A stretch of 64,000 nt of DNA, taken from the NCBI RefSeq assembly GCF_003369835.1, contig NZ_QPMJ01000004.1, positions 1 to 64,000 on the forward strand. The letters are read 5' to 3'. Source of the DNA: Halorussus rarus (GTDB lineage Archaea > Halobacteriota > Halobacteria > Halobacteriales > Haladaptataceae). Both the position numbers and the translations under genes were made by a program. The first letter of the stretch is position 1. Every line of letters begins with the position of its first letter. The notes beneath the pieces are model-generated. The model saw only the letters and a list, made by a program, of their open reading frames with translations, made no database searches and was not told the DNA's origin. Shown here one piece after another: positions 1-64,000 of the stretch.

Positions 1-1035
1 TACGAGTCGGAGGTCGTCTACCAGAACATGCAGGAGCAGTGGGAGGAGAAGGGCGTCGTGTTCTGCAACATGGACGAGGCCGTCCAGGAACACGAGGACC
101 TCGTCAAAGAGCACTTCATGACCTCCTGCGTGCCCCCGAGCGACAACAAGTTCGCCGCGCTCCACGGCGCAGTCTGGTCCGGCGGGAGCTTCGTCTACGT
201 CCCCGAGGACGTCACGGTCGAGATGCCCGTCCAGGCGTACTTCCGCATGAACTCGGAAGGCATGGGCCAGTTCGAGCACACCCTCATCATCGCCGAGGAG
301 GGCTCGGAAGTCCACTACATCGAGGGCTGTTCGGCGCCCAAGTACGGCACCCACAACCTCCACAGCGGGGGCGTCGAGGTGTTCGTCGGCGAGGACGCCC
401 ACGTCCAGTACTCGACGGTCCAGAACTGGTCGAAGAACACCTTCAACCTCAACACCAAGCGCGCCCTCGTCGAGAAGGGCGGCCGCATGGAGTGGGTCTC
501 CGGGAGCATGGGCTCGAAGGCTACCATGCTCTACCCCTGTTCGATCCTGAAGGGCCGCGGTGCCTCGGCGAACCACATCTCGATTGCGTTCGCTGGCGAG
601 GGCCAGAACATCGACACCGGCGCGAAGGTCTACCACAACGCGCCCCGCACCAACTCCACCATCGAGTCCAAGTCCATCAGCAAGGACGGCGGCCGCACCA
701 ACTACCGCGGCCTCGTGCAGATTTCGGAAGGCGCGACCGACTCCTCGACCAGCGTGGAGTGCGACGCCCTGATGTTCGACAACGAATCGACGTCCGACAC
801 CATGCCGTACATGGAGATCGACGAGTCGAAGGTGGACGTCGCTCACGAAGCGACCGTCGGTAAAATCGGTGACGAGGACGTCTTCTACCTCCAATCGCGG
901 GGGCTGGACGACGACGACGCCAAGCAGATGATCGTCTCCGGGTTCATCGAACCCATCACCGAGGAACTCCCCATCGAGTACGCCGTCGAACTCAACCGCC
1001 TCATCGAACTCGAGATGGAAGGCAGCCTCGGGTAG
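1..1035 (+). CDS. sufB: Fe-S cluster assembly protein SufB (5' partial)
   Basis: This is the C-terminal 344 codons of SufB, the scaffold subunit of the cytosolic SufBCD complex that builds Fe-S clusters and passes them to apoproteins. The frame is open from base 1, so the start lies outside the window. The beta-helix core is visible (VPPSDNKFAALHGAVW, HYIEGCSAPKYG, then the SISKDGGRTNYRG region). The Cys in SVECDALM (codon at 760-762) matches the catalytic core Cys of bacterial SufB. The C-terminal ELNRLIELEMEG helix is typical. Haloarchaea usually have sufC upstream and sufD downstream, but the next gene here is an unrelated winged-helix protein. A T-run follows the stop (about 1093-1098). 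Family call is firm; SufD is a paralogue, but the conserved Cys and C-terminus favour SufB. Confidence 0.93.
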   Translation, partial: YESEVVYQNMQEQWEEKGVVFCNMDEAVQEHEDLVKEHFMTSCVPPSDNKFAALHGAVWSGGSFVYVPEDVTVEMPVQAYFRMNSEGMGQFEHTLIIAEEGSEVHYIEGCSAPKYGTHNLHSGGVEVFVGEDAHVQYSTVQNWSKNTFNLNTKRALVEKGGRMEWVSGSMGSKATMLYPCSILKGRGASANHISIAFAGEGQNIDTGAKVYHNAPRTNSTIESKSISKDGGRTNYRGLVQISEGATDSSTSVECDALMFDNESTSDTMPYMEIDESKVDVAHEATVGKIGDEDVFYLQSRGLDDDDAKQMIVSGFIEPITEELPIEYAVELNRLIELEMEGSLG

Positions 1036-1088
1036 TCGCCCGGTCGGCCGCCTCCGGGACCCGTTTCCTCGCGGACGGTCTCGCGCGG

Positions 1089-1100
1089 CTTCGTTTTTCG
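1089..1100 (+). terminator. T-rich stop signal after sufB
   Basis: A short oligo-T stretch in GC-rich surroundings 55-65 bases after the sufB stop. Archaeal termination often uses such T-runs. This is inferred from composition only. Confidence 0.3.
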
Positions 1101-1149
1101 CCGCCGTAGCGCCGGATTCTGTCAGGCGGATGCCACCGACGCAATGCGA

Positions 1150-1182
1150 TAGCCGTTTAAGCGAGAAAGAAAACTGTCGCGT
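1150..1182 (+). promoter_or_regulatory. Leaderless promoter of the DUF7344-type gene
   Basis: A GTTTAAG TATA-like box around 1153-1159 lies about 27 bases before the ATG at 1183. This is the usual spacing for a leaderless haloarchaeal transcript. Confidence 0.45.
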
Positions 1183-1545
1183 ATGACCGGCGACTCCGCC
1201 GGGGATGACGACCGCGGCGGGTCACTCGGCATGGACGACGCGCTGAGCCTCCTCAGCGACCGCTATCGGCGCCACGCCCTCGCCTGCCTCGACGGGATGC
1301 CCGTGCCCGTCACCCTGGAGGGGCTCACCGACCAGGTCGCGGGCCGGGAGTTCCAGCAGCCGCCCGACAGGGTGTCGATGATGAAGCGGACCCAGATCGC
1401 CACCGCGCTCCACCACACCCACCTGCCGAAGCTCCAGGAGATGGGGGTCATCGTCTACGACGACGACGAGGGGAAGGTGACCGACATCGCCATCGGCCCG
1501 CCGCTCACCGGCTTCCTCGACAAGATCCGGCGCCACGAGGGGTGA
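1183..1545 (+). CDS. DUF7344-type winged-helix protein
   Basis: A 120-residue protein with the haloarchaeal DUF7344-like pattern: LSLLSDRYRRHALACL near residues 21-36, a basic middle, then LHHTHLPKLQEMGVIVYDDDEGKV, which reads as the recognition helix and wing of a winged helix. It probably binds DNA as a regulator; target and signal are unknown. The ATG at 1183 is supported by a TATA-like box 27 bases upstream. It stands alone between sufB and a small membrane protein. Family assignment is from pattern recognition of the two conserved blocks. Confidence 0.7.
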   Translation: MTGDSAGDDDRGGSLGMDDALSLLSDRYRRHALACLDGMPVPVTLEGLTDQVAGREFQQPPDRVSMMKRTQIATALHHTHLPKLQEMGVIVYDDDEGKVTDIAIGPPLTGFLDKIRRHEG

Positions 1546-1681
1546 ACTGGCTAACGACGGGGGCTGGACCGCGTGCGAGCCGGAACCGCGAGCGACCGGA
1601 CTCGACGGGCCCGGCGAGTCGATTCGCGGTCGGGCGCCCGACGCCGCAACCCCAAAGTCACTCTCGCCCGTCGGGTCAGTC

Positions 1682-1870
1682 ATGGAGCAACCAACACGAC
1701 CGGACGAGAGTCGGTCCCCGCTCGGAACGCTCGCCCTACTGGCGCTGACGTTCGCGCTCGGCTACGCCCTCGGTTCGCGGAGCGGCCGGGACTCCGGCGA
1801 GTGGCAGGACGTCCCGAGCGAGCCCACCGAGATCACCATCGACGGCGACGAGGACGGCGCCGAAGAGTAG
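1682..1870 (+). CDS. Small single-pass membrane protein, hypothetical
   Basis: A 62-residue protein with one predicted membrane helix (about residues 13-31, LGTLALLALTFALGYALGS). A short polar N-terminus precedes it and a strongly acidic C-terminal tail (PTEITIDGDEDGAEE) follows. The composition suits a halophile and the ATG at 1682 gives the full helix. I do not recognise the family. It is convergent with the gamma-glutamyltransferase gene that ends at 1918, so it is probably a separate transcription unit. Confidence 0.55.
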   Translation: MEQPTRPDESRSPLGTLALLALTFALGYALGSRSGRDSGEWQDVPSEPTEITIDGDEDGAEE

Positions 1871-1917
1871 GGCGAGCGTCCCCTTTCTCGCGCGCTCCGG
1901 ACCCACTTCGAGAGCCG

Positions 1918-3594
1918 TCAGAACCCGGTCGCGTTGCCGTCCTTCCGGGGCTCGGTCGCGCCCGAGATGACCGGGTCGTCGCCGTCCAGTCCCTCGACCC
2001 GGGTCACCTGGGCGCCGCCGAACATCACCGGCGGGAGCACCCGGACGTCGTGGCCCTTCCGAGCGAGCTTCGACTGGACCGCGCCGTCGAGGCGGCCCTC
2101 GACCGCGAGCTCGCCCGACTCGCGGTAGCGCCACCGCGGCCGGTCGAGCGCGGCCTGGAGCGGCAGGTCGTAGTCGACGATGTTCGAGACGACCTGGACG
2201 TGGCCCTGGGGCTGCATGTACCCGCCCATCACGCCGAACGCGGCCCAGTCGCCCTCGTCGAACCGCGCGAGCCCGGGGATCAGGGTGTGGAACGGCCGCT
2301 TGCCCGGTTCGAGGCTGTTGGGGTGGTCGGGGTCGAGCGAGAAGGAAGCGCCGCGGTTCTGGAGCGCGATGCCGGTGTCGCCCGCGACCAGGCCCGACCC
2401 GAAGCCCGCGAACCGCGAGTTGATGAACGAGACCAGATTGCCCTCGGCGTCGGCCACGGTCAGGAGCACGGTGTCGGCGTCCTCGGCGTGCGAGTCGGGC
2501 ACGCCGAACGAGACGTCGGTGTCGGCGGTCTCGCCGATGTCTGCGGCGCGCTCGCTCGCCCAGTCCTTCGAGCCGAGCGGCGGGATATCCTCGTACTCGG
2601 GGTCGGTGATGTAGCGGTGCCCGTCGTGGAACGCCCGCTTCATCGCCTCGGCGAAGTAGTGGATGCGCTCGGGCGAGTCGAGCGGGCGGTCGCCCGCGCC
2701 GACCTCCTCGGCGACGTTGAGCGCCTCAAGCGCGATGAGCCCCTGGTTGTTCGGCGGGAGTTCGTAGATCTCCGCGCCGTTGTAGGTGGTCGAGACCGGG
2801 TCGAGGAACTCGGGCTCGAAGTCGGCGAGGTCATCGACCGTCATGAACCCGCCCTTGTCCCGTATTTCGCCGGCGATCTGCTCGGCGATCTCGCCCTCGT
2901 ACACCGCGTCTGCGCCCTCCTCGGCGATCTTCCGCATCGACTCGCCGAGTCGGGGCAGGCGCATCATCTCGCCCACCTTCGGGGCGCGACCGTCCTCGAG
3001 GTACGCCTCGCGGGCGTGCTCGTCGGTGAACAGTTCCTCGGCGCCGGTCCAGTGGCCGGCGATGATCTCCGAGACCGGGTAGCCCTCGCTCGCGTACTCG
3101 ATGGCCGGGTCGAGCGCGTCCGCGAGAGTGAGTTCGCCGAGTTCCTCGACGGTGGCCTCCCACCCGCGGGCCGTGCCGGGCACCGTGACCGCGTGAGGAC
3201 CGAGGAAGGGCATGCCGGCCTCCTCGGGCGAGTCGGTCGCGTAGCCCCGCGACTCGGGGTAGTAGTCACCGGCGTTCGGGTCGTCGTCCAGCGCCGCGCG
3301 GACGTTCTCGATGGTCGCCTCGGCCGGCGCGCCCCCGCACGAGCGCATCGCGCCCACCTCGCCGTCGGCGGTCCGGTACAGCGCGAATACGTCGCCGCCG
3401 AGGCCGGTGCTCGTCGGCTCGACGACGTTGAGCGCCGCGGCGGTCGCCACCGCGGCGTCGAAGGCGTTGCCGCCCTCGCGCAGCAGCCGGACGCCCGCCT
3501 CGGCCGCGAGCGGCTGGCTGGTCGCGACCAGGCCGTTCGGCGCGTAGACGGTCGAGCGTCGGGAGTCGAATCGATCCGGGTCCGGGTCGGTCAT
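1918..3594 (-). CDS. ggt: Gamma-glutamyltransferase family protein
   Basis: A 558-residue Ntn-hydrolase of the gamma-glutamyltranspeptidase family, which hydrolyses or transfers gamma-glutamyl groups from glutathione, gamma-glutamylcysteine or related compounds. The N-terminal large-subunit signature is present (GLVATSQPLAAEAGVRLLREGGNAFDAA, STGLGGD). The autoprocessing site is at DADTVLLTVADAEGN; Thr375 is the likely nucleophile that becomes the new N-terminus of the small subunit. PFHTLIPG and GVMGGYMQPQGHVQ follow as in the family. No clear signal peptide is seen, so it may be cytosolic. The ATG at 3594 is chosen over the TTG at 3621 because a CTTTTGAG box lies about 27 bases upstream, giving a leaderless start. 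It is divergent from the tetR-MATE pair. Confidence 0.9.
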   Translation of the reverse strand: MTDPDPDRFDSRRSTVYAPNGLVATSQPLAAEAGVRLLREGGNAFDAAVATAAALNVVEPTSTGLGGDVFALYRTADGEVGAMRSCGGAPAEATIENVRAALDDDPNAGDYYPESRGYATDSPEEAGMPFLGPHAVTVPGTARGWEATVEELGELTLADALDPAIEYASEGYPVSEIIAGHWTGAEELFTDEHAREAYLEDGRAPKVGEMMRLPRLGESMRKIAEEGADAVYEGEIAEQIAGEIRDKGGFMTVDDLADFEPEFLDPVSTTYNGAEIYELPPNNQGLIALEALNVAEEVGAGDRPLDSPERIHYFAEAMKRAFHDGHRYITDPEYEDIPPLGSKDWASERAADIGETADTDVSFGVPDSHAEDADTVLLTVADAEGNLVSFINSRFAGFGSGLVAGDTGIALQNRGASFSLDPDHPNSLEPGKRPFHTLIPGLARFDEGDWAAFGVMGGYMQPQGHVQVVSNIVDYDLPLQAALDRPRWRYRESGELAVEGRLDGAVQSKLARKGHDVRVLPPVMFGGAQVTRVEGLDGDDPVISGATEPRKDGNATGF

Positions 3595-3706
3595 GTGAGG
3601 GAGTTGCGCGCCGGGGCTCAAAAGCGACCGGGAAGGGGCAGGCCGGAACGGCGGTGGGGAGATCCGACGACACCTCGAAAACGGGCCATTTCCAAAGCGT
3701 TTTGGC

Positions 3707-3720
3707 TGACCGGTCGGTTA
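3707..3720. promoter_or_regulatory. Probable TetR operator
   Basis: TGACCG-GT-CGGTTA is an inverted repeat with one mismatch, 10 bases before the tetR ATG. Self-binding operators at this position are common for TetR regulators next to efflux pumps. Operator function is inferred. Confidence 0.5.
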
Positions 3721-3730
3721 GGTACACCCA

Positions 3731-4333
3731 ATGAGCGAACCCACCGAGGACATCATGCGGGCGACCTTCTGCGCCCTCTGCGAGCGCGGCTACGCCGAGG
3801 TCACGATGCGTGACATCGCCGAGCAGGCCGACAGGAGCAAGGCCTCGCTCCACTACCACTACGAGAGCAAACACGGGCTCATGCTCGCGTTCCTCGACCA
3901 CCTCTTCGAGCGGTTCACCGAGCGGGTCGGGTCGTTCGACCCCGCGACCGACGACCCCGACGAGTTCCTGCGGTCGTTCGTCGACGACGTGCTCCACCCG
4001 CCGGACGACGGCGACGACAGCGTCCGGGAGTTCCGGACCGCGGTGCTCGAGATCAAGGCCCAGGCGCCCTACGACGAGGCGTTCCGCGAGCGCCTCGCCC
4101 GGTTCGACGACCACATCGCCGAGAACGTGAGCGCGGCCGTGGCCGCCGGCATCGAAGCGGGCGTCTACCGCGAGTCGGTCGACCCCGACGCGGTCGCGCA
4201 GTTCGTGCTGACGCTGGCCGACGGCGCCCAGTCGCGCCACGTCGTCGCGGGCGACGACCCCGACGCCGCGATGGCGGCGTTCGAGGCCCACGTCGAGAGC
4301 CACCTCCTTGCCGACCCGGAGGTGCCCGCGTGA
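3731..4333 (+). CDS. TetR/AcrR family transcriptional regulator
   Basis: A 200-residue TetR-family repressor. The N-terminal HTH reads VTMRDIAEQADRSKASLHYH followed by the conserved YESKHGLMLAFLDHLFERF, at about residues 24-60; the rest is a helical ligand-binding domain of unknown specificity. The stop codon overlaps the GTG start of the MATE transporter (GTGA at 4330-4333), so the two are translationally coupled. The likely role is ligand-responsive control of this pump and of itself through the inverted repeat at 3707-3720. It is divergent from ggt, which could share the control region. Family call is firm; the effector is unknown. Confidence 0.9.
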   Translation: MSEPTEDIMRATFCALCERGYAEVTMRDIAEQADRSKASLHYHYESKHGLMLAFLDHLFERFTERVGSFDPATDDPDEFLRSFVDDVLHPPDDGDDSVREFRTAVLEIKAQAPYDEAFRERLARFDDHIAENVSAAVAAGIEAGVYRESVDPDAVAQFVLTLADGAQSRHVVAGDDPDAAMAAFEAHVESHLLADPEVPA

Positions 4334-5925
4334 GCGACCGCGGCCCGCCCGGCTCCCGGGCGAGCGACCGCGGACTCCTCAGGCGGGCGGTCGAGAAGGT
4401 CGGCGGCCTGTTCAAGGGCCAGGACGAGCTCGACCTGACCAGCGGCGACATCGGCCGGCCGCTGTTCTTCCTCTCGCTGCCCATCATCGTCACGAACCTG
4501 CTCCAGGTCGCGTACAACCTCGCGGACACCTTCTGGCTCGGCCAGTACAGCACGGTGGCGCTGGCGGCCATCTCCTTCGGCTTCCCGCTCGTCTTCTTCC
4601 TCATCTCGCTGGGGATGGGCGTCTCGGTCGCCGGGAGCGTGCTGGTCGCCCAGCACACCGGCGCCGACGAGCCCCGGAAGGCCCAGTACGCCGCCTCCCA
4701 GACGGTGACGTTCGCGTTCCTGGTCTCGCTCACGCTGGGCGTGCTGGGCTACTTCTTCGTCGAGGACCTGCTCACGCTCCTCGGCGCCTCGCCCCAGGTG
4801 CTGCCCGGCGCCACCGCCTACCTCGAGGTCATGTCGCTCGGGCTGTGGGCGATGTTCGGCTTCCTGGTGTTCATCGCGCTGATGCGGGGTTCGGGCGACA
4901 CCATCACGCCGATGCTGGTGATGTTCGGGACGGTCGTGCTCAACGTCGTGCTCGACCCGTTCCTCATCTTCGGGTGGACCGTGGTCGAGAACGCCCCGCT
5001 GGTCGGCACCCTGAGCTTCCCGGAACTCGGGGTCCAGGGGGCGGCCATCGCCACCATCTTCTCGCGCGCCGTGGCGATGGTCGTCGGGCTGGGCATCATG
5101 CTCCGGGGGCATCGGGGCGTCCGGATACGGCCGGGCGAGATGGTCCCCGACGCCGACTACGTCCCCCGGCTGGTCCGCATCGGCGTGCCGGCTTCGATCG
5201 AGGGGACCGGCCGCTCGATCTCGGTCAACCTGATGCTAATCGTCGTCAGCACGTTCTCGACGCCCGTGGTCGCGGCGTTCGGGGTCGGCACCCGCATCTT
5301 CTCGCTCATCTTCATGCCGGCCATCGCCATCGACCGGGGCGTCGAGACGATGACCGGCCAGAACATCGGGGCCGACAAGCCCGACCGGGCCGCGACGGCG
5401 AACCACTTCGCCGCGAAGGCGTCGTTCCTCGTGCTGGCCGCGGTCGGCGTCGTGGTGTTCTTCACCGCCCCGGCCGTCGTCAGCGTGTTCAGCGACGACC
5501 CCGAGGTGGTCCGGGTCGGCGCCGACTTCCTCCAGTGGGTCGCCCCCACCTTCGGGTTCATCGGCGTGGTCCGGGCCTACTCCGGCGGGTTCCGCGGCGC
5601 CGGGAAGGTCATGATATCGGCCGCGCTCGCCATCCTGATGCTCGGGTTCATCCGCCTGCCGGTCGCCTGGGTCGCCTCCCGCGTCGTCGACGTGTCCGTC
5701 GTCGGGGTCACGATTCCCGGCCTCGGCACGTTCGAGACCGACGCGCTCGCCGGCACGCTCGTCGCCGACCTGTTCGCCTTCTCGCTGGGGTCGCGGGGCA
5801 TCTGGCTCGGGTTCGCGGTCTCGAACTTCCTGGCGGCCGCGCTCGCCTACGCGTGGTTCCGGCGCGGCACCTGGCGCGACGCCGACCTCACGGACGACCC
5901 GACCGCGGCCGTCGCCGACGACTGA
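4330..5925 (+). CDS. MATE family efflux transporter
   Basis: A 531-residue multidrug and toxic compound extrusion protein, an inner-membrane cation antiporter that exports drugs or other toxic compounds. About 12 membrane helices are visible. The family pattern near the N-terminus is clear (IGRPLFFLSLPIIVTNLLQVAYNLADTFWLG), as is the second-half repeat (LVRIGVPASIEGTGRSISVN, GVGTRIFSLIFMPAIAIDRG). It starts with GTG inside the upstream tetR stop region, so it has no promoter of its own and depends on the regulator gene for expression. The 50-residue polar N-terminal extension is typical of haloarchaeal members. The substrate cannot be inferred. Confidence 0.92.
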   Translation: MSDRGPPGSRASDRGLLRRAVEKVGGLFKGQDELDLTSGDIGRPLFFLSLPIIVTNLLQVAYNLADTFWLGQYSTVALAAISFGFPLVFFLISLGMGVSVAGSVLVAQHTGADEPRKAQYAASQTVTFAFLVSLTLGVLGYFFVEDLLTLLGASPQVLPGATAYLEVMSLGLWAMFGFLVFIALMRGSGDTITPMLVMFGTVVLNVVLDPFLIFGWTVVENAPLVGTLSFPELGVQGAAIATIFSRAVAMVVGLGIMLRGHRGVRIRPGEMVPDADYVPRLVRIGVPASIEGTGRSISVNLMLIVVSTFSTPVVAAFGVGTRIFSLIFMPAIAIDRGVETMTGQNIGADKPDRAATANHFAAKASFLVLAAVGVVVFFTAPAVVSVFSDDPEVVRVGADFLQWVAPTFGFIGVVRAYSGGFRGAGKVMISAALAILMLGFIRLPVAWVASRVVDVSVVGVTIPGLGTFETDALAGTLVADLFAFSLGSRGIWLGFAVSNFLAAALAYAWFRRGTWRDADLTDDPTAAVADD

Positions 5926-5950
5926 GGGCGGGGTCGCCCGTCCCGGCGGT

Positions 5951-6418
5951 TCACTTCCTGGCGGCTTCGACCGGCGAGTCGCCCGACTCCTCGGCCACGA
6001 ACGACTCCAGCCCGTCGACGAACGCCCCGCTATCCTCGGGAAACACCGAGATGGGTTTGGGCCGACCGACCACCCTTATTCGGGCCTTCCCGCGCTTGCG
6101 GTACGTCCAGTAGAGGCTGAGCCCGCCGAACGCCGCGAACGCCAGCCCGAGCGCCGCGTTCCGCGGGACCGAGTAGAGCCCGTAGCCGACGAGCAGGACG
6201 CTCAGAATCGCGAGGAAGTAGTCGACTTCCTCGACGGTGGCTTCGGCCACGTCGTCGAGCGCGACCCGGGTGATCTGGGGGTCGGCGTCCGCGCCCGCCC
6301 CGGCGTCGGTCACCACGAACAGGTGGTCGTCGGTCAGCGCGACGGACCCGCCGGTCCGCAGGGCCAGTCGCTCGCGTACGGTCTCGCCCTCGGCGAGCGC
6401 GTCGGACACGTCGGTCAT
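5951..6418 (-). CDS. Haloarchaeal two-helix membrane protein, PH-like
   Basis: A 155-residue protein. The N-terminal ALRTGGSVALTDDHLFVVTD with ITRVALDDVAEATVEEVD resembles the beta-strands of a bacterial PH-like domain. Two membrane helices follow (FLAILSVLLVGYGLYSV and AALGLAFAAFGGLSLYWTY, about residues 68-104). The RKRGKARIRVVGRPKPISVFP segment then continues the PH-like strands. The start is the ATG at 6418. It is convergent with the MATE gene (25-base gap). A role as membrane anchor or sensor is only a guess; the PH resemblance is from the strand pattern, not a database hit. Confidence 0.6.
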   Translation of the reverse strand: MTDVSDALAEGETVRERLALRTGGSVALTDDHLFVVTDAGAGADADPQITRVALDDVAEATVEEVDYFLAILSVLLVGYGLYSVPRNAALGLAFAAFGGLSLYWTYRKRGKARIRVVGRPKPISVFPEDSGAFVDGLESFVAEESGDSPVEAARK

Positions 6419-6625
6419 CGTCGTGGAGTTGCGCCGGCGGGTCGAAAAAGGGTCGGTTGGCGCTGCCGAAATCCTCGTCCGGCGATGGTTTTCTGCCAGC
6501 GTGACGGATCAACAGCGCGTACCCCGAATTGAAGCCGATGGCCCGTGTCGGTCACCGGATTATCGCTGCGGACGACCACCTCGGTCGGTGGGTACGGTTT
6601 TGGTTCGCGCTGTTCACGTGAGCCT

Positions 6626-7417
6626 ATGAGTGACCGCCGCCGCGAAATCGGGCGCGTGTCTCCGCAACGGCAGTTGACGGTTGATTACATGCGGATGGCG
6701 GGACACCGGAGCAACGTCTACGGACTCGTCGAAGTCGACGTCACCGATGCCAGGGAAAAGATCCGAACGATCGAGGAAGAGACCGGAACAGACCTCTCGT
6801 TCACAGCCTTCGTCGTCTCCTGTTTGGCGGCCAGCGTGGAGGAACAGCCACAGGTCCAGCGATACCGCGACTGGCGGGGACGGATCCACGAGTTCGAGGA
6901 CGTGGACGTCAACGTCCTCGTCGAGCGTGAGGTCGACGGCGAACGAATCGGTGTCCCCCACGTCGTCAGAGCGGCGAATCGGCGGACGGTCCGGTCGATT
7001 CACGACGAGATTCGGCGCGTCCAGGCGGACACCTCGAACCCTCCCGAGGCCGGAATCGCCGGGCTCGCGAGCCGTCTCCCCGGATTCATCCGGAGACAGG
7101 TCTGGCGCCTCCCGCGGTGGTTCCCGTCGCGGTGGAAGCGCATGGCCGGCACCGTCGCCGTCACCTCCGTAGGGATGTTCGGCACCGGAAGCGGGTGGGC
7201 CATCAGTCCCACGAACTACACCCTCCAGCTCACCGTCGGCGGCATCGGAACCAAACCGCGCCTGATCGACGGCGAACTCCGGTCCCGGGAGCACCTGAGC
7301 CTCACCGTCACCTTCGACCACGACGTCGTGGACGGAGCTCCGGCCGCGCGCTTCGTCCAGCGGCTCGGCGAACACCTGGAAGCCGGCACGGGTTTAGACG
7401 CCGCGTCCGTCGAGTGA
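6626..7417 (+). CDS. Stand-alone 2-oxoacid dehydrogenase E2 acyltransferase domain
   Basis: A 263-residue protein matching the catalytic domain of dihydrolipoamide acyltransferases (E2 of pyruvate or branched-chain 2-oxoacid dehydrogenases). The active-site HxxxDG motif is present as HDVVDG (residues 232-237), and GTVAVTSVGMFGTGSGWAISPTNYTLQLTVGGI matches the core before it. There is no lipoyl domain and no E1/E3-binding domain. ATG 6626 (MSDRRREIGR) is chosen over upstream in-frame starts because homology-like sequence begins there. The segment LASRLPGFIRRQVWRLPRWFPSRWKR is unusually basic. No E1 or E3 gene is nearby. It may act on a free lipoate carrier or on another acyl carrier in a CAT-like fold; this is inferred. 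Confidence 0.82.
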   Translation: MSDRRREIGRVSPQRQLTVDYMRMAGHRSNVYGLVEVDVTDAREKIRTIEEETGTDLSFTAFVVSCLAASVEEQPQVQRYRDWRGRIHEFEDVDVNVLVEREVDGERIGVPHVVRAANRRTVRSIHDEIRRVQADTSNPPEAGIAGLASRLPGFIRRQVWRLPRWFPSRWKRMAGTVAVTSVGMFGTGSGWAISPTNYTLQLTVGGIGTKPRLIDGELRSREHLSLTVTFDHDVVDGAPAARFVQRLGEHLEAGTGLDAASVE

Positions 7418-7567
7418 GCGACCGCTCGACCCGGGCACAAGACATTCCACTCCCATTGGGCCATCACGCTGCTGAACACACCCGCTCTATTCAGCACGGC
7501 AATCGCCGCGTTACCCCTTCTCCGAAAAGAGTCGAATACGACGTTCGCCCGACGAACGCCGACCCGG

Positions 7568-9172
7568 TCAGTCCGCGCCGGGCGCTCGCTCCTCGGCGTC
7601 GGCGTCCGAGACGTGGCGGTCCCAGAACGACCGGAACTCGCTGTCGTCCTCGGTGATGTCCTCCCACGCGGTCAGGCCGCGCTCCTCGCGGCTGCCGGGG
7701 ACGGTGTTGTCGAGGAAGAACGCGACGATGCCGCCGACCGCCATCCCCGTGCCGCCGATGACGTAGAGGGTCTGGGCGACGAACTCCGAACCCAGGACCG
7801 GGCCGACCACCGCGACGTTCGCCAGACCGGTCTGGAACGCCCCCGCGCTGCCGACCGCCGACACGTAGTTCGGAATGGCGAGCCCGGCGAACAGCGCGAG
7901 TCCGACGATGAAGATGTTGCGGTTCTCGTCTAAGTCGACGTACTTCAGTTGCGAGAGCCCGACCGCGGCGATCTGGCCGAACATGGCGACGAACAGGCCG
8001 CCGACGATTGGCGTCGGGATGGTCGCGAACAGCTGGCCGACGAAGCCGACGTAGCCCACGACGATGGCGACGATGGCTCCGATCTGGACCACGTAGCGCG
8101 AGGCGACGCCCGTGATACCGATGGCGCCGACGTTCTCGGTGTACGAGGTCGAGCCGTTGCCGGTGCCCATGATGCCCGCGAAGAGGTTCCCCAGCCCCTC
8201 CATGCCGATGCCGTGGTCGATGCGCCGGGCGCTGGGCGCGCCCCGGCCGGCCATCCGGGCGACCGAGTGGTAGTCGCCGAAACTCTCGATGACCGAGGCC
8301 AGCATCCCGGCGAACATCCCGATGACGAACGACCCGCGGAACATGGGCGTGCCCCACTGGAACGGGTAGATGGGGACGAACAGCTGGGCCTCGAACACCT
8401 GCGAGAAGTCGACGTAGCCCGCGGTGCCCGGCGAGTAGACGCCCGCGACCGAGAGGCCGGCCGCGAGCAGCCACGCGGTGACGAGCCCGAGCAGCACCGG
8501 GAACAGCCGGAACGCCCGGTGGCTGGTCTTGAGGTACTGGGAGAACAGCACGATGAGCGCGACCGTGAGGCCGGCGAGCCACCAGTTCTGGTCAGGCGCG
8601 GTGATCTGGGGGACGTTGAACAGCGAGAGCCCGATGAGCGCGATGACCGGCGCGATGACGATGGGGCCCATGTGGCGCTTGAGCCAGCCCATCACGCCGA
8701 AGTAGCCGATCAGCACCTCGGCGACGCCGGCGACGATGACCGCGCCCTGGAGCTGGAGTATCATCGTCTCCCAGCCCGCGCCGCTGGTCTGGAGCACCCC
8801 GACGATGGCTAGCGCCGGCGCGAGCATCGAGAACGTCCCGCCCTGCACGATGGGGTACCGGTTCCCGACGGTGGTCTGGGCGAGGGTGGCGATGCCCGAG
8901 ACCACGAAGAACGTCCCGATGAGCCGGGCGGTCGCCCCCGCGGGCATGCCCATCGCTCCCGCCAGCACGAGCGGGATGGCGATGTTCGCGCCGATCATCG
9001 TGAGGTAGTGCTGGACGCCCAGCAGCACCGACTCGCCCAGGGGCGGCTTGTCGTCGATGCCGTACTCGACGAAGCTGGCGGGTTCGCGCTCCGAACCGGG
9101 GTCCGGACTCGGGCCGGGCCCCTCGGGCGCGAAGTCGTCCTCGACCTCCTCGAGGTCGTCCTCCCCGCTCAC
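7568..9172 (-). CDS. NCS2 family xanthine/uracil permease
   Basis: A 534-residue nucleobase:cation symporter-2 protein that imports xanthine, uracil or a related base across the cell membrane. About 14 helices are visible. The hallmarks are VQGGTFSMLAPALAI near residues 108-122, the SVIESFGDYHSVARMAG helix, and NGSTSYTENVGAIGITGVASR, which is the NCS2 signature with the substrate-binding Glu and Asn. A 60-residue acidic N-terminal extension precedes the first helix. The start is the GTG at 9172. A CTTATAAAC box at about 9227-9235 would give a short leader of about 30 bases. It stands alone. The exact base cannot be told from sequence. Confidence 0.92.
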   Translation of the reverse strand: MSGEDDLEEVEDDFAPEGPGPSPDPGSEREPASFVEYGIDDKPPLGESVLLGVQHYLTMIGANIAIPLVLAGAMGMPAGATARLIGTFFVVSGIATLAQTTVGNRYPIVQGGTFSMLAPALAIVGVLQTSGAGWETMILQLQGAVIVAGVAEVLIGYFGVMGWLKRHMGPIVIAPVIALIGLSLFNVPQITAPDQNWWLAGLTVALIVLFSQYLKTSHRAFRLFPVLLGLVTAWLLAAGLSVAGVYSPGTAGYVDFSQVFEAQLFVPIYPFQWGTPMFRGSFVIGMFAGMLASVIESFGDYHSVARMAGRGAPSARRIDHGIGMEGLGNLFAGIMGTGNGSTSYTENVGAIGITGVASRYVVQIGAIVAIVVGYVGFVGQLFATIPTPIVGGLFVAMFGQIAAVGLSQLKYVDLDENRNIFIVGLALFAGLAIPNYVSAVGSAGAFQTGLANVAVVGPVLGSEFVAQTLYVIGGTGMAVGGIVAFFLDNTVPGSREERGLTAWEDITEDDSEFRSFWDRHVSDADAEERAPGAD

Positions 9173-9533
9173 GGGGACCCACCCCGCGGCGGGACCTGGT
9201 CGCTCGCTCTCCGGGTCGCGATAACGTCGTTTATAAGCTCCATCGCTACGGTCGCAGCAAAAGCCGGCACGGATATACCGGTACCGGTTTCCGAAACCGG
9301 CGGAGAGCGCCGACGTCCCGCTGTACCGCCGATTGCCGGCAATTCTCGGACGCTACTGTCCGACCGGCATCTACGGGAGCGCGACGACGTGGCTCTCCGG
9401 CCGCGACGTGTCAGGGACTTCGCGCCAGCACCGACTCGCCCCGCGGACGGTCGGCGATAAGCACCGTCTTCTCGACGGGCAGTCGGAGCGTACGCGACTC
9501 ATACTTTTGGCCGAAGGGGTGGCCCGTACGCCC
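9173..9533. other. Intergenic region between divergent permease and ATP-grasp genes
   Basis: No gene is supported here. It holds the TATA box of the permease (minus strand, about 9227-9235), a perfect 7-bp stem with a three-base loop at 9284-9300 (CCGGTTT-CCG-AAACCGG), and a TACTTTTGG box near 9501-9510 that suits the ATG at 9534. Confidence 0.5.
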
Positions 9534-10823
9534 ATGTCAGAGTCCGTTCGGTCCCGGACCGGCCCGAGTGACGACCCGGAGCGCGAGTCGGTCGTCGTCC
9601 CGGCCATCGGTACCGCGAGTTCGGTCTACTGCCTCCGGTCGCTCAGCCGGCGCGGCGTCCACACCATCGCGGCGTCCGAGCAGGACTCGCCCCCGGCGTT
9701 CTGGTCGCGCCACTGCGACGAGACGAAGTCGCTCCCCTCCTACCGGGACGACGTGGTGGCGTACAAGGACGAACTGCTGGCGCTGGCGCGGCGACCTGAC
9801 GTGAAGGCCGTCACCCCGCTCCGCGAGATAGACGTGTACGTGTTGGCGCGGTACCGCGACGAGTTCGAAGAGCACCTCCGGCACGTCTGGCCGACCATGG
9901 AGATGCTGCGGGTCACCCACGACCGGGTGTCGCTGATGGACGCGGCCGAGCGGGCGGGCGTCGACGTCGCCGAGACGAAGGTGCTGGGCGACGTCGACGA
10001 CTGGGGCCGCGGCTGGATCGTCAAGCCGCGGTACGCGGTCCTCGTCGACGAGTACGTCGACTCGTACTCGCCGTCCGACTTCGGGGCGGGCGTCAACACC
10101 CTCTACTTCGAGCCGGGCGTCGAACCCGACTTCGAGCAGATCCGGGGGGACATGGGCCACGACCCCATCGCCCAGGAGCGCGTTCCGGGCGAGGAGTACG
10201 CGTTCTGGGCGATGTACGACCGCGGGGAAGCCCTGGCGACCTGCCAGAAGATCCAGACCCGGTCGGTCACCTACGCCGGCGGGTCGAGCGTATACCGCGA
10301 GACCGTCGATATTCCGGAGCTGGGACGGGCCGGGCAGGCGCTGCTCGACCACCTCGACTGGCACGGGCCGGGGTGCGTCCAGTTCATCCGCGACGAGGAG
10401 ACGGGCGAGTTCAAGCTGATCGAGGTCAACCCCCGTCTCTGGGGTTCGGTGACGTGCGCCATCCACGCGGGCCGGGACTTCCCGTACTACTACTGGCAGT
10501 TGGCCAACGACGAGCCCGTAGAACCCGAGGAGGCGTACGAGGTCGGCGTGGGGACCCACCAGCTCAGCGGCGAGGCGGTCCACCTCTACAACGTGCTCGC
10601 ACACGACAACCCGGTGGTCGACCCGCCGAGGTTCCCGACCCGCGCGTGGGAGATCGCCAGGTCGCTGTACGACCAGCCTAACTTCGATTACCTGTCCCGA
10701 GAGGACCCCGGCCCCTTCGTCAGGGAGTTCCTGAACCACGCGGGCGACCTCACCGGCCGGTTCCGGGACGTCCTGACGGTGGAATCCGGGGAGCGGTCGG
10801 TTCCGAGCTCCGCGTCTCGGTAA
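9534..10823 (+). CDS. ATP-grasp carboxylate-amine ligase-like protein
   Basis: A 429-residue protein of the ATP-grasp superfamily, which joins a carboxylate to an amine or thiol through an acyl-phosphate. Residues 18-120 form a Rossmann-like N-domain (VVVPAIGTASSVYCLRSLSRRG). The ATP-binding half carries WIVKPRYAVLVDEYV, the QERVPGEEYAF segment and the Mg-binding LIEVNPRLWGS motif near residues 296-306. ATG 9534 is preferred because an ACTTTTGG box lies about 28 bases upstream. It resembles PylC/carbamoyl-phosphate-synthase-like ligases of unknown substrate common in haloarchaea. No operon partner is visible. Confidence 0.8.
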   Translation: MSESVRSRTGPSDDPERESVVVPAIGTASSVYCLRSLSRRGVHTIAASEQDSPPAFWSRHCDETKSLPSYRDDVVAYKDELLALARRPDVKAVTPLREIDVYVLARYRDEFEEHLRHVWPTMEMLRVTHDRVSLMDAAERAGVDVAETKVLGDVDDWGRGWIVKPRYAVLVDEYVDSYSPSDFGAGVNTLYFEPGVEPDFEQIRGDMGHDPIAQERVPGEEYAFWAMYDRGEALATCQKIQTRSVTYAGGSSVYRETVDIPELGRAGQALLDHLDWHGPGCVQFIRDEETGEFKLIEVNPRLWGSVTCAIHAGRDFPYYYWQLANDEPVEPEEAYEVGVGTHQLSGEAVHLYNVLAHDNPVVDPPRFPTRAWEIARSLYDQPNFDYLSREDPGPFVREFLNHAGDLTGRFRDVLTVESGERSVPSSASR

Positions 10824-11071
10824 CCCCCGCCGGTGGGACCGGGACGAGAACGTCCGCCAGTGCTACGGAACGAGGTTCGTTCCCCTCCCGGGATAGTTCT
10901 GCAACCGTTTCGGCCCGCGGGCGCCGAGGGTAACCGCGTCGGTCGCGCCCTGCTCGACTCGGAACCGGTCGAATGGGTCGACGTCGACGACCCCATCGTC
11001 CGCCGCGACGTCGGCAGCGAGCGCGACCTGCGGGCGCTCCGGGGCCGCCGGTCCGAATCGGGGTCCGCCCG

Positions 11072-12292
11072 TCAGTCGGGGTCGGGCTCTGGCGGCGGGT
11101 CCGAGTCGCCCGCCGACGGCTGCTCGTCGTCGGCGTTCGACCCGGACCGGGCGTGAATCGGCCCCTCGGCCTCGGTCAGCCGCCCGCCTTCCCGGCCGTT
11201 CGAGACCGCGAGCACCTCGCCGACGACCGAGAGCGCGATCCGGGTCGGCTCGCCCCCGCCGAGGTCGAGGCCGACCGGCGTCGCTACGCGGTCGCGGTCG
11301 GCCGCCGAGAGCTCGACCCCCTCCTCGGCCAGCGCGGCCCGCAGTTCGTCGAACCGCTTGCGCGGCCCCATCAGGCCGACGTACGGCACCTGCGTGTCGA
11401 GCAGCGATTCGAGCGCCAGCCGGTCGTCGACGAAGTCGTGGCTCATCAGCACCGCGTAGGTGTCGGTCGGCCGCGAGACGGCTTCCTCGAGCCCGGCGGG
11501 CCTGACAGCGACGACCTCGTGGGCCGCCGGGAACCGCTCGGCGTCGGCCCGCTCGCCGCGGGCGGCCGCGACCGTGACCCGGAAGCCGGCGTCGCGGGCG
11601 AGCCGGGACACCGGCCGGACGTCCCCGCCGTGGCCGAAGATCAGCAGTTCGGGCGCCGGCTCGAGGCCGTCGACGAAGACTGCGGCGGTCCCCCGGTCGG
11701 TCTCGATTTCGACGGTGGCAGACCGGCCCGCCGCCGCGAACGCCGCCGCGCGCTCGCGGACCGCTGCCACCGCGTCGTCGGGGAGCGCGGGCCGGGCGTC
11801 GGTCGCCTCGACGTCGCCCGTCCGGTCGACGAGGGCTCGGGCGCCGACCGGGACCGCGCCGTCGCCGCCGACGGCCGTGAGCAGGGCGACGCGCTCGCCC
11901 CGACCAACCCGGTCCAGCGCGGGCCGGAGGCTCGCGTCGGCGGGCTCGACCAGCACGTCGATGACGCCGTTGCAGCCGAGCCCGAGCGCCCAGGTGTCGT
12001 CCTCGCCGGTGAGGTCGAACGTCTCGCACTGCGGGCCCTCGGCCAGCGCCGCCTCGGCGAGGTCGGTCACCGGACCGTCGAGGCACCCGGCCGTGACGCC
12101 GCCAACGGCCTCCTCGTCTGCGACGACCCGCTTCGCCCCGGGCCGCCGGTAGGCCGACCCCTCGACGCCGACGACGGTGGCGAGGGCCGCGGTCGGGCCG
12201 TCGCCCTCGTCGGTCGCCTCCTCGACGGCGTTCCGGAGGCTCTCGCGGACCGACAGCGCGCTCGAGGCCCACGGGTCGGTCTCGTCGTCCAT
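11072..12292 (-). CDS. xdhC: XdhC/CoxI family protein
   Basis: A 406-residue XdhC/CoxI protein. Members bind molybdenum cofactor and help insert or sulfurate it in xanthine dehydrogenase or CO dehydrogenase-type enzymes. The N-terminal domain shows VVGVEGSAYRRPGAKRVV and GGVTAGCLDGPV. The C-terminal Rossmann domain shows LLIFGHGGDVRPVSRLARDAG, VLMSHDFVDD, VGLMGPRKRFDEL and PVGLDLGGGEPTRIALSV, all in family order. A Pro/Asp-rich tail follows. ATG 12292 is supported by a CCTAAATAC box about 27 bases upstream. No molybdenum hydroxylase gene lies in the window, so its client is elsewhere. It ends 248 bases from the ATP-grasp gene; that gap shows nothing clear. Confidence 0.87.
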   Translation of the reverse strand: MDDETDPWASSALSVRESLRNAVEEATDEGDGPTAALATVVGVEGSAYRRPGAKRVVADEEAVGGVTAGCLDGPVTDLAEAALAEGPQCETFDLTGEDDTWALGLGCNGVIDVLVEPADASLRPALDRVGRGERVALLTAVGGDGAVPVGARALVDRTGDVEATDARPALPDDAVAAVRERAAAFAAAGRSATVEIETDRGTAAVFVDGLEPAPELLIFGHGGDVRPVSRLARDAGFRVTVAAARGERADAERFPAAHEVVAVRPAGLEEAVSRPTDTYAVLMSHDFVDDRLALESLLDTQVPYVGLMGPRKRFDELRAALAEEGVELSAADRDRVATPVGLDLGGGEPTRIALSVVGEVLAVSNGREGGRLTEAEGPIHARSGSNADDEQPSAGDSDPPPEPDPD

Positions 12293-12349
12293 GGCACGTC
12301 GTAGCAAGGACGGGTATTTAGGTGTTGGCGTCGGCCGACCGGGCCGGAG

Positions 12350-12805
12350 TTATCCGTCGAGTCGCTTCCGCATGCAGGTCGCCGAGTCCGGACAGCGGTC
12401 GGCGAACTGGGACGTCCCCCGGACGCGCTCCGGCGCCGCCTCCCGACCGACCCGTTCGTAGCCGCGCCGGGCGAAGAACTCGGCCGCGGTCGTCGTCAGC
12501 AGGTACAGGGTCTCGACGCCGTCCACCCGGGCGCGCTCCTCCAGCGCGTCGCAGAGCGCCGTCCCGTACCCCGCACCGCGCATCGGCGCCGGGACGGCGA
12601 CCGACCGGAGGAGCCCGGCCGACCCGTACCGCTCGACGCCGCCGATTCCGACGAGTGCTCCGCCGGACCGGGCCACGTAGAAGCACTCGGGGCTGGACCG
12701 CACCGCCTCGTGCGGAAGCCCGTTCGCGTCCAGCAGTTCTTCGATACGGTCCAGGGTCTCGGAGTCGGCCTTCCGGAGCGCGAGCGATGGTGTCGGATCT
12801 GTCAT
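12350..12805 (-). CDS. arsN2: ArsN2-type GNAT acetyltransferase
   Basis: A 151-residue GNAT-fold N-acetyltransferase. The acetyl-CoA site reads VAVPAPMRGAGYGTALCDAL. The C-terminal block LYLLTTTAAEFFARRGYERVGRE, then QFADRCPDSATCM, matches the ArsN2 subgroup found in bacterial arsenic operons; the Cys-Pro-x-Ser-Ala-x-Cys-Met end is its hallmark. The ATG at 12805 is chosen over an upstream in-frame start. It is the last gene of a four-gene unit (arsR-arsM-small membrane protein-arsN2), starting 19 bases after the preceding stop. The substrate is not established for this subgroup; acetylation of an organoarsenical or related metabolite is inferred from context. Confidence 0.85.
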   Translation of the reverse strand: MTDPTPSLALRKADSETLDRIEELLDANGLPHEAVRSSPECFYVARSGGALVGIGGVERYGSAGLLRSVAVPAPMRGAGYGTALCDALEERARVDGVETLYLLTTTAAEFFARRGYERVGREAAPERVRGTSQFADRCPDSATCMRKRLDG

Positions 12806-12824
12806 GTGATTCTCGTTGTGCTCG

Positions 12825-13124
12825 TCAGCAGTGCGGACACGCCGCATCGTCGGCGGGCGGCGTTATCGTCACTCGGACCCGGCCGGCGAGGTCGAACGCG
12901 AACCCGCGGCAGTCGCGGAAACACTGATGGAGCGCGTGCACTCGTCGTGCGCCGACGACCAGTCCGGCGAGGGACGCGAGCGCGACGGCGCCGGCCATCG
13001 GCCGGCTGACGACCCAGAGCGCGAACGGAATCGCGGCTATCACGGCGTAGCTGACGAGGACGCGAGTCCACGTGAGCCGGTCGAGCGCCGGACGATCTCT
13101 CGGGGAAGGTGGTGGCGTAAACAT
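12825..13124 (-). CDS. Cys-rich two-helix membrane protein in the ars operon
   Basis: A 99-residue protein I cannot assign to a named family. Two membrane helices are visible (about residues 22-39 and 43-59), followed by a mostly soluble tail with four Cys: C68 and C72 in HQCFRDC, and C96 and C99 in the terminal CPHC. These two Cys pairs could bind As(III) or a metal. The gene starts 4 bases after the arsM stop and ends 19 bases before arsN2, so it is co-transcribed with arsenic genes. A role in arsenic handling at the membrane is inferred from position and Cys content only. Confidence 0.72.
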   Translation of the reverse strand: MFTPPPSPRDRPALDRLTWTRVLVSYAVIAAIPFALWVVSRPMAGAVALASLAGLVVGARRVHALHQCFRDCRGFAFDLAGRVRVTITPPADDAACPHC

Positions 13125-13127
13125 GTG

Positions 13128-13985
13128 TCAGTTCGGGGTCGCGGTCGAATCGTTCGGTGCCGGTTTCGTCCCAGTTATCGTGGCCGAGACGATGTAGTCG
13201 CTCAGGTCGCGGTCCTCGTCCCACTCGTCGATGAACTCGCCGCTGTCGGCCTCCGGCTCGACGGCGACGTCCGCGAAGCCGGCGTCGGCCAGCAGGGCTT
13301 CGAGTTCGGGAATCGCCGCCGCGCCGGCGACGCACCCGGCCACCGACTCGGGGTCGGCGCGGACGTCGGCGGGCAGTTCGGCGGTCCGGACGACGTCCGA
13401 GATGGCGAGCCGGCCGCCGGGCCGGAGGACGCGGTGGGCCTCCTCGAAGACCCGCCGCTTGTCGGGCGAGAGGTTGACGACGCAGTTCGAGAGCACGGCG
13501 TCGACCGTCTCGTCGGCGACCGGCAGGTGCTCTATCTCGCCGAGCCGGAACTCGACGTTCGTCGCGTCGTTCTTCTCGGCGTTCTCTCGAGCGGTCTCAA
13601 CCATCTCGGGGGTCATGTCGACGCCGACGACCCGGCCGCCGGGGCCGACCTCCCGTGCCGCCAGGAAGCAGTCGAAGCCGCCGCCGGAGCCGAGGTCGAG
13701 GACGGTCTCGCCCGCCTCGAGGCTCGCGATCCCGGTCGGGTTGCCGCAGCCGAGACTCAGTTCGGCCGCCGCGTCGGCCGCGTCGACGTCTTCAGTCGAG
13801 TAGCCGAGCTGCCGCGGCCGGTCGCCGGTCAAGTCGTCGGACGACTCGCCGCAGGAGTCCGAGCCGCCGCAGCACGACGATGATTCTTCGGCGATCTGCC
13901 CGTACCGCTCGCGCACGGCGCTGCGCTGGTCCGCGGCGTCCAGTTCCCCGTCCGGCCCGTCTGCGGTGGAGGCGTCGTCACTCAT
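13128..13985 (-). CDS. arsM: Arsenite methyltransferase ArsM
   Basis: A 285-residue SAM-dependent As(III) methyltransferase that converts arsenite to methylated and volatile arsenicals in the cytosol. An N-terminal SCCGG motif (C38, C39) is followed by LGCGNPTG (C80), the SAM-binding VLDLGSGGGFD (about 95-105), LSNCVVNLSPDK (C158) and AGCVAGA (C218). The last three Cys correspond to the conserved arsenic-binding and catalytic Cys of the family. The ATG at 13985 overlaps the arsR end by 8 bases, so translation is coupled to the regulator. The downstream neighbours are a Cys-rich membrane protein and ArsN2. No ArsB/Acr3 pump is in the window. The family call is firm. Confidence 0.95.
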   Translation of the reverse strand: MSDDASTADGPDGELDAADQRSAVRERYGQIAEESSSCCGGSDSCGESSDDLTGDRPRQLGYSTEDVDAADAAAELSLGCGNPTGIASLEAGETVLDLGSGGGFDCFLAAREVGPGGRVVGVDMTPEMVETARENAEKNDATNVEFRLGEIEHLPVADETVDAVLSNCVVNLSPDKRRVFEEAHRVLRPGGRLAISDVVRTAELPADVRADPESVAGCVAGAAAIPELEALLADAGFADVAVEPEADSGEFIDEWDEDRDLSDYIVSATITGTKPAPNDSTATPN

Positions 13986-14352
13986 CGTCGACCGACCTCG
14001 TTTCGTCGAGCATGTCCAGGAGGCGTTCGGCCCGCGGCGTCGCGGAGTAGTAGCGCCACCTGCCCTCCTTCCGGCGCTCGACCAGCCCGGCGCTGAAGAG
14101 CCGCGAGAGTGCCTGACTGACCGCGCTCTGGCTCACGCCGAGGCTCGGTTCGAGCTCGCAGACGCAGACGCCGTCCTCGGCACCGGCGATGAGCCGGAGC
14201 GCCTCGTACCGGGTGTCGTTGCCGAGCGTGGCGAGCGTCTCGACGTCGGCGGCGACCGCCGCGTCCGAGAGCGCGTGGTCGGCCGAACAGCAGGCCGGCG
14301 CCGTCCCGTCGTTTCCGTCCGAAACCTGACCGCCTCGGTTCTGCCCACTCAT
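13978..14352 (-). CDS. arsR: ArsR family arsenic-responsive repressor
   Basis: A 124-residue ArsR/SmtB winged-helix repressor. The CxC pair of the metal-binding helix is present as GVCVCELEP (C63, C65), as in arsenite-sensing ArsR. The HTH reads VSQSAVSQALSRLFSAGLVERRKEGRWRYY (about 73-102). An extra N-terminal Cys pair (C21, C22) may add a ligand. The protein would release DNA when As(III) binds. It heads the ars operon; its stop lies inside the arsM start region. The ATG at 14352 follows an AT-rich promoter with repeated GCTAATAT units (14363-14386), which is the likely self-regulated operator. Family and inducer class are well supported. Confidence 0.94.
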   Translation of the reverse strand: MSGQNRGGQVSDGNDGTAPACCSADHALSDAAVAADVETLATLGNDTRYEALRLIAGAEDGVCVCELEPSLGVSQSAVSQALSRLFSAGLVERRKEGRWRYYSATPRAERLLDMLDETRSVDDE

Positions 14353-14357
14353 TTTAG

Positions 14358-14390
14358 TACATGCTAATATTAGGCTCCGCTAATATAATT
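14358..14390 (-). promoter_or_regulatory. ars operon promoter and likely ArsR operator
   Basis: On the minus strand a TTATATTA TATA box at about 14381-14388 sits roughly 30 bases before the arsR ATG, giving a leaderless or near-leaderless mRNA. The palindrome CTAATATTAG (14364-14373) and a direct repeat GCTAATAT (14363-14370 and 14379-14386) overlap and follow it. An ArsR dimer bound there would block the TATA box or start site. Binding is inferred. Confidence 0.6.
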
Positions 14391-14554
14391 GTTCGGGTCG
14401 CGACCTGCTGGCGAGCGATGCCGGTCAGAATCGCGACCACGCGGGTCAGATTCTGGTCGGACTCGCGACCGGACGAATCCGAGAAACGGCGTGCGAAGGC
14501 CCGGCACGCCGCCGGACGGAAAGATATTTCGGTCGCTCCGCCGGTACGTTCCGC

Positions 14555-15484
14555 ATGGAGCTCTCAGGGAAGTCGGTCCTCGTCACCGGCGGTGCCGGGC
14601 TCATCGGCACTCACCTCACCGAGTCGCTCGCCGAGGACAACGACGTGCTCGTCGCGGACAACTGCTCGAAGGGCAACCGCGAGTGGGTGCCCGAGTCGGC
14701 GGCGTTCGCGGACTGCGACCTCACCGACCCCGACGACGTGGCCGAGGTCGTCACCGACGACCTGGACGTCGTCTTCCACCTCGGGGCGCTCTCGGACGTC
14801 AACCGCGGCGACCACCGCCGGGTGTTCGAGGAGAACAACGCGATGCTGTACAACCTCCTCGAGCGCATGGACGAGGTCGGCCTCTCGAAGATCGCGTTCG
14901 CCTCCTCCTCGGCGGTGTACGGCGAGGCCCCGCGCCCCACGCCCGAGGACTTCGCACCGCTCGAACCGGTCAGCACCTACGGCGCGAGCAAGCTGGCCGG
15001 CGAGGGCCTGCTCTCGACGTACGCCCACTCCCACGACTTCACGACCTGGATGTTCCGGTTCTCGAACGTCGTGGGACCCCACCAGCGCAACAACGTCATC
15101 TCGGACTTCATCGAGAAGCTGCTCGACGACCCCACGAGCCTCGAGATCCTGGGCGACGGGCGCCAGGAGAAGTCCTACCTCCACGTCGAGGACTGCGTGA
15201 GCGGGATGGAACACGTCGTCGAGCACACCGACGAGCCGACCAACCTCTACAACCTCGGCACCCGCACGACCGTCTCGGTCACCCGCATCGCCGAAATCGT
15301 CGGCGACGTGGTTGGCGCCGACCCCGAGTTCGAGTACACCGGCGGCGACCGGGGCTGGACCGGCGACGTCCCGAAGATGCGCCTCTCCATCGAGAAGGCC
15401 AGCGCCATCGGGTGGGCGCCCGAGCGCGAGAGCGCGCAGGCGGTCCGGACCGCGGCCGAGCAACTACACGAGGAGCTGCGCTGA
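14555..15484 (+). CDS. NAD-dependent sugar-nucleotide epimerase/dehydratase
   Basis: A 309-residue extended short-chain dehydrogenase, UDP-glucose 4-epimerase-like. The NAD-binding VTGGAGLIGTHL is at residues 9-20, the catalytic Ser region reads FASSSAVYGE, and the Tyr-Lys pair is in STYGASKLAGE. The SNVVGPHQRNNVISDFI and KSYLHVEDCVSGM blocks are usual for the family. It acts in the cytosol on an NDP-sugar, likely for glycan precursors. It is divergent from arsR and shows no operon partner. The exact sugar cannot be assigned; a second, more distant homologue lies at 24510-25478. Confidence 0.88.
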   Translation: MELSGKSVLVTGGAGLIGTHLTESLAEDNDVLVADNCSKGNREWVPESAAFADCDLTDPDDVAEVVTDDLDVVFHLGALSDVNRGDHRRVFEENNAMLYNLLERMDEVGLSKIAFASSSAVYGEAPRPTPEDFAPLEPVSTYGASKLAGEGLLSTYAHSHDFTTWMFRFSNVVGPHQRNNVISDFIEKLLDDPTSLEILGDGRQEKSYLHVEDCVSGMEHVVEHTDEPTNLYNLGTRTTVSVTRIAEIVGDVVGADPEFEYTGGDRGWTGDVPKMRLSIEKASAIGWAPERESAQAVRTAAEQLHEELR

Positions 15485-15499
15485 AGCGCGACGGGGCGG

Positions 15500-16453
15500 T
15501 CACTCCCCGCTCGCGGTCGTAGTGAACCCCTCCCGCGAGACGCGAATCCGCGTCCAGTACACCTCGCCGTCGTAGCGGACGACGTACGTCCCGTCGACTC
15601 GCCCGGACGGACTGTCGTCCTCGTCGTCCTCCCACGCGTACCGGACCTCCTCCTGCGACCGGAACCGCTCGCCCAGGTTCCAGACGGCGTCGGGCGGCTT
15701 CTCGCCGCCCGGAACGTAGTAGCCGCCCTCGTCCTCGATAGCCTGCGAGACGACGTCGCGCTCCTCGCTCGATAGTCCCGAGAGTTCGAACGCGTACCGC
15801 TCGCGAATCGTCGCGCCGTAGGCCTCTGCCGAGGGATTGACCTGCTCGGCCTCGTACCGGTAGGTCTTCAGGGACGTCTCCCGGGAACCGTCGACCTCGA
15901 ACCGGCCCCTGGTCTCGGCGTTCCAGACGATTACGGAGTGTTCCGGTTCGGGGACGAGCGCGGACTCGGAGATTTCGCCCTCGCGGTAGCGCAGCGACGA
16001 CCCGACCCCGAGGAAGCCGCCGTCGGCCCACCCGCGGGCCGCGAACTTCTCGCGGTCGACAGCGGGCAGGTCCTCGAAGCGGACCGTCTCGCTCTCCGAG
16101 ACCGATTCGTCGACCGGGTCGAGCGTGAAGGAGAACGCGGTGGCGGGCGCGGACGCGACGACCTCGCGGGAGAGCCGGTAGACCGCGTCGTCGTAGACGA
16201 CCGAGCGGTTCGCCGGCAGCGGCGGGTCGGTGTCCCCGACGGTCGCGGAGTCGTTCTCGACGGCGTCGGCGACGAGCCGGTTCCGCTCGGACGGCCCCTC
16301 GTCGAGGCGGTAGGTCACCTTCTCGGCTATCCCGGCGTCGGTTATCTGTTCCATGTGGAGGGAGGCGGCGGGCGCCCTCGCGCAGCCGGTGCAGCCGCCG
16401 GCGACGGCGATCGCGAGGGTCGCGCCGGAAGCGAGGAACTCGCGGCGGTCCAT
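15500..16453 (-). CDS. Haloarchaeal lipoprotein of unknown function
   Basis: A 317-residue exported protein. The N-terminus has an RREFLASGATLAIAVAGGCTGC signal: twin Arg at residues 3-4, a hydrophobic stretch, and a lipobox-type Cys at about residue 21, so it is probably Tat-exported and lipid-anchored. The mature part is acidic and beta-rich with repeated phrases such as VVYDDAVYRLS, VVRYDGEVYWTRI and RYAFELSGLSSEERDVVSQAIE. I do not recognise a catalytic motif. It is convergent with the epimerase gene (15-base gap) and lies 120 bases from the ABC permease gene. Its function cannot be stated. Confidence 0.72.
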   Translation of the reverse strand: MDRREFLASGATLAIAVAGGCTGCARAPAASLHMEQITDAGIAEKVTYRLDEGPSERNRLVADAVENDSATVGDTDPPLPANRSVVYDDAVYRLSREVVASAPATAFSFTLDPVDESVSESETVRFEDLPAVDREKFAARGWADGGFLGVGSSLRYREGEISESALVPEPEHSVIVWNAETRGRFEVDGSRETSLKTYRYEAEQVNPSAEAYGATIRERYAFELSGLSSEERDVVSQAIEDEGGYYVPGGEKPPDAVWNLGERFRSQEEVRYAWEDDEDDSPSGRVDGTYVVRYDGEVYWTRIRVSREGFTTTASGE

Positions 16454-16573
16454 GTCGGCGGGGTTTCCGTCGGTCCGGCTTAAAGTATCGGGTCGGAGAC
16501 GTGACGACGGGGTCCAGAGTCACGACGGCGGGTCGGCCGTCACAGCGGGGCGACGGTTACGCCGCGCCGACCG

Positions 16574-17815
16574 TCACTCCTGGAGGCGCTCGACGAGCGA
16601 CCCGAGCCGGCCGGTGTCGCCCGTGACGAGCCGGTCGGAGTCGAACAGGCGCACCGACAGCCAGACCATGACGGCGGCGAAGCCGACCTGGTAGGCGACG
16701 CCGGCGTAGACCAGCCCGAGGTCGCCGAACAGCAGGCGCTGGGGCGCGACCACCGGGTAGGTCGAGGGGATCGCGAACAGCGCCAGCTTCACCGGCAGCG
16801 AGAACGACGAGAGCCCGAAGTACATCGAGACGAACACCGGCGCCATCACCACGAGCATGAGCGGGACCATCAGGGTCTGGGCGCCCTTGCTGTCGTCGGC
16901 GAACACGCCGAGCCAGAGCGCCAGCGCGAGCACGTCGACGATGGCGAGCGTGAGCAGCACGCCCACGAGCAGGTAGTCGCCGCCGCTCAGTTGCGGGAGC
17001 GAGGCGACGCCCGACCCGGTCGACGGCCGGGAGAAGTAGATGGAGGCGGTGTAGAGCCCGGCCATCAACAGCCCGAGCAACGCGCCGCTCACCAGCTTGG
17101 CGGCCACGATGGTCCGGCGCCGGACCGGCATCGTCAGCAGGGTCTCGAGGGTCTTGTTCTCCTTCTCGCTGCCCATCCCCTGGATCATCAGCTGGCCGGC
17201 GCCGAAGATGGCGAACACCATCACCATCCCCAGCATGAAGAACCGCAGCGACACCGCCTCGGTCAGCGCGCCCGGCGAGGCGTCGACGCGCGTCCCGCGG
17301 ACGTACGTCGTCTGGACGTCCCCGACCGGCGCGAGCGCGGTGGCGTTCGCGCCGGACCTCGCCAGCGCGAGCCGGTCGTTCACCGCCCCGACGAGCGCGG
17401 CCGTCTTCGCGGACGCGCTGCCGGTCGCGAAGTTCACGCCGTCGACGGCCGAGTGGACCGACAGGTTCGCGCGCTCGTCCGCCCGAATCCGCTCGGTGAA
17501 GTCGGGCGGGACCACGACGACGACCGACGCCTCATCCCCGCGTTCGAGCACGCGCCGCGGCGAGACCGACGACCCCGAACTGGTCGACGTGACGTTCGCG
17601 GTCCGGTCGATGGTGTCGACCGCCAGCCGGCCGTACTCGCCGGCGTCCTGGTTGACCACCGCGACCGCCATCGGGTCGTCGGCCTGGTCCTGGATCGAGC
17701 CGACCCCCTGGAGCGTGACGACGACGAACAGCGGCGCCACCAGCAGCGGGATCAGGTATCTCGGTCGGGCGAGCTCCCGGAGCTCCTTCTTCAGGAGCCG
17801 GAGGAAGTGGCTCAT
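16574..17815 (-). CDS. ABC-2 type transporter permease (NatB-like)
   Basis: A 413-residue ABC exporter permease of the NatB/YhaP type. The N-terminal LLKKELRELARPRYLIPLLVAPLFVVVTL gives the first helix. A large extracytoplasmic domain follows (about 40-190), then five or six helices from LRFFMLGMVMVFAIFGAGQL to the C-terminus. GSEKENKTLETLLTMPVRRRTIVAAKL is the conserved cytoplasmic loop that contacts the ATPase. Its ATG overlaps the stop of the ATPase gene by 3-4 bases (17812-17815), so the two form one complex. It may export Na+ or another small substrate; this is not determined by sequence. Confidence 0.88.
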   Translation of the reverse strand: MSHFLRLLKKELRELARPRYLIPLLVAPLFVVVTLQGVGSIQDQADDPMAVAVVNQDAGEYGRLAVDTIDRTANVTSTSSGSSVSPRRVLERGDEASVVVVVPPDFTERIRADERANLSVHSAVDGVNFATGSASAKTAALVGAVNDRLALARSGANATALAPVGDVQTTYVRGTRVDASPGALTEAVSLRFFMLGMVMVFAIFGAGQLMIQGMGSEKENKTLETLLTMPVRRRTIVAAKLVSGALLGLLMAGLYTASIYFSRPSTGSGVASLPQLSGGDYLLVGVLLTLAIVDVLALALWLGVFADDSKGAQTLMVPLMLVVMAPVFVSMYFGLSSFSLPVKLALFAIPSTYPVVAPQRLLFGDLGLVYAGVAYQVGFAAVMVWLSVRLFDSDRLVTGDTGRLGSLVERLQE

Positions 17816-18522
17816 GCGGTCGCCTCCAGGAACGCCTCCTCGAGGTTATCGACGTCGTACCGCTCCTGTAGTTCCCCGGGCGTTCCGACGCCGACGATCT
17901 CGCCCTCGTCCAGGAGCGCGACCCTGTCGCAGAGGGTGGCGACCTCCAGCATGTCGTGGGAGGACAGCAGGACGCTCCGTTCGGCGTCGGGGTAGTCGTC
18001 GATGATGTCCCGGACCCGCCGGGCGTTCCGGACGTCGAGGCCGGTGGTCACCTCGTCGAGGATGGCGAGTCGGGGCTCGGTCATGAGCGCGCTCGCGACC
18101 AGCAGCTTCCGGGTCATCCCGGTGCTGTACTCGGCGGTGTCGTCGTCGATGCGGTCGCCGAGCGCGGCGATCTCGACCCCGCGCTCGACCCGCGGGCCGG
18201 GGTCGTCGAGGTAGAACCCGGCGACGAACTCCAGGTACTGCCGGCCGGTCATGTTGTCGTACGCGCCGGCCTCCGCCGGGAGGTACCGGATGGCCTCCCT
18301 GACGGCGTTGGCGTCGCGCCCGACCTCGTCGCCGAAGACGGCCGCCGAGCCGTCGGTGGGTTCGAGCAGCGTCGAGAGGATGCGCAGCGTCGTGGTCTTG
18401 CCCGCGCCGTTGGGACCGACCAGCCCGAACGTCTCGCCGGCCTCGACCTCGAAGGAGACGCCGTCGAGCGCGGTCGTCGACCCGTAGGACTTGGTCAGCC
18501 CGTCGATCGTCACCGCGTTCAT
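17812..18522 (-). CDS. ABC transporter ATPase (NatA-like)
   Basis: A 236-residue ABC ATPase powering the adjacent permease. Walker A reads GPNGAGKTTT (about 35-44), the signature is YSTGMTRKL, Walker B is RLAILDEVTTGLD, and the switch His is in LLSSHDMLEVA. The short form and ABC-2 partner fit the NatA, drug or lipid exporter group. The ATG is at 18522 and the stop overlaps the permease start. The 328 bases upstream separate it from the divergent TPP enzyme. Family is certain; substrate is not. Confidence 0.93.
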   Translation of the reverse strand: MNAVTIDGLTKSYGSTTALDGVSFEVEAGETFGLVGPNGAGKTTTLRILSTLLEPTDGSAAVFGDEVGRDANAVREAIRYLPAEAGAYDNMTGRQYLEFVAGFYLDDPGPRVERGVEIAALGDRIDDDTAEYSTGMTRKLLVASALMTEPRLAILDEVTTGLDVRNARRVRDIIDDYPDAERSVLLSSHDMLEVATLCDRVALLDEGEIVGVGTPGELQERYDVDNLEEAFLEATA

Positions 18523-18797
18523 GGCGTTCGGCCTCGTACGGTGGTCGGTCGCGGAGTTGGGCGGCCAGTCGACGTCGGTCTCCGGTGCGGGTCGCGCCGG
18601 TCGGGCGCGGGGAGGATGTCGTCCATACTCGCCCGCTGTATCCAGAGATGTAAAATTGTTCTCGTATTCGTCCTGTCACTAGCCGGAGCCAGACAAGACG
18701 CGACCGGGTAGTCCCCGGCCCGACGATGCGGCCGACCCGCGAAAGATTCCCGGCGACGCACCAAAGGATAAGTCGCCGGCTGCCGTCGAATCAAGCG

Positions 18798-18854
18798 ATG
18801 ACGCTCACGCTCGCCCGACGACCCGTCGACGCGCTGGAGGTTCCGGACCGATGA
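18798..18854 (+). CDS. Possible 18-codon leader peptide before the TPP enzyme
   Basis: An 18-codon frame (MTLTLARRPVDALEVPDR) starts with ATG at 18798, about 27 bases after an AGGATAAG box near 18765-18773, where a leaderless transcript would begin. Its TGA overlaps the ATG of the next gene as ATGA (18851-18854). The position would make it the first thing translated on the mRNA and couple it to the TPP enzyme. It could be a leader peptide or simply leader RNA; there is no protein evidence. Confidence 0.35.
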   Translation: MTLTLARRPVDALEVPDR

Positions 18855-20569
18855 CCCACACCAGCGAGGCGCTGGTCGAGCAGTTGGAGGACCTCGGCGT
18901 CGAGTACGTCTTCGGCTACCCCGGCGGCCGGGTCATCGAACTGCTCGACGAGCTCCCCGAGTCCGACGTCGAGGTGGTCCGCCCGCGCGACGAGCGCGAG
19001 GGCAGCGTCATGGCCGAGATGTACGGCCGGCTGACCCAGACCCCCGGCGTGCTCGCGGGCCAGGGGCCGTGGGTCGGCAGCATCGGGACCATCGGCCAGA
19101 TGGAGGCCCGGCTGTCGTCGTCGCCGATGGTCGCGCTGACCGAGGCCAGCGAGCGGGGCGACTACTCGACGTTGGCGCCCTACCAGCAGTCCCGCGGCGA
19201 CTACGGCGGACTCGAACTCCCGAAGATTCTCGACGCGGTGACCAAGGAACACTGGTTCCCGCGCTCGCCGACCGAGACGCTCCGGAGCGTCCAGTTGGCG
19301 TTCAAGCACGCCACCGCGGGGCGGCCCGGACCCACGGCGGTCATCTTCGACGGCGACGCGATCACCGAGGAGGTACCCGAGGACCCGATTCCGCCGGTCT
19401 GGAACGCCGACGAGCAGGTCCGCAACTGGGACGCCGCGCCGACCGACCGCGACGTCGCGGCCGCGGCCGAGGCGCTCGCCGAGGCCGAAAAGCCCGTCAT
19501 CATCGCGGGCAACGGCGTCCACGCCGCCCAGGCCTACGAGGAGTTGCAGTCGGTCGCGGAGGCCTACGACGCGGTGGTCGCGACCTCCTACCTCGGCAAA
19601 TCGACGATTCCGGAGACCCACGACCTCGCGGCCGGCGTCATCGGGTCGTTCGGCCACGAGGGCGCGAATCAGGTCGTGAGCGAGGCCGACGCGCTGCTCG
19701 CGGTCGGCTGTCGGCTGAACCCGATGGACACCAACTGGCAGGCGCCCTCCTTCATCCGGCCCGACGAGCAGACCATCGTCCACGCCGACGTCGACACCCG
19801 GAACGCCGGGTGGGTCTACCCCGCGGACGTGGGGCTGATCGGAGACGCGAGCGAGAGTCTCCTGGCGCTGGTCGAGGCGGCCGAAGCGGGAGGTGCGGGC
19901 GAGGACGCCGGCAACGGCTGGGCGCGCGGCCGGGCGGAGTCGGCCCGCGAGTCGTTCAGCGACCCGAAGTGCGACTCGGACGACGCGCCGATCAAGCCCC
20001 AGCGCGCCGTCAAGGAGATCGAGGCGGTGGTCGATGAGGACACCATCGTGACCGCCGACTCGGGCAACAACCGGTTCTGGCTGCTGAACTACCTCCAGAC
20101 GCCGGGCGTCCGGACCTACTTCGGGTCGGGCGGCGTCGGCGGCATGGGGTGGGCCACCCCGGCGGCGGTGTCGGCCGCCATCACCACCGACAAGGACGTC
20201 GTCGGCGTGGCGGGCGACGGCGGGTTCACCATGACGATGACGAGCGTCGAGGTCGCGGTCGAGCAGGGAGTCGCGCCCACCTTCGTCGTGCTCAACGACA
20301 CCAGCCTCGGGATGGTCCGCCAGATGCAGGAGGACGAGGGCGACATCGCGGGCGTGGAGTTCCACGACACCGACTTCGTCGCCATCGCCGAGGGGTTCGG
20401 CGCCGAGGGCGTCCAGGCGACCACACCCGACGAACTCGGGGCGGCGCTCGCGGAGGGCAAGGACAGCGACGTGCCCACGGTCGTCGACGCCCGCATCGAC
20501 CGCGACGAGGAGATGGCCGACCAGCTCCAGTCGTCGTTCTACGCCGAGGTCGGCGGCCTCCACGAGTGA
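18851..20569 (+). CDS. Thiamine-pyrophosphate enzyme, acetolactate synthase-like
   Basis: A 572-residue TPP-dependent enzyme of the acetolactate synthase/pyruvate oxidase/benzoylformate decarboxylase superfamily. Residues 1-165 are the PYR domain, with the proton-relay Glu at about E48 (PRDEREGSVMAEMYGR). The middle is the NAD/FAD-like domain (EKPVIIAGNGVHAAQAYEEL). The C-terminal PP domain holds GDGGFTMTMTSVEVAVEQ and VLNDTSLGM, the Mg-TPP GDG...N motif. Residues 345-360 are a Gly/Ala linker. No regulatory subunit gene lies nearby, so it is probably not the main biosynthetic acetolactate synthase; it may be a decarboxylase or oxidase. The start is the ATG at 18851, possibly coupled to an upstream 18-codon frame. 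Confidence 0.85.
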   Translation: MTHTSEALVEQLEDLGVEYVFGYPGGRVIELLDELPESDVEVVRPRDEREGSVMAEMYGRLTQTPGVLAGQGPWVGSIGTIGQMEARLSSSPMVALTEASERGDYSTLAPYQQSRGDYGGLELPKILDAVTKEHWFPRSPTETLRSVQLAFKHATAGRPGPTAVIFDGDAITEEVPEDPIPPVWNADEQVRNWDAAPTDRDVAAAAEALAEAEKPVIIAGNGVHAAQAYEELQSVAEAYDAVVATSYLGKSTIPETHDLAAGVIGSFGHEGANQVVSEADALLAVGCRLNPMDTNWQAPSFIRPDEQTIVHADVDTRNAGWVYPADVGLIGDASESLLALVEAAEAGGAGEDAGNGWARGRAESARESFSDPKCDSDDAPIKPQRAVKEIEAVVDEDTIVTADSGNNRFWLLNYLQTPGVRTYFGSGGVGGMGWATPAAVSAAITTDKDVVGVAGDGGFTMTMTSVEVAVEQGVAPTFVVLNDTSLGMVRQMQEDEGDIAGVEFHDTDFVAIAEGFGAEGVQATTPDELGAALAEGKDSDVPTVVDARIDRDEEMADQLQSSFYAEVGGLHE

Positions 20570-20650
20570 GCAGGTGAGAGACGGGCAGTGTTTCTCCGGG
20601 CAGTCGGCACGTCGGAAGACCCCCGACGCGGCCGAATCCTCGGGGAGCGG

Positions 20651-21622
20651 TCAAACCTCGTCCAGCACCTCGTCGGCGAACTGCGCCAGCACCGTCCGGG
20701 CGTCCCGGTCGCCGCCGCGGAGGCCGACCGCGAGGTGGTCGACGCCCCGGTCGGCGAGCGCCCGGACGTGGTCGACCAGCCACTCGCTGCCCGCGGCGAA
20801 CCCCTGGTGGACGTGCTCCATCTCGGCACCGGGGTCGGCCTTCAGCTCCACCGTCATCGCCTGGGCGTAGGGCTTGTCGCCCGCGGCCTCGCGCCAGTCG
20901 GCGAGGACGTTCTCCAGGGTGTTCTCGGGGAATCGGTACTGGAGCCAGCCGTCGCCCCGGTCGGCGATCCAGTCGAGCGACTGCCTCGAGTGGCCGGTCA
21001 CCAGCAGGGGCAGCGACTCGGTCGTCGGCTTCGGGACCAGGTCGAGCGACCCGTCGAGCGTCCCCAACGACGACTCCATTTCCGGGAACTCCTCGGCCCA
21101 GACCGTCCGGAGCACCCGGACGTGCTCGCGGAACAGTTGGCCGCGCGCGTCCTCGTCGACGCCGAACGCCGCGTACTCCGGCGGCCGGTCGCCCGAGGCG
21201 ACCCCGAGCACGAGGCGGCCGTTCGAGAGTCGGTCGACCGACGCGGCGGCCTTCGCGACGTGGAGCGGATGGCGGAGCGGGAGGACGACGCTGCCGGTCG
21301 CGAGCGCCACCTCGTCGGTCCGAGCCGCGGCCTGTCCCAGGTAGACCCAGGGGTCGTACACCTGGCCCGCGTCGCCGAACTTCGGCCAGTAGGTCGGGAC
21401 GTCCCGGACCCAGAGCGCGTCGAACCCGAGTTCCTCGGCGTACGTCGCGAGGGCCATCTGGTCGTCCAGCGCCGCGGGGTCGGCCGCGTCGGTCGCGTCG
21501 GTCGCGATGGGGAAGAACAGGCCCACGGTGAGGTCGCGGTCGTCTGACTCGTCCGCGTCGGTGGCCCCGAAGAGGCGTCGGAACCCGCGATTGCGGTGGT
21601 CCAGGTTCGCGCGGTCGGTCAT
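20651..21622 (-). CDS. LLM class flavin/F420-dependent oxidoreductase
   Basis: A 323-residue luciferase-like (LLM) oxidoreductase using FMN or coenzyme F420. Typical blocks are LGFDALWVRDVPTYWP, ARTDEVALATGSVVLPLRHPLHVAKAAASVDRLSNGRLVLGVASGDRPPEY, and SRQSLDWIADRGDGWLQY near residue 225. The ATG at 21622 is chosen over an in-frame start 14 codons upstream, because the conserved core starts later and the extension has no support. It is convergent with the TPP gene and divergent from the P450 gene (104-base gap). The substrate is unknown; the family includes monooxygenases and F420-dependent dehydrogenases. Confidence 0.9.
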   Translation of the reverse strand: MTDRANLDHRNRGFRRLFGATDADESDDRDLTVGLFFPIATDATDAADPAALDDQMALATYAEELGFDALWVRDVPTYWPKFGDAGQVYDPWVYLGQAAARTDEVALATGSVVLPLRHPLHVAKAAASVDRLSNGRLVLGVASGDRPPEYAAFGVDEDARGQLFREHVRVLRTVWAEEFPEMESSLGTLDGSLDLVPKPTTESLPLLVTGHSRQSLDWIADRGDGWLQYRFPENTLENVLADWREAAGDKPYAQAMTVELKADPGAEMEHVHQGFAAGSEWLVDHVRALADRGVDHLAVGLRGGDRDARTVLAQFADEVLDEV

Positions 21623-21726
21623 CGTTCCGAGACAGGAGGCCGGGGTACGAGAAAGGTCCGACACCGGAACGTCAGAGTCGTTACTAATCCGAGGTGTTTA
21701 GCGGGACGAGCCCGTATCGAAGTGAC

Positions 21727-22968
21727 ATGAGTTCAGCCGACCCGCAGGGGCTGCAGGCGTTCCCCCGGGAACTGGAGAGCCGGGAGTCGTGGCTCGAACC
21801 GTTCGACTGGTACCGGGAGATGCGCGACGAGGCGCCCGTCCGGTACGACGAGGACCGCCGGACGTGGGACGTGTTCCGGTACGAGGACGTCAAGCGCGTG
21901 CTGGACGACGACGAGACGTTCTCGGTGAATCCCCGCCTCGCCAGCGACTTCGTCGAGCCCGACAACCCCGGCGAGGGGCTCATCTTCGACACGATGCTGT
22001 TCCAGGACCCGCCGCGCCACGACGAACTCCGGGGCGTCGTCGACGAGGAGTTCCAGCCCCGGACGCTCCGCGAGCGCGAGCCCCACTTCCGGGAGCTGGC
22101 GGCCGACCTCCTGGACGAGGCGGTCGAGGAGGATGGCGGGGAACTCGAGGTCGTCGACGACCTGGCGTACCCGTTCCCGGTGACTGTCATCGCCGAGCTG
22201 CTGGGGGTGCCGGCCGCGGAGCGCGACCGGTTCAAGACGTGGTCGGACACTCTGGTCTCTGCCGCAAGCGACGACGAGGCCGGCGAGGAGTTCGCCGAGC
22301 GCCAGCAGCAGACCCAGCTGGAGATGGCCCAGTACTTCATGGAGATGATCGAGGACCGTCGGGAGAACCCGCAGGACGACCTGATGTCGCAGATCGTCAC
22401 CGCCGAAACCGGCGATGGAGGCCGGCTCTCCCAGGAGGAGGCGCTGGGCATGTGCATCCTGCTGCTCATCGCGGGCAACATCACGACGACGAACCTCATC
22501 GCGAACGCGGTCCGGTGCTTCGCCGGGGGCGACGCGGACCTGTTCGAGGAGCTGCGGGGCGACGAGCGCCGGCTCGGCACCGCCCTGGAGGAGGTGCTGC
22601 GCCACCGGTCGCCGGTCCAGGCGATGAGCCGCGTGGCGGCCGAGGACGTCACGCTGCGCGGCGAGAACATCGCGGAGGGCGACCGCATCATCGTCTGGCT
22701 CGGGTCGGCGAACCGCGACGAGCGACAGTTCGACGACCCGGACGAGTTCCGGCCCGACCGGTCGCCCACCGGCCACCTCGGGTTCGGTCACGGCACCCAC
22801 TACTGTCTGGGCGCCCCGCTGGCGCGCCTCGAGGGGCGAATCGCGCTCTCGGAGCTGCTCGACCGGGTCGAAGGCGTGGAGCTCGCCGCCGCCGACCTCG
22901 AACCCACCCGGAGCTCGTTCGTCTACGGCGTCGACTCGCTGCCGATCCGGTACTCGAACGGGGCGTAG
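21727..22968 (+). CDS. Cytochrome P450
   Basis: A 413-residue soluble P450 monooxygenase. The I-helix oxygen-binding motif appears as LIAGNITTTN, the K-helix ExxR as EEVLRH with ALEEVLRHRSPVQAMSR, and the haem ligand is C360 in FGHGTHYCLGAPLARLE. The first residues (ELESRESWLEPFDWYREMRDEAPVRYDEDRRTWDVFRYEDVKRVLDDD) follow the family pattern. ATG 21727 gives the normal length; an upstream in-frame start adds only 11 residues. No ferredoxin or ferredoxin reductase is adjacent, so redox partners must be elsewhere. It resembles CYP174-like haloarchaeal P450s by appearance, but the subfamily and substrate are not determined. Confidence 0.93.
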   Translation: MSSADPQGLQAFPRELESRESWLEPFDWYREMRDEAPVRYDEDRRTWDVFRYEDVKRVLDDDETFSVNPRLASDFVEPDNPGEGLIFDTMLFQDPPRHDELRGVVDEEFQPRTLREREPHFRELAADLLDEAVEEDGGELEVVDDLAYPFPVTVIAELLGVPAAERDRFKTWSDTLVSAASDDEAGEEFAERQQQTQLEMAQYFMEMIEDRRENPQDDLMSQIVTAETGDGGRLSQEEALGMCILLLIAGNITTTNLIANAVRCFAGGDADLFEELRGDERRLGTALEEVLRHRSPVQAMSRVAAEDVTLRGENIAEGDRIIVWLGSANRDERQFDDPDEFRPDRSPTGHLGFGHGTHYCLGAPLARLEGRIALSELLDRVEGVELAAADLEPTRSSFVYGVDSLPIRYSNGA

Positions 22969-23074
22969 CCCGGCGAGCCGACCGGGTCGGACGGGGCGCG
23001 GGTCTGCCGGTCCGCCGGACCGGTTCGGCGACGCAGACGAAAAGCACTTGTCAGTGGTGTAATTTGACTTACCC

Positions 23075-24436
23075 ATGTGTCCCCGCAAGCCCTCCCGCCG
23101 AGCAGTCATCGCGACCGCCGGCAGCGCCCTCTTCGCCGGCTGTGTCGGGTCGCTCCCCGGCAGCGGAGGAACGACCACCGAGACCCCTCGAACCGATCCG
23201 ACGACCGCGACCGAGGCCCGGGAGCCGTCCACCGGTCCGCGGGCGGCCGACGCCGACTGGGCCCAACCCGGACGGACGGCAGCCCATCCCGGTTACAACG
23301 CGACGATAGACGCCCCCGACGAGGAACCGCCGGAGGACTGGCGGACCGAACTGGACGGGCCGCTGACGACGCCGACCGTCGTCGGCGATGCCGTCTACCT
23401 CACCCGGGGCGAACTCACCGACGAGGCGCCGGTCGCGACCGTCGAGGCCTACGGTCTCGCGTCGGGGTCGCGCCGGTGGTCGACCCCGCTGGAGACCCGG
23501 TACGCCTTCAGCGCGCCGTTCGACAACTTCCGGACGGTCTACCACCGCGGAACGCTCTACCTCGCCACCGATAGGAGCGTGACGGCGGTCGACGCCCGGT
23601 CGGGCGCGGTGCTGTGGACCACCGGGGTCGGGACGCACGTCAACGACCCGCCTGTCGTCGGCGACGACGGCGTCTACGTCTGCGGCGTCGTCGACGGCGT
23701 CGTCGTCGCTCTCGACCACGACGGCGCCGTGCGCTGGCGATATCCGGAGCCGGAGACGACGACCGAGCGGGGCCACCGCGGCGGAATCCGGGGCATCCGC
23801 CAGCCGGCCCTCGCCGACGGGACGCTGTACGCGTCGTTCTCCGGGGCTGGCCGACTCGTCGCGCTCGACGCCGCCACCGGCGAGGAGCGATGGCGACACG
23901 ACCCCGAGAGCGACCACCCCGCCGCCACCGGGGCGGTCGTCGCGACGGCCGACGAACTCGTCCGCGCGTCCTTCCGCGGCGTCGAGGCCTTCGACCGCGA
24001 CGGGACGCTCCGGTGGCGCCACGGCGGCCTGGAGGAGGCGGTCATCCGTCCGGCCGTCGGCCACGGCACCGTCTTCGTCGCGGGTCTGGAAGGCCAGTTC
24101 GTCGCGCTCGATGTCGAGGATGGGACCGAACGGTGGCGGACCAGCCTCGCACCCGACGAGTTCGTCCAGGGGACGATTCCGTCGGTCACCGACGGCGCGG
24201 TCCACGCGCTCCGGACGACCCCCGCCGAGAAGACGGTCGCGGTCCACGCGCTCGACCCGGAGACCGGCGACGAGCTGTGGGCGCTCACCCGGACCGGAAC
24301 CCGGGGACGCGGTCCGGTTCCGGCCCGGGACCGGTACGTCCTCGCCACCCAGACCACGCCCCTGGAGCAGCGCCGGAACAAGACGGTCTCGGAGGGGCTG
24401 GACACGGTGTCGTCGCTGTGGACCTTCTCGCCGTAG
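23075..24436 (+). CDS. PQQ-like beta-propeller lipoprotein
   Basis: A 453-residue exported protein. The N-terminus (SRRAVIATAGSALFAGCVG) has twin Arg and a lipobox Cys at about residue 22, so it is probably Tat-exported and anchored on the outer face of the membrane. The mature part has repeated blades of the PQQ/YVTN type: GDAVYLTRG, RGTLYLATDRSVTAVDARSGAVLWTT, DGTLYASFSGAGRLVALDAATGEERWRH and GTVFVAGLEGQFVALDVEDGTERWRT. A role as a protein-interaction scaffold or assembly factor (BamB-like fold) is more likely than a quinoprotein enzyme, since no catalytic residues can be pointed to. It stands alone with its own upstream AT-rich promoter. Confidence 0.85.
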   Translation: MCPRKPSRRAVIATAGSALFAGCVGSLPGSGGTTTETPRTDPTTATEAREPSTGPRAADADWAQPGRTAAHPGYNATIDAPDEEPPEDWRTELDGPLTTPTVVGDAVYLTRGELTDEAPVATVEAYGLASGSRRWSTPLETRYAFSAPFDNFRTVYHRGTLYLATDRSVTAVDARSGAVLWTTGVGTHVNDPPVVGDDGVYVCGVVDGVVVALDHDGAVRWRYPEPETTTERGHRGGIRGIRQPALADGTLYASFSGAGRLVALDAATGEERWRHDPESDHPAATGAVVATADELVRASFRGVEAFDRDGTLRWRHGGLEEAVIRPAVGHGTVFVAGLEGQFVALDVEDGTERWRTSLAPDEFVQGTIPSVTDGAVHALRTTPAEKTVAVHALDPETGDELWALTRTGTRGRGPVPARDRYVLATQTTPLEQRRNKTVSEGLDTVSSLWTFSP

Positions 24437-24509
24437 CCGTCGGCGCGACGTCCGCGGAACGCGGTCGGGTTGCTGCACTTTTTTACGGTTCCGGAGAGAT
24501 TTGCGAGTC

Positions 24510-25478
24510 ATGGCCGAATCAGCGACCGTACTCGTCACGGGCGGGACCGGCTTCATCGGGTCGTACGTCGCGCAGGACCTCGTCGAGGCGGGCCACGACG
24601 TGGTGGCGTACGACCTCTCTACCGACACCCGGATCCTCGACAAGCTCGGCGTCGCCGACGACGTCGAGGTGGTCCGGGGCGACATCACCGACCCGACCAG
24701 CGTGATCCGGGCGGTCCGGGAGTCGGGCGCGACCCGGGTCGTCCACCTCGCGGCGCTGCTGACCAACCTCGCCCGCGACAACCCCCGCGGCGCGGCCGAG
24801 GTCAACGTCATGGGCACGAACAACGTCTTCGAGGCCGCGCGGACGCTCGACGACCAGGTCGAGCGCGTCGCCTGGGCCTCCTCGGCGGCGGTGTACGCCC
24901 CGCCCGAAAACTACGACCACGGGTGGGTCGACGAGGAGGACCTCGTCTACCCCGACACCCTCTACGGCGCGACCAAGGAGTACAACGAGCACCAGGCGAA
25001 GGTGTACTTCGAGGACCACGACCTGAGCCACGTCGGCCTCCGCCCGACGGTCGCCTACGGCCCGTACCGCGAGACCGGCGGGTCGGCCTTCCTCGCGAAC
25101 ATCGTCGAGAAGCCCGCGGTCGGCGAGTCGTTCTCGGTGGAGTACGGCGACCAGGTCGTCGACTGGCAGTACGTCGAGGACATCGCCCAGGCGTTCCGGA
25201 AGGCGGCGTTCGCCCCCGAGGAGGACCTGAGCCAGCGCATCTACAACGTCCGCGGTGAAGTCGCCACCATCCGGGAGGCGGCGGAGACGGTGCGCGAGAT
25301 CGTGCCCGACGCCGACATCGAGGTCAGCGACGAGGGCGAACTCCCCTGGACCCAGAAGCTCGACATGACCGACGCCCAGGCGGACCTGGGCTACGACCCC
25401 GAGTACGACCTCGAAGCCGGGTTCCGCGAGTACATCGACGCCCTCCGCACCGAGGCGGGGCTGGAGCCGCTGGAGTAG
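24510..25478 (+). CDS. NAD-dependent epimerase/dehydratase
   Basis: A 322-residue extended SDR. The NAD site is VTGGTGFIGSYV (residues 8-19), Ser is in AWASSAAVYAP, and the Tyr-Lys motif is in TLYGATKEYNEHQAKVYFED. The VAYGPYRETGGSAFLANIVEK and VDWQYVEDIAQAFRKAA blocks define the C-terminal substrate domain. ATG 24510 begins directly at the fold. The substrate may be an NDP-sugar or another nucleotide-linked compound. It starts 74 bases after the beta-propeller gene and could be co-transcribed with it. It is only distantly similar to the homologue at 14555-15484. Confidence 0.88.
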   Translation: MAESATVLVTGGTGFIGSYVAQDLVEAGHDVVAYDLSTDTRILDKLGVADDVEVVRGDITDPTSVIRAVRESGATRVVHLAALLTNLARDNPRGAAEVNVMGTNNVFEAARTLDDQVERVAWASSAAVYAPPENYDHGWVDEEDLVYPDTLYGATKEYNEHQAKVYFEDHDLSHVGLRPTVAYGPYRETGGSAFLANIVEKPAVGESFSVEYGDQVVDWQYVEDIAQAFRKAAFAPEEDLSQRIYNVRGEVATIREAAETVREIVPDADIEVSDEGELPWTQKLDMTDAQADLGYDPEYDLEAGFREYIDALRTEAGLEPLE

Positions 25479-25551
25479 ACCGTCTGCGCGACGAGAGCGG
25501 TTCAGTGACGACCTGCGGCCGCTCGGGTGACCAGCCGATGCGGGAGGGACT

Positions 25552-25667
25552 GAAAGGGGCCGCCCGGTCGCGGCCTCAGGCCGTGGTCGTCTCGGCGACC
25601 CCTATCCGAGGCGACCGTAGGGAACCGAGGGTAGTCGGCGAGCGACCGCGACCGGGCGGGGGCTTTC
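25552..25667. repeat. Palindromic intergenic element, copy 1
   Basis: The ends are inverted: the left arm begins GAAAGGGGCCGCCCGGTCGCGG and the right arm ends CCGCGACCGGGCGGGGGCTTTC. The interior carries GTGGTCGTCTCGGCGACCCC and TATCCGAGGCGA, identical to the copy at 31337-31449. Arm sequence differs between copies while pairing is kept. No protein frame is shared with known families. Confidence 0.75.
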
Positions 25668-25712
25668 GAGAACGAAATCCCTCACCCGAAACTGAGAACG
25701 TTGATTCGGTAA

Positions 25713-25726
25713 GTGCGTGGTGCGAA
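25713..25726. repeat. Dispersed motif copy a (GTGCGTGGTGCGAA)
   Basis: One of four similar 14-base sequences in the AT-rich island. The others are at 26177-26190, 26698-26711 and 27095-27108, spaced about 390-520 bases apart. Meaning unknown. Confidence 0.4.
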
Positions 25727-26016
25727 CCCGGCGGTGAGGAGCGCCTCGCTCGAACTAGCAAGGAATGCATGTCGGTTCAAGGAGGGCATTTGATTCAGAA
25801 CGAATGTTTTGTCATTTTATAATTCTCTCTATGAGTTCTATATAGACACCGTAGATTGCTCAATGGAGAGGGAGTCAGAATCCGAAGTAGCGGGGAAGTA
25901 GCATGGGTTTCGAACAGACACCCATGAATGCGGCAGTAGATCGCTGTCAGAGGCACTCGCGCTTGGAGGGGGCTGCCGCTACTACCATTTCATTAGACGT
26001 GGATAATAGAATCCCC

Positions 26017-26032
26017 ACCTAATAGATTAGGT
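26017..26032. repeat. Inverted repeat ACCTAAT-AG-ATTAGGT
   Basis: A perfect 7-bp inverted repeat with a 2-base spacer in AT-rich non-coding DNA. It could be a regulator site; no gene starts close enough to decide. Confidence 0.4.
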
Positions 26033-26130
26033 CCAAAGAACTACGTGTGGGAGCCTCTCACGTTCGATTAGCCTCGAATACGAATCCTGTTTTGGCGGTT
26101 GTGTGACCGATACCCACCACGTGATGTGCG

Positions 26131-26170
26131 ATTTAGAGCGTGTATCTATCACGCAGTTCACGCTCTAAAT
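26131..26170. repeat. Perfect 12-bp inverted repeat, 16-base loop
   Basis: ATTTAGAGCGTG (26131-26142) and CACGCTCTAAAT (26159-26170) pair perfectly. It lies 70 bases before the lipoprotein start and could be a hairpin, a dimer-binding site, or the relic of an element end. Confidence 0.6.
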
Positions 26171-26240
26171 TGTTCGGTACGTGGCGCGAATCTATCAGAC
26201 GGTGAAAAGGCACTTATCCATAGTATCGATAGTTTTGCGC

Positions 26241-26627
26241 GTGAAACGACGTGCCTTCCTCTCCACTGCTCTTGGAAGCAGTCTCATCATATCCGGTTGT
26301 CTCGGCGTCGGAGGGGGACAGAGTGGAGAAGGAACGACCGTCGAAATCATCCCAACTAACAATACCAATCAACAAATCACGCTCGATGTAGCCGTCTACG
26401 CGACGGATAGTTCCCTGCTACTTGACCACTCGTACTCGTTGCTGCCGGAACACGCTGACGAATCACAGGGTGTCGAAAATCGAGTTGACCACCTTGTCGT
26501 CTCACTGAATGGCGGAGACCAGATAAGACACGAGTACGACCCTGACGTGGATATCTGTTCACGCGATGGCGAAGACGTTCAGATCGTAATCAAACCAGAA
26601 GGTATCACGTTCGCTTACTCGTGTTAA
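26241..26627 (+). CDS. Small lipoprotein, hypothetical
   Basis: A 128-residue exported protein of unknown function. From the GTG at 26241 it reads VKRRAFLSTALGSSLIISGCLG, a twin-Arg or Sec signal with lipobox Cys at about residue 20; upstream in-frame ATG/GTG codons would only bury this signal. The mature domain (VEIIPTNNTNQQITLDVAVYATDSSLLLDHSYSL...) looks like a single beta-sandwich and ends in DVQIVIKPEGITFAYSC with a second Cys. Similar small Cys-anchored beta proteins are common in haloarchaea. Codon use is lower in GC than in neighbouring genes, matching the island. Confidence 0.65.
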   Translation: MKRRAFLSTALGSSLIISGCLGVGGGQSGEGTTVEIIPTNNTNQQITLDVAVYATDSSLLLDHSYSLLPEHADESQGVENRVDHLVVSLNGGDQIRHEYDPDVDICSRDGEDVQIVIKPEGITFAYSC

Positions 26628-26743
26628 ATCCACGCTCTGCATTGACCGCCTCAGCTCACAATAAGTTCGTTCGGTGGAGTCAGAGCGCCAGCGATCAATG
26701 CATGGTGCAGACTGAGCGTTGCTTTAGAGGCTATTGGTGAGAG

Positions 26744-26995
26744 TTATAGGGTTTCGTGCCAATAGTCGATGGTCCGATATAGGAGATACAGAACGGCGTT
26801 AAGAACACCAGTTACAGCAAACAACTGGCCGAGTTGGATCCAGAATCTCTCGAACGGCAATCCAACATCACTCACTCCGTACGTGAACAACGCGGAGATG
26901 ACGCCCCAAATGAGGAGAATTGTTGCGATACGTGCGCCGTCCTCTATGTACGACGATATCGGTCGCGCCTGAGGAATGGAGGACTTGTCAGTCAT
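26744..26995 (-). CDS. Small two-helix membrane protein, hypothetical
   Basis: An 83-residue protein with two predicted membrane helices, at about residues 22-42 (IATILLIWGVISALFTYGV) and 54-74 (LGQLFAVTGVLNAVLYLLY). The short termini are polar. I do not recognise the family. The ATG at 26995 gives the complete first helix. It lies alone in the low-GC island, between a lipoprotein and a Tat-exported protein on the opposite and same strand respectively. Its function cannot be inferred. Confidence 0.55.
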   Translation of the reverse strand: MTDKSSIPQARPISSYIEDGARIATILLIWGVISALFTYGVSDVGLPFERFWIQLGQLFAVTGVLNAVLYLLYRTIDYWHETL

Positions 26996-27088
26996 ACGGA
27001 TAGCATTCTAACTGCTCTGGTTAATATCCTCTGTATTTAATAGGCTCATGTAGCACCTGTTGCCCGTCGGAAACTGACTCACCGAAAT

Positions 27089-27115
27089 TGCTCAATACGT
27101 GGTGCAAATTGAGCA
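27089..27115. repeat. Inverted repeat overlapping dispersed motif copy d
   Basis: TGCTCAAT (27089-27096) pairs with ATTGAGCA (27108-27115) across an 11-base loop. The loop is largely the dispersed ACGTGGTGCAAA motif. It lies in the gap upstream of the 26744-26995 gene on the minus strand. Confidence 0.45.
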
Positions 27116-27211
27116 GTCCGCATTGTTCAATAGTCACACGATGTACGTCTCCGTGGGCAGTTCATATCCACTAGTGAGCGGGAAAACTACCGAAAAAGAG
27201 GAATACGTCGT

Positions 27212-27949
27212 CTATGACCGAGAAACGCGCATGTCTTCGACAACTACTTCGTCTGTGCCCTCTCCGCCGTTGGTGACGCCGATATAGAGCGCGGCAAGTG
27301 TCTCCCCAGAGATGCCCCCGACAGTCCCCTCCTGCAACTCGGCCAGTGTCGCCTCGGATTCCGCATTCAGAAGGCCGAATACGGTGTCGCCGTCGATCGT
27401 CACTTCCCCACTTGCGGGTGAAGACAGGAGTCCTTCCTCGTCAGTATCGGAACCAAGGGCGCTCTCCGTCCCGTCGTCGTTGGACTCCCAATTCCCGAAC
27501 TCGCCGCTATCATCTTTGTCCAAGTACAGGCCGAAGAACAGTTCGGCGGGCCCCCAGCGCGGGGTCTGGAGGGTTCGTGAGGTGACAGTCACGGTTTCGA
27601 TCGTGCCAAGCCGCCCGAGGTGTACGTCGAAGCCGGTGTTTCGGTTCGGCGGTTCCGTCCCGAGGTTCTGCGCGAGACAGCGCACGCTCCCATCGGATTG
27701 AGGCTCTGCCATCCATCGACTCTCCCCGTCTTGCATATCGTACGGTGTGTCTGACCGCCCCCACGTCTCGGGGCCTTTCGGAAACCACGCATAGTGGCCG
27801 TGACCCTCGATTTGTGCGGCGACTCCAGTTTGCTCATCTTGCGCGACTGCACTCCCGACGGTTGTTACCCCACCGCAGACGACCGCGCCCGTGGCGACCG
27901 CTCCCTTTCGTAGGGCACTGCGGCGGGATAAAGTATCATTTTGTGTCAT
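27212..27949 (-). CDS. Tat-exported hypothetical protein
   Basis: A 245-residue secreted protein. From the ATG at 27949 it reads MTQNDTLSRRSALRKGAVATGAVVCGG, a Tat signal (SRRSALRKG) followed by a hydrophobic stretch and a possible signal-peptidase site at VGSAVAQD. An in-frame ATG at 27976 is an alternative start. The mature part is acidic, with CLAQNLGTEPPNRNTGFDVHLGRLGTIETVTV and LFFGLYLDKDDSGEFGNWE; it may be a beta-sandwich that binds a ligand or Ca2+. A TATATGATATAT box at about 27990-28003 drives it. The family is not recognised. Its GC is lower than that of most genes in the window. Confidence 0.7.
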   Translation of the reverse strand: MTQNDTLSRRSALRKGAVATGAVVCGGVTTVGSAVAQDEQTGVAAQIEGHGHYAWFPKGPETWGRSDTPYDMQDGESRWMAEPQSDGSVRCLAQNLGTEPPNRNTGFDVHLGRLGTIETVTVTSRTLQTPRWGPAELFFGLYLDKDDSGEFGNWESNDDGTESALGSDTDEEGLLSSPASGEVTIDGDTVFGLLNAESEATLAELQEGTVGGISGETLAALYIGVTNGGEGTDEVVVEDMRVSRS

Positions 27950-28258
27950 TCCAGTACTTCGCACCCCAAGAGACATTGTTATGTGGTAGCATATATCATA
28001 TAGAGAGTTTCTATCGTTCATCTGCCGTAACAAGGGATACAGTGAAGTCAGCCCAAAAACTGGAGTCAATACTCGCTACGTAATACCTCGTTTCCGACAA
28101 AATCCCGCCGCGTTTTCGGAACGCGGTCGCCAAACGACCGATGATACGTACACGCTCTGTACTTCCCGCGAACCCCACGAACGGTCTGAACAGAGAAACC
28201 GCACCACCGTTTACCGGGTACCCAAATCACTTACGGTCACCCCCCTCAAATCGCCGTC
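27950..28258. other. Intergenic region between Tat protein and cupin genes
   Basis: It holds the TATA region of the 27212-27949 gene (about 27985-28005, minus strand) and the promoter of the cupin gene near 28228-28236 (ACTTACGG). No gene is supported. Composition returns to GC-rich after about 28080, marking the right edge of the island. Confidence 0.5.
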
Positions 28259-28735
28259 ATGGAGAAAGTCGCCGTCGACGAGGTCGACAACGAGCGCAAC
28301 CCGATGAAGGTCCACAGCGTCCGCAAGCCGGTCTCGCGGGCGCTGGGCACCGACCACTTCGCGATGAACTACTTCGTGCTGGAACCGGGCGAGTCGTTCT
28401 CGGGCGGCCTGCACACCCACCACGACCAGGAGGAGGTGTTCTACGTCGAGTCGGGCACCGCGACCTTCGAGGTCGGCCTGGACCGCGACGAGGTCGTCGT
28501 GGACGCGGGCGAACTCGTCCGGTTCCCGCCCGGCGAGTTCCAGAAGGGGTACAACGACGGCGAGGCGACCGTCGAGGGGTGGGCGCTCGGCGCACCCGGC
28601 GCGAGCCACGACTGGGACGAACTCCAGTCGCGGGCCTACTGCCCGGAGTGCGACGAGGAGACGACCCAGGACGTGGCGATGGGCGACGGCCGCTTCGAAC
28701 TGACCTGCACCGAGTGCGGGACGACGCAGGGGTAG
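28259..28735 (+). CDS. Cupin domain protein with C-terminal zinc ribbon
   Basis: A 158-residue protein. Residues 35-115 form a cupin barrel; the metal-binding motif is LHTHHDQEEVFYVESG (H52, H54, E58 region) and the second motif is VRFPPGEFQKGYN. The C-terminus adds a zinc ribbon: CPEC and CTEC separated by about 20 residues. The cupin may be a metal-dependent enzyme or small-molecule sensor; the ribbon could bind nucleic acid or protein. The ATG at 28259 is supported by an AT-rich box about 27 bases upstream. It is convergent with the DsrE-like gene. The substrate is not known. Confidence 0.85.
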   Translation: MEKVAVDEVDNERNPMKVHSVRKPVSRALGTDHFAMNYFVLEPGESFSGGLHTHHDQEEVFYVESGTATFEVGLDRDEVVVDAGELVRFPPGEFQKGYNDGEATVEGWALGAPGASHDWDELQSRAYCPECDEETTQDVAMGDGRFELTCTECGTTQG

Positions 28736-28776
28736 GTCGGGGCGAGACAGTAACAGAGACGGAAGGAGAGGCGCGT

Positions 28777-29115
28777 TCAGGGCCGGAGGTAGGCGTAGCC
28801 GTCGTCCTGTAGTCGGGTGAGTTCGCTCGCGCCCGACGACACCGTCTCGACGCCCTCGACGAGGTCGGCGTCGTCGAGGTCCATCAGGTCGAGCGTGTTA
28901 CTGCAGGCCCGGAACGAGATGCCCGCGTCCCGGAGTTCCCGGACGGTGTCGCTGTGGGTGCCGTCGTTCGTGAGCGGGTCGATACCCTTCGACTGGGCGA
29001 CGACTACGATGTCGTCCATGTCGATGGTCTCGTCGTTCGAGAGGTTCTCCGCGATGGTGAGAACGGTCTTCTGGTGGTCCTCGTCGCCGCTGGTCAGGTG
29101 GAATGCAGTTCGCAT
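28777..29115 (-). CDS. DsrE/DsrF-like sulfurtransferase-family protein
   Basis: A 112-residue protein resembling DsrE/DsrF/YchN-like folds: RTAFHLTSGDEDHQKTVLTIAENLSND at the N-terminus, DDIVVVAQSKGIDPL, then GISFRACSNTLDLMDL, with a single conserved-position Cys (about residue 70) followed by VEGVETVSSGASELTRLQDDGYAYLRP. Family members relay sulfane sulfur or interact with oxidoreductases in the cytosol. No sulfur operon lies near it. It is convergent with the cupin gene (41-base gap). Function is inferred from fold pattern only. Confidence 0.8.
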   Translation of the reverse strand: MRTAFHLTSGDEDHQKTVLTIAENLSNDETIDMDDIVVVAQSKGIDPLTNDGTHSDTVRELRDAGISFRACSNTLDLMDLDDADLVEGVETVSSGASELTRLQDDGYAYLRP

Positions 29116-29505
29116 GTATCCGAGTACGCGTCTGGTCCGGAAGTGGTTGCTGGCCCGGGCGACGAACGCGGAAGTTCAGCTGTGCTTGACGGTGGCGGGA
29201 AGGTAGTGGCCGGACACTCTCGGACCGAACGAGCGGGCTGAAAGTTCGCTAGCTACTGCCGTCACCTGTGAGCTTCCGCACTGCGACCGCGACCGCAGGC
29301 CTCTCAGACCGCCCCAGCCTCGGCGGCCGCCCGAACGCGGCCACCGCCCTCGCGCATTTCGGCGCGCCACAGAAGGCGCGCCATCGCACGCCGGGATTTT
29401 ACGCGACTCGAGTGTAGCGTTCCCCGGTGGGTCGAGCGCAGTATCTGACGGTCGACCCCTCTCGACACACCAACCCTTACCTTCCCGCCCGGAGAGTTCG
29501 AACCC
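29116..29505. other. Intergenic region before the HD-domain gene
   Basis: No gene is supported. It carries a GGCGCGCC-ACAGAA-GGCGCGCC hairpin (29361-29382) and a CAACCCTTACC box near 29469-29480 that suits the HD gene start. A GTTCGAACCC string at 29497 resembles a tRNA T-loop but has no cloverleaf around it. Confidence 0.45.
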
Positions 29506-30108
29506 ATGTCCGACGAGACGCCCGACTACGGGGCCCAGGTGCGCGAGGCTCTCCCCGAAATCGGCGACATCGAGGACGAGGACCTGCGCGAGCGGGTCGT
29601 CGAGGCGTGGACGCTCGGCCTCGCTCGCGGCGGGTGGCGCGACGTCCGGGACATCCCGTACGCCTGGAACATCCACGAGGTGACGAACGTCGAGCACGTC
29701 CGCGGGGTCACGCGCATCGCGGTCAAGTCCGCCGAGGAGCAGCGGGACTTCCACGGTGCGGACCCGGACCTCGACGTGATTCGGGCAGCGTGCCTGCTCC
29801 ACGACGTGGGCAAATGCTACGAGTACGTCGACCACGTCGACGCCGAGACCCTGCTCGACCCCGATCCGAGATACGCCGGCGAGACCATCCCCCACTCCAT
29901 CTCGGGGTACGCGCTGGCCCACGAGGTCGGCTGCCCGCTGGCGGTCCAGCGCGCCATCCCCCACTTCCTCGGGGAGGTGCCCGACCGTACCCTCGAAGCG
30001 GAACTGGTCAAGAGCGCCAACTCAGCGAGCTCGAACGCCATCACCCAGTCGGCGATGGGCATCACGCTCCAGGAGTGGGTCGAGAAGTACAGTCAGACGA
30101 GCGACTGA
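29506..30108 (+). CDS. HD-domain phosphohydrolase-like protein
   Basis: A 200-residue HD-superfamily protein, a metal-dependent phosphohydrolase fold. The metal ligands are in NVEHVRGVTRIA (about residue 67) and CLLHDVGKCYEYVDH (HD pair at about 104-105), with a further His in IPHSISGYALAHEVG and a distal region ending in LVKSANSASSNAI. Members hydrolyse nucleotides or phosphoesters in the cytosol. The ATG at 29506 begins the acidic N-terminus. It ends 60 bases before the convergent ADH gene. The substrate is not defined. Confidence 0.88.
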   Translation: MSDETPDYGAQVREALPEIGDIEDEDLRERVVEAWTLGLARGGWRDVRDIPYAWNIHEVTNVEHVRGVTRIAVKSAEEQRDFHGADPDLDVIRAACLLHDVGKCYEYVDHVDAETLLDPDPRYAGETIPHSISGYALAHEVGCPLAVQRAIPHFLGEVPDRTLEAELVKSANSASSNAITQSAMGITLQEWVEKYSQTSD

Positions 30109-30168
30109 GTGGACGACCCCACGTCGTTTACGCAAACGTAAACGAAAACGGGAGAGGTTCGACCGGCG

Positions 30169-31230
30169 TCAGAACTCCGTGACGACCTCGATGCCGACCG
30201 TGCCGTAGTCGCTCATCGCGGCGAGGCGGTCGGGCACGTCGGCGAGGCCGACCTCGCGGGTGACCAGCGCGGCGGGCGAGACGGTGTTGCGGTCCATCAT
30301 CCGGATGAGCTCGCCGTACCGCGTCGGGGGCATCCCGCGCGAGCCGAGGAACGTCACCTCGTTCATCGCCATCGCGTCGGTCGGCAGCGACACCTCCCCG
30401 CGCTCCTCGTCGGTGGTCAGCCCGAGCTGGAGGTGCTGGCCGCGCTTGCCCAGGCACGCCACGGAGTTCCGGCAGGTCTCGGCGACCCCGAGCGCGTCGA
30501 CCGAGACGTGCGCTCCCTTCTCGGCGATCTCCCGGATGCGCCCGGGCACGTCGGCGACGACGCCGGCGTTCACGGTCTCGTCGGCGCCCAGTTCCTCGGC
30601 CTTCGCCAGCTTCTCGTCGGCGAGGTCGACCGCGACCACGTTCGCGCCGAGGGCGTCCGCGACGTGGACCGCCGAGAGGCCCACCCCGCCGCAGCCGTGG
30701 ACCGCGACCCAGTCGCCGGACGTCAGGTCGGCGCGGTGAGCGAGGCCGTGGTACGCGGTCGCGAACCGGCAGCCGAGGCCGGCCATCTCGACCGGCGAGA
30801 CCCCCGTCGGGAGCTCTACGGCGTTGTAGTCGGCGTAGGGGACGTGGACTTCCTCGGCGAACGCGCCGGGCGCGTCGGCCTCGAACCCCAGCGCCAGGCC
30901 GTCCTCGCAGACGTTGCCGTGACCGCTCCGGCACTGCTCGCAGGTGCCACGGCCGAGGTTGAACGGGACCGCGACCCGGTCGCCCTCGCGGAACCGGGAC
31001 ACGTCCTCGCCGACCGCGACGACGGTGCCCGCGGGTTCGTGGCCCAGAATCTGACCTTCGGGCACCTGGTCGTCGGCCCACTCGCCGTGGCCCTGCCAGG
31101 CGTGCCAGTCGCTCCGGCAGATGCCGCAGGCTTCGGTCTCGACCACGACGCCGTGGGGGTCGGGGTCGGGCCGGTCGACGTCTTCGATCGCGAGGGGTTC
31201 GCCGTACTCGCGCAGGACTGCCGCTCTCAT
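30169..31230 (-). CDS. Zinc-dependent alcohol dehydrogenase family protein
   Basis: A 353-residue medium-chain dehydrogenase. The catalytic zinc region reads CGICRSDWHAWQG and GHEPAGTVVAVG; the Rossmann site is VAVHGCGGVGLSAVHVA (about 172-188). The structural-zinc lobe GRGTCEQCRSGHGNVC has three Cys where most relatives have four, the first position being Arg. It would oxidise an alcohol or reduce an aldehyde with NAD(P). The ATG at 31230 follows a TTTAA box by about 27 bases, giving a leaderless start. It is divergent from the AKR gene; the shared gap contains copy 2 of the palindromic element. The substrate is unknown. Confidence 0.92.
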   Translation of the reverse strand: MRAAVLREYGEPLAIEDVDRPDPDPHGVVVETEACGICRSDWHAWQGHGEWADDQVPEGQILGHEPAGTVVAVGEDVSRFREGDRVAVPFNLGRGTCEQCRSGHGNVCEDGLALGFEADAPGAFAEEVHVPYADYNAVELPTGVSPVEMAGLGCRFATAYHGLAHRADLTSGDWVAVHGCGGVGLSAVHVADALGANVVAVDLADEKLAKAEELGADETVNAGVVADVPGRIREIAEKGAHVSVDALGVAETCRNSVACLGKRGQHLQLGLTTDEERGEVSLPTDAMAMNEVTFLGSRGMPPTRYGELIRMMDRNTVSPAALVTREVGLADVPDRLAAMSDYGTVGIEVVTEF

Positions 31231-31336
31231 GCGCTGTGGGTTGGTCGGTACCGAGTTAAATCGGTGGGTCACGGCTAGGTGTTCTCGATCCGAATTCGGA
31301 AGGAGGCTGGAACGTCCCCATCGCGTTGAACTCCCA

Positions 31337-31449
31337 GAAAGCCCCCGACCGCTCGCGGTCGTCGTGGTCGTCTCGGCGACCCCTATCCGAGGCGAACATA
31401 GTGAGCCGAGGATATGTCGTCGAGCGACCGCGAGCGACCGGGGGCTTTC
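31337..31449. repeat. Palindromic intergenic element, copy 2
   Basis: The left arm (31337-31361) begins GAAAGCCCCCGACCGCTCG and the right arm (31425-31449) ends GCGAGCGACCGGGGGCTTTC. They pair over 25 bases with two mismatches. The interior repeats GTGGTCGTCTCGGCGACCCC and TATCCGAGGCGA from copy 1 (25552-25667). It lies in the 322-base gap between divergent ADH and AKR genes, which otherwise holds only promoters. Confidence 0.8.
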
Positions 31450-31552
31450 GGAAATGGAGTCTTCCGAAACAGTTCAGCCGCAGTGGTGTTCACCTCCGTG
31501 TTTAGTTACCGTCACGCACAGAACTAAGGCCGAAAATGCAGTCACGACCAGT

Positions 31553-32512
31553 ATGGACTACGTCCGACTCGGTTCGACCGGCACCAGGGTCTCGGAGATC
31601 TGCTTCGGCACGTGGCGCTTCGCCAAGGAGTCCGACGGTACCGTCGAGACCGACCGCGGGACCGCCCACGACCTGCTCGACGCCGCGTGGGAGCACGGGG
31701 TCAACTTCATCGACACCGCGAACGTCTACGGCGACCCCAACGGCACGGCCGAGGAGTGGATCGGCGACTGGCTGGCCGACTACGACCGCGAGGACTTCGT
31801 GCTGGCCTCGAAGGTGTACTTCGGGTTCGACGACGGCCCGAACGACCGCGGCCTCTCGCGCAAGCACATCCGCGACCAGATAGACGGCACCCTCGAGCGC
31901 CTCGGAACCGACTACCTCGACGTCTACTACATCCACCGCTGGGACGAGGAGACGCCCATCGAGGAGACCCTCCGGACCCTTAACGACCTGGTGCGCGAGG
32001 GGAAGGTCAACTACCTCGCGGCGAGTTCGATGGCGGCGTGGAAGCTGACCAAGGCGCTGTGGACCAGCGACGTCGAGGGGCTCGAACGCTTCGAGGTCAC
32101 CCAGCCGCGGTTCAACGCCGCGTACCGCGACCCCGTGGCCGACTACCTCGACGTCTGCGCCGACCGGGACCTCGCGGTCTGCCCGTACTCCCCGCTCGAA
32201 GGCGGTTTCTTGACGGGCAAGTACGAGCGCGACGGCGGCGGCCCCGAGGGTTCCCGGGGCGACCTCTACGAGTGGGACGGCCGGTTCGACGACCGCCAGT
32301 GGGCCGTGCTGGACGCGATCCGGGACGTGGCCGACGAGGAGGACGCGACGCCGGCGCAGGTGGCGCTCCGGTGGCTGGCCGACCAGCGCGAGTTCCAGTG
32401 CGTCCCCATCGTCGGCGCCCGGACGGTCGACCAGTTGGAGGAGAACCTCGGTGCCGCCGAGATCTCGCTGTCGGACGACCAGTTCGAGCGCATCCGGGAA
32501 GCCGACGAGTAG
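31553..32512 (+). CDS. Aldo/keto reductase
   Basis: A 319-residue (beta/alpha)8 NADPH-dependent oxidoreductase, YajO/Kv-beta-like. The catalytic tetrad is visible: Asp and Tyr in FIDTANVYGDPNG, Lys in VLASKVYFGF, His in DVYYIHRWDEETP. NADPH-binding residues lie in the C-terminal RWLADQREFQCVPIVGARTVDQLEENLGA. It would reduce aldehydes or ketones in the cytosol. The ATG at 31553 begins the MDYVRLGSTGTRVSEICFG family start. Its end is 50 bases before the UspA gene, which has its own promoter box. The substrate is unknown. Confidence 0.93.
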   Translation: MDYVRLGSTGTRVSEICFGTWRFAKESDGTVETDRGTAHDLLDAAWEHGVNFIDTANVYGDPNGTAEEWIGDWLADYDREDFVLASKVYFGFDDGPNDRGLSRKHIRDQIDGTLERLGTDYLDVYYIHRWDEETPIEETLRTLNDLVREGKVNYLAASSMAAWKLTKALWTSDVEGLERFEVTQPRFNAAYRDPVADYLDVCADRDLAVCPYSPLEGGFLTGKYERDGGGPEGSRGDLYEWDGRFDDRQWAVLDAIRDVADEEDATPAQVALRWLADQREFQCVPIVGARTVDQLEENLGAAEISLSDDQFERIREADE

Positions 32513-32562
32513 GGCCCTCACTTTTAACGCCGGCCTCCGCGAATCCCCCCGTACCTACCGTC

Positions 32563-32994
32563 ATGGCACCGACGCACGTCCTCGTCCCGCTCGACGGGTC
32601 GCCCCTGGCCGACGACGCGCTCGTCCACGCGCTCGACACCTTCGACTGCCGGACGACGGTCCTCAACGTCGTGACGCCCCTCGACGAGTCGATGAGCGAG
32701 GGTGGGCTGCTCGAACCCGGCGAAGACCGCCGCGAGAGCGCCCGCGAGCGTGCCGAGGGGATCGTCGACCGCGCGACGCGCCGCGCCGGGGACGCCGACC
32801 GGAGCGTCGACACCGCTATCGAGACCGGCGACCCCGCCGAGAGAATCATCGAGTACGTCGAGTCCACCGGCGTGGACCACGTGGTCATGGGCGGCCACGG
32901 CGGCGACCGTCACGAACTCACCCGCCGGCTCCTCGGGACGGTGGCCACGAAGGTGGTCGCCGAGACCCCGGTGACGGTGACGGTGGTCCGGTAA
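32563..32994 (+). CDS. Universal stress protein (UspA family)
   Basis: A 143-residue UspA-fold protein. The N-terminus THVLVPLDGSPLADDALVHAL is typical. The nucleotide-binding C-terminal motif reads VVMGGHGGDRHELTRRLLGTVATKVVAETPVTVTVV and fits the ATP-binding Usp subgroup. These cytosolic dimers are tied to stress survival in haloarchaea; a specific trigger is not known. The ATG at 32563 follows a TTTTAACG box (32521-32528). It is convergent with the phosphate transporter gene (43-base gap). Confidence 0.93.
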   Translation: MAPTHVLVPLDGSPLADDALVHALDTFDCRTTVLNVVTPLDESMSEGGLLEPGEDRRESARERAEGIVDRATRRAGDADRSVDTAIETGDPAERIIEYVESTGVDHVVMGGHGGDRHELTRRLLGTVATKVVAETPVTVTVVR

Positions 32995-33037
32995 GCCACC
33001 CCGGTCTCCCGGCGAGTCCGTCGGTTCCGGAACGGGG

Positions 33038-34243
33038 CTACGCGCCGAGCGCCATCGCGAGCGCCCGGTACAGCCCGAACCCGACCGCGACCGACGAGAC
33101 CAGCGTCACGACCCAGAACGTCAGCGTCACCCCTATCTTCCGCCGGGAGACGCCGGCCGACCCGCCCGCGAGGCCGCCGCCGATGACCCCCGAGATGATG
33201 ATGTTGTTGAACGAGATGGGGATGCCGAGCGCGATGGCGAGCTGGGCGATGACGAAGCCGGGCACGAGCGCCGCGATGGAGCGCCGGATGCCGAGCTGGG
33301 CGTACTCCCGCGAGGTGGCCTGGAGGAGCCGGGGCGCGCCCATCCACGCGCCGGCGAGGATGCCCGTCGCGCCCAGCGCCAGCAGGACGACGCCCGGCAG
33401 GCCGAGCTCCGCCCGGTAGAGGTTCTCCAGCGGCCCGGTCGCCAGCCCGACCTGGCTCCCGCCGCTGGAGAACGCGACGACGCTCCCGAGCGCCACAAGG
33501 AACGTCTTGATACCCCGATCCACCGAGACCTGGGTCCGCCGCCGGATGAACTGGAAGCTCACGGCGGCGAGGAGGAGCGTCGCCGCCGCGGCGACGACCT
33601 CCACGCCCCCGACGGTCGGGCCACCCAGCCGACTCGCCGCGAACCCGGCGAGCGACCCCTGCTCCTCGCCTGGGGGCGCGGGGATGATGCTCAACTGGAC
33701 GTTCGCCACGATTCCGCCGACGAGCGCCGCGAGCAGGGGGACGCCCACCGTCTCGGGGATGTCCTCGCGCCGGAGAATCGTCGCGGTGAGGTAGGCCAGC
33801 CCGCCCGAGACCGGCGGTACCAGCACCCAGAAGGTCGCTATGCGCCGGTAGGTGTCGAACGCGGCGGTCCCGCCGAGTGAGAGCCCCACGCCCACCATCG
33901 CGCCGGTCGTGGCGAACGCTGCCGGGACGGGATAGCCGGTGTAGACGCCGAACGCCATGAACGCGGTGGCGGTCAACAGGCCCGCCGTCGCCGCCAGCGA
34001 GGTGATGGCGACGCCGTTCACCAGCCCCGCGCCGACCGTCTCGGAGATGCTCCCGCCCTGGGTCAGCGCGCCCAGCGCGGCGAGGATGCCGATGAGGAAC
34101 GCCGCGCGCATCGTCGAGATGGCGTTCGCGCCGATGGCGGGAGCGAACGGCGGCGAGTTGCTGTTCGCGCCGAGCGCCCACGCCGTCAGCAGGCCGGTGA
34201 CGGTCGCCAGCGCCACCAGTATCCAGAACACCAGTCCCGTCAC
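33038..34243 (-). CDS. PiT family inorganic phosphate transporter
   Basis: A 401-residue low-affinity phosphate:cation symporter. About 10-12 helices are seen. The two inverted PiT repeats carry WALGANSNSPPFAPAIGANAIST near the N-terminus and ALGSVVAFSSGGSQVG plus IAQLAIALGIPISFNNIIISGVIGGGLAGG near the C-terminus, matching the family Pfam pattern. The first repeat's GAND core is changed to GANSNS. The ATG at 34243 begins the first helix. It is divergent from the MFS gene; no PhoU-like DUF47 partner is adjacent. It could also carry sulfate, which some PiT relatives do. Confidence 0.9.
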   Translation of the reverse strand: MTGLVFWILVALATVTGLLTAWALGANSNSPPFAPAIGANAISTMRAAFLIGILAALGALTQGGSISETVGAGLVNGVAITSLAATAGLLTATAFMAFGVYTGYPVPAAFATTGAMVGVGLSLGGTAAFDTYRRIATFWVLVPPVSGGLAYLTATILRREDIPETVGVPLLAALVGGIVANVQLSIIPAPPGEEQGSLAGFAASRLGGPTVGGVEVVAAAATLLLAAVSFQFIRRRTQVSVDRGIKTFLVALGSVVAFSSGGSQVGLATGPLENLYRAELGLPGVVLLALGATGILAGAWMGAPRLLQATSREYAQLGIRRSIAALVPGFVIAQLAIALGIPISFNNIIISGVIGGGLAGGSAGVSRRKIGVTLTFWVVTLVSSVAVGFGLYRALAMALGA

Positions 34244-34437
34244 CGTCGCGTCAGCGCTCCGGGTCGGTGGTGACCGCGGCGTCTCGCTGTCTGGCCCATC
34301 GTCGGGTCCTCTCGCCCGCTCGGTTAATAAGCGTTCTCGAAGTGAGGGGACGCGGGACGATTCTCCCGGAGTTCACTCCCGACTCGACAACGGACCCTCG
34401 CGGGACTCCGTCCCGTCGCCTGCCGCCACGGACGGAA

Positions 34438-34466
34438 CTTTATACCGGCCCCGAGAATTGCGCGCC
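34438..34466 (+). promoter_or_regulatory. Leaderless promoter of the MFS gene
   Basis: A CTTTATACC box at about 34438-34446 lies 25-27 bases before the GTG at 34467. The spacing supports that GTG as the true start. Confidence 0.5.
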
Positions 34467-35666
34467 GTGACCGACGACAAACGTCGCGCTCCCCGCCGAG
34501 GGACGGTCGGCCTCGTCGCCGGGCTCTTCGCGCTCTCGGCCGCGGCGGCCGCCTACGAGATAGCGCCGGCCAGCGTCCTGCCCCTCGTTCGGTCGTCGCT
34601 CGACGTGGGCCCGACCCTGGCGGGGTGGCTCGTGAGCGTGATGTACCTCACCGCGGTCGTCGCCAGCGTCCCGGTCGGGGTCGCGCTCGACCGAGTGCGG
34701 GTGCGCCGGGCCGTCGCGGTCGCGGCGGTCGCGCTGCTGGTCGCGGGCGCGTGGGGCTGGGTCGCCGCCACGGCGGGCGCCTACTGGTGGCTGTTTGCCT
34801 CGCGCATCCTGGGCGGGTTCGCCTACGTGGTGGTGTGGAACGCCGGCGCGAACCTGGTCGGGCAGGCGGTAGGACCGGAGATCCGGGCGACCGCCGTTGG
34901 CGTGTTCACCGCCAGCGCGCCGGTCGGGTTCGCGCTCGGCCAGTTCGGCAGCCCGCTGCTGGCCGACCGGTTCGGCTGGCCGGCCGCGCTCCCGGTGTTC
35001 GCAGCCATCGCGGTGGTCGGGGTCGGCGTCTTCCTGGGCTCGACCCGCGGCCGGCGCCTCGCGGTCGCGGCCGACACCCCCGACCGCGGGCAGGTCCTGA
35101 CCCTGTTCGCCAACCGCGGCGCGTGGACGCTCTACGCGCTGTGCTTCCTCGCGTTCTCGCTGTACCTGTTCCTCAACTCCTGGCTTCCGAGCTACCTGAC
35201 CGGGCGGCTGGACGTCTCGCTCGCGGTGAGCGGCCTGCTGACCGCGGTGTTCCCGGCGGTCGGCGCCCTCTCCCGGACGGGCAGCGGATTCGTCTCCGAC
35301 CGGCTGTTCGGCGGGCGGCGCCGGCCGGTCGTCCTGCTGGCGTTCGTCGTGGCGGTGCCCGCCGTGACGGGGTTCACAGTCGTCTCAGGGGTCATCGGGG
35401 CGGTCGCGCTGCTGGTCGTGGCGGGGTTCGCGGTCCAGATCACCATCGGGCTGCTCTACACCTACGTCCCCGAGGTGGTCGCGCCGGCGGTCCGGACCAC
35501 GGCCATCTCGATGCTGACCAGCGTCGGCCTGTTCGGCGCGTTCGCGGCGCCCATCGCGGCCGGGGCGGTCATCGACCGGGCGGGCTACCGGCCGGCGTTC
35601 CTGCTCGCGGCCGTCGTCGCGGCGGTCGGCGCCGCGCTCGCGTGGTACGCGCCCGACAGCGGGTGA
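34467..35666 (+). CDS. MFS transporter
   Basis: A 399-residue major facilitator superfamily protein with about 12 helices. The loop 2-3 motif is [18 protein letters not shown] and the second-half counterpart is [18 protein letters not shown]. It likely exchanges a small solute or drug for a proton in the cell membrane. The GTG at 34467 is preferred because a TATA box is spaced correctly and the first helix begins soon after. It is divergent from PiT and ends 112 bases before EF-1A. The substrate is not defined; it resembles CynX/NimT-like or drug permeases only loosely. Confidence 0.87.
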
Positions 35667-35778
35667 GTCACGAGCCGACCGACCGCGTGACCCGCCTCCT
35701 CCATCCGAGGCGGCTCCGCCGTCGACAGCTATTTTGTCCTCGCGTCCCGACTACTTCACCTGCACGGTGGGGGATACC

Positions 35779-37047
35779 ATGGCAGACAAACCGCATCAGA
35801 ACCTGGCCATCATCGGCCACGTCGACCACGGGAAGAGCACGCTGGTCGGGCGACTCCTCTACGAGACGGGGAGCGTCCCGGACCACGTCATCGAACAGCA
35901 CAAGGAGGAGGCCGAGGAGAAGGGCAAGGGCGGCTTCGAGTTCGCGTACGTGATGGACAACCTCGCGGAGGAGCGCGAGCGCGGTGTCACCATCGACATC
36001 GCCCATCAGGAGTTCGAGACCGACACCTACTACTTCACCATCGTGGACACGCCCGGCCACCGCGACTTCGTGAAGAACATGATCACGGGCGCCTCCCAGG
36101 CCGACAACGCCGTCCTGGTCGTCGCCGCGGACGACGGCGTCGCGCCACAGACCCAGGAGCACGTCTTCCTGGCCCGCACGCTCGGCATCAACGAGCTCAT
36201 CGTCGCGGTCAACAAGATGGACGCAGTCGACTACGACGAGAACCGGTACAAGGAGGTCGTCGCCGAGGTCAAGGACCTGCTCGACCAGGTCCAGTTCGAC
36301 ACCGCCGACGCGAGCTTCATCCCGATGTCGGCGCTGGAGGGCGACAACGTCGTCGAGCGCAGCGGGAACATGGACTGGTACGACGGCGAACTCGTGCTCG
36401 AAGCGCTCAACGAACTCCAGGAGCCCGAACCGCCGACCGACGCGCCGCTCCGGCTGCCGATCCAGGACGTCTACACCATCTCGGGCATCGGCACGGTGCC
36501 CGTGGGGCGCGTCGAGACGGGGATGCTGAACACCGGCGACAACGTCAGCTTCCAGCCCAGCGACGTGGGCGGCGAAGTGAAGACCATCGAGATGCACCAC
36601 GAGGAGGTCCCGGAGGCGGGTCCGGGCGACAACGTCGGGTTCAACGTCCGGGGCATCGGCAAGGACGACATCCACCGCGGCGACGTCTGCGGCCCCGCGG
36701 ACGACCCGCCGAGCGTCGCCGAGACGTTCACCGCCCAGATCGTCGTGATGCAGCACCCGAGCGTCATCACCGACGGCTACACGCCGGTCTTCCACGCCCA
36801 CACGGCGCAGGTCGCCTGCACGCTGGAGTCCATCGACCAGAAGATCGACGCCTCGTCCGGTGAGGTCGAGGAGGAGGACCCCGACTTCATCCAGTCGGGC
36901 GACGCCGCGGTCATCACGGTCCGGCCCCAGAAGCCCCTGAGCATCGAACCGTCCAGCGAGATCCCCGAGCTCGGGAGCTTCGCCATCCGCGACATGGGCC
37001 AGACCATCGCGGCCGGGCGCGTGCTGGAGGTCAACGAGCGCTCGTAA
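35779..37047 (+). CDS. tuf: Translation elongation factor EF-1A
   Basis: A 422-residue archaeal EF-1 alpha, the GTPase that brings aminoacyl-tRNA to the ribosome. G1 is GHVDHGKST (13-21), G2 is ERGVTIDI, G3 is DTPGH, G4 is NKMD; domains 2 and 3 follow ([25 protein letters not shown], then [32 protein letters not shown]). The ATG at 35779 follows a GGTGGGGGAT Shine-Dalgarno-like stretch. In most haloarchaea rpsJ (S10) follows this gene; here the next gene is a small acidic DUF5786-like protein. G3 has Thr (DTPGH) where many haloarchaeal copies have Cys. It may be the main or an extra copy. Confidence 0.96.
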
Positions 37048-37114
37048 GCGATTCGGCCGAGTCCGGCGAGGAGCTTCGGCGGTCACCCGCGAGGGGCCCG
37101 CCGGACACCGACCG

Positions 37115-37145
37115 ATTTTACTATCCGCAGCCCCTCGCGTTAGAC
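37115..37145 (+). promoter_or_regulatory. Promoter of the DUF5786-like gene
   Basis: TTTTACTAT at about 37115-37123 lies about 25-30 bases before the ATG at 37146. Confidence 0.4.
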
Positions 37146-37337
37146 ATGGGTTTTGGTAGCTACGACGAATCCGAACAACAGGACCAGGAAAGCGACTTCG
37201 ACGAGGACGACGGGGTCACCGTCCACGAGCACGTTCACGAGGGGGAGGTGTCGTTCGACTCCGAGGCGTCTCAGGACGAACTTCTGGACCAGTTGGACGA
37301 GATCAAGAGCAACGCCGAGGAAGACGACGAGGAGTAG
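37146..37337 (+). CDS. Small acidic haloarchaeal protein, DUF5786-like
   Basis: A 63-residue, strongly acidic protein starting MGFGSYDESEQQDQESDF and ending in DELLDQLDEIKSNAEEDDEE. The start and the C-terminal helix fit a small protein family (DUF5786) present across haloarchaea. It has no membrane segment or catalytic motif. Its own promoter box precedes it, so it is probably not simply an EF-1A read-through product, though it is close (98 bases). Function is unknown. About 220 bases of non-coding DNA follow before the next gene. Confidence 0.75.
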   Translation: MGFGSYDESEQQDQESDFDEDDGVTVHEHVHEGEVSFDSEASQDELLDQLDEIKSNAEEDDEE

Positions 37338-37558
37338 CGCTCCCCGTCGGTGGGGGATTCGGAACTCGGTTCTTCGAGGCCTCGACTCTTTGTCTGCCGG
37401 CCGCGGTGACTCCAAGCCCGAAACAGGGAGTATTGACGCCGGACACGAGAGTGCGCGGAGAAGAGGTCGGGGACGGTCGCACCCCGCGACGAACGCCGAG
37501 ACGCCGTCCCCGCGGTGAACCGCGTTCGTTTTAACGCCCTCCGCCCTACTCGCCCGGC

Positions 37559-38377
37559 GTGAAGAACGTCACGGACAGAACCAGCAACCCCTTCGGGATG
37601 CGACCGCCCTGCCCCGAGGAGTCTGGGGAGTCGGGCGAGACGGCCGGCCGCAGCGCCGTCTTCGGCTACGGCGACGCCAACGCCGACTTCCACGTCGTGG
37701 GCGACCACCCGGGCGTCCACGGCGGCCGCGACACCGGGGTCCCGTTCACCGGGAGTTCGGCGGGCCAGCGCCTCCAGGCGGTGCTCCACGAGGTGGGCCT
37801 GCTCGCGGACCCCTACAGCGACGAACCCGAGGCCGCGGACCTGTTCCTGAGCTACCGGTACATGTGCTGTCTCCCCGAGGGCCGCGAGCCGACCGAGCGG
37901 GAGTACGACGACCTCGAACCGTTCTTCGACGCCGAGTTGCGGGCCATCGCCGCCCACGTCCTGCTGCCGGTGGGCGAGCGCGCGACCCGACACGTCCTGC
38001 GGACCTACGCCGCCCGCGAGGCACTGCTGGCGCCGGAGGGCGGCGCGAGGCGCGGCGAGCCCGCGGCGAGCGGAGAGGCGGCCAACGGCGGCGTCGCGAG
38101 CGGCGAGACGCCGACCGACGAGGCGGCGTCCGGCAACGACGCGGCGGACGCCGAATCGGCCGACGGTGGTCCCGGCGATAGGATGGCCGACCTCCACGCC
38201 GACCACCTGCCGGGCCGGGGATTCCTGGTCGTTCCGGTCCGCGAACCCGCCGAGTGGGACGACGGCGACGCCGAGCGACTGGCCGCCTCGCTGGCCGACC
38301 TGCTGGCGAGCGACTACCGCCAGACCGCCGACCTCGGGCGGTTCCTCGCCGAGCACGACACCTACGAGGTCCGGTAG
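37559..38377 (+). CDS. Uracil-DNA glycosylase superfamily protein
   Basis: A 272-residue protein with a UDG-like fold. VVGDHPGVHGGRDTGVPFTGSSAGQRLQAVLHEVGL is the family's active-site and loop region, and YRYMCCLPEGREPTEREYDDLEPFFDAELRAIAAHVLLPVG follows as in family-4/5-like enzymes. A low-complexity insertion (residues about 160-205) interrupts the C-terminal half before RGFLVVPVREPAEW. The Fe-S Cys set of family 4 is not clearly complete, so activity on uracil is uncertain. The GTG at 37559 is supported by a GTTTTAACG box about 25 bases upstream. The probable role is base excision repair or a diverged relative. Confidence 0.78.
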   Translation: MKNVTDRTSNPFGMRPPCPEESGESGETAGRSAVFGYGDANADFHVVGDHPGVHGGRDTGVPFTGSSAGQRLQAVLHEVGLLADPYSDEPEAADLFLSYRYMCCLPEGREPTEREYDDLEPFFDAELRAIAAHVLLPVGERATRHVLRTYAAREALLAPEGGARRGEPAASGEAANGGVASGETPTDEAASGNDAADAESADGGPGDRMADLHADHLPGRGFLVVPVREPAEWDDGDAERLAASLADLLASDYRQTADLGRFLAEHDTYEVR

Positions 38378-38469
38378 TAATCGGGGGCGGAGCGGGTGTT
38401 CGGCGGCATCAGTGCCGGCGGCACGCACGCTTTTCTCCCCGGCCGCCGAACCCCGTTCCGGGGACCACA

Positions 38470-38877
38470 ATGAGCGTCACTCAGATAGAATCCATCGTCG
38501 AGCGACTCCAGCGGAGCGCGAACGTCCGGTCGGTGTTCGGCGACCCGATAGAGCGCGGCGAGAAGACGGTCGTCCCGGTCGCCCGCGTCGCGTTCGGCTT
38601 CGGCGGCGGATACGGGAGCGGTGGCGAATCCGACGACGGGTCGAACCGCCGGGGGGCCGGCGGAGACGCGTCCACCGCTTCCGAGAATCCGACGGCCGAG
38701 CCGCGGGGCGCGGGCGGCGGTGGCGGCGCGGCGGCCGCGCCGGTCGGCGCGCTCGAGATCACCGACGACGGAACGCGCTTCGTCAGGTTCGGCGAGCGCC
38801 GGCGGTCGCTCGGGCTGCTGGGCGCCGGGTTCGCGGCCGGACTGCTGGTCGGTCGGCGGATCGGTGGCGGGGAGTGA
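38470..38877 (+). CDS. GerW/YtfJ-like family protein
   Basis: A 135-residue protein. IESIVERLQRSANVRSVFGDPIERGEKTVVPVARVAFGFGGGYG matches the N-terminal core of the GerW (sporulation protein YtfJ) family, found widely outside spore formers. A low-complexity Gly/Ser/Ala linker (about 50-90) leads to VGALEITDDGTRFVRFG and a C-terminal hydrophobic helix (LLGAGFAAGLLVGRRIGGG) that may anchor it to the membrane. Its role in archaea is unknown. The ATG at 38470 begins the conserved block. It is convergent with the small membrane protein at 38890. Confidence 0.82.
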   Translation: MSVTQIESIVERLQRSANVRSVFGDPIERGEKTVVPVARVAFGFGGGYGSGGESDDGSNRRGAGGDASTASENPTAEPRGAGGGGGAAAAPVGALEITDDGTRFVRFGERRRSLGLLGAGFAAGLLVGRRIGGGE

Positions 38878-38889
38878 ATCGGGTCGCCG

Positions 38890-39069
38890 TTACGCCGTCT
38901 CGTCGTAGGTCCGACCGCCGGGAACGAGGACGTCGAAGAAGCCCCGGAAGATGCCGACGACGAGGTCGAGGACGAGCGGGACCAGCGGGACGACGACGAG
39001 CAGCGCGACCACCGCGCCGACGGCTACCGCCGCGACTTCGAGCGCGGACGTGGGCTTCGGGACGGCCAT
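38890..39069 (-). CDS. Small membrane protein, hypothetical
   Basis: A 59-residue protein from the ATG at 39069 (MAVPKPTSALEVAAVAVGAVV...). One long hydrophobic stretch spans about residues 12-38 (AVAVGAVVALLVVVPLVPLVLDLVVGIF). Upstream in-frame starts add a non-membrane N-terminus without support. The amphipathic C-terminal half includes FRGFFDVLVPGG. It has no known family and no operon context: it is convergent with the GerW-like gene and divergent from the DUF892-like gene. Confidence 0.5.
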   Translation of the reverse strand: MAVPKPTSALEVAAVAVGAVVALLVVVPLVPLVLDLVVGIFRGFFDVLVPGGRTYDETA

Positions 39070-39163
39070 GGCTCCGCTAACGGCGGCATCCGTGAAAACG
39101 CTGACGTCGGAGCGCCGGGCCGCAACAACAGCTAAGGACGTGTGCGGGCTAAACGGTAGGACC

Positions 39164-39667
39164 ATGGCACTCGACACGGCCGAGGACCTGTTCGAGTACG
39201 AACTCCGGGGCGTCTACTACGCCGAAACGCAACTGGTCGACATGCTCGACGAGCTCCAGACGAGCGCGACCGAGGCCGACTTGGTGGACGGGTTCGCCAG
39301 CCACCGGGACGAGACCCGCGAGCACGTCGAGCGGCTCGAGCGCGTCTTCGCCCTGCTGGACATGGAGTCGCGCGGGCGGACCGTGCCGACGGTCGACGCG
39401 CTGCTGGAGGAGAAGCGCGAGGCCGACGCCGAATCGAACGACGAGGCGGTCCAGAACGCCCTCTACAACCACGTCGGCAGGAAGGCCGAGCGGCTCGAAC
39501 TCACGGCGTACGAGGGGCTGCTCGCGCTTGCGGACGCGCTCGACGTCGACGGAGAGGCGGTCGACCTGCTGGCGCAGAACCGCGACGAGGACCGGGACGC
39601 GCTCGACGAACTGGAGTCGGTCTCCGAGGGCGGCGAGTTCGAGTCGTTCGTCGACCGACTGCTCTGA
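39164..39667 (+). CDS. DUF892/YciE-like ferritin-fold protein
   Basis: A 167-residue helical-bundle protein matching the YciE/YciF (DUF892) pattern: AEDLFEYELRGVYYAETQLVDMLDELQTSATEADLVDGFASHRDETREHVERLERVFALL, then a second bundle half with LYNHVGRKAERLELTAYEGLLALADAL. These proteins carry Glu and His ligands like those of ferritin-like folds and are stress-associated. The ATG at 39164 follows a CTAAGGAC-type box. Metal binding in this member is not proven by sequence alone. It is convergent with the zinc-ribbon gene (62-base gap). Confidence 0.85.
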   Translation: MALDTAEDLFEYELRGVYYAETQLVDMLDELQTSATEADLVDGFASHRDETREHVERLERVFALLDMESRGRTVPTVDALLEEKREADAESNDEAVQNALYNHVGRKAERLELTAYEGLLALADALDVDGEAVDLLAQNRDEDRDALDELESVSEGGEFESFVDRLL

Positions 39668-39729
39668 GCGTCGGCGTGAGACCCACTGCACCGGGAACCG
39701 GCGGCGAACAGCGTCGAGAAGGAGAGCGC

Positions 39730-39984
39730 CTACGAGTCGTCGCCGAACTCCGAGCCGCAGTGCCCGCAGGCCATGCTGTCGGAGGGCAGCGCGCGCTGCG
39801 GCGTGACGAGCCCGCAGTCGTCGCAGATGCCGAAGAGTCGTCTGTCCGGGGCGATGCCGCTGACGAACTCCATCCGCACCCACGCGTCGGAGTTCGTCTC
39901 GTCGTATATCTCGACCCCGCCGTCGGTCCGCTTCCAGTTGACCGGGTCGGCGTCCTGCTCCCGTCGCTCCAGTCGTTCGCTCAT
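39730..39984 (-). CDS. Haloarchaeal zinc-ribbon protein
   Basis: An 84-residue protein. The N-terminal half (NWKRTDGGVEIYDETNSDAWVRMEFVSGIAPDRRLFG) is a small beta domain; the C-terminal half has CDDCG and CGHCG, a four-Cys zinc ribbon separated by about 20 residues. Such proteins are frequent in haloarchaea; this one has no assigned role. The ATG is at 39984. It is divergent from the MBL gene. It may be a nucleic-acid or protein-binding adaptor, but this is not shown by sequence. Confidence 0.68.
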   Translation of the reverse strand: MSERLERREQDADPVNWKRTDGGVEIYDETNSDAWVRMEFVSGIAPDRRLFGICDDCGLVTPQRALPSDSMACGHCGSEFGDDS

Positions 39985-40129
39985 CGCGTACTCGTATCGC
40001 GGACGGTATCTATCATAAACGTTCCGTATGAATATTTACTACTGGTGTACTCAAACGCCTCTCACCGGGCGAAGCCGGAGCGAGCGCCCAGAGAGAAAAC
40101 GACTTACCGGTCACGGGCCGAGTACGAAC

Positions 40130-41152
40130 GTGAAACGGATTCAGCTCGGGAACAACGTCTTCGAGGGTCGAAACGACGTGTACGTGTTCGACGACGCGGG
40201 GCCCACGACGCTCGTGGACACCGGCGTCGCCACCGACGGCGTCCGCGACGAACTCCGCGACGGGCTCGCTGAGCACGGCCTCTCGTTCGAGGACGTGGAC
40301 CAGATCCTGCTGACGCACTGGCACCACGACCACTCGGGCCTGGCGGGCGAGATCCAGGCCGAGAGCGGCGCGACGGTCCGGGTCCACGAGGCCGACGCGC
40401 CGATGGTCACCGACGAGGGGATGAACCACGAAGCAGAGATCGCGGAGCGGGACCTGTTCGAGGAGTGGGGCGTCCCCGACGAGAAGGCCGAGGAACTGCT
40501 CGACTTCCTCGCGATCCACGAGGAGATACAGGGCCGATCGCCCGAGGTCGAGACGTTCGCCGACGGCGCGACCTTCGACGCCAGCGACGTGGAGCTCGAA
40601 GCCGTCCACCTGCCGGGCCACGCAGACGGACTGACCGGGTTCGAATTTGCCGGTGAAGACGGCCGGGAGTTGCTCGCGGGCGACGCGCTCCTGCCGAAGT
40701 ACACTCCCAACGTCGGCGGCGCCGACCCCCGCGTCGAGGACCCGCTGGCCGCCTACCTCGACTCGCTCGACCGGATCGTCGAGGGCGACTACGCCCGCGC
40801 GTGGCCCGGCCACCGCGACCCCATCGACGACCCCGCGGGTCGGGCGCACGAGATCGCGACTCACCACCGCGAGCGGACCGAGCGCGTGCTCTCGGTGCTC
40901 GACGAGCGCGGCGAGGCCGACGCGTGGACCGTCAGCGCGGACCTGTTCGGCGAGCTGTCGAACATCCACATCATGCACGGGCCGGGCGAGGCGTGGGCGC
41001 ACCTCGACCACCTCGACCGCCGCGGCGTCGTCGACCGGACCGAGGCGGGGTACGCCCTCGTCGAAGAGGACCCCGATCTGGACGCGCTGTTCGGGAGCAG
41101 TCCCGCCGGCGCCGCCGACTCGCCCGAGGCCGGCGCGTCCGGAGGGAACTGA
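40130..41152 (+). CDS. MBL-fold metallohydrolase with C-terminal winged helix
   Basis: A 340-residue metallo-beta-lactamase fold enzyme. The zinc motif is [14 protein letters not shown] (about residues 65-75). Further His/Asp ligands lie in [10 protein letters not shown] and [10 protein letters not shown], then [12 protein letters not shown]. The region after about residue 240 ([25 protein letters not shown]...[17 protein letters not shown]) is a winged helix of the type seen in LACTB2-like members. It may be a hydroxyacyl-thioester hydrolase or RNA endonuclease. The GTG at 40130 fits an AACGACTTACC box at about 40098-40108. The next gene begins 1 base after the stop, so they form an operon. 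Confidence 0.9.
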
Positions 41153-41153
41153 C

Positions 41154-41870
41154 GTGACCGCGGTCACAGTCTGGAACGAGTACCGCCACGAGCGCGAGGA
41201 CGAGGCGGTCCGCGAGGTCTACCCGGAGGGGATCCACGCGACCATCGCCGACTTCCTCGGTGACCGTGGGTTCGACGTCCGGACGGCGACGCTGGACGAA
41301 CCCGAGCACGGCCTGACCGAGCAGGTGCTCGACGACACCGACGTGCTGACGTGGTGGGGCCACGAGGCCCACGACGAGGTGCGCGACGAGGTGGTCGAGC
41401 GCGTGCGCGAGCGGGTGCTGTCGGGGATGGGGCTGGTCGTGCTCCACTCGGCCCACTTCTCGAAGATATTCAAGCGACTGATGGGGACGACGTGCGACCT
41501 CAAGTGGCGCGAGGAGGGCGAGACCGAGCGGCTCTGGACGGTCGAACCCGGCCACCCCATCGCGGCGGGCGTCGGGGAGTCCATCGAGGTGCCCGAGACC
41601 GAGATGTACGGCGAGCGGTTCGACGTCCCGGCACCGGACGCGCTCGTGTTCACGAGCTGGTTCGAGAGTGGCGAGGTGTTCCGGAGCGGGTGTTGCTACC
41701 GGCGCGGCGCGGGGAAGGTGTTCTACTTCCGGCCGGGCCACGAGACGTATCCGATATACCACCAGCCCGAGATCCAGACGGTCGTCGCCAACGCCGTCTC
41801 GTGGGCCGAACCTGTCGACGGTCCGAGCGCTTCGTTCGGCAAGCAGCAGGACCCGCCGGAGAAAGGGTAA
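41154..41870 (+). CDS. ThuA-like (trehalose utilization) domain protein
   Basis: A 238-residue protein with a class I glutamine-amidotransferase-like fold, ThuA family. Blocks: [108 protein letters not shown] and [31 protein letters not shown]. Members act on or bind sugars, with a role in trehalose breakdown in bacteria. The GTG at 41154 is 1 base after the MBL gene stop (TGAC-GTG), so the two are co-translated. Haloarchaeal substrate is unknown. Confidence 0.88.
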
Positions 41871-41956
41871 GCCACCCGGTCTCGCCGGCGTCATCGGTGG
41901 TGAGAACGCGCAATCAATCCTGATATCTAGATTCGTAGGGTTGAAGGAAGGAAATC

Positions 41957-41992
41957 ATTTATTAGGTCACCGTGACTCCGGGCAGACAGAAG
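41957..41992 (+). promoter_or_regulatory. Promoter deciding the start of the histidine kinase
   Basis: A CATTTATTAGG box centred near 41961 would start transcription near 41987. That lies after the in-frame GTG at 41972 and just before the ATG at 41993, so the ATG is the better start. Confidence 0.5.
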
Positions 41993-43717
41993 ATGCCGGA
42001 GGCCCACCCCCGCGTCCTGCACGTCGAGGACAACGACTTCTTCGCCAGAGTCACGGCCGAGATACTGGCGGAGGAGTACGGCATCGACGTGTGCCGGGTG
42101 GAGCACGCCGACGCGGCGCTCGGGCGACTCGAGACCGAGCAGTTCGACTGCATCGTCAGCGACTACGAGATGCCGGGGCTGGACGGACTGGAGTTCCTGG
42201 ACGCCGTCCGGGAGACCGATCCCGACGTCCCGTTCATCCTGCTGACCGGCGGCGGGAGCGAGCGGGTCGCGAGCAGGGCCATCTCGGCCGGCGTCACCGA
42301 CTACCTCCGGAAGAGCGAGGGGAAAGAGCAGTTCGCGGTGCTGGCCAACCGCATCGAGAACGCCGTCTCGCGGCGGCGCGCCGAGCGCCGCGCGGAGCGA
42401 CAGATCGAGGTCAACGACCTCATCTGGGACGTGAGCCAGTCGATGCTCCGGGCCTCGTCGCGGGAGGACATCGAGGGGCGCGTCTGCGACCGGCTCGCCG
42501 ACTCGGACCCGTACGTGCTGGCGTGGGTGGGTAACGTGGACGAGGAGACGGCGGCCATCCGGCCCGAGGCGACTGCCGGCATCGAGCAGCGCCACCTCGA
42601 CGATATCATCTACGAGGCCGAGCGGGGGACCGACGACCCGCTTCCGGTCCAGCGGGCGGTCCAGACCGGAACCGTGCAGGTCGCACGGCGGAGGGACCTC
42701 GAAGACAGACTCGACGACGAGTTCGAACTGCCAGCCGAGCGGTTCGCGCTCGCCGCCGTCCCGCTCGTCTACCGCGGCCGGTCGTACGGCGTGTTGAGCG
42801 TCTGGTCGGACGACCGGTACGCGTTCGACGAGACCGAGCGCCGGGTCCTCTCGAAGTTCGGCAACACCCTCGCCTACGCCATCGACTCGGTCCAGACGCG
42901 CAAGGAGCTCGTCCGCCGCGAGCAGCGCCTCCAGGTGTTCAACCGCGTCCTCCGACACAACCTCCGCAACGACCTCAACGTCGTCCTGGGACGGGCCGAG
43001 AACATCGCCGAGCAGTACCCGCAGGCGGCGTGCGAGGCCGACATCATCCGGCAGAAGGCGGGCGAGCTCATCGAGATCAGCGAGAAGGCCCGCGAAGTCG
43101 GCAAGACCCTCGACGGCGGGGACCGGACGACCAAGCGCGTCGACGTGACCGACTGCGTCGAGCGGACCTGCGAGGAGTTCCGGCAGACGTACCCCGACGC
43201 AGACATCGCAACCGAGACGCCCGCATCGATCACGGTGTACGCCGACAAGACGCTGGAGGCTGCGATCAGCGAGGTCCTCGAGAACGCCATCGAACACGGG
43301 GGCGAGGAGTCGTCGGTGACAGTCGCGGTATCGGCCTACGACGAGGAGTGGGTGGAGGTGACCGTCCTCGACGACGGGCCCGGCATCCCCGAGGAGGAGC
43401 GCGACGTCCTCACCGAGGGCGAGGAGACCGCGCTCCACCACGGCAGCGGGCTCGGGCTCTGGCTGTCGAACTGGATCGTCGGCAAGTTCGGCGGGGAACT
43501 CACCTTCGACGACTATCGGACGAACGGCGGGGCGGTCACGCTCCGACTCCAGCGCGCGGTCGCGGACCGTTCGGTAGGGGAAGACGACTTCGAGCGGGAG
43601 GACGATTTCGAGCGAGAGGACGGGGTCGAGCGGAAGGACGACTTTGATCGGGAGGGAGGTTCCGGGCCGGGTGACGGCTCCGAACAGGGGAACGTCTCCG
43701 GCGTCGAACAGCGGTAA
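41993..43717 (+). CDS. Receiver-GAF sensor histidine kinase
   Basis: A 574-residue cytosolic hybrid-type sensor. An N-terminal receiver domain has the phospho-acceptor D57 (CIVSDYEMPGLDG). A GAF domain covers about residues 140-300 (WDVSQSMLRASSREDIEGRVCD...AAVPLVYRGRSYGVLSVWSDD). The H-box is RVLRHNLRNDLNVVLG (H322), the N-box is LENAIEHG, G1 is DDGPGIPEEE and G2 is HGSGLGLWLS. The tail after about 530 is a run of acidic DDFERE-type repeats. No membrane helix is seen. The ATG at 41993 is chosen from promoter spacing. The GAF ligand and the response target are unknown; no separate regulator gene is adjacent. Confidence 0.9.
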   Translation: MPEAHPRVLHVEDNDFFARVTAEILAEEYGIDVCRVEHADAALGRLETEQFDCIVSDYEMPGLDGLEFLDAVRETDPDVPFILLTGGGSERVASRAISAGVTDYLRKSEGKEQFAVLANRIENAVSRRRAERRAERQIEVNDLIWDVSQSMLRASSREDIEGRVCDRLADSDPYVLAWVGNVDEETAAIRPEATAGIEQRHLDDIIYEAERGTDDPLPVQRAVQTGTVQVARRRDLEDRLDDEFELPAERFALAAVPLVYRGRSYGVLSVWSDDRYAFDETERRVLSKFGNTLAYAIDSVQTRKELVRREQRLQVFNRVLRHNLRNDLNVVLGRAENIAEQYPQAACEADIIRQKAGELIEISEKAREVGKTLDGGDRTTKRVDVTDCVERTCEEFRQTYPDADIATETPASITVYADKTLEAAISEVLENAIEHGGEESSVTVAVSAYDEEWVEVTVLDDGPGIPEEERDVLTEGEETALHHGSGLGLWLSNWIVGKFGGELTFDDYRTNGGAVTLRLQRAVADRSVGEDDFEREDDFEREDGVERKDDFDREGGSGPGDGSEQGNVSGVEQR

Positions 43718-43833
43718 CCTCGCAGTCGATACTCGGAAGTCGAGTCGGCCGTAGCGCGACGCTGTGTGCAGGGAAAACCGTCCGTTCGCTTAAATAACAA
43801 CTAAGTGCGAGCGACCCGATTATTACTGACATA

Positions 43834-44700
43834 ATGAGTGCGAAAACGACCGGGCTCGTCGAGCGGTTCCGGCAGCGGGAGTACACCGGCGAGAACAGGT
43901 GCACGCCCTGCACCGCCGTCAACGTCGGCATCGCGGCGGTCGGGAGCGGACTCGTTTCGGCCGCCGTCCGACCGCTGGCCGGCGGGGCGGCGTTCGGGCT
44001 GTCGCTCGGGATCATCTACCTCCGAGGGTACCTCGTCCCCGGAACGCCGACACTGACAAAGCGGTATCTCCCCGACCGAGTGCTGGCGAAGTTCGACAAA
44101 CTGGAGGACAAGAGGGTCGGAGCCGACGAGAACGGAATTTCCGAGGAGCACGGAATGGTCGACGACCGGACGGACGCCGGCGCGAACGCGGAGGAGCGCG
44201 AGCCCGAAGCGGTCCTGGCCGACGCGGGAGCGGTCGAACCCTGCGCGGAGGTCGACGACCTCTGCCTCGCCGAGGAGTTCCGCGAGGCGTGGGACGACGC
44301 CATGGACTCGATAGCGACCGACGGGACCGAGACGGACGACCTGGCACGAATTCTCGACCTGGAGGCCCAGAACCTCTCCGTCGAGGAGTACGACGGCGCG
44401 CTGGTCGCTCGGTACGACGGGCGGCGCCTCGGCCAGTGGGCGTCGCGCGCGGCGCTGGTCGCCGACCTCGCGGCCGCGGAACTACTCGAGGAGCGCTACG
44501 ACGACTGGGACGACCTCCCGGTCACGAACCAGAGCCGCGTCCTGAGCGGCCTCCGGGTGTTCCTCGACGAGTGTCCGGACTGCGGCGGCGACGTCACCGT
44601 CGAGCAGGAGACCGTCGAGTCCTGCTGTCGCACGATGGACGTGGTAGCGGTCAGCTGTTCGGCCTGTGACGCCCGGATTCTCGAGGTCGAGCAGGAGTAA
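43834..44700 (+). CDS. Haloarchaeal membrane/zinc-ribbon protein, hypothetical
   Basis: A 288-residue protein. The N-terminus (GENRCTPCTAVNVGIAAVGSGL...GGAAFGLSLGIIYLRGYLVPGTPTLTKRYLPDRVLAKFDK) has a CxxC pair and one or two membrane helices. A long acidic middle follows. The C-terminus is a four-Cys zinc-ribbon-like unit: CPDC, CC and CSAC over about 40 residues. I recognise the pattern as a conserved haloarchaeal type, not a named enzyme. It is the gene nearest the left side of the origin region. The ATG at 43834 follows AT-rich promoter sequence (GCTTAAATAA near 43788). Confidence 0.65.
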   Translation: MSAKTTGLVERFRQREYTGENRCTPCTAVNVGIAAVGSGLVSAAVRPLAGGAAFGLSLGIIYLRGYLVPGTPTLTKRYLPDRVLAKFDKLEDKRVGADENGISEEHGMVDDRTDAGANAEEREPEAVLADAGAVEPCAEVDDLCLAEEFREAWDDAMDSIATDGTETDDLARILDLEAQNLSVEEYDGALVARYDGRRLGQWASRAALVADLAAAELLEERYDDWDDLPVTNQSRVLSGLRVFLDECPDCGGDVTVEQETVESCCRTMDVVAVSCSACDARILEVEQE

Positions 44701-44848
44701 CTGCGTGGCCACACTCGGGGGTCGTCCTCGACGAGCACGTACTTATACGGCATGCTCCGATGCGACGAACTCCGAAGCGGCCGTATCTTGACCTCGTCGC
44801 GTGACGCGACGGACCGACGCCGAGACCTGTCTCGTCGTTTCCGGTCGC

Positions 44849-45217
44849 TACCCCCGCGGTTTCCGCTGTCTACCGTCGAGAAACCCCGGGAAAGGTACAA
44901 TGGTCATCGTGGTCGTGGAAAGGGAGGTGGTACGGCAGTCATCGGGTTCGTGGAAAGTAAGATGGTACGACAGTCATCGTGCTCGCTGACGGTGAGGTGG
45001 CACTGTCGCTACTCGTGGAAATCGACGCGACTCCGGCGTTTCCGCTGTCCGTCGACGGAGGTCCACGGATGGGTACACCGGCGTTTCCGCTGAATCGACA
45101 CCGAAGTTTCTGCCGTTCCGGTTTCGAGGGCCGGCCGCGGAACACCGGGATTTCCGCTGTTTTCCCTCGGAGTGTCCGTCTCCGTCGACGACTCTCCGAC
45201 CCCGCAGTTTCCGCTGT
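44849..45217 (-). repeat. ORB array A, minus-oriented boxes
   Basis: Cores (minus-strand ACAGCGGAAA or close) lie at 44860-44869, 45039-45048, 45084-45092, 45151-45160 and 45208-45217. A weaker box is at about 45101-45118. The boxes are followed on the minus strand by G-rich ends such as CCGCGGGGGT and CTGCGGGGT, as in the archaeal origin recognition box, whose known consensus contains a GGAAAC core and a G-string. Confidence 0.78.
44894..44998 (+). repeat. 35-base tandem repeats
   Basis: Three imperfect copies start with GGTAC at 44894, 44929 and 44964, each with TCATCG and, in two copies, TCGTGGAAAG. A decayed fourth begins at 44999. The exact 35-base spacing marks an iteron-like unit beside the ORB array. 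Confidence 0.65.
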
Positions 45218-45336
45218 TATCCGTATGGTGAACGGCTCTGAAATCCAAAAACGACCGTTGTACTATCATAAACTCGGGTGGAATTCGCCGGAATGAGATA
45301 CGAGTCTCCGTAAATGTTACGCACGGTCAGGTGCAG
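45218..45336. other. AT-richer core between inverted ORBs (array A)
   Basis: About 120 bases of AT-enriched DNA bounded by minus-oriented boxes to the left and plus-oriented boxes to the right. This is the layout expected of a duplex-unwinding element. Confidence 0.5.
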
Positions 45337-45457
45337 ACAGCGGAAACGACGGGGTCGGATCGCGGGGTACTCGAGGCGGACGGCGTCGGACGACAGCGGA
45401 AATAGTGGGGTTGGTGAGGGCAGGGCCGGCGGCTCGGACAGCGGAAACTGCGGAGTA
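45337..45457 (+). repeat. ORB array A, plus-oriented boxes
   Basis: ACAGCGGAAA cores lie at 45337-45346, 45393-45402 and 45438-45447, followed by CGACGGGGTCGG, TAGTGGGGTTGG and CTGCGGAGT. A degraded box lies near 45524-45540. They mirror the minus-oriented set to the left. Confidence 0.78.
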
Positions 45458-45585
45458 ACTGAAACGGTGGGATGATTGGAGCTTCGAGGTGAGTAGAGAC
45501 GAGGTGACAGGGACCGAGGCTGAACAGCGGAACGGATTCCGGACTGTCAGAACTCCCGGCGGAGATGAGGGTCGGAGGTCGACGC

Positions 45586-46827
45586 TCAGTTCTCCGCGTC
45601 CTCGAAGGTAGTCTGGTAGTACGGCCGGATGCTCTCGTGGACGCCGGCGAACTCGATGGTGTCTTCGAGCGCGGTGACGACGAGCTGGAGGTCCTGCTTC
45701 AGGGCGTGTTTCCGGTACTTGCCGCCCGACATGCCCTCGTTCTTCTCGGTCGAGGAGATGACCCCGAGCATCGCGAGGTCCGCGAGGTGGTCGCGCATCC
45801 GGCGACTCGTCAACGGTTCGGTGCCGACGTGGTTGCAGAGCTGCTCGTAGCGCGGGCGGATGTCCCGCGAGCGCGCGGGCGTCTCGTCCTCGGCCTCGAG
45901 CGAGGTGAGCGCGTAGAGCACCAGGCGGGCGTGTTCGGTCAGGTCGGCGACGCCCTCCATGATCCGGTCGCGCTCGAGCTTCTCGCGGGCCTCCTGGACG
46001 TGCTCGTCGGTGACCTGCTCGACCGCCTCCTTGCGCGCCAGGTCGCCGGCCTCGAGCAGGAGGTCGAGCGCCTGCCGGGCGTCTCCGGCGTCCTGAGCCC
46101 CGTAGGCGGCGCAGAGCGGGATCACGTCATCGGCGAGGGCACCCTCGTGGAACGCCACCTGCTCGCGCTGGCTGAGCACCTTCTGGAGCTCGGTCGCGTC
46201 GTACGGGGGGAAGGAGACCTCCTTCTCGCAGAGCGAGGAGCGCACTTTGGCGGAGAGCGAGTCGCGGAACGAGAGGTCGTTGGAGATGCCGACCAGGCCG
46301 ATCTTGGCGTGTTCGAGGTAGCCGTTGCTCCGAGCGCGGGGAATCTGGTAGAGGATGGAGTTGTCGTTGATGTGGTCGACCTCGTCGAGGACCACGATGA
46401 CGGTGCCGCCGACCTGGTCGAGTTCCTCCCAGAGGAAGCTGTAGACCTGCGCCTGCGGGTAGCCCGTGTTGCTGATCTGCTCGGACGGGTCCCGGAGGGT
46501 GTTGACGAGTCGGACGGCGACCTGGTAGCTGGAGTTGAGCCCGTCGCAGTTGATCTCGATGACGTTGAGCGAGATGTCGTCGTACTTCGCGGCGTCGTTC
46601 TGGAGCCGGTTGAGCAGGAAGCGGGTGGCCGCGGTCTTACCGACGCCGCTCTTCCCGTAGAGGAAGATGTTCGACGGGGCCTCCCCGTTGATGATTGGTT
46701 GGAGTGCGGCGTGGTACTCCTCCAGCTCCTCGTCGCGGCCCACCAGGTTGTCGGGAGTGTACTCCTCCAGCAGCGCGTCCCGGTTCTTGTAGAGGGAGTT
46801 GTCCCGATCGAAGCTGAACGACGACAT
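45586..46827 (-). CDS. orc1: Orc1/Cdc6 replication initiator
   Basis: A 413-residue AAA+ initiator that binds ORBs and loads the MCM helicase. Walker A is GKSGVGKT (58-65), Walker B is VVLDEVD (145-151), sensor 1 is SND (182-184), and sensor 2 is GDARQ (248-252). The winged-helix DNA-binding domain follows from about residue 300 (LTSRRMRDHLADLAMLGVISST). The family N-terminus (LLEEYTPDNLVGRDEELEEY) supports the ATG at 46827. A CTTTATATCC box about 29 bases upstream gives a leaderless mRNA. ORB arrays lie on both sides of the gene, the usual setting of an active origin. Haloarchaea carry several paralogues; which one this is cannot be told. Confidence 0.96.
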   Translation of the reverse strand: MSSFSFDRDNSLYKNRDALLEEYTPDNLVGRDEELEEYHAALQPIINGEAPSNIFLYGKSGVGKTAATRFLLNRLQNDAAKYDDISLNVIEINCDGLNSSYQVAVRLVNTLRDPSEQISNTGYPQAQVYSFLWEELDQVGGTVIVVLDEVDHINDNSILYQIPRARSNGYLEHAKIGLVGISNDLSFRDSLSAKVRSSLCEKEVSFPPYDATELQKVLSQREQVAFHEGALADDVIPLCAAYGAQDAGDARQALDLLLEAGDLARKEAVEQVTDEHVQEAREKLERDRIMEGVADLTEHARLVLYALTSLEAEDETPARSRDIRPRYEQLCNHVGTEPLTSRRMRDHLADLAMLGVISSTEKNEGMSGGKYRKHALKQDLQLVVTALEDTIEFAGVHESIRPYYQTTFEDAEN

Positions 46828-46847
46828 GAACGGTCCTTGAACGGATG

Positions 46848-46865
46848 GGGATATAAAGGCTCGTG
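46848..46865 (-). promoter_or_regulatory. orc1 promoter
   Basis: GCCTTTATATCCCC on the minus strand, centred near 46856, lies about 29 bases before the orc1 ATG. The nearest ORB-like sequence is at 46938, so initiator binding could influence this promoter. Confidence 0.6.
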
Positions 46866-46925
46866 GTAAGCGGCGCGTCCGCTGTTTCTTCTGTCCCCAA
46901 GCCTTATCACTCGTGGCGGTTTCTC

Positions 46926-46990
46926 GGGGGAGTGTCGTTTCCTCTGTCCGTCAATACTTAAAGACACACCCACCCCACCGTTTCCGGAGC
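46926..46990 (-). repeat. ORB array B, minus-oriented boxes
   Basis: Two boxes read on the minus strand as ACAGAGGAAACGACACTCCC (46938-46947 core) and CCGGAAACGGTGGGGTGGGTG (46964-46986). They face away from the orc1 gene and mirror the plus-oriented boxes to the right. Confidence 0.65.
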
Positions 46991-47347
46991 TTTTGTCGTA
47001 GGGGTGAGCCAGATTGGAGTTATCTTATGAAAGGGAAACACTTATTTAGATTCATCTGCAACCATACCCGTATTCCAACTCACCTAAATAGACTACGAGG
47101 TGAGAGAATGGCTTCTAGGTTTTGGTAACGGTCTCAGAATTGAGAGAGCAAGATTGAGAGAGCAAGAGAGAAGGAGAATGAATCAGCTTTCGATTTCTAT
47201 CTCACTTTACCTCCGATTCATTTCCGGTAGTAGGAGATGTGCACCCTCGACGACTGTTATTCCTACAGGCTCCCTCGAGTTTCTCCCAGACAAGGTGACA
47301 CCTCCGCCGATATGATCGCCTCACGACTACCGTCCCTTTCGACGAAA
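46991..47347. other. AT-rich core of origin B (likely unwinding element)
   Basis: About 350 bases of AT-rich DNA, the most AT-rich stretch in the window, between inverted ORBs. It contains a perfect 14-base tandem repeat ATTGAGAGAGCAAG (47139-47166). Confidence 0.65.
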
Positions 47348-48028
47348 ACAGCGGAAACGATGGGGTGGGTGTCCCCGTTCGACCCGCTCCTCTCTTCGGC
47401 GAGGACAACGGAAACGATGGGGTGGGTGTGACAGGTTCTCTTTCGTCTCCCGTCGGGCAGTCCCGGGCCGTTTCTGTAGAGCCTCTCCCAACCGTCCGCC
47501 AGGCTTCGGCGGAAACAACCGCAGTCGTTTGTCGATAGAGACGCTACGTCTATGGAGAGAGACGCTAAGGCAGGAAATCGGAACAATACCGAACTGCGAT
47601 GCGCCTGCCGGAAACGACGTGCGCAACCTCGGAACACAGCGGAGAACAGCGGAAACCGTGGTGTTGCGACGAGCAGAGCGAGTCCGTGGTATCCCGTATC
47701 GGCCGACTCTGCTCTCGCCGTTGCGTTCGACCGAATCCCCGTCCCCTAGTCATCTACCTGTCTTTCCTTTCAGTTGGTCACGTTGCAGACCAACCTTACA
47801 GATAATCGACGTTCGACTACATGCCACTCTCTTAATCGAACGCCTGACCGTCTTGATTACCGTACCGCCGCTTCCGGCGGATTCGCGAAACAGCGGAAAC
47901 GATGGGGTAGCCCGACGAATCCGAATTCGGGCCGACGAACTCCGGTGCACCAGCCAACGGGAATTTCGCCAACCGGGCCTCGTTGGGGCTATTCGCTCCT
48001 CTCCAAACAGCGGAAACGGCGGGGTTGG
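47348..48028 (+). repeat. ORB array B, plus-oriented boxes
   Basis: Cores are at 47348-47357, 47405-47414 (ACAACGGAAA variant), 47646-47655, 47890-47899 and 48007-48016, with a weaker one near 47505. The first two share the long end GAAACGATGGGGTGGGTG; 47890 has GATGGGGTAG and 48007 has GGCGGGGTTGG. Orientation is opposite to the boxes at 46926-46990. Confidence 0.78.
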
Positions 48029-48410
48029 GTGGAAGGGGGATCCGACTCGGCTGTCCTGGTCGTCATCGTACGAACCATCATCGGCACGGCCCGGCCGGGT
48101 TCGAGGTTGGCGATTCGATTCCGTTCTCGCCGCCGGTCGTCCGTCCAGCATTATCTCCTCGTGGGTACACTCGCCGCCCCGATCAGTTCCACCGTCACTG
48201 CCTCGTCGGGTTCGGTTTCGGTGATGAGAGACCGCATCGGTTCTTCGTGGGAGCGGCCCTGTCGGTCGCCGATGCCCCCGATGACGTCCCCTGCGCAACG
48301 GTCCACGAGACGTTAGACTTTGAGACGGGAGAGGTGGTCCGGAGGTTGTGATAGGAGGGCGGTACTCGCCGTTCGCCACGAAATCCGGCACTCACACCGG
48401 CCGACGGGAT

Positions 48411-49994
48411 TCACACCACTGCCGGCAATATCGTCACCGCCAGCACCAGCAGAATGCCGGTCGTCACGATCACGAACACCGCGTCCAGCACCGACCCGGC
48501 CCGGAGCATCTGGCCGCGCGTCACCTCGCCTGTCCCGAAGACGATGGCGTTGGGGGGCGTCGCGACCGGAAGCGCGAACCCGTAGCTCGCGGCCACCGCG
48601 CTCGCGACCGGGAGCAGCACGGCGGCCTCGACGCCAGCACCGCCGATACCGATGAATCCGCCGCCGCCCGAACCACCGCCACCGCCGACGGTCCCGAACT
48701 CCCGACCGACCTCGATCAACACCGGCGCGAGGACGGCCGCGGTCGCGGTGTTCGACGCGAGTTCGCTCAGGGCCACCGTCAGCGCGACGAGCGCGACAAG
48801 GAGGACCGCCAGCGGCGCGTCCCCGAGCGCGACCAGCACTCGACCGGCCAGCCACTCGGTCGCGCCGGTGTCAGAGAGCGCGTCCGCGAGGGTGAGTCCC
48901 CCGCCGAACAGCAGCAGCGTCCCCCAGTCGATGCCCTCGACGTCCTCCCATTCGACGCCCTCGGCGAGGAAGAGGACCGGAATCGCCGCGAGGCCGACCA
49001 CGACGAAGTAGAGCAGACCCTGATACCCCGGCTCGCCGCCCGCGGCGACTCCCTCGCCGAGGACCCACGCGCCCTCGCCGCCGAACAGCGTCGTCTGCCA
49101 CTCCGGTGGCAGGAGCTCGGCGAAGACGAACTCCAGCCCGCCCAGCAGCCAGAGGATAGCGACCGCGACGAAGACGACGGCGACGCGCCTGGCCGGCCGG
49201 TCGAGCGGTCCCGACGCGGCCGACGACCGGCGCGCACTGGCCCGGGCGCCCGAGACGTCGACCGGCTCCGGCGGGTAGAGCCGGACGAGCAGGTACCACG
49301 CCAGCGGGAGGGTCGCCGCGACCGTCGGCAGACCGACGGCCAGCCAGTCGGCGAAGCTCACCTCGTAGCCGGCGTCGGCGAGCTGGGCCACGACGATGGC
49401 GTTCGGCGGCGTCCCGATGAGGGTGCCGATGCCGCCGATGCTGCCCGCGTAGGCCACGCCCAGCAGGGTCGCCGCGTGGAGGTTCTCGACCGACCGGTCG
49501 GCCGCGGCGTCGATCTGGCGGACGACCCCGACCGCGATGGGTGCCATCAGCGCCACCGTCGCGGTGTTCGAGATCAGCATCGAGAGCACCGCCGTGGCCA
49601 CCATCACCCCGAGCACCACCCGACGGGGCGTCGTCCCCACGCGGCCGAGCAACCGGAGCGCGACGCGCCGGTCGAGCCCGTGCTTCTGGAGCGCGGCCGC
49701 GAGGACGAACGTCGAGAGGAACAGGAAGACGATGGGGTCGGCGAACCCGGTCAGCGCTTGCGAGAGCGTCGGATAGACCCCCAACACCACCAGCCAGAAC
49801 GGCACCGTCAGCGCGGTCACCGCCAGCGGGAACGCGCCCGTAATCCAGAGCCCCGCGGCGAACGTCGCCGTCGCGAGCGCGCGCTGGCCCGCGACGGGCA
49901 GTCCTGCGGGAGTCGGGAGAGCAGCCACGGCGAGCGTCGCGACTGTCACGCCGAGGACGACCAGCCAACTTTCGGGGCGTGGGACCTTCCTCAT
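48411..49994 (-). CDS. SLC13/DASS family permease
   Basis: A 527-residue anion symporter of the divalent-anion:Na+ symporter (ArsB/NhaD-like) superfamily. About 11-13 helices are visible. The repeated SNT and TPPN motifs that bind the carboxylate and Na+ appear as MLISNTATVALMAPIA with GTLIGTPPNAIVVAQLAD, and ELASNTATAAVLAPVLIEVG with GFALPVATPPNAIVFGTGEV. It would import dicarboxylates, sulfate or a similar anion. A Gly-rich loop (GTVGGGGGSGGGGFIG) lies between them. The ATG at 49994 starts just before the first helix; an in-frame start 19 codons upstream is less likely. It is divergent from the SHOCT gene. Confidence 0.9.
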   Translation of the reverse strand: MRKVPRPESWLVVLGVTVATLAVAALPTPAGLPVAGQRALATATFAAGLWITGAFPLAVTALTVPFWLVVLGVYPTLSQALTGFADPIVFLFLSTFVLAAALQKHGLDRRVALRLLGRVGTTPRRVVLGVMVATAVLSMLISNTATVALMAPIAVGVVRQIDAAADRSVENLHAATLLGVAYAGSIGGIGTLIGTPPNAIVVAQLADAGYEVSFADWLAVGLPTVAATLPLAWYLLVRLYPPEPVDVSGARASARRSSAASGPLDRPARRVAVVFVAVAILWLLGGLEFVFAELLPPEWQTTLFGGEGAWVLGEGVAAGGEPGYQGLLYFVVVGLAAIPVLFLAEGVEWEDVEGIDWGTLLLFGGGLTLADALSDTGATEWLAGRVLVALGDAPLAVLLVALVALTVALSELASNTATAAVLAPVLIEVGREFGTVGGGGGSGGGGFIGIGGAGVEAAVLLPVASAVAASYGFALPVATPPNAIVFGTGEVTRGQMLRAGSVLDAVFVIVTTGILLVLAVTILPAVV

Positions 49995-50221
49995 GATTCT
50001 TGCGCGGAGCGCCGACGAGGGTGAACTCGCCCAGAGTTGGACCGAACTCAAGTAATACCTTCCGGGTGACAGTTCCGAACGCGAGGGGCCGGACCTCCGC
50101 CAAGCGGGTTTGGTTTAGGTGCGAGGTTTCGATCCCCGGTCAAGTGGCCGAACCCGGCGTTGTTCGGAAACACCACAGCACCACACACAACGTTTTGACC
50201 TTCCGGATCGTCTTGTCTGGT

Positions 50222-50575
50222 ATGGCGACGAACACACAACTCTCCCGACTCGCGATCGCGGCCATCGCGGTCCTGCTGTTGCTCCCGGTCGTGATGATGC
50301 TGTTCGCGTGGCCGATGATGGGGATGGGCTGGTGGATGCACGGGCCCGTAGACGGACAGGTCGGCCCCGGCGGGAGCGGCGGCGCGACGCCGACGTGGAT
50401 GTTCGGCTTCTGGATCGTCGGCCTGCTGGTGCTCGTCGGGGCCGGCTACCTGCTCTACCGGTGGGCCGCGAACGAGACGACCGACCCGGCCCTAGAGGAG
50501 TTGCGTCGGGCCTACGCGCGGGGCGAACTCTCCGAAGAGGAGTTCGAGCAGCGTCGCCGGCGGCTCCGGGAGTAG
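50222..50575 (+). CDS. SHOCT domain membrane protein
   Basis: A 117-residue protein. Two membrane helices cover about residues 9-30 and 60-80 (LSRLAIAAIAVLLLLPVVMMLFA and WMFGFWIVGLLVLVGAGYLLY), with a Met/Trp/Gly-rich loop between them (WPMMGMGWWMHG). The C-terminus is a SHOCT domain: DPALEELRRAYARGELSEEEFEQRRRRL. SHOCT peptides are thought to mediate oligomerisation or DNA-related contacts. The ATG is at 50222. It is convergent with the methyltransferase gene. The role is not known. Confidence 0.85.
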   Translation: MATNTQLSRLAIAAIAVLLLLPVVMMLFAWPMMGMGWWMHGPVDGQVGPGGSGGATPTWMFGFWIVGLLVLVGAGYLLYRWAANETTDPALEELRRAYARGELSEEEFEQRRRRLRE

Positions 50576-50622
50576 TGGAGTCGGAGGCCCGTCTCTGGTC
50601 GCTGATTCGGAAACCACCGGAG

Positions 50623-51279
50623 TCAGGCCCGCGCGATCACGAGGAACGTCTCGGGACGCTCGTCGGCCCTGACGACGTCGAACCCCGCCCGTTCCAGCAG
50701 GGCCACGGCCTCGTCGCGGCCGTAGCGCTCTTCGACCGGCGGGCCCGCTTCGCCGTCGCCATTCGCCGTCCAGTCGGCGACGACGAATCGGCCGCCGTCG
50801 CGGAGGACGCGCGCGACCTCGACCTCTCCGCCCGACTCGCCGCCCCCATCTCCGACGTCGTCGTGGCCGTATTCGCCGTGCCCACTTTCGCTATGCTCGC
50901 CTCCGCCGTGCCTGCCTTCGCCGTGCCCGTCGCCCGCGAACTCGTGGAACGTCATCGTCGAGAAAGCGGCGTCGAGCTCGCCGTCGGCAAACGGGAGGTC
51001 ACCGATGTCGGCGGTCACCGGGTCGACGTTACCGGGGACGCCCTTCTCGCGGTAAAGGTCGTGCATCTCCGGCTGGACGTCGACGGCCCTGACCTCGCCG
51101 GCGAACGGGGCGACGTCGTCGGTGTAGAAGCCGGTTCCGCTGCCGAGGTCCGCGACCGTCGCGTCCCGGGCGTTTCCGAGATCGAGGGCGGCCACGAGTT
51201 CCTCGCGAGAACAGTAGCGGTACCGCGACTCGTCCTCGAGCCTGTCGGCCGACGCCGGGTCGAACGTGTGAAAACCCAT
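50623..51279 (-). CDS. Class I SAM-dependent methyltransferase with His-rich insertion
   Basis: A 218-residue Rossmann-fold methyltransferase. Motif I is VADLGSGTGFYTDDVAPFAGEVRAVDVQPEM, motif III region VDPVTADIGDLPFADGELDAAFSTMTFHEF, and the late strand VARVLRDGGRFVVADWTANGDGE. Between the fourth strand and VARVLRDGG sits an unusual His/Gly-rich stretch of about 35 residues (HGEGRHGGGEHSESGHGEYGHDD), where relatives have about 10 residues. The substrate is unknown. The ATG at 51279 follows a GTTAAGG box by about 27 bases. It is convergent with the SHOCT gene and 88 bases from the thioredoxin gene, which lies upstream on the same strand. Confidence 0.87.
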   Translation of the reverse strand: MGFHTFDPASADRLEDESRYRYCSREELVAALDLGNARDATVADLGSGTGFYTDDVAPFAGEVRAVDVQPEMHDLYREKGVPGNVDPVTADIGDLPFADGELDAAFSTMTFHEFAGDGHGEGRHGGGEHSESGHGEYGHDDVGDGGGESGGEVEVARVLRDGGRFVVADWTANGDGEAGPPVEERYGRDEAVALLERAGFDVVRADERPETFLVIARA

Positions 51280-51367
51280 CGTCTCGATGTGGGTCGGCGA
51301 CCCCCTTAACGACTGCGAGACGTGGGCGAAATATGCAAGATTATCTCCTCCCGATATAACTGATCTT

Positions 51368-51796
51368 CTAGCCGTGTCGCTCGATCAGGTCCGTCAGCGT
51401 CGACTCGTCCTGGACCCCGACGAGCTGTTCGACCTGCTCGCCGCCGGCGAACAGGAGCAGCGTGGGGACGCCCCGGACGCCGTACTGGGAGGCCAGTCCC
51501 TGGTGCTGGTCGACGTCGACCTTCGCCACTGCTGCCTCGGTGTTCGCGGCGACCGAGGCCACGATGGGTTCGAGCATGTTGCACGGTCCGCACCAGTCCG
51601 CGTAGAAGTCCACCAGGACCACGTCGTAGTCGGTGGTCACCGAGGAGAACTGCTCGACGCTCTCGACGTGGATCGGTTCGTCGGGCGCGTCCGCGGCGGT
51701 CCCGCTTTCGTCGGTCTCGCCGGATTCGCCTCCGGCATCGCCGAGCAGTTCGTCGCGCTTCTCCTTCCGGATGGATTCGAGTTCGTCTTCGCTCAT
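51368..51796 (-). CDS. trxA: Thioredoxin
   Basis: A 142-residue thioredoxin. The active site is DFYADWCGPCNML (C69, C72) and the cis-Pro loop is GVRGVPTLLLF. An acidic N-terminal extension of about 45 residues (MSEDELESIRKEKRDELLGD...) precedes the fold, a common haloarchaeal form. It reduces protein disulfides in the cytosol. The ATG at 51796 is chosen because an AGTTAAGC box lies about 27 bases upstream; longer in-frame reading upstream would put this promoter inside the gene. It could be co-transcribed with the methyltransferase. Confidence 0.94.
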   Translation of the reverse strand: MSEDELESIRKEKRDELLGDAGGESGETDESGTAADAPDEPIHVESVEQFSSVTTDYDVVLVDFYADWCGPCNMLEPIVASVAANTEAAVAKVDVDQHQGLASQYGVRGVPTLLLFAGGEQVEQLVGVQDESTLTDLIERHG

Positions 51797-51967
51797 CACT
51801 CGGGTTTGGCACCCGACGTGCTTAACTGTTTTGCACATAGGACACAATACTACTACCTCCCGTCGTCCTCTGCTACTCCCGACCCCCGGACGGCTCCGAC
51901 GGACTCGGCGGGTCCCGGTGCGAGTCACGAACGTTCAAATACCGGACCGCGCACAGTACTACCTATC

Positions 51968-52864
51968 GTGGCCGAGAACCCAGTCTACGCCGTCGCACCG
52001 CTCGCCGCGGCGTCCCTCTGGGGCGGGATGTACGTGGTCAGCAAGTGGGGGTTCTCGGCGATTCCGCCGGTCACGCTCGGGTTCCTCAGGGTCGCGCTGG
52101 GGGCGGCGGCTCTGCTGGTCGTGGTCCGGCGGACCCGGCCCGCTCGGGGATTCTCGGGGGCCGACCGCCGGCGGTTCGTCGCGCTCGGTGCGACCGTCAC
52201 GGCGACCATCGTCACCCAGTTCGTCGGTACCGACCTCACCAACGCGAGCCAGGGCGCGCTGCTGACGGTCCTGACGCCCGTCTTCACCCTGCTGCTCGGC
52301 GTCGCGGCGCTCTCGGAACCGCTGACCCGGCGGAAGGTCGGGGGGATGGCGCTCGCGGCGGTCGGTACGCTGCTCGTCCTCGCGGGCCGGTACGACCTCA
52401 CCAGGATGGCCGCCGGCAACGCCGCGGGGGTCGCCGCGCTGCTGGCGGCGAGTTTCGCGTGGGCGGCCTTCACCGTCTACGGCAAGCCGCTGGTCCGGTC
52501 CTACTCCGCGCTGGAGACCGCGACCTACTCGACCGTCGCCGCGGTGCCGATGCTCGGGGTGCTCGCCGCCGCGGAACTGGCGGTCACCGGCACCGCGCTC
52601 GGCGACCTGTCGCTCACGCTGCCGGTCGCGGCCGCGGTCTGCTACCTCGGCCTGGCCAGCACCGCGGCCGCGTGGTACCTCTGGTACAAGGGGCTGGAGT
52701 ACGTCGACGCCGGCACCGTTGCCGTCTTCTTCTTCGCCCAGCCCGTGGTCGGGACCCTGCTGGGTGCGCTCCTGCTGGGCGAGTCGCTCGGCTCCGGGTT
52801 CGTTGCCGGCGGACTCGTCATGACCCTCGGCGTGTACGCCGTCTCGACGTCGACCGATACCTGA
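51968..52864 (+). CDS. EamA/DMT family transporter
   Basis: A 298-residue drug/metabolite transporter with ten helices in two EamA repeats. Repeat 1 starts YAVAPLAAASLWGGMYVVSKWGFSAIPPVTLGFLRVALGA, and repeat 2 starts NAAGVAALLAASFAWAAFTVYGKPLV. The C-terminal block TVAVFFFAQPVVGTLLGALLLGESLGSGFVAGGLVM is diagnostic. It would export metabolites or amino acids. The GTG at 51968 follows a TTCAAATACC box by about 27 bases. It is divergent from the thioredoxin gene. The substrate is unknown. Confidence 0.9.
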   Translation: MAENPVYAVAPLAAASLWGGMYVVSKWGFSAIPPVTLGFLRVALGAAALLVVVRRTRPARGFSGADRRRFVALGATVTATIVTQFVGTDLTNASQGALLTVLTPVFTLLLGVAALSEPLTRRKVGGMALAAVGTLLVLAGRYDLTRMAAGNAAGVAALLAASFAWAAFTVYGKPLVRSYSALETATYSTVAAVPMLGVLAAAELAVTGTALGDLSLTLPVAAAVCYLGLASTAAAWYLWYKGLEYVDAGTVAVFFFAQPVVGTLLGALLLGESLGSGFVAGGLVMTLGVYAVSTSTDT

Positions 52865-53041
52865 GCGTCCCGCCCGCCGTCACGAGCGGGCCGCGTACCC
52901 ATTTCGTTCTCACCGCTTGCTCCTGTCCGGCGATTACGCTGTACTGCAGCAGACTTTTCCATGCCGGGACGCTGTCTCCAGTTATGACGTGGCGAGGAAT
53001 GCGGGGGTCCGAGGACTGCGGTCGCGCGGGAGAAGGGGGCG

Positions 53042-55510
53042 GTGTTCGTGAGTGAGCAGCGGTCCTTCCCACCCGAGGCGGACCCGTCCGCGAATCCCGA
53101 GAGCTGTCTCGAAGCCCTCCGGGCGAGCCCGTCGTTCCGCGGCCCCGCCGAGTCGCTCGACGGCCACGCCCACGCCAACGACCACTTCGCGCTCGTCTAC
53201 GACTCACGCGAGGAGCAGTTCGCCGCCGCCGTCCCGTTCATCCGCCAGGGCCTCGACCGCGGCGAGCGGTGCGTGTACATCGCCTACGAGAACTCCAGGG
53301 AAGACGTCCTGGCGGCGATGCGGGAGTGCGGCGTCGACGTAGACGCCGCGCTCGACTCGGGCCAGCTCTCGGTCCACGACGAGACCGAGACCTACCTCCG
53401 GAACGAGACGTTCGACGCCGACGAGACCGTCGCGTTCCTCGACGCCGCCATCGACGCAGCGGACGAGGAGTACGAGGGGCTCCGGGTGACCGGCGAGATG
53501 AGCAGCGTCCTGGAGGAAGACCCCGACGGTGAGGAACTCGTCCGGTGCGAGGCCAAGGCGAACTACCTCTTCGACGACGTGGACGGCATCGCGCTCTGCC
53601 AGTATAACCGAAACCGGTTCCCGTCGGACGTCATCCGGGACGTCATCAGCACCCACCCGCTGCTCGTCCACGACGGGCGTGTCAGCCACAACGTCTACTA
53701 CACCCCGCCCGAGGAGTTCTTCGGTCCCGAGAAGTCCGAGCGCGAGGTCGACCGCCTGCTCGGGTCGCTCGGCGACCAGACCGACGCGAAAGCAGAACTC
53801 CGGCGACGAGAACGATACCTCCGCGAGAGCTACCGGATCACGGCCGACCCCGCGCTCGACTTCGAGGAGAAGCTCCACCGCCTCCTCGACCTCGCGCGCG
53901 AGCGGATGGACCTCGACGCGGCCGGGTTGACCCATCTCCCGGAACAGGGCGGCGAGTTACTCACCGAATACGCCATCGGATACGGGAACGACGACGGTGA
54001 CGGCGACGGTGAAAGCAACGACGACGTTGTCGACGCGTCCGACGACGTCTGGACCGACCCGGGCGAGGGCTGTTTCTGTCGGCAGGTGCTCGCCGAGGAC
54101 GAGCCGGTCGGAAAGGCCGACGTCCGGGGCACCGAGTGGGAGGACGACGAGATTCACCGCGAGCACGGCCTGTCGTGCTACCTCGGCACGAAGGTGACGA
54201 GCGGGTCGACGCCGTACGGGACGCTCTGGGTCGGGAGCACAGAGCCCCGTGAGCGGCCGTTCTCCGAGACCGAGCGGACATTCCTCGAGTTGATGGGTCA
54301 GTGGGTCAGCTACGAGCTCGACCGGCGGCGGCGCGAGCGAGAACTCCGCGAGCGCACGGAGCACCTGAGCGCGCTCATCGAGACCGCCCCGGAGTGCATC
54401 AAGACCGTCGCCGCCGACGGCACCCTGCTCCAGATGAACCCCGCCGGGCTCGAGATGGTGGAGGCCGACTCGGCCGACGCGGTGACCGGCGAGTGCATCT
54501 ACGACGTCATCGCCCCGGAGGACCGCGAGCGGTTCCGGGAGTTCAACGAGCGCATCTGCAGCGGCGAACGCGGCACCCTCGAGTTCGATATCGTCGGGCT
54601 GAACGGCACGCGGCGCCACATGGAGAGCCACGCCGCGCCGCTGCACAACCCGGACGGGACCACCGCCCACGTCGCGCTCACCCGCGACGTCACCGAGCAG
54701 TTCGAACGCGAGCGCGAACTCGAAGAGACCATCGAGAAGCTCGAGGAGTCGAACGAGCGTCTCGAGAGCTTCGCCAGCATGCTCGCCCACGAGCTCCGCA
54801 ACCCCGTCGCCATCGGCCAGATATACAGCCAACGGCTCCCGACAGGGACCGACGCGGCGGCGGTCGAGTACGTCACCGAGGCGTTCGACCGCATCGAGGA
54901 CATGGTCGACGTCATGCTGGTGTTGACTCGCGGCCGGGAGGCGGTCGGCGACCGGGCGCCGGTCGACCTCGCGGAGACGGTCCGGACCGCGTGGGGCGAC
55001 GTGGAAGCCCCGGACGCCTCGCTCGACGTCGATCTCGACCGTACAATCGAGGCCGACGAGACGTACCTCCGCCACCTCTTCCGGAACCTTCTCCAGAACG
55101 CTGTCGAACACGGTTCGACAAGCCGTCGGCCACAGGCCGACGACGTTCATCAGACGGAGTCTGATGCAGCCCATCAGAAATCTTCGATTTCTGAGGACGC
55201 CGTGGAACACGGTTCCACGAGCCCTCGCTCGCAACCTCGCGAGGACGCCGTCGAGCACGGCGGACCGGACGTGGCCGTCACCGTCGGCTACCTCCCGACG
55301 GGGTTCTACGTCGCCGACGACGGGCCCGGCATCCATCCGGAGGACCGCGACGCGGTCTTCGAGCCGGGGTACACGACGGCCGAGGACGCCGGCGGCACCG
55401 GCCTCGGGCTGGCGTTCGTCCGGAAGCTGGTGGAGGTGTACGAGTGGGAGTGCACCGTCGCCGAGAGCGACGCCGGCGGCGCCCGGTTCGAGTTCCGGAA
55501 CGTCTTCTGA
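53042..55510 (+). CDS. MEDS-GAF-PAS sensor histidine kinase with repeat insertion
   Basis: An 822-residue cytosolic sensor kinase. Residues about 45-235 are a MEDS-type sensory domain (HFALVYDSREEQFAAAVPFIRQGLDRGERCVYIAYENS). A GAF domain spans about 270-425, a PAS domain about 447-555 (LIETAPECIKTVAADGTLLQMNPAG), then the H-box MLAHELRNPVAIGQIYS (H583). The N-box (FRNLLQNAVEHG, about 680-690) is followed by about 49 extra residues with VEHG repeated three times. G1 is VADDGPGIHPED and G2 is GGTGLGLAFV. The start is GTG 53042 or GTG 53048. A 23-codon frame (52984-53055) overlaps the start and may be chance. Targets are unknown. Confidence 0.9.
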   Translation: MFVSEQRSFPPEADPSANPESCLEALRASPSFRGPAESLDGHAHANDHFALVYDSREEQFAAAVPFIRQGLDRGERCVYIAYENSREDVLAAMRECGVDVDAALDSGQLSVHDETETYLRNETFDADETVAFLDAAIDAADEEYEGLRVTGEMSSVLEEDPDGEELVRCEAKANYLFDDVDGIALCQYNRNRFPSDVIRDVISTHPLLVHDGRVSHNVYYTPPEEFFGPEKSEREVDRLLGSLGDQTDAKAELRRRERYLRESYRITADPALDFEEKLHRLLDLARERMDLDAAGLTHLPEQGGELLTEYAIGYGNDDGDGDGESNDDVVDASDDVWTDPGEGCFCRQVLAEDEPVGKADVRGTEWEDDEIHREHGLSCYLGTKVTSGSTPYGTLWVGSTEPRERPFSETERTFLELMGQWVSYELDRRRRERELRERTEHLSALIETAPECIKTVAADGTLLQMNPAGLEMVEADSADAVTGECIYDVIAPEDRERFREFNERICSGERGTLEFDIVGLNGTRRHMESHAAPLHNPDGTTAHVALTRDVTEQFERERELEETIEKLEESNERLESFASMLAHELRNPVAIGQIYSQRLPTGTDAAAVEYVTEAFDRIEDMVDVMLVLTRGREAVGDRAPVDLAETVRTAWGDVEAPDASLDVDLDRTIEADETYLRHLFRNLLQNAVEHGSTSRRPQADDVHQTESDAAHQKSSISEDAVEHGSTSPRSQPREDAVEHGGPDVAVTVGYLPTGFYVADDGPGIHPEDRDAVFEPGYTTAEDAGGTGLGLAFVRKLVEVYEWECTVAESDAGGARFEFRNVF
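55103..55244 (+). repeat. Tandem three-base-loop hairpins inside the kinase gene
   Basis: Five perfect inverted repeats, each with a three-base loop: 55103-55119, 55124-55142, 55148-55166, 55174-55194 and 55201-55219. Stems are 7, 8, 8, 9 and 8 bp, separated by 4-7 bases. A sixth weaker one with a longer loop spans 55223-55244. They encode the VEHG-bearing insertion in the N-box and keep the reading frame. Confidence 0.85.
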
Positions 55511-55599
55511 AACCAGTGTGATGCCGCGGTTCCGCCGCCTTCGACTCCCGGCTTGCCCGTGCCCACACGCTCAAGGTGGCGGCCCTCAACGCGGTGGAC

Positions 55600-57729
55600 A
55601 TGAGCGACCCGCTCGACTTCGAGGACTTCTACGACCTGACGCTCGCGACAGACCTCGCCGTCTCGCCCGACGGCGACCGCGCGGCGTTCGTCGCCGACGA
55701 GTTCGACCGCGCCGAGGACGACCGCCGGCGCTCGCTGTTCGTCGTCCCGACCGACGGGAGCCGCGAGCCCCACCGGCTCACCCGGGCCTCCGACGCCGGC
55801 GCGCCGGCCTGGAGCCCCGACGGGACCAAGCTCGCGTTCACCGCCGCGCGCGAAACCGACGCCGAAATCGCCGTGACTCGTCGAGACGACGACTCGGACG
55901 ACGCGGTGGACGAGGACCCGGAGGGCGAAGCAGAATCCGAAGACGACGGTGAAAGCGACGAGGACGATGCCGATGCAAACGCCGACGCCGACGAACCGAA
56001 GCCCCAGGTCTGGGCGTTCGACCTCGACCTCGGCGGCGACGCCCGCCAACTGACCGACTTCGAGGAGGGCGTCAGGGGGTTCGACTGGGGACCCGAGGGC
56101 GAGCGCATCGTCGCCGCGGCCCGCGACCCGACCGACGACCAGCGCGAGTACCTCGAATCCCGGCGCGAGGACGACGGCCCGATCGTCACCGAGCGCCTCC
56201 AACACAAGTTCGACGGCCACGGCTGGCTCGACGACGTGAATACCTACCTCTTCGTCGTGGACTGCGAGACCCGCGAGGTCGACCGCCTCGACGACGCCTA
56301 CGGCGGCGGCGCGCGAGAACCGGCGACCGGCCTCCAGCCGGCGTGGTCGCCCGAGGGCGGGCGAATCGCGTTCCTCTCGAACCGGACCGACCGCCCGGAC
56401 GACAGCTACGTGATGGACGTCTACACGATAGCGCCCGACGGGAGCGACTGCCGGAAGCTGACCGACTCGGACCTGACCGCCAGCGGGCCCCGGTGGCACC
56501 CCGAGGGCGACCGCCTCGCGTTCGTCGGCGGCGACCCCGAGAACTGGTACCGGCCGTCGGAGGTGTACGTCGCGGAACTCGCATGTAATGCCGACGAAAC
56601 AGAGAGCGGCGCCCACGAATCGTGGTCGGGCGACCTCGACCGGACCGTCGCCAGGTACGGCCGGCTCTCGTGGGACGGCGACGACCTGCTCGCTGCCATC
56701 GCCGATGAGGGATTGACCCGTCTCGCGCGCTTCAGCGAGGGCAACGAGCCCGAGCGCACCTTCGGCGCGCAGGGCCGCGACCGGACCGTCGAGGGGTTCG
56801 ACGCGCGGGCCGGCGCGTCGGTCGCGGTCCTCTCGGACCCGGAGGCCGGCGCTGACCTTTTCGCGGTCGGCGTCGACGGCCTGGACGCCGCCACCGAGCC
56901 GACGAGACTCACCGCGCTCAACGAGGACCTGGTCGCGGACCACCACACGCCCGAGGCTCGGCGGTTCACCTTCGAGTCGGAGGGCGACGAGATAGAGGCC
57001 ATCGCCTACTTCCCGGACGACGTCGACCCCGACGACGCAGCTTCGGATTCCCGCCCGCTCGTCGCCTCCGTCCACGGCGGTCCCATCTCCTACGACGCGC
57101 CGACGTTTTCGTTCGACTTCTCGTACTGGACCGGACAGGGGTACGTGGTCGTCCGGACGAACTACCGCGGGAGCTCCTCGTACGGCCGCGAGTTCAGCGA
57201 GCAGATCCGCGGCGAGTGGGGGCCGCGCGAGACGGCCGACGTGCTGGGCGCGGTCGACGCCGCGGTCGAGCGCGGCTGGGCCGACCCCGACCGGTGTTTC
57301 GCCACCGGCTTCTCCTACGGCGGCATCACGACCGGCTACCTCGTCGCGGCGAGCGACCGGTTCGCGGCGGCCGCGGCCGAGCACGGCGTCTACGACTTTC
57401 GGTCGGCGTTCGGCACCGACGACAGCCACCTGTGGTGGGAGAACGATTTCGGCCTGCCGTGGGAGAACCCTAAGGGCTACGATGCGGCGTCGAGCATCAC
57501 CGACGTCGGAGCGGTCGATACCCCGCTGCTCGTGACCGCCGGCGGCGAGGACTGGCGGTGCCCGCCGTCCCAGAGCGAGCAGCTCTACGTCAGCGTCAAG
57601 AAGCAGGGCGTGCCGGCGCGGCTGGTCGTCTACCCGGACGAGCACCACGCCATCGGCGACCCCGACCGGGCGACCCACCGCCTCCGGGAGCTCACCGAGT
57701 GGTTCGAGCGCCACGACCCCGGAACCTGA
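55600..57729 (+). CDS. S9 family peptidase (prolyl oligopeptidase-like)
   Basis: A 709-residue acylaminoacyl-peptidase-like serine peptidase. A beta-propeller (about 1-440; blades such as AWSPDGTKLAFTA, LQPAWSPEGGRIAFLSNRTDRPDDSYVMDVYTI) is followed by an alpha/beta-hydrolase domain. The triad is S572 (GFSYGG), D651 (GGEDWRCP) and H682/H683 (PDEHHAIGD); VHGGPI supplies the oxyanion loop. An acidic low-complexity insert lies at about residues 95-135. It would trim peptides in the cytosol; no signal peptide is seen. ATG 55600 (MSDPLDFEDFYDL) is preferred over an in-frame ATG 8 codons earlier. It ends 29 bases before a convergent gene. Confidence 0.93.
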   Translation: MSDPLDFEDFYDLTLATDLAVSPDGDRAAFVADEFDRAEDDRRRSLFVVPTDGSREPHRLTRASDAGAPAWSPDGTKLAFTAARETDAEIAVTRRDDDSDDAVDEDPEGEAESEDDGESDEDDADANADADEPKPQVWAFDLDLGGDARQLTDFEEGVRGFDWGPEGERIVAAARDPTDDQREYLESRREDDGPIVTERLQHKFDGHGWLDDVNTYLFVVDCETREVDRLDDAYGGGAREPATGLQPAWSPEGGRIAFLSNRTDRPDDSYVMDVYTIAPDGSDCRKLTDSDLTASGPRWHPEGDRLAFVGGDPENWYRPSEVYVAELACNADETESGAHESWSGDLDRTVARYGRLSWDGDDLLAAIADEGLTRLARFSEGNEPERTFGAQGRDRTVEGFDARAGASVAVLSDPEAGADLFAVGVDGLDAATEPTRLTALNEDLVADHHTPEARRFTFESEGDEIEAIAYFPDDVDPDDAASDSRPLVASVHGGPISYDAPTFSFDFSYWTGQGYVVVRTNYRGSSSYGREFSEQIRGEWGPRETADVLGAVDAAVERGWADPDRCFATGFSYGGITTGYLVAASDRFAAAAAEHGVYDFRSAFGTDDSHLWWENDFGLPWENPKGYDAASSITDVGAVDTPLLVTAGGEDWRCPPSQSEQLYVSVKKQGVPARLVVYPDEHHAIGDPDRATHRLRELTEWFERHDPGT

Positions 57730-57758
57730 TTCGGGGTACCCGCTCCCGGCGCCGAAGT

Positions 57759-58145
57759 TCAGTCCTTGCCGAAGACGTCGCGCTGGAGCCGTATCCGGCG
57801 GAACTCCACGAGGTGGTACCGGGTCACGAGTACGGCGGCGACGACCATGACCGCCGCGAAGGCGCCGGTGAGGGTCACGGGGACGTCGTGGACGTAACCG
57901 TTCAGCAGCTGGGCCAGCCCGAGGACGACGGGGCCGACGCTCGCCAGCGTCGTCTTGACCGGCAGTTCGCGGTACATCTCCCAAAACGAAACCTCGTCCG
58001 TGACGGCCATCTGGTAATCGCTCCTTACCGAGGCGTCCGGCCACTCCCTGATTACCTTTTCGTGTTCTCGTTCCGACCGTTTCGCCCGAGCGTCCGCCGA
58101 TTGGTCCGCTTGCTCGGTCCCCGATTCGTTTCCCGATATTCTCAC
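57759..58145 (-). CDS. Small two-helix membrane protein
   Basis: A 128-residue protein from the GTG at 58145, which overlaps the stop of the HalOD1 gene (GTGA). An acidic and basic N-terminal half (ESGTEQADQSADARAKRSEREHEK) leads to FWEMYRELPVKTTLASVGPVVLGLAQLL and VTLTGAFAAVMVVAAVLVTRYH, two membrane helices, then a basic tail. An internal ATG at 58010 (MAVTDEVSF) is the alternative start. It has no known family. Operon position suggests it acts with the HalOD1 protein. Confidence 0.62.
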   Translation of the reverse strand: MRISGNESGTEQADQSADARAKRSEREHEKVIREWPDASVRSDYQMAVTDEVSFWEMYRELPVKTTLASVGPVVLGLAQLLNGYVHDVPVTLTGAFAAVMVVAAVLVTRYHLVEFRRIRLQRDVFGKD

Positions 58146-58507
58146 GCTGATTGCGCCGTCGAAGACCCCGTCTCGTCGTGACCCTCGGGGCCGAGAACGA
58201 GGACGGCGCCGGTGGCGTGGACCTCGACCTCGCACCCGCGGAGCGAGAAGACCACCCGCCCGGATGTCCGTGAACCACTGTCGGCCTCGTCGGCCTTGTC
58301 GGCGAAGAGTCCGTCCAGCGCCTCCGGATCGAGGGCGTCGTACAGCAGCCCTTCGTCGGCGAGCGGGTCGACCTCGACCACCTCCGAGACGGCCGCGACG
58401 ACTGTCGTGCTCGGGTTCCACTCGGTCGGCGCGACCCGGTAGGCCGGGCGACCGCCGCGATCGAGCGACGGCGCGCGTTCGGTGATTGGCGGCGTGTCTC
58501 GGTTCAT
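58142..58507 (-). CDS. HalOD1 output-domain protein
   Basis: A 121-residue protein fitting the haloarchaeal HalOD1 pattern: STTVVAAVSEVVEVDPLADEGLLYDALDPEALDGLFAD, then GRVVFSLRGCEVEVHATGAVLVLG. HalOD1 is seen as a stand-alone or fused output module of signalling proteins. The ATG is at 58507. Its stop overlaps the GTG of a small membrane protein, so they form a two-gene unit. Regulatory role is inferred from the domain class. Confidence 0.8.
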   Translation of the reverse strand: MNRDTPPITERAPSLDRGGRPAYRVAPTEWNPSTTVVAAVSEVVEVDPLADEGLLYDALDPEALDGLFADKADEADSGSRTSGRVVFSLRGCEVEVHATGAVLVLGPEGHDETGSSTAQSA

Positions 58508-58754
58508 GCGTCCGGCTGGGACCTCCGATTGAGATGTTCGATGTCACCGCAAACTGACGTATCGCACAAAAAATCAACGATTCTACCCGGCCAAAGCTTG
58601 GAGTTAGCGCCGCGATTCGGTCGTGGATTAGCGTTCCCGATTCCTGTCGGTAGGCATGGATGTTGATCATCCGCGTCCGTACGGACGTGTCACTGCTCTT
58701 TCACGGCAGCAGTTCGACCGAGTCAGAGCCTCCCAGGTCCGGAAGTTCGGCGAG

Positions 58755-59819
58755 TCAGGACCGTTTCCCGCCGGAACGCCGCGACGGTCCGGTACTCCCT
58801 CCCTTGCTGTCGCCGCCGCTACTACTTCCCCCGTTAACCCCGCTGGCGCGACCGTTCCGATTCCGCCCGGCGCCCGCTTTTCCCGCACCTCCGTCGGTCG
58901 CGTTCCGGCCCCCTGCGCCGCGCGATCCGCTCCGACCGCGGCCTCCGCCTCGCGTGACCTCGAACGTGGATCCGCGACGCTTCGGGGATTCGGGACCCGA
59001 TTTCCCGCCATTGGCTCGGCCCCGGCCAGCGGCCGGGCCCGATCCAGGGGGCTGCCCTCCGCCCTGCCTCGCGGCCTCTCCACTGCCTCCGCCCCCTCCG
59101 ACGCCCGCGGACGACGAACCCGGCCCCACGTCGCCGACGGGAACGACCGCGCCGCCGTGCGGGACGTTCGAGACGATCCAGTCGAGGAACGCGTCTGGGC
59201 TCCGCGACTGGGTCCAGACGGTGCCCGGCCCCTCGAACTCGACGACCAGTCCCTCGCCGCTCAGCAGTGTCGAACGCAGCCCGCCCACCCGCCGGACCGA
59301 GTAGTCGACCGACGCTTCGAACGCCACGACGTGGCCGGTGTCGACGACGACGCGCTCGCCCGCCGCGAGCGGGACCTCGTCGATGGCGCCGAAACTGGAG
59401 AGAAACGCGCTTCCGGGGCCGGCGAGTCGAAGTAGGAACAGCCCTTCGCCCGCGAAGAAGGTCCTGAACCCGCCGAACTTCGTGTCCAGGTCGACCGACG
59501 GCGTCCCGGCCAGGAACGAACTCGACTGGACGAACAGCGGCTCGTACCCCAGGTCGCGCTCGATGACGTCGCCCGGCAGTCGGGGCGCGAACGTCACCGA
59601 CCCCGGCTCTCGCGCCTCGAACGTGTTGAGGAAGAACGACTCGCCGCCGAACACCGAGCGCTTGAGCGACCCGAGCAGGCCGCCGTCGGTCCCCGTCCGG
59701 ACGTCGATGCCGGCGGTGTGGCTCAGCATCGCCCCGGCCTCCGCGCGGACCGCCTCGCCACGGTCGAGTGACACGCTCAGCTGTGCGAACGTCGGTCGGT
59801 ACGAGATCTCGTGTCGCAT
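58755..59819 (-). CDS. TIGR00266/AIM24-like protein with basic Gly/Arg tail
   Basis: A 354-residue protein. Residues 1-225 match the TIGR00266/AIM24 beta-barrel family (AMLSHTAGIDVRTGTDGGLLGSLKRSVFGGESFFLNTFEAREPGSVTFAPRLPGDV, LFVQSSSFLAG, GEGLFLLRLAGPG, ERVVVDTGHVVAFE). Residues about 231-354 are low complexity: Gly/Ser/Arg/Lys-rich with GRGRANGG, RGGGRGRSGSRGAGG and ending RRSGGKRS. That tail is strongly basic, which is rare for a cytosolic haloarchaeal protein and recalls RNA-binding RGG regions. The ATG at 59819 starts at MRHEISYRP. Function of the archaeal family is unknown. Confidence 0.85.
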   Translation of the reverse strand: MRHEISYRPTFAQLSVSLDRGEAVRAEAGAMLSHTAGIDVRTGTDGGLLGSLKRSVFGGESFFLNTFEAREPGSVTFAPRLPGDVIERDLGYEPLFVQSSSFLAGTPSVDLDTKFGGFRTFFAGEGLFLLRLAGPGSAFLSSFGAIDEVPLAAGERVVVDTGHVVAFEASVDYSVRRVGGLRSTLLSGEGLVVEFEGPGTVWTQSRSPDAFLDWIVSNVPHGGAVVPVGDVGPGSSSAGVGGGGGSGEAARQGGGQPPGSGPAAGRGRANGGKSGPESPKRRGSTFEVTRGGGRGRSGSRGAGGRNATDGGAGKAGAGRNRNGRASGVNGGSSSGGDSKGGSTGPSRRSGGKRS

Positions 59820-59919
59820 CGGACGGGGTACGCGGGCCACCGTCGTTACCCTGATGGCGTCGCGTCCGGCGCCGCCGTCGGCGCCGCGGCGCGTCCCCGC
59901 GACCGGCGCCACCCGCCGG

Positions 59920-60267
59920 TCACTCCTTGGTCAGAATCATCGCCTCGTCGTCCGCCTCGTCGCCCGCCTCGTCGCCGACGTGGGCCGCGAACTGGGCGGC
60001 GTGGGCGTCCTTCAGGGTCGCCAGTTCATCGTCGCTCAGCCCCATCCGGTCGGCGAACTCGTCCCAGACGTGGTCCCTCACCGAGAGGTAGTAGGCGGTC
60101 CCGTCCTGGGTCGCGAGGGGGTCCCGGTGGAACTGCGTCCGGTACTCGTAGACCAGGCCGTCGACGCCGACGTCCGGCAGGTCCCGGACGAACGCCTGGT
60201 GTCGTCCCACCAGGTCGCGCGCAGCCTCGTCGTCGACGTCGGGGAAGGCGTCCAGCGGGGCCGCCAT
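59920..60267 (-). CDS. Hypothetical protein in the dgoD operon
   Basis: A 115-residue acidic protein (LDAFPDVDDEAARDLVGRHQAFVRDLPDVGVDGLVYEYRTQFHRDPL...YYLSVRDHVWDEFADRMGLSDDELATLKDAHAAQFAAHVG). It looks helical with a small beta part. I recognise it only as a haloarchaeal hypothetical type. Its ATG at 60267 is 1 base after the dgoD stop, so it is co-translated with the dehydratase. A role in sugar-acid metabolism is inferred from position only. Confidence 0.65.
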   Translation of the reverse strand: MAAPLDAFPDVDDEAARDLVGRHQAFVRDLPDVGVDGLVYEYRTQFHRDPLATQDGTAYYLSVRDHVWDEFADRMGLSDDELATLKDAHAAQFAAHVGDEAGDEADDEAMILTKE

Positions 60268-60268
60268 C

Positions 60269-61417
60269 TCACCACTCCGCGACGCTCCCGTCGTCGTGGC
60301 GCCAGACGGGGTTGTGCCAGTTCACCTCGCCCGCTCGCTCGCGGACGACCGCCTCGTCCACCTCGATGCCGAGGCCCGGTCCGTCCGGGAGGTCGACGTA
60401 TCCGTCCTCGTACTCGAAGACGCTGGGGTCCGCGAGGTAGTCCAGCACGTCGCTCTCCTCGTTGTAGTGGATGTCGAGGCTCTGCTCCTGAATGAGCGCG
60501 TTGGGCGTGCAGGCGTCGACCTGTACGCACGAGGCCAGCGCGATGGGGCCGAGCGGGCAGTGTGGCGCCAGCGCCACGTCGTAGGCCTCGGCCATCGAGG
60601 CGATCTTCCTGACCTCGGTGATGCCCCCGGCGTGGCTCAGGTCCGGCTGGATCACGTCGACCGCGCCCGACTCGAACACCTGCTTGAAGTCCCACCGGGA
60701 GTACATCCGCTCGCCAGTGGCGATGGGGGTCGTGGTGTGGGCCGCGATTTCGGGGAGGGCGTCGTTATGCTCCGGCAGCACCGGCTCCTCGACGAACATC
60801 GGCTCGTAGGGTTCGAGCGCGGCGGCGAGTCGCTTGGCCATGGACTTCGCCACGCGACCGTGGAAGTCGACGCCGATGTCGACGTCCTCGCCGACCGCCT
60901 CCCGGACCTCGGCGAGCCGTGCTTCGGCTTCGCGGACTTCCGCCGGCGAGTCGACCCGCTCCATCTCGGGCGTCGCGTTCATCTTGAGCGCGGTGAACCC
61001 GGCGTCGACCTTCTCCCTTGCCGCTTCGCCGACGTCCGCCGGTCGGTCGCCGCCGACCCACTGGTAAACGCGAATCCGGTCGCGCGCCCGACCGCCGAGC
61101 AGTTCGTAGACGGGCGCGCCGAAGTGCTTGCCCTTGATGTCCCACAGCGCCTGGTCGACGCCCGCGATGGCCGACATCAGCACCGGGCCGCCGCGGTAGA
61201 ACCCCCCGCGGTAGAACGTCTGCCAGTGGTCCTCGATGCGCAGGGGGTCCTCGCCCAGCAGGTAGTCGTCGAGCAGTTCCTCGACGGCGGCCCGGACGGT
61301 GCGCGCCCGACCCTCGACGACCGGTTCGCCCCAGCCGACGGTGCCGTCGCTGGTCTCGAGGCGCAGGAACAGCCATCGCGGGGGCACCTCGAACAGTTCG
61401 TAGTCTGTGACTTCCAT
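60269..61417 (-). CDS. dgoD: D-galactonate dehydratase
   Basis: A 382-residue enolase-superfamily sugar-acid dehydratase that converts D-galactonate to 2-keto-3-deoxygalactonate. Metal ligands are D184 (GVDFHGRV), E210 (MFVEEPVLPEH) and E236 (ATGERMYSRWDF); catalytic His are H186 and H286 (APHCPLGPIALA). From memory it is strikingly like the E. coli enzyme in length and in these segments, including the ending NPVWRHDDGSVAEW. The ATG at 61417 lies about 28 bases after a GTTTAGG box. A small hypothetical gene follows it in the same operon. No aldolase or kinase of the pathway is adjacent here. Confidence 0.92.
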   Translation of the reverse strand: MEVTDYELFEVPPRWLFLRLETSDGTVGWGEPVVEGRARTVRAAVEELLDDYLLGEDPLRIEDHWQTFYRGGFYRGGPVLMSAIAGVDQALWDIKGKHFGAPVYELLGGRARDRIRVYQWVGGDRPADVGEAAREKVDAGFTALKMNATPEMERVDSPAEVREAEARLAEVREAVGEDVDIGVDFHGRVAKSMAKRLAAALEPYEPMFVEEPVLPEHNDALPEIAAHTTTPIATGERMYSRWDFKQVFESGAVDVIQPDLSHAGGITEVRKIASMAEAYDVALAPHCPLGPIALASCVQVDACTPNALIQEQSLDIHYNEESDVLDYLADPSVFEYEDGYVDLPDGPGLGIEVDEAVVRERAGEVNWHNPVWRHDDGSVAEW

Positions 61418-61599
61418 GTCGGCCGGCTACGCGACCCACCGCCTAAACCCCGCGGAAGCGGCGCGGCCCGCGGCCCGACTCTGCGATTCCTGAACGGGGC
61501 GACTCCGAGATGTGCGGGCTCTCGCCTGCTGGGCACGTCGTCGGCCGACAGCCCCGCGCTTTCGGACGCCGCCCCTTCGCCGAGCGACCGAGAACAGAT

Positions 61600-61634
61600 A
61601 AAACTAATAACCAGAAATGTGAAAATTCACGCCG
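61600..61634 (+). promoter_or_regulatory. Promoter and possible operator of the HTH gene
   Basis: An AAAACTAATAAC box near 61600-61611 lies about 27-30 bases before the ATG. Between them, GTGAA-AA-TTCAC (61619-61630) is an inverted repeat that could be a self-binding operator. Confidence 0.5.
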
Positions 61635-62060
61635 ATGGACAAGCTCGACGGCGTCTCGCTCTCGTCGCTCCGGGACCAGCTCGGCGCGGCCGAGACCCCG
61701 AAGGCGACCAAGCGCGTGATGGTCGCCATCGCGTACAAGGACGGCGTCCCCGTCTCGGTACTCTCGGAGCGGTACGACGTGCCCGAGTCGACGCTGTACT
61801 ACTGGCTCGACCGCATCGCGGACAACCCCCTCGCGGAGGCCGTCGAGGACGACGACCGACCGGGCCGGCCGTCGGAACTCGACGACGCCGACCGCGAGGC
61901 GCTGTTCGACGCACTGGCCGACTCGCCCGACGCCTACGGCTTCGACGCGGAGTCGTGGACGCCCCGTCTCGCCCGCGAGTTCGTCGAGCGCGAGTTCGGC
62001 GTCTCCTACTCGCTGGGTCACGTCCGCCGGCTGATGCGGCAGGCGGACCCGACCGAGTGA
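61635..62060 (+). CDS. IS630-type HTH/winged-helix protein without catalytic domain
   Basis: A 141-residue protein. Residues 20-60 are a homeodomain-like HTH (KRVMVAIAYKDGVPVSVLSERYDVPESTLYYWLDRI). Residues 75-135 match the winged helix that precedes the DDE domain in IS630/Tc1 transposases (GFDAESWTPRLAREFVEREFGVSYSLGHVRRLMRQA). The frame stops at 62060 and no DDE domain follows in any frame, so it is not an active transposase. It may be a decayed or domesticated DNA-binding protein. A good promoter and an inverted repeat before the ATG suggest it is expressed. Confidence 0.78.
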   Translation: MDKLDGVSLSSLRDQLGAAETPKATKRVMVAIAYKDGVPVSVLSERYDVPESTLYYWLDRIADNPLAEAVEDDDRPGRPSELDDADREALFDALADSPDAYGFDAESWTPRLAREFVEREFGVSYSLGHVRRLMRQADPTE

Positions 62061-62157
62061 GCCGGGCCGATGACAACGGTCGCAGGGCGAGAATCGCCCG
62101 GCCGAGATGTCGGGACGAACCGCAGCGCTAGCGACGCCGCGCGAAATGCGAGGAGTG

Positions 62158-64000
62158 CTACGGCTCCCCGCGTCGACGTCGCGCGACCAGCATCCCCGCG
62201 GCGGCCGCCCCGACCGCCACGGAGGCCTCGCTCGCGGCGAGCGGGGTCGGCGGTCCCGACGGGGCCCCGGACGCGCTCGCGGCGTTCGACGTAGCGGGGT
62301 CGTAGCAGAACGAGATTTCCCGGATGGCGAACGGCTGTCCGGTGTCCTCGCTGGTCGGTGCCTGGAGGTCCGCCCGCTCGGAGACGCCTTCCGGGAAGGC
62401 GTAGACGTTCCCGCCGGTCTCACTGCGGACGATGACCGCGTCGACCCGGAGCGTCGAGTCGAACGTCACCGATACCGGGTCACCGCCGCCGCCGTCGCGC
62501 TCGACGTTCGCGAGTTCGACGCGGTAGGTCTCGCCCTCGACCTCGAACTCGAAGGTGTTCTGCGCGACCTCGGTGGCGTTCTCGCTCCCGAATTCGCCGT
62601 CCTCGTACGCGAGCGTCAGGGCGTGCTCCAGCCCGGCGTCCTCATCGCAGGTCGGGTAGCCGGCGACCGGCCGCGGCGTGATCGTCGGCTCCGGTATCGC
62701 GGTCGTGGTGGTGGTCGTAGTCGCGGTCGTGGTGGTGGTCGTAGTCGTCGTTTCGGTGGTGGTCGTGGTCGTGGTTTCGGTGGTGGTCGGGGTTTCCGTG
62801 GTCGTAGTCGTCTCGGTTGTCGTCGTCGGGGTCTCGGTCGTGGTCGTGGTGGTGGTCGTAGTCGTCGTTTCGGTGGTGGTCGTGGTCGTGGTTTCGGTGG
62901 TGGTCGGGGTTTCCGTGGTCGTAGTCGTCTCGGTTGTCGTCGTCGGGGTCTCGGTCGTGGTCGTGGTTTCCGTCGTGGTGGTCGTGGTCGGCTCCTCCGT
63001 GGTCGTGGTGGTTTCGGTAGTCGTCTCGGTGGTAGTGGGTTCCTCGGTGGTCGTAGTCGTCGGCGTCTCGGTCGTCGTCGTGGTCTCGGTGGTCGTGGGC
63101 TCCTCGGTCGTGGTCGTCGTGTCCTCCTCCGCTGCGACCGGACACTCCGCGACGTCGACCGAAACCTCCGCACTGTCGTTGACCGTCACGCCCTCCTCCG
63201 CCGGTCGGACGACGTACTCGCCGGGTTCGAGGTCGGTCGGGCCGACCGGCTCACCGGGCGGCACGGTCACCGCCTCGGCGAAGTCGCCCGGTCCGGTGAC
63301 CGCGACGTCGACTTCCCGGTCGCCCTCGTTCGTCAGCGTCAGCGACTGGCAGTCCGGGCTCTCGGCGACGACGTTCACGGGTTCGGGTTCCGTCGTCGTT
63401 GTCGTCTCCTCGGTAGTGGTCTCCTCGGTGGTGGTCGTCTCCTCGGTTGTCGTCGTGGGTGCCTCAGTCGTCGTGGTCGGTTCCTCGGTTGGCGTCTCGG
63501 TCGTCGTTTCGGCGGTGGTAGGTTCCTCGGTGGTGGTCGCCTCGGCCGTCGTGGTGGTCTCCGTCGTCAGCGGCGGGAGCTCGGCGGTCGTCGTGGTGGT
63601 CGTCTCGGCTGCCTCCGTCGTTTCGGTCGTGGTCGTCGCTGGCGCCGCCGCGACGGCGACCGTGACGTTTACCTGCCCGTTGACGGTCGCCTTGCCCGGC
63701 GGCTCGCCCGCGAGGCCGGTCCGCGCGCTCACCGTGTAGTTGCCCGCCGGCAGGTCGTCCAGCGTCGTCTCGCTGCCGGGTTCGAGCTCCAGCGTCTCGG
63801 CGAAGTCGTCCGGCCCGGTGACGTTGACGGTCACGTTCAGGTCGGTCGGATTCTCGACGGTCAGCGATTCGGGCGCGGTCGACGCCACGTCGACGTCCGG
63901 GCAGTCGGCCACGCTCACGGTCGCGGACTCCTCGCCGTTGACGGTTGCGTTTCGCGTCGCTTGGTCTTCCTCGCCGTCCGCGTCCGCTGTCGGCACCGTC
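62158..64000 (-). CDS. Thr-rich surface protein, C-terminal part (5' partial)
   Basis: The last 613 codons of a large exported protein; the start lies beyond base 64000. Two small beta-domains repeat (SATVSVADCPDVDVASTAPESLTVENPTDLNVTVNVTGPDDFAETLELEPG and CQSLTLTNEGDREVDVAVTGPGDFAEAVTVPPGEPVGPTDLEPG), each with a GPxDFAE core, separated by long Thr/Glu/Pro runs that would be O-glycosylated spacers. A C-terminal beta-domain (DAGLEHALTLAYEDGEFGS...) ends in a hydrophobic anchor and RRRRGEP. The Thr-rich part contains a perfect 117-bp tandem duplication (62725-62958). It is probably a cell-surface or adhesion protein. Confidence 0.82.
   Translation of the reverse strand, partial: TVPTADADGEEDQATRNATVNGEESATVSVADCPDVDVASTAPESLTVENPTDLNVTVNVTGPDDFAETLELEPGSETTLDDLPAGNYTVSARTGLAGEPPGKATVNGQVNVTVAVAAAPATTTTETTEAAETTTTTTAELPPLTTETTTTAEATTTEEPTTAETTTETPTEEPTTTTEAPTTTTEETTTTEETTTEETTTTTEPEPVNVVAESPDCQSLTLTNEGDREVDVAVTGPGDFAEAVTVPPGEPVGPTDLEPGEYVVRPAEEGVTVNDSAEVSVDVAECPVAAEEDTTTTTEEPTTTETTTTTETPTTTTTEEPTTTETTTETTTTTEEPTTTTTTETTTTTETPTTTTETTTTTETPTTTETTTTTTTETTTTTTTTTTTETPTTTTETTTTTETPTTTETTTTTTTETTTTTTTTTATTTTTTTAIPEPTITPRPVAGYPTCDEDAGLEHALTLAYEDGEFGSENATEVAQNTFEFEVEGETYRVELANVERDGGGGDPVSVTFDSTLRVDAVIVRSETGGNVYAFPEGVSERADLQAPTSEDTGQPFAIREISFCYDPATSNAASASGAPSGPPTPLAASEASVAVGAAAAGMLVARRRRGEP
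62725..62958 (-). repeat. Perfect 117-bp tandem duplication in the Thr-rich region
   Basis: Unit 1 is 62725-62841 and unit 2 is 62842-62958, identical by reading. Each unit encodes 39 residues of the Thr/Glu/Pro linker, so copy-number change keeps the frame. Confidence 0.88.

Follow-up and report, generated by a model that had tools for sequence, protein, structure and literature searches.

Rickettsia palindromic elements (RPEs) are small repeats that are found between genes as well as in frame within many unrelated ones, whose proteins tolerate them (PMC10969869). The CGTC-tagged REPs (Di Nocera et al. 2013), which were described from five bacterial phyla only, have loops of 4–5 bases, A-T in the first two pairs and a CCA tail (PMC3733652). 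Among haloarchaea, Haloquadratum walsbyi carries the transposase-free, palindromic PATE and SMR elements; SMRs are ~110 bp long with terminal inverted repeats, SMR-A copies insert into IS605-type elements, and PATEs are IS605 ends (PMC3119063). We compared with these systems a row of hairpins in a histidine kinase gene of the window (the whole 64 kb stretch of DNA that was analysed). The gene and its hairpins are as follows.

53042..55510, + strand: sensor histidine kinase gene, 822 aa (from the open reading frame and Pfam; start codon putative)
55102-55120: perfect hairpin 1, stem 8 bp, loop ACG
55124-55142: perfect hairpin 2, stem 8 bp, loop ACA
55148-55166: perfect hairpin 3, stem 8 bp, loop GGA
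55174-55194: perfect hairpin 4, stem 9 bp, loop TTC
55201-55219: perfect hairpin 5, stem 8 bp, loop ACG
55223-55244: weaker sixth hairpin, 6-bp stem, 10-base loop

The Pfam domains of the 822-aa kinase are MEDS, GAF, PAS, HisKA and HATPase_c, and the row lies in the interval from the N-box to the G1 box. An earlier note on this DNA had described a row of five perfect inverted repeats, each with a loop of three bases, and all five were present (55102-55219); the stems, given there as 7–9 bp, measured 8–9 bp, so that the lower figure has to be dropped. When three-base-loop stems of ≥7 bp were counted per 120 bp, the row contained five, compared with a maximum of two in 40 dinucleotide-preserving shuffles of the whole 64 kb window. 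The folding z-score of the row was –6.1 as RNA and –7.4 as DNA. Downstream, an S9-type peptidase gene (55576-57729) contains a long Asp/Glu-rich stretch (DDDSDDAVDEDPEGEAESEDDGESDEDDADANADADEP, at 55890-55990).

The boundaries of the insert were obtained from relatives that lack it. Five of these (L212, L214, L218, L229 and L230) read RNLLENAVEHGGPDVTVTVG or similar, and L203, the closest full-length relative, has a short unrelated spacer instead of the insert. The length obtained, 49 codons, accords with the approximately 49 extra residues estimated earlier. The following features were assigned.

55097..55114, + strand: N-box NAVEHG, with the catalytic Asn codon at 55097-55099; VEH completes the N-box helix
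55101..55247, + strand: whole insert, 147 bp, three palindromic units (from insert-free relatives and paralogue L044)
55101..55145, + strand: unit 1, 45 bp, class III, encodes VEHGSTSRRPQADD-type sequence; hairpins 1 and 2
55146..55199, + strand: unit 2, 54 bp, class II, CATCAGAC..GTCTGATGCAGCCCATCAGA..TCTGAGGACG; hairpins 3 and 4
55200..55247, + strand: unit 3, 48 bp, class I, GAGCCCTCGCTCGC..CTCGCGAGGACG; hairpin 5 and the weaker sixth hairpin
55244..55261, + strand: third DAVEHG, the displaced native VEHG, where the relatives' GGPDVTVTVG resumes

All three units terminate in ACG, and each consists of two hairpins and an AGC(C)-type linker. As had been noticed, the gene codes for VEHG three times, in NAVEHG (55097-55114) and in two copies of DAVEHG (55196-55213 and 55244-55261); the context on the left runs into the first NAVEHG, and that on the right follows on from the last DAVEHG. 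In the kinase alignment, N116 and H120 are invariant, and the insertion point is the Ala codon following the N-box Asn. Units of the class III type are also present in other kinases, and at least ten kinases of the same genome carry one or more units at the N-box site, while others carry none. One of the paralogues, L044 (C4:324837-325002), contains the three units in identical order. Its insert is 93% identical to that of the window kinase, compared with ~65–70% for the flanking blocks; therefore, the block was copied between diverged paralogues.

A genome search with the window insert returned matches beyond kinases, and the check proposed in the earlier note, a search for the palindromes outside kinases, found units both in intergenic DNA and in frame in many other genes. 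Intergenic copies lie, for example, upstream of an acetyl-CoA synthetase-like gene (L058/L110) and next to a tRNA-Ala (L060/L101). In-frame copies of the same genome lie within the metallo-beta-lactamase/rhodanese gene L054 and, in the part coding for its Nudix domain, within the gene of the Nudix/IF-2B protein L057. Elsewhere, they occur in genes for the cobalt-precorrin-7 methyltransferase CbiE (L234), a metallo-beta-lactamase of Natronorubrum and Natrinema (L235, L302), a VLRF1-type release factor (L196) and PEBP (L271), in TnpB genes (L232, L270, L289, L293, L294, L313 and L314) and in an IS240-type transposase gene (L295); in an NAD kinase gene (L299, 824-2296, – strand), a class II copy directly precedes the conserved TPVLGVPAGVK motif. 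Four further hosts (the HAD-like L178, and L168, L154 and L197) are putative, being named from sequence alone. The element is confined neither to kinases nor to the N-box. The earlier idea of a small palindromic element with the N-box as its safe site is thus supported and reaches beyond what was proposed, as the units are dispersed in intergenic DNA and in many other genes. We consider it very likely that the insert consists of three copies, arranged in tandem, of a palindromic element that is dispersed in haloarchaea and tolerated inside proteins.

The plan of a unit is (stem-3 nt-stem)-AGCC-(stem-loop-stem)-GACG, with a length of 45–54 bp, which is a multiple of three in the gene-internal copies checked. 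Copies would enter at CG/ACG sites with a direct repeat of a few bases at most, and genes that retain them would be read through in frame, the protein gaining a disordered, tolerated loop. Empty sites, which are species-level comparisons, were found for L235, where Natrialba magadii (L300) reads GGACGCC-GACGAACTC and Natronorubrum has an additional 48 bp, and for the beta-lactamase gene L054, in which the same 54-bp insertion as unit 2 sets the gene apart from its homologues at GGCG^TCGAGG; the junction repeats are of the CG/ACG type and 2–5 bases long.

Several other arrangements of the units were observed. In the genus of the window, the double hairpin is also nested in a larger intergenic element (L101, L110, L115 and L118), whose outer stem is GTTTTGC..GCAAAA and which has an arm GGGAGCGCC..GGGGCGCGACC; the outer element also exists without the double hairpin (L103, L105, L120, L126 and L128), with the empty site GACCGC^GGTAAAA. 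An identical intergenic element with identical flanks is shared by L102, from the window's genus, and L192, from Halorussus aquaticus. In L242 (G069:C1:1176267-1176467), four class I cores are arranged in tandem with a 57-bp period. In a few genomes of uncultured Halobacteriales (e.g. QS_4_69_225), class I copies with the stem GGCAGAGC are numerous and almost identical (among them L131, L135, L138, L140, L149, L151 and L153), a pattern that suggests a recent expansion.

The row could instead have grown in place from the N-box by snap-back copying and tandem duplication, with no mobile element involved. Units 1 and 3 do have the N-box sequence itself as their left stem, other kinases have tandem arrays of 45–51 bp units (e.g. 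L162), and reverse-complement loops, described below, point toward hairpin-templated exchange. However, GAGCCCTCGCTCGC..GAGGACG and GCAGCCCATCAGA..TCTGAGGACG are common to intergenic and other-gene copies in many genera, so that the parts other than VEHG were not made at the N-box. In-place growth, which we regard as very improbable as an account of the row, is contradicted for whole units; it could still hold for the origin of the VEHG stem and of the array length, and tandem duplication instead of insertion may account for part of array growth. Likewise, hairpin-primed copying, one of the origins suggested in the earlier note, was not the source of the row because its units are dispersed elements, each of a different class, although the upkeep of arm pairing does look hairpin-templated.

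Within kinases, the dispersed element appears to be accommodated in a particular way. In an AlphaFold2 model built from 28 kinase domains, the N-box helix (103-121) is intact with the first VEH at its end, and the insert is without structure (pLDDT 48–63, compared with 77–98 elsewhere). Tolerance of the insert as a disordered loop is therefore plausible. As the left stem of the unit reads VEHG, insertion would rebuild the N-box helix around the catalytic Asn and push the native VEHG downstream, from which the DAVEHG repeats would result. In most non-kinase copies, the left stem is not VEHG and is often GGCAGAGC; outside kinases, a VEHG-type left stem was found in two genes, L196 (release factor) and L234 (CbiE), in which the target flank resembles the N-box (AVER). 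The VEHG stem may have been copied from the target, or the target may have been picked by similarity. A left stem that always is the target in inverted copy would match the kinases, L234 and L196, and weakly L235; as a general rule, it is contradicted by L168, L057 and the intergenic copies, and it is retained only as part of the more far-reaching reading given below.

We further analyzed the pairing of the hairpin arms, for which all covariation and loop counts include related copies and do not represent independent events. When the third codon positions of 150 VEHGST sites were compared, GTN/TCN paired at 127 sites and GAR/GGN at 115, compared with ~68 each after reshuffling. Both synonymous pairs match in 104 sites (31 expected; maximum 49 in 2000 shuffles). 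As to the refuting case named in the earlier note, the same protein insert without palindromes, 46 of the 150 sites are imperfect and 104 are perfect, and codon use does not explain the palindromes. Since these third positions are synonymous, their pairing is not forced by protein coding. The inner variable stem of class II is perfect in 81 of 86 13-mers (28.7 with shuffled arms) and in 41 of 47 15-mers (9.2), and class II loops are exactly 3 bases long in 127 of 150 cases. Reverse-complement loops are near-equal in number (GAA 24/TTC 21, GGA 8/TCC 12, AGA 6/TCT 7), and reverse-complement loop pairs occur on the same stem 13 times, compared with 3.1 expected and a maximum of 9. The window and L044 differ in one hairpin by such a pair, TTC/GAA; as the orientation of the surrounding element is unchanged and the loop is reversed, the hairpin tip must have flipped. 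We infer that the arms are kept paired by hairpin-templated repair, exchange or template switching.

These data also bear on two readings in which the palindromes are maintained for other reasons. If the hairpins merely followed from the codons of a repeat, VEHGSTSPRSQAREDA, on which selection acts for protein function, the GC-rich codon bias would ease the formation of palindromes, and the peptide is in frame and recurrent in many kinases; however, synonymous third positions covary as Watson-Crick pairs, the same hairpins are also found between genes, in different reading frames and in the reverse orientation on the other strand, and the insert is predicted to be unstructured. This reading is extremely improbable, and we rejected it because of the synonymous covariation and the non-coding copies. 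Alternatively, an RNA element acting in mRNA stability, termination or as a regulatory RNA might keep the arms paired, as the strong predicted RNA fold, the covarying arms and the intergenic copies, some of them close to tRNA genes, would allow. We regard such a function as unlikely, as no Rfam family matched among seven tested loci, the gene contexts are very varied, and the perfect Watson-Crick pairing of the arms, the scarcity of G-U pairs and the flipped loops fit a DNA process equally well.

The dispersed element likely spreads by recombination between similar sites, for example between paralogues. Class II copies are common inside TnpB and also occur in IS240-type genes; they are in frame, occupy several different positions and point either way; therefore, it is also likely that copies pass between genomes by riding inside IS elements. 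In TnpB genes of several genera (L312-L315, L317 and L318), one class II copy lies in frame mid-gene and a second, inverted in-frame copy lies near the C-terminus, ~720 bp apart (peptides …HSESTSSES…DFRTPVETALP…). The units might themselves be terminal-only, PATE-like remnants of IS605/IS1341 (TnpB) transposons mobilised by TnpA/TnpB: their size and hairpins resemble the 52-bp terminal-only PATEs of Haloquadratum (PMC3119063), and class II copies are frequent within TnpB genes and at their 3' part. The TnpB copies, however, are in-frame coding insertions rather than clear transposon ends, the Y1 transposase TnpA (PF01797) had no match in the window's own genome, and the only TnpB locus of that genome is without element sequence, which makes such an origin quite unlikely. 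No mobilising enzyme tied to the element was found. A more far-reaching version of the dispersed-element reading is that mobile double hairpins occur throughout Halobacteria, insert without a known transposase and have stems that hairpin-templated DNA synthesis rewrites, with the target or another stem as the source, thereby adopting local coding sequence (VEHG in the N-box) and entering proteins without disrupting them; we offer this tentatively and consider it doubtful.

In a search of 84,980 bacterial and archaeal species genomes, 70 stretches contained the class I core, all of them from Halobacteria by record title, and the core is present in 40 of 292 Halobacteria genomes (17/77 genera). 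The class II core is more widespread (91/292 genomes, 40/77 genera) and had no match in the controls. The VEHGST pattern occurs in 186 of 292 Halobacteria genomes from 52 genera; most of the 29 loci inspected were kinase N-boxes and a few were unrelated. On plasmids, class II was found at 57 places in 40 records; when the best place per record was considered, ~38 were in unannotated stretches and two under 'transposase'. The class I core is also present on pNRC100 of Halobacterium salinarum. Carriage by viruses or phages was considered as well and set aside: with the patterns used, viral contigs had no match to the class I core, and phage records had none to the window insert.

The haloarchaeal units resemble RPEs in being in frame in unrelated protein genes as well as intergenic, and they appear, by analogy, to be an archaeal counterpart of them. 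However, RPEs are bacterial, ~150 bp long and have a conserved peptide per family, whereas the haloarchaeal units are archaeal double hairpins of 45–54 bp with freely variable stems, are read in more than one frame and on both strands, encode a varying peptide and have a recurrent site in the kinase N-box. As in the CGTC-tagged REPs, a tag adjoins the hairpin stem (the reverse strand of the units starts with GCGTC), stems are 8–9 bp, there is no dedicated transposase and some copies lie inside genes (PMC3733652), but the loops have 3 bases, the pairs next to the tag are G-C-rich and each unit has two hairpins. The element shares RPE behaviour and the CGTC tag, lacks the other defining features and is assigned to neither family. 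The GTAG tag of the RAYT-mobilised REPs and REPINs is absent from the consensus, and a RAYT/Y1 link was rejected for this genome, which has no Y1 transposase match. The nearest haloarchaeal parallels are PATE and SMR: class II units sit in TnpB genes as SMR-A do in IS605-type elements, but PMC3119063 describes neither as an in-frame protein insertion, the comparison made here being one of descriptions. As regards MITEs, the junctions show only the CG/ACG-type repeat of 2–5 bases and no partner transposon was identified. In fungal mitochondrial DNA, double-hairpin elements are dispersed as units of two small tandem hairpins. The units resemble these in their tandem hairpins and differ from them in that the fungal elements belong to organelle DNA. 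No description of the haloarchaeal repeats was found in the open-access literature searched, which leaves most subscription papers outside, and VEHGST/NAVEHG returned one unrelated paper only.

Many haloarchaeal histidine kinases have VEHGST-type repeats that would otherwise be taken for protein domains, and the element accounts for them. Its covarying arms and reverse-complement loops are a record, left in nature, of DNA changes templated by hairpins. Palindromic repeats that code for protein have been known chiefly from Rickettsia, in which their spread and their tolerance by proteins still await an explanation. Another such system, found in archaea that can be cultured and that include model organisms, and with a landing site that recurs in an enzyme fold already well understood, would allow both points to be tested.
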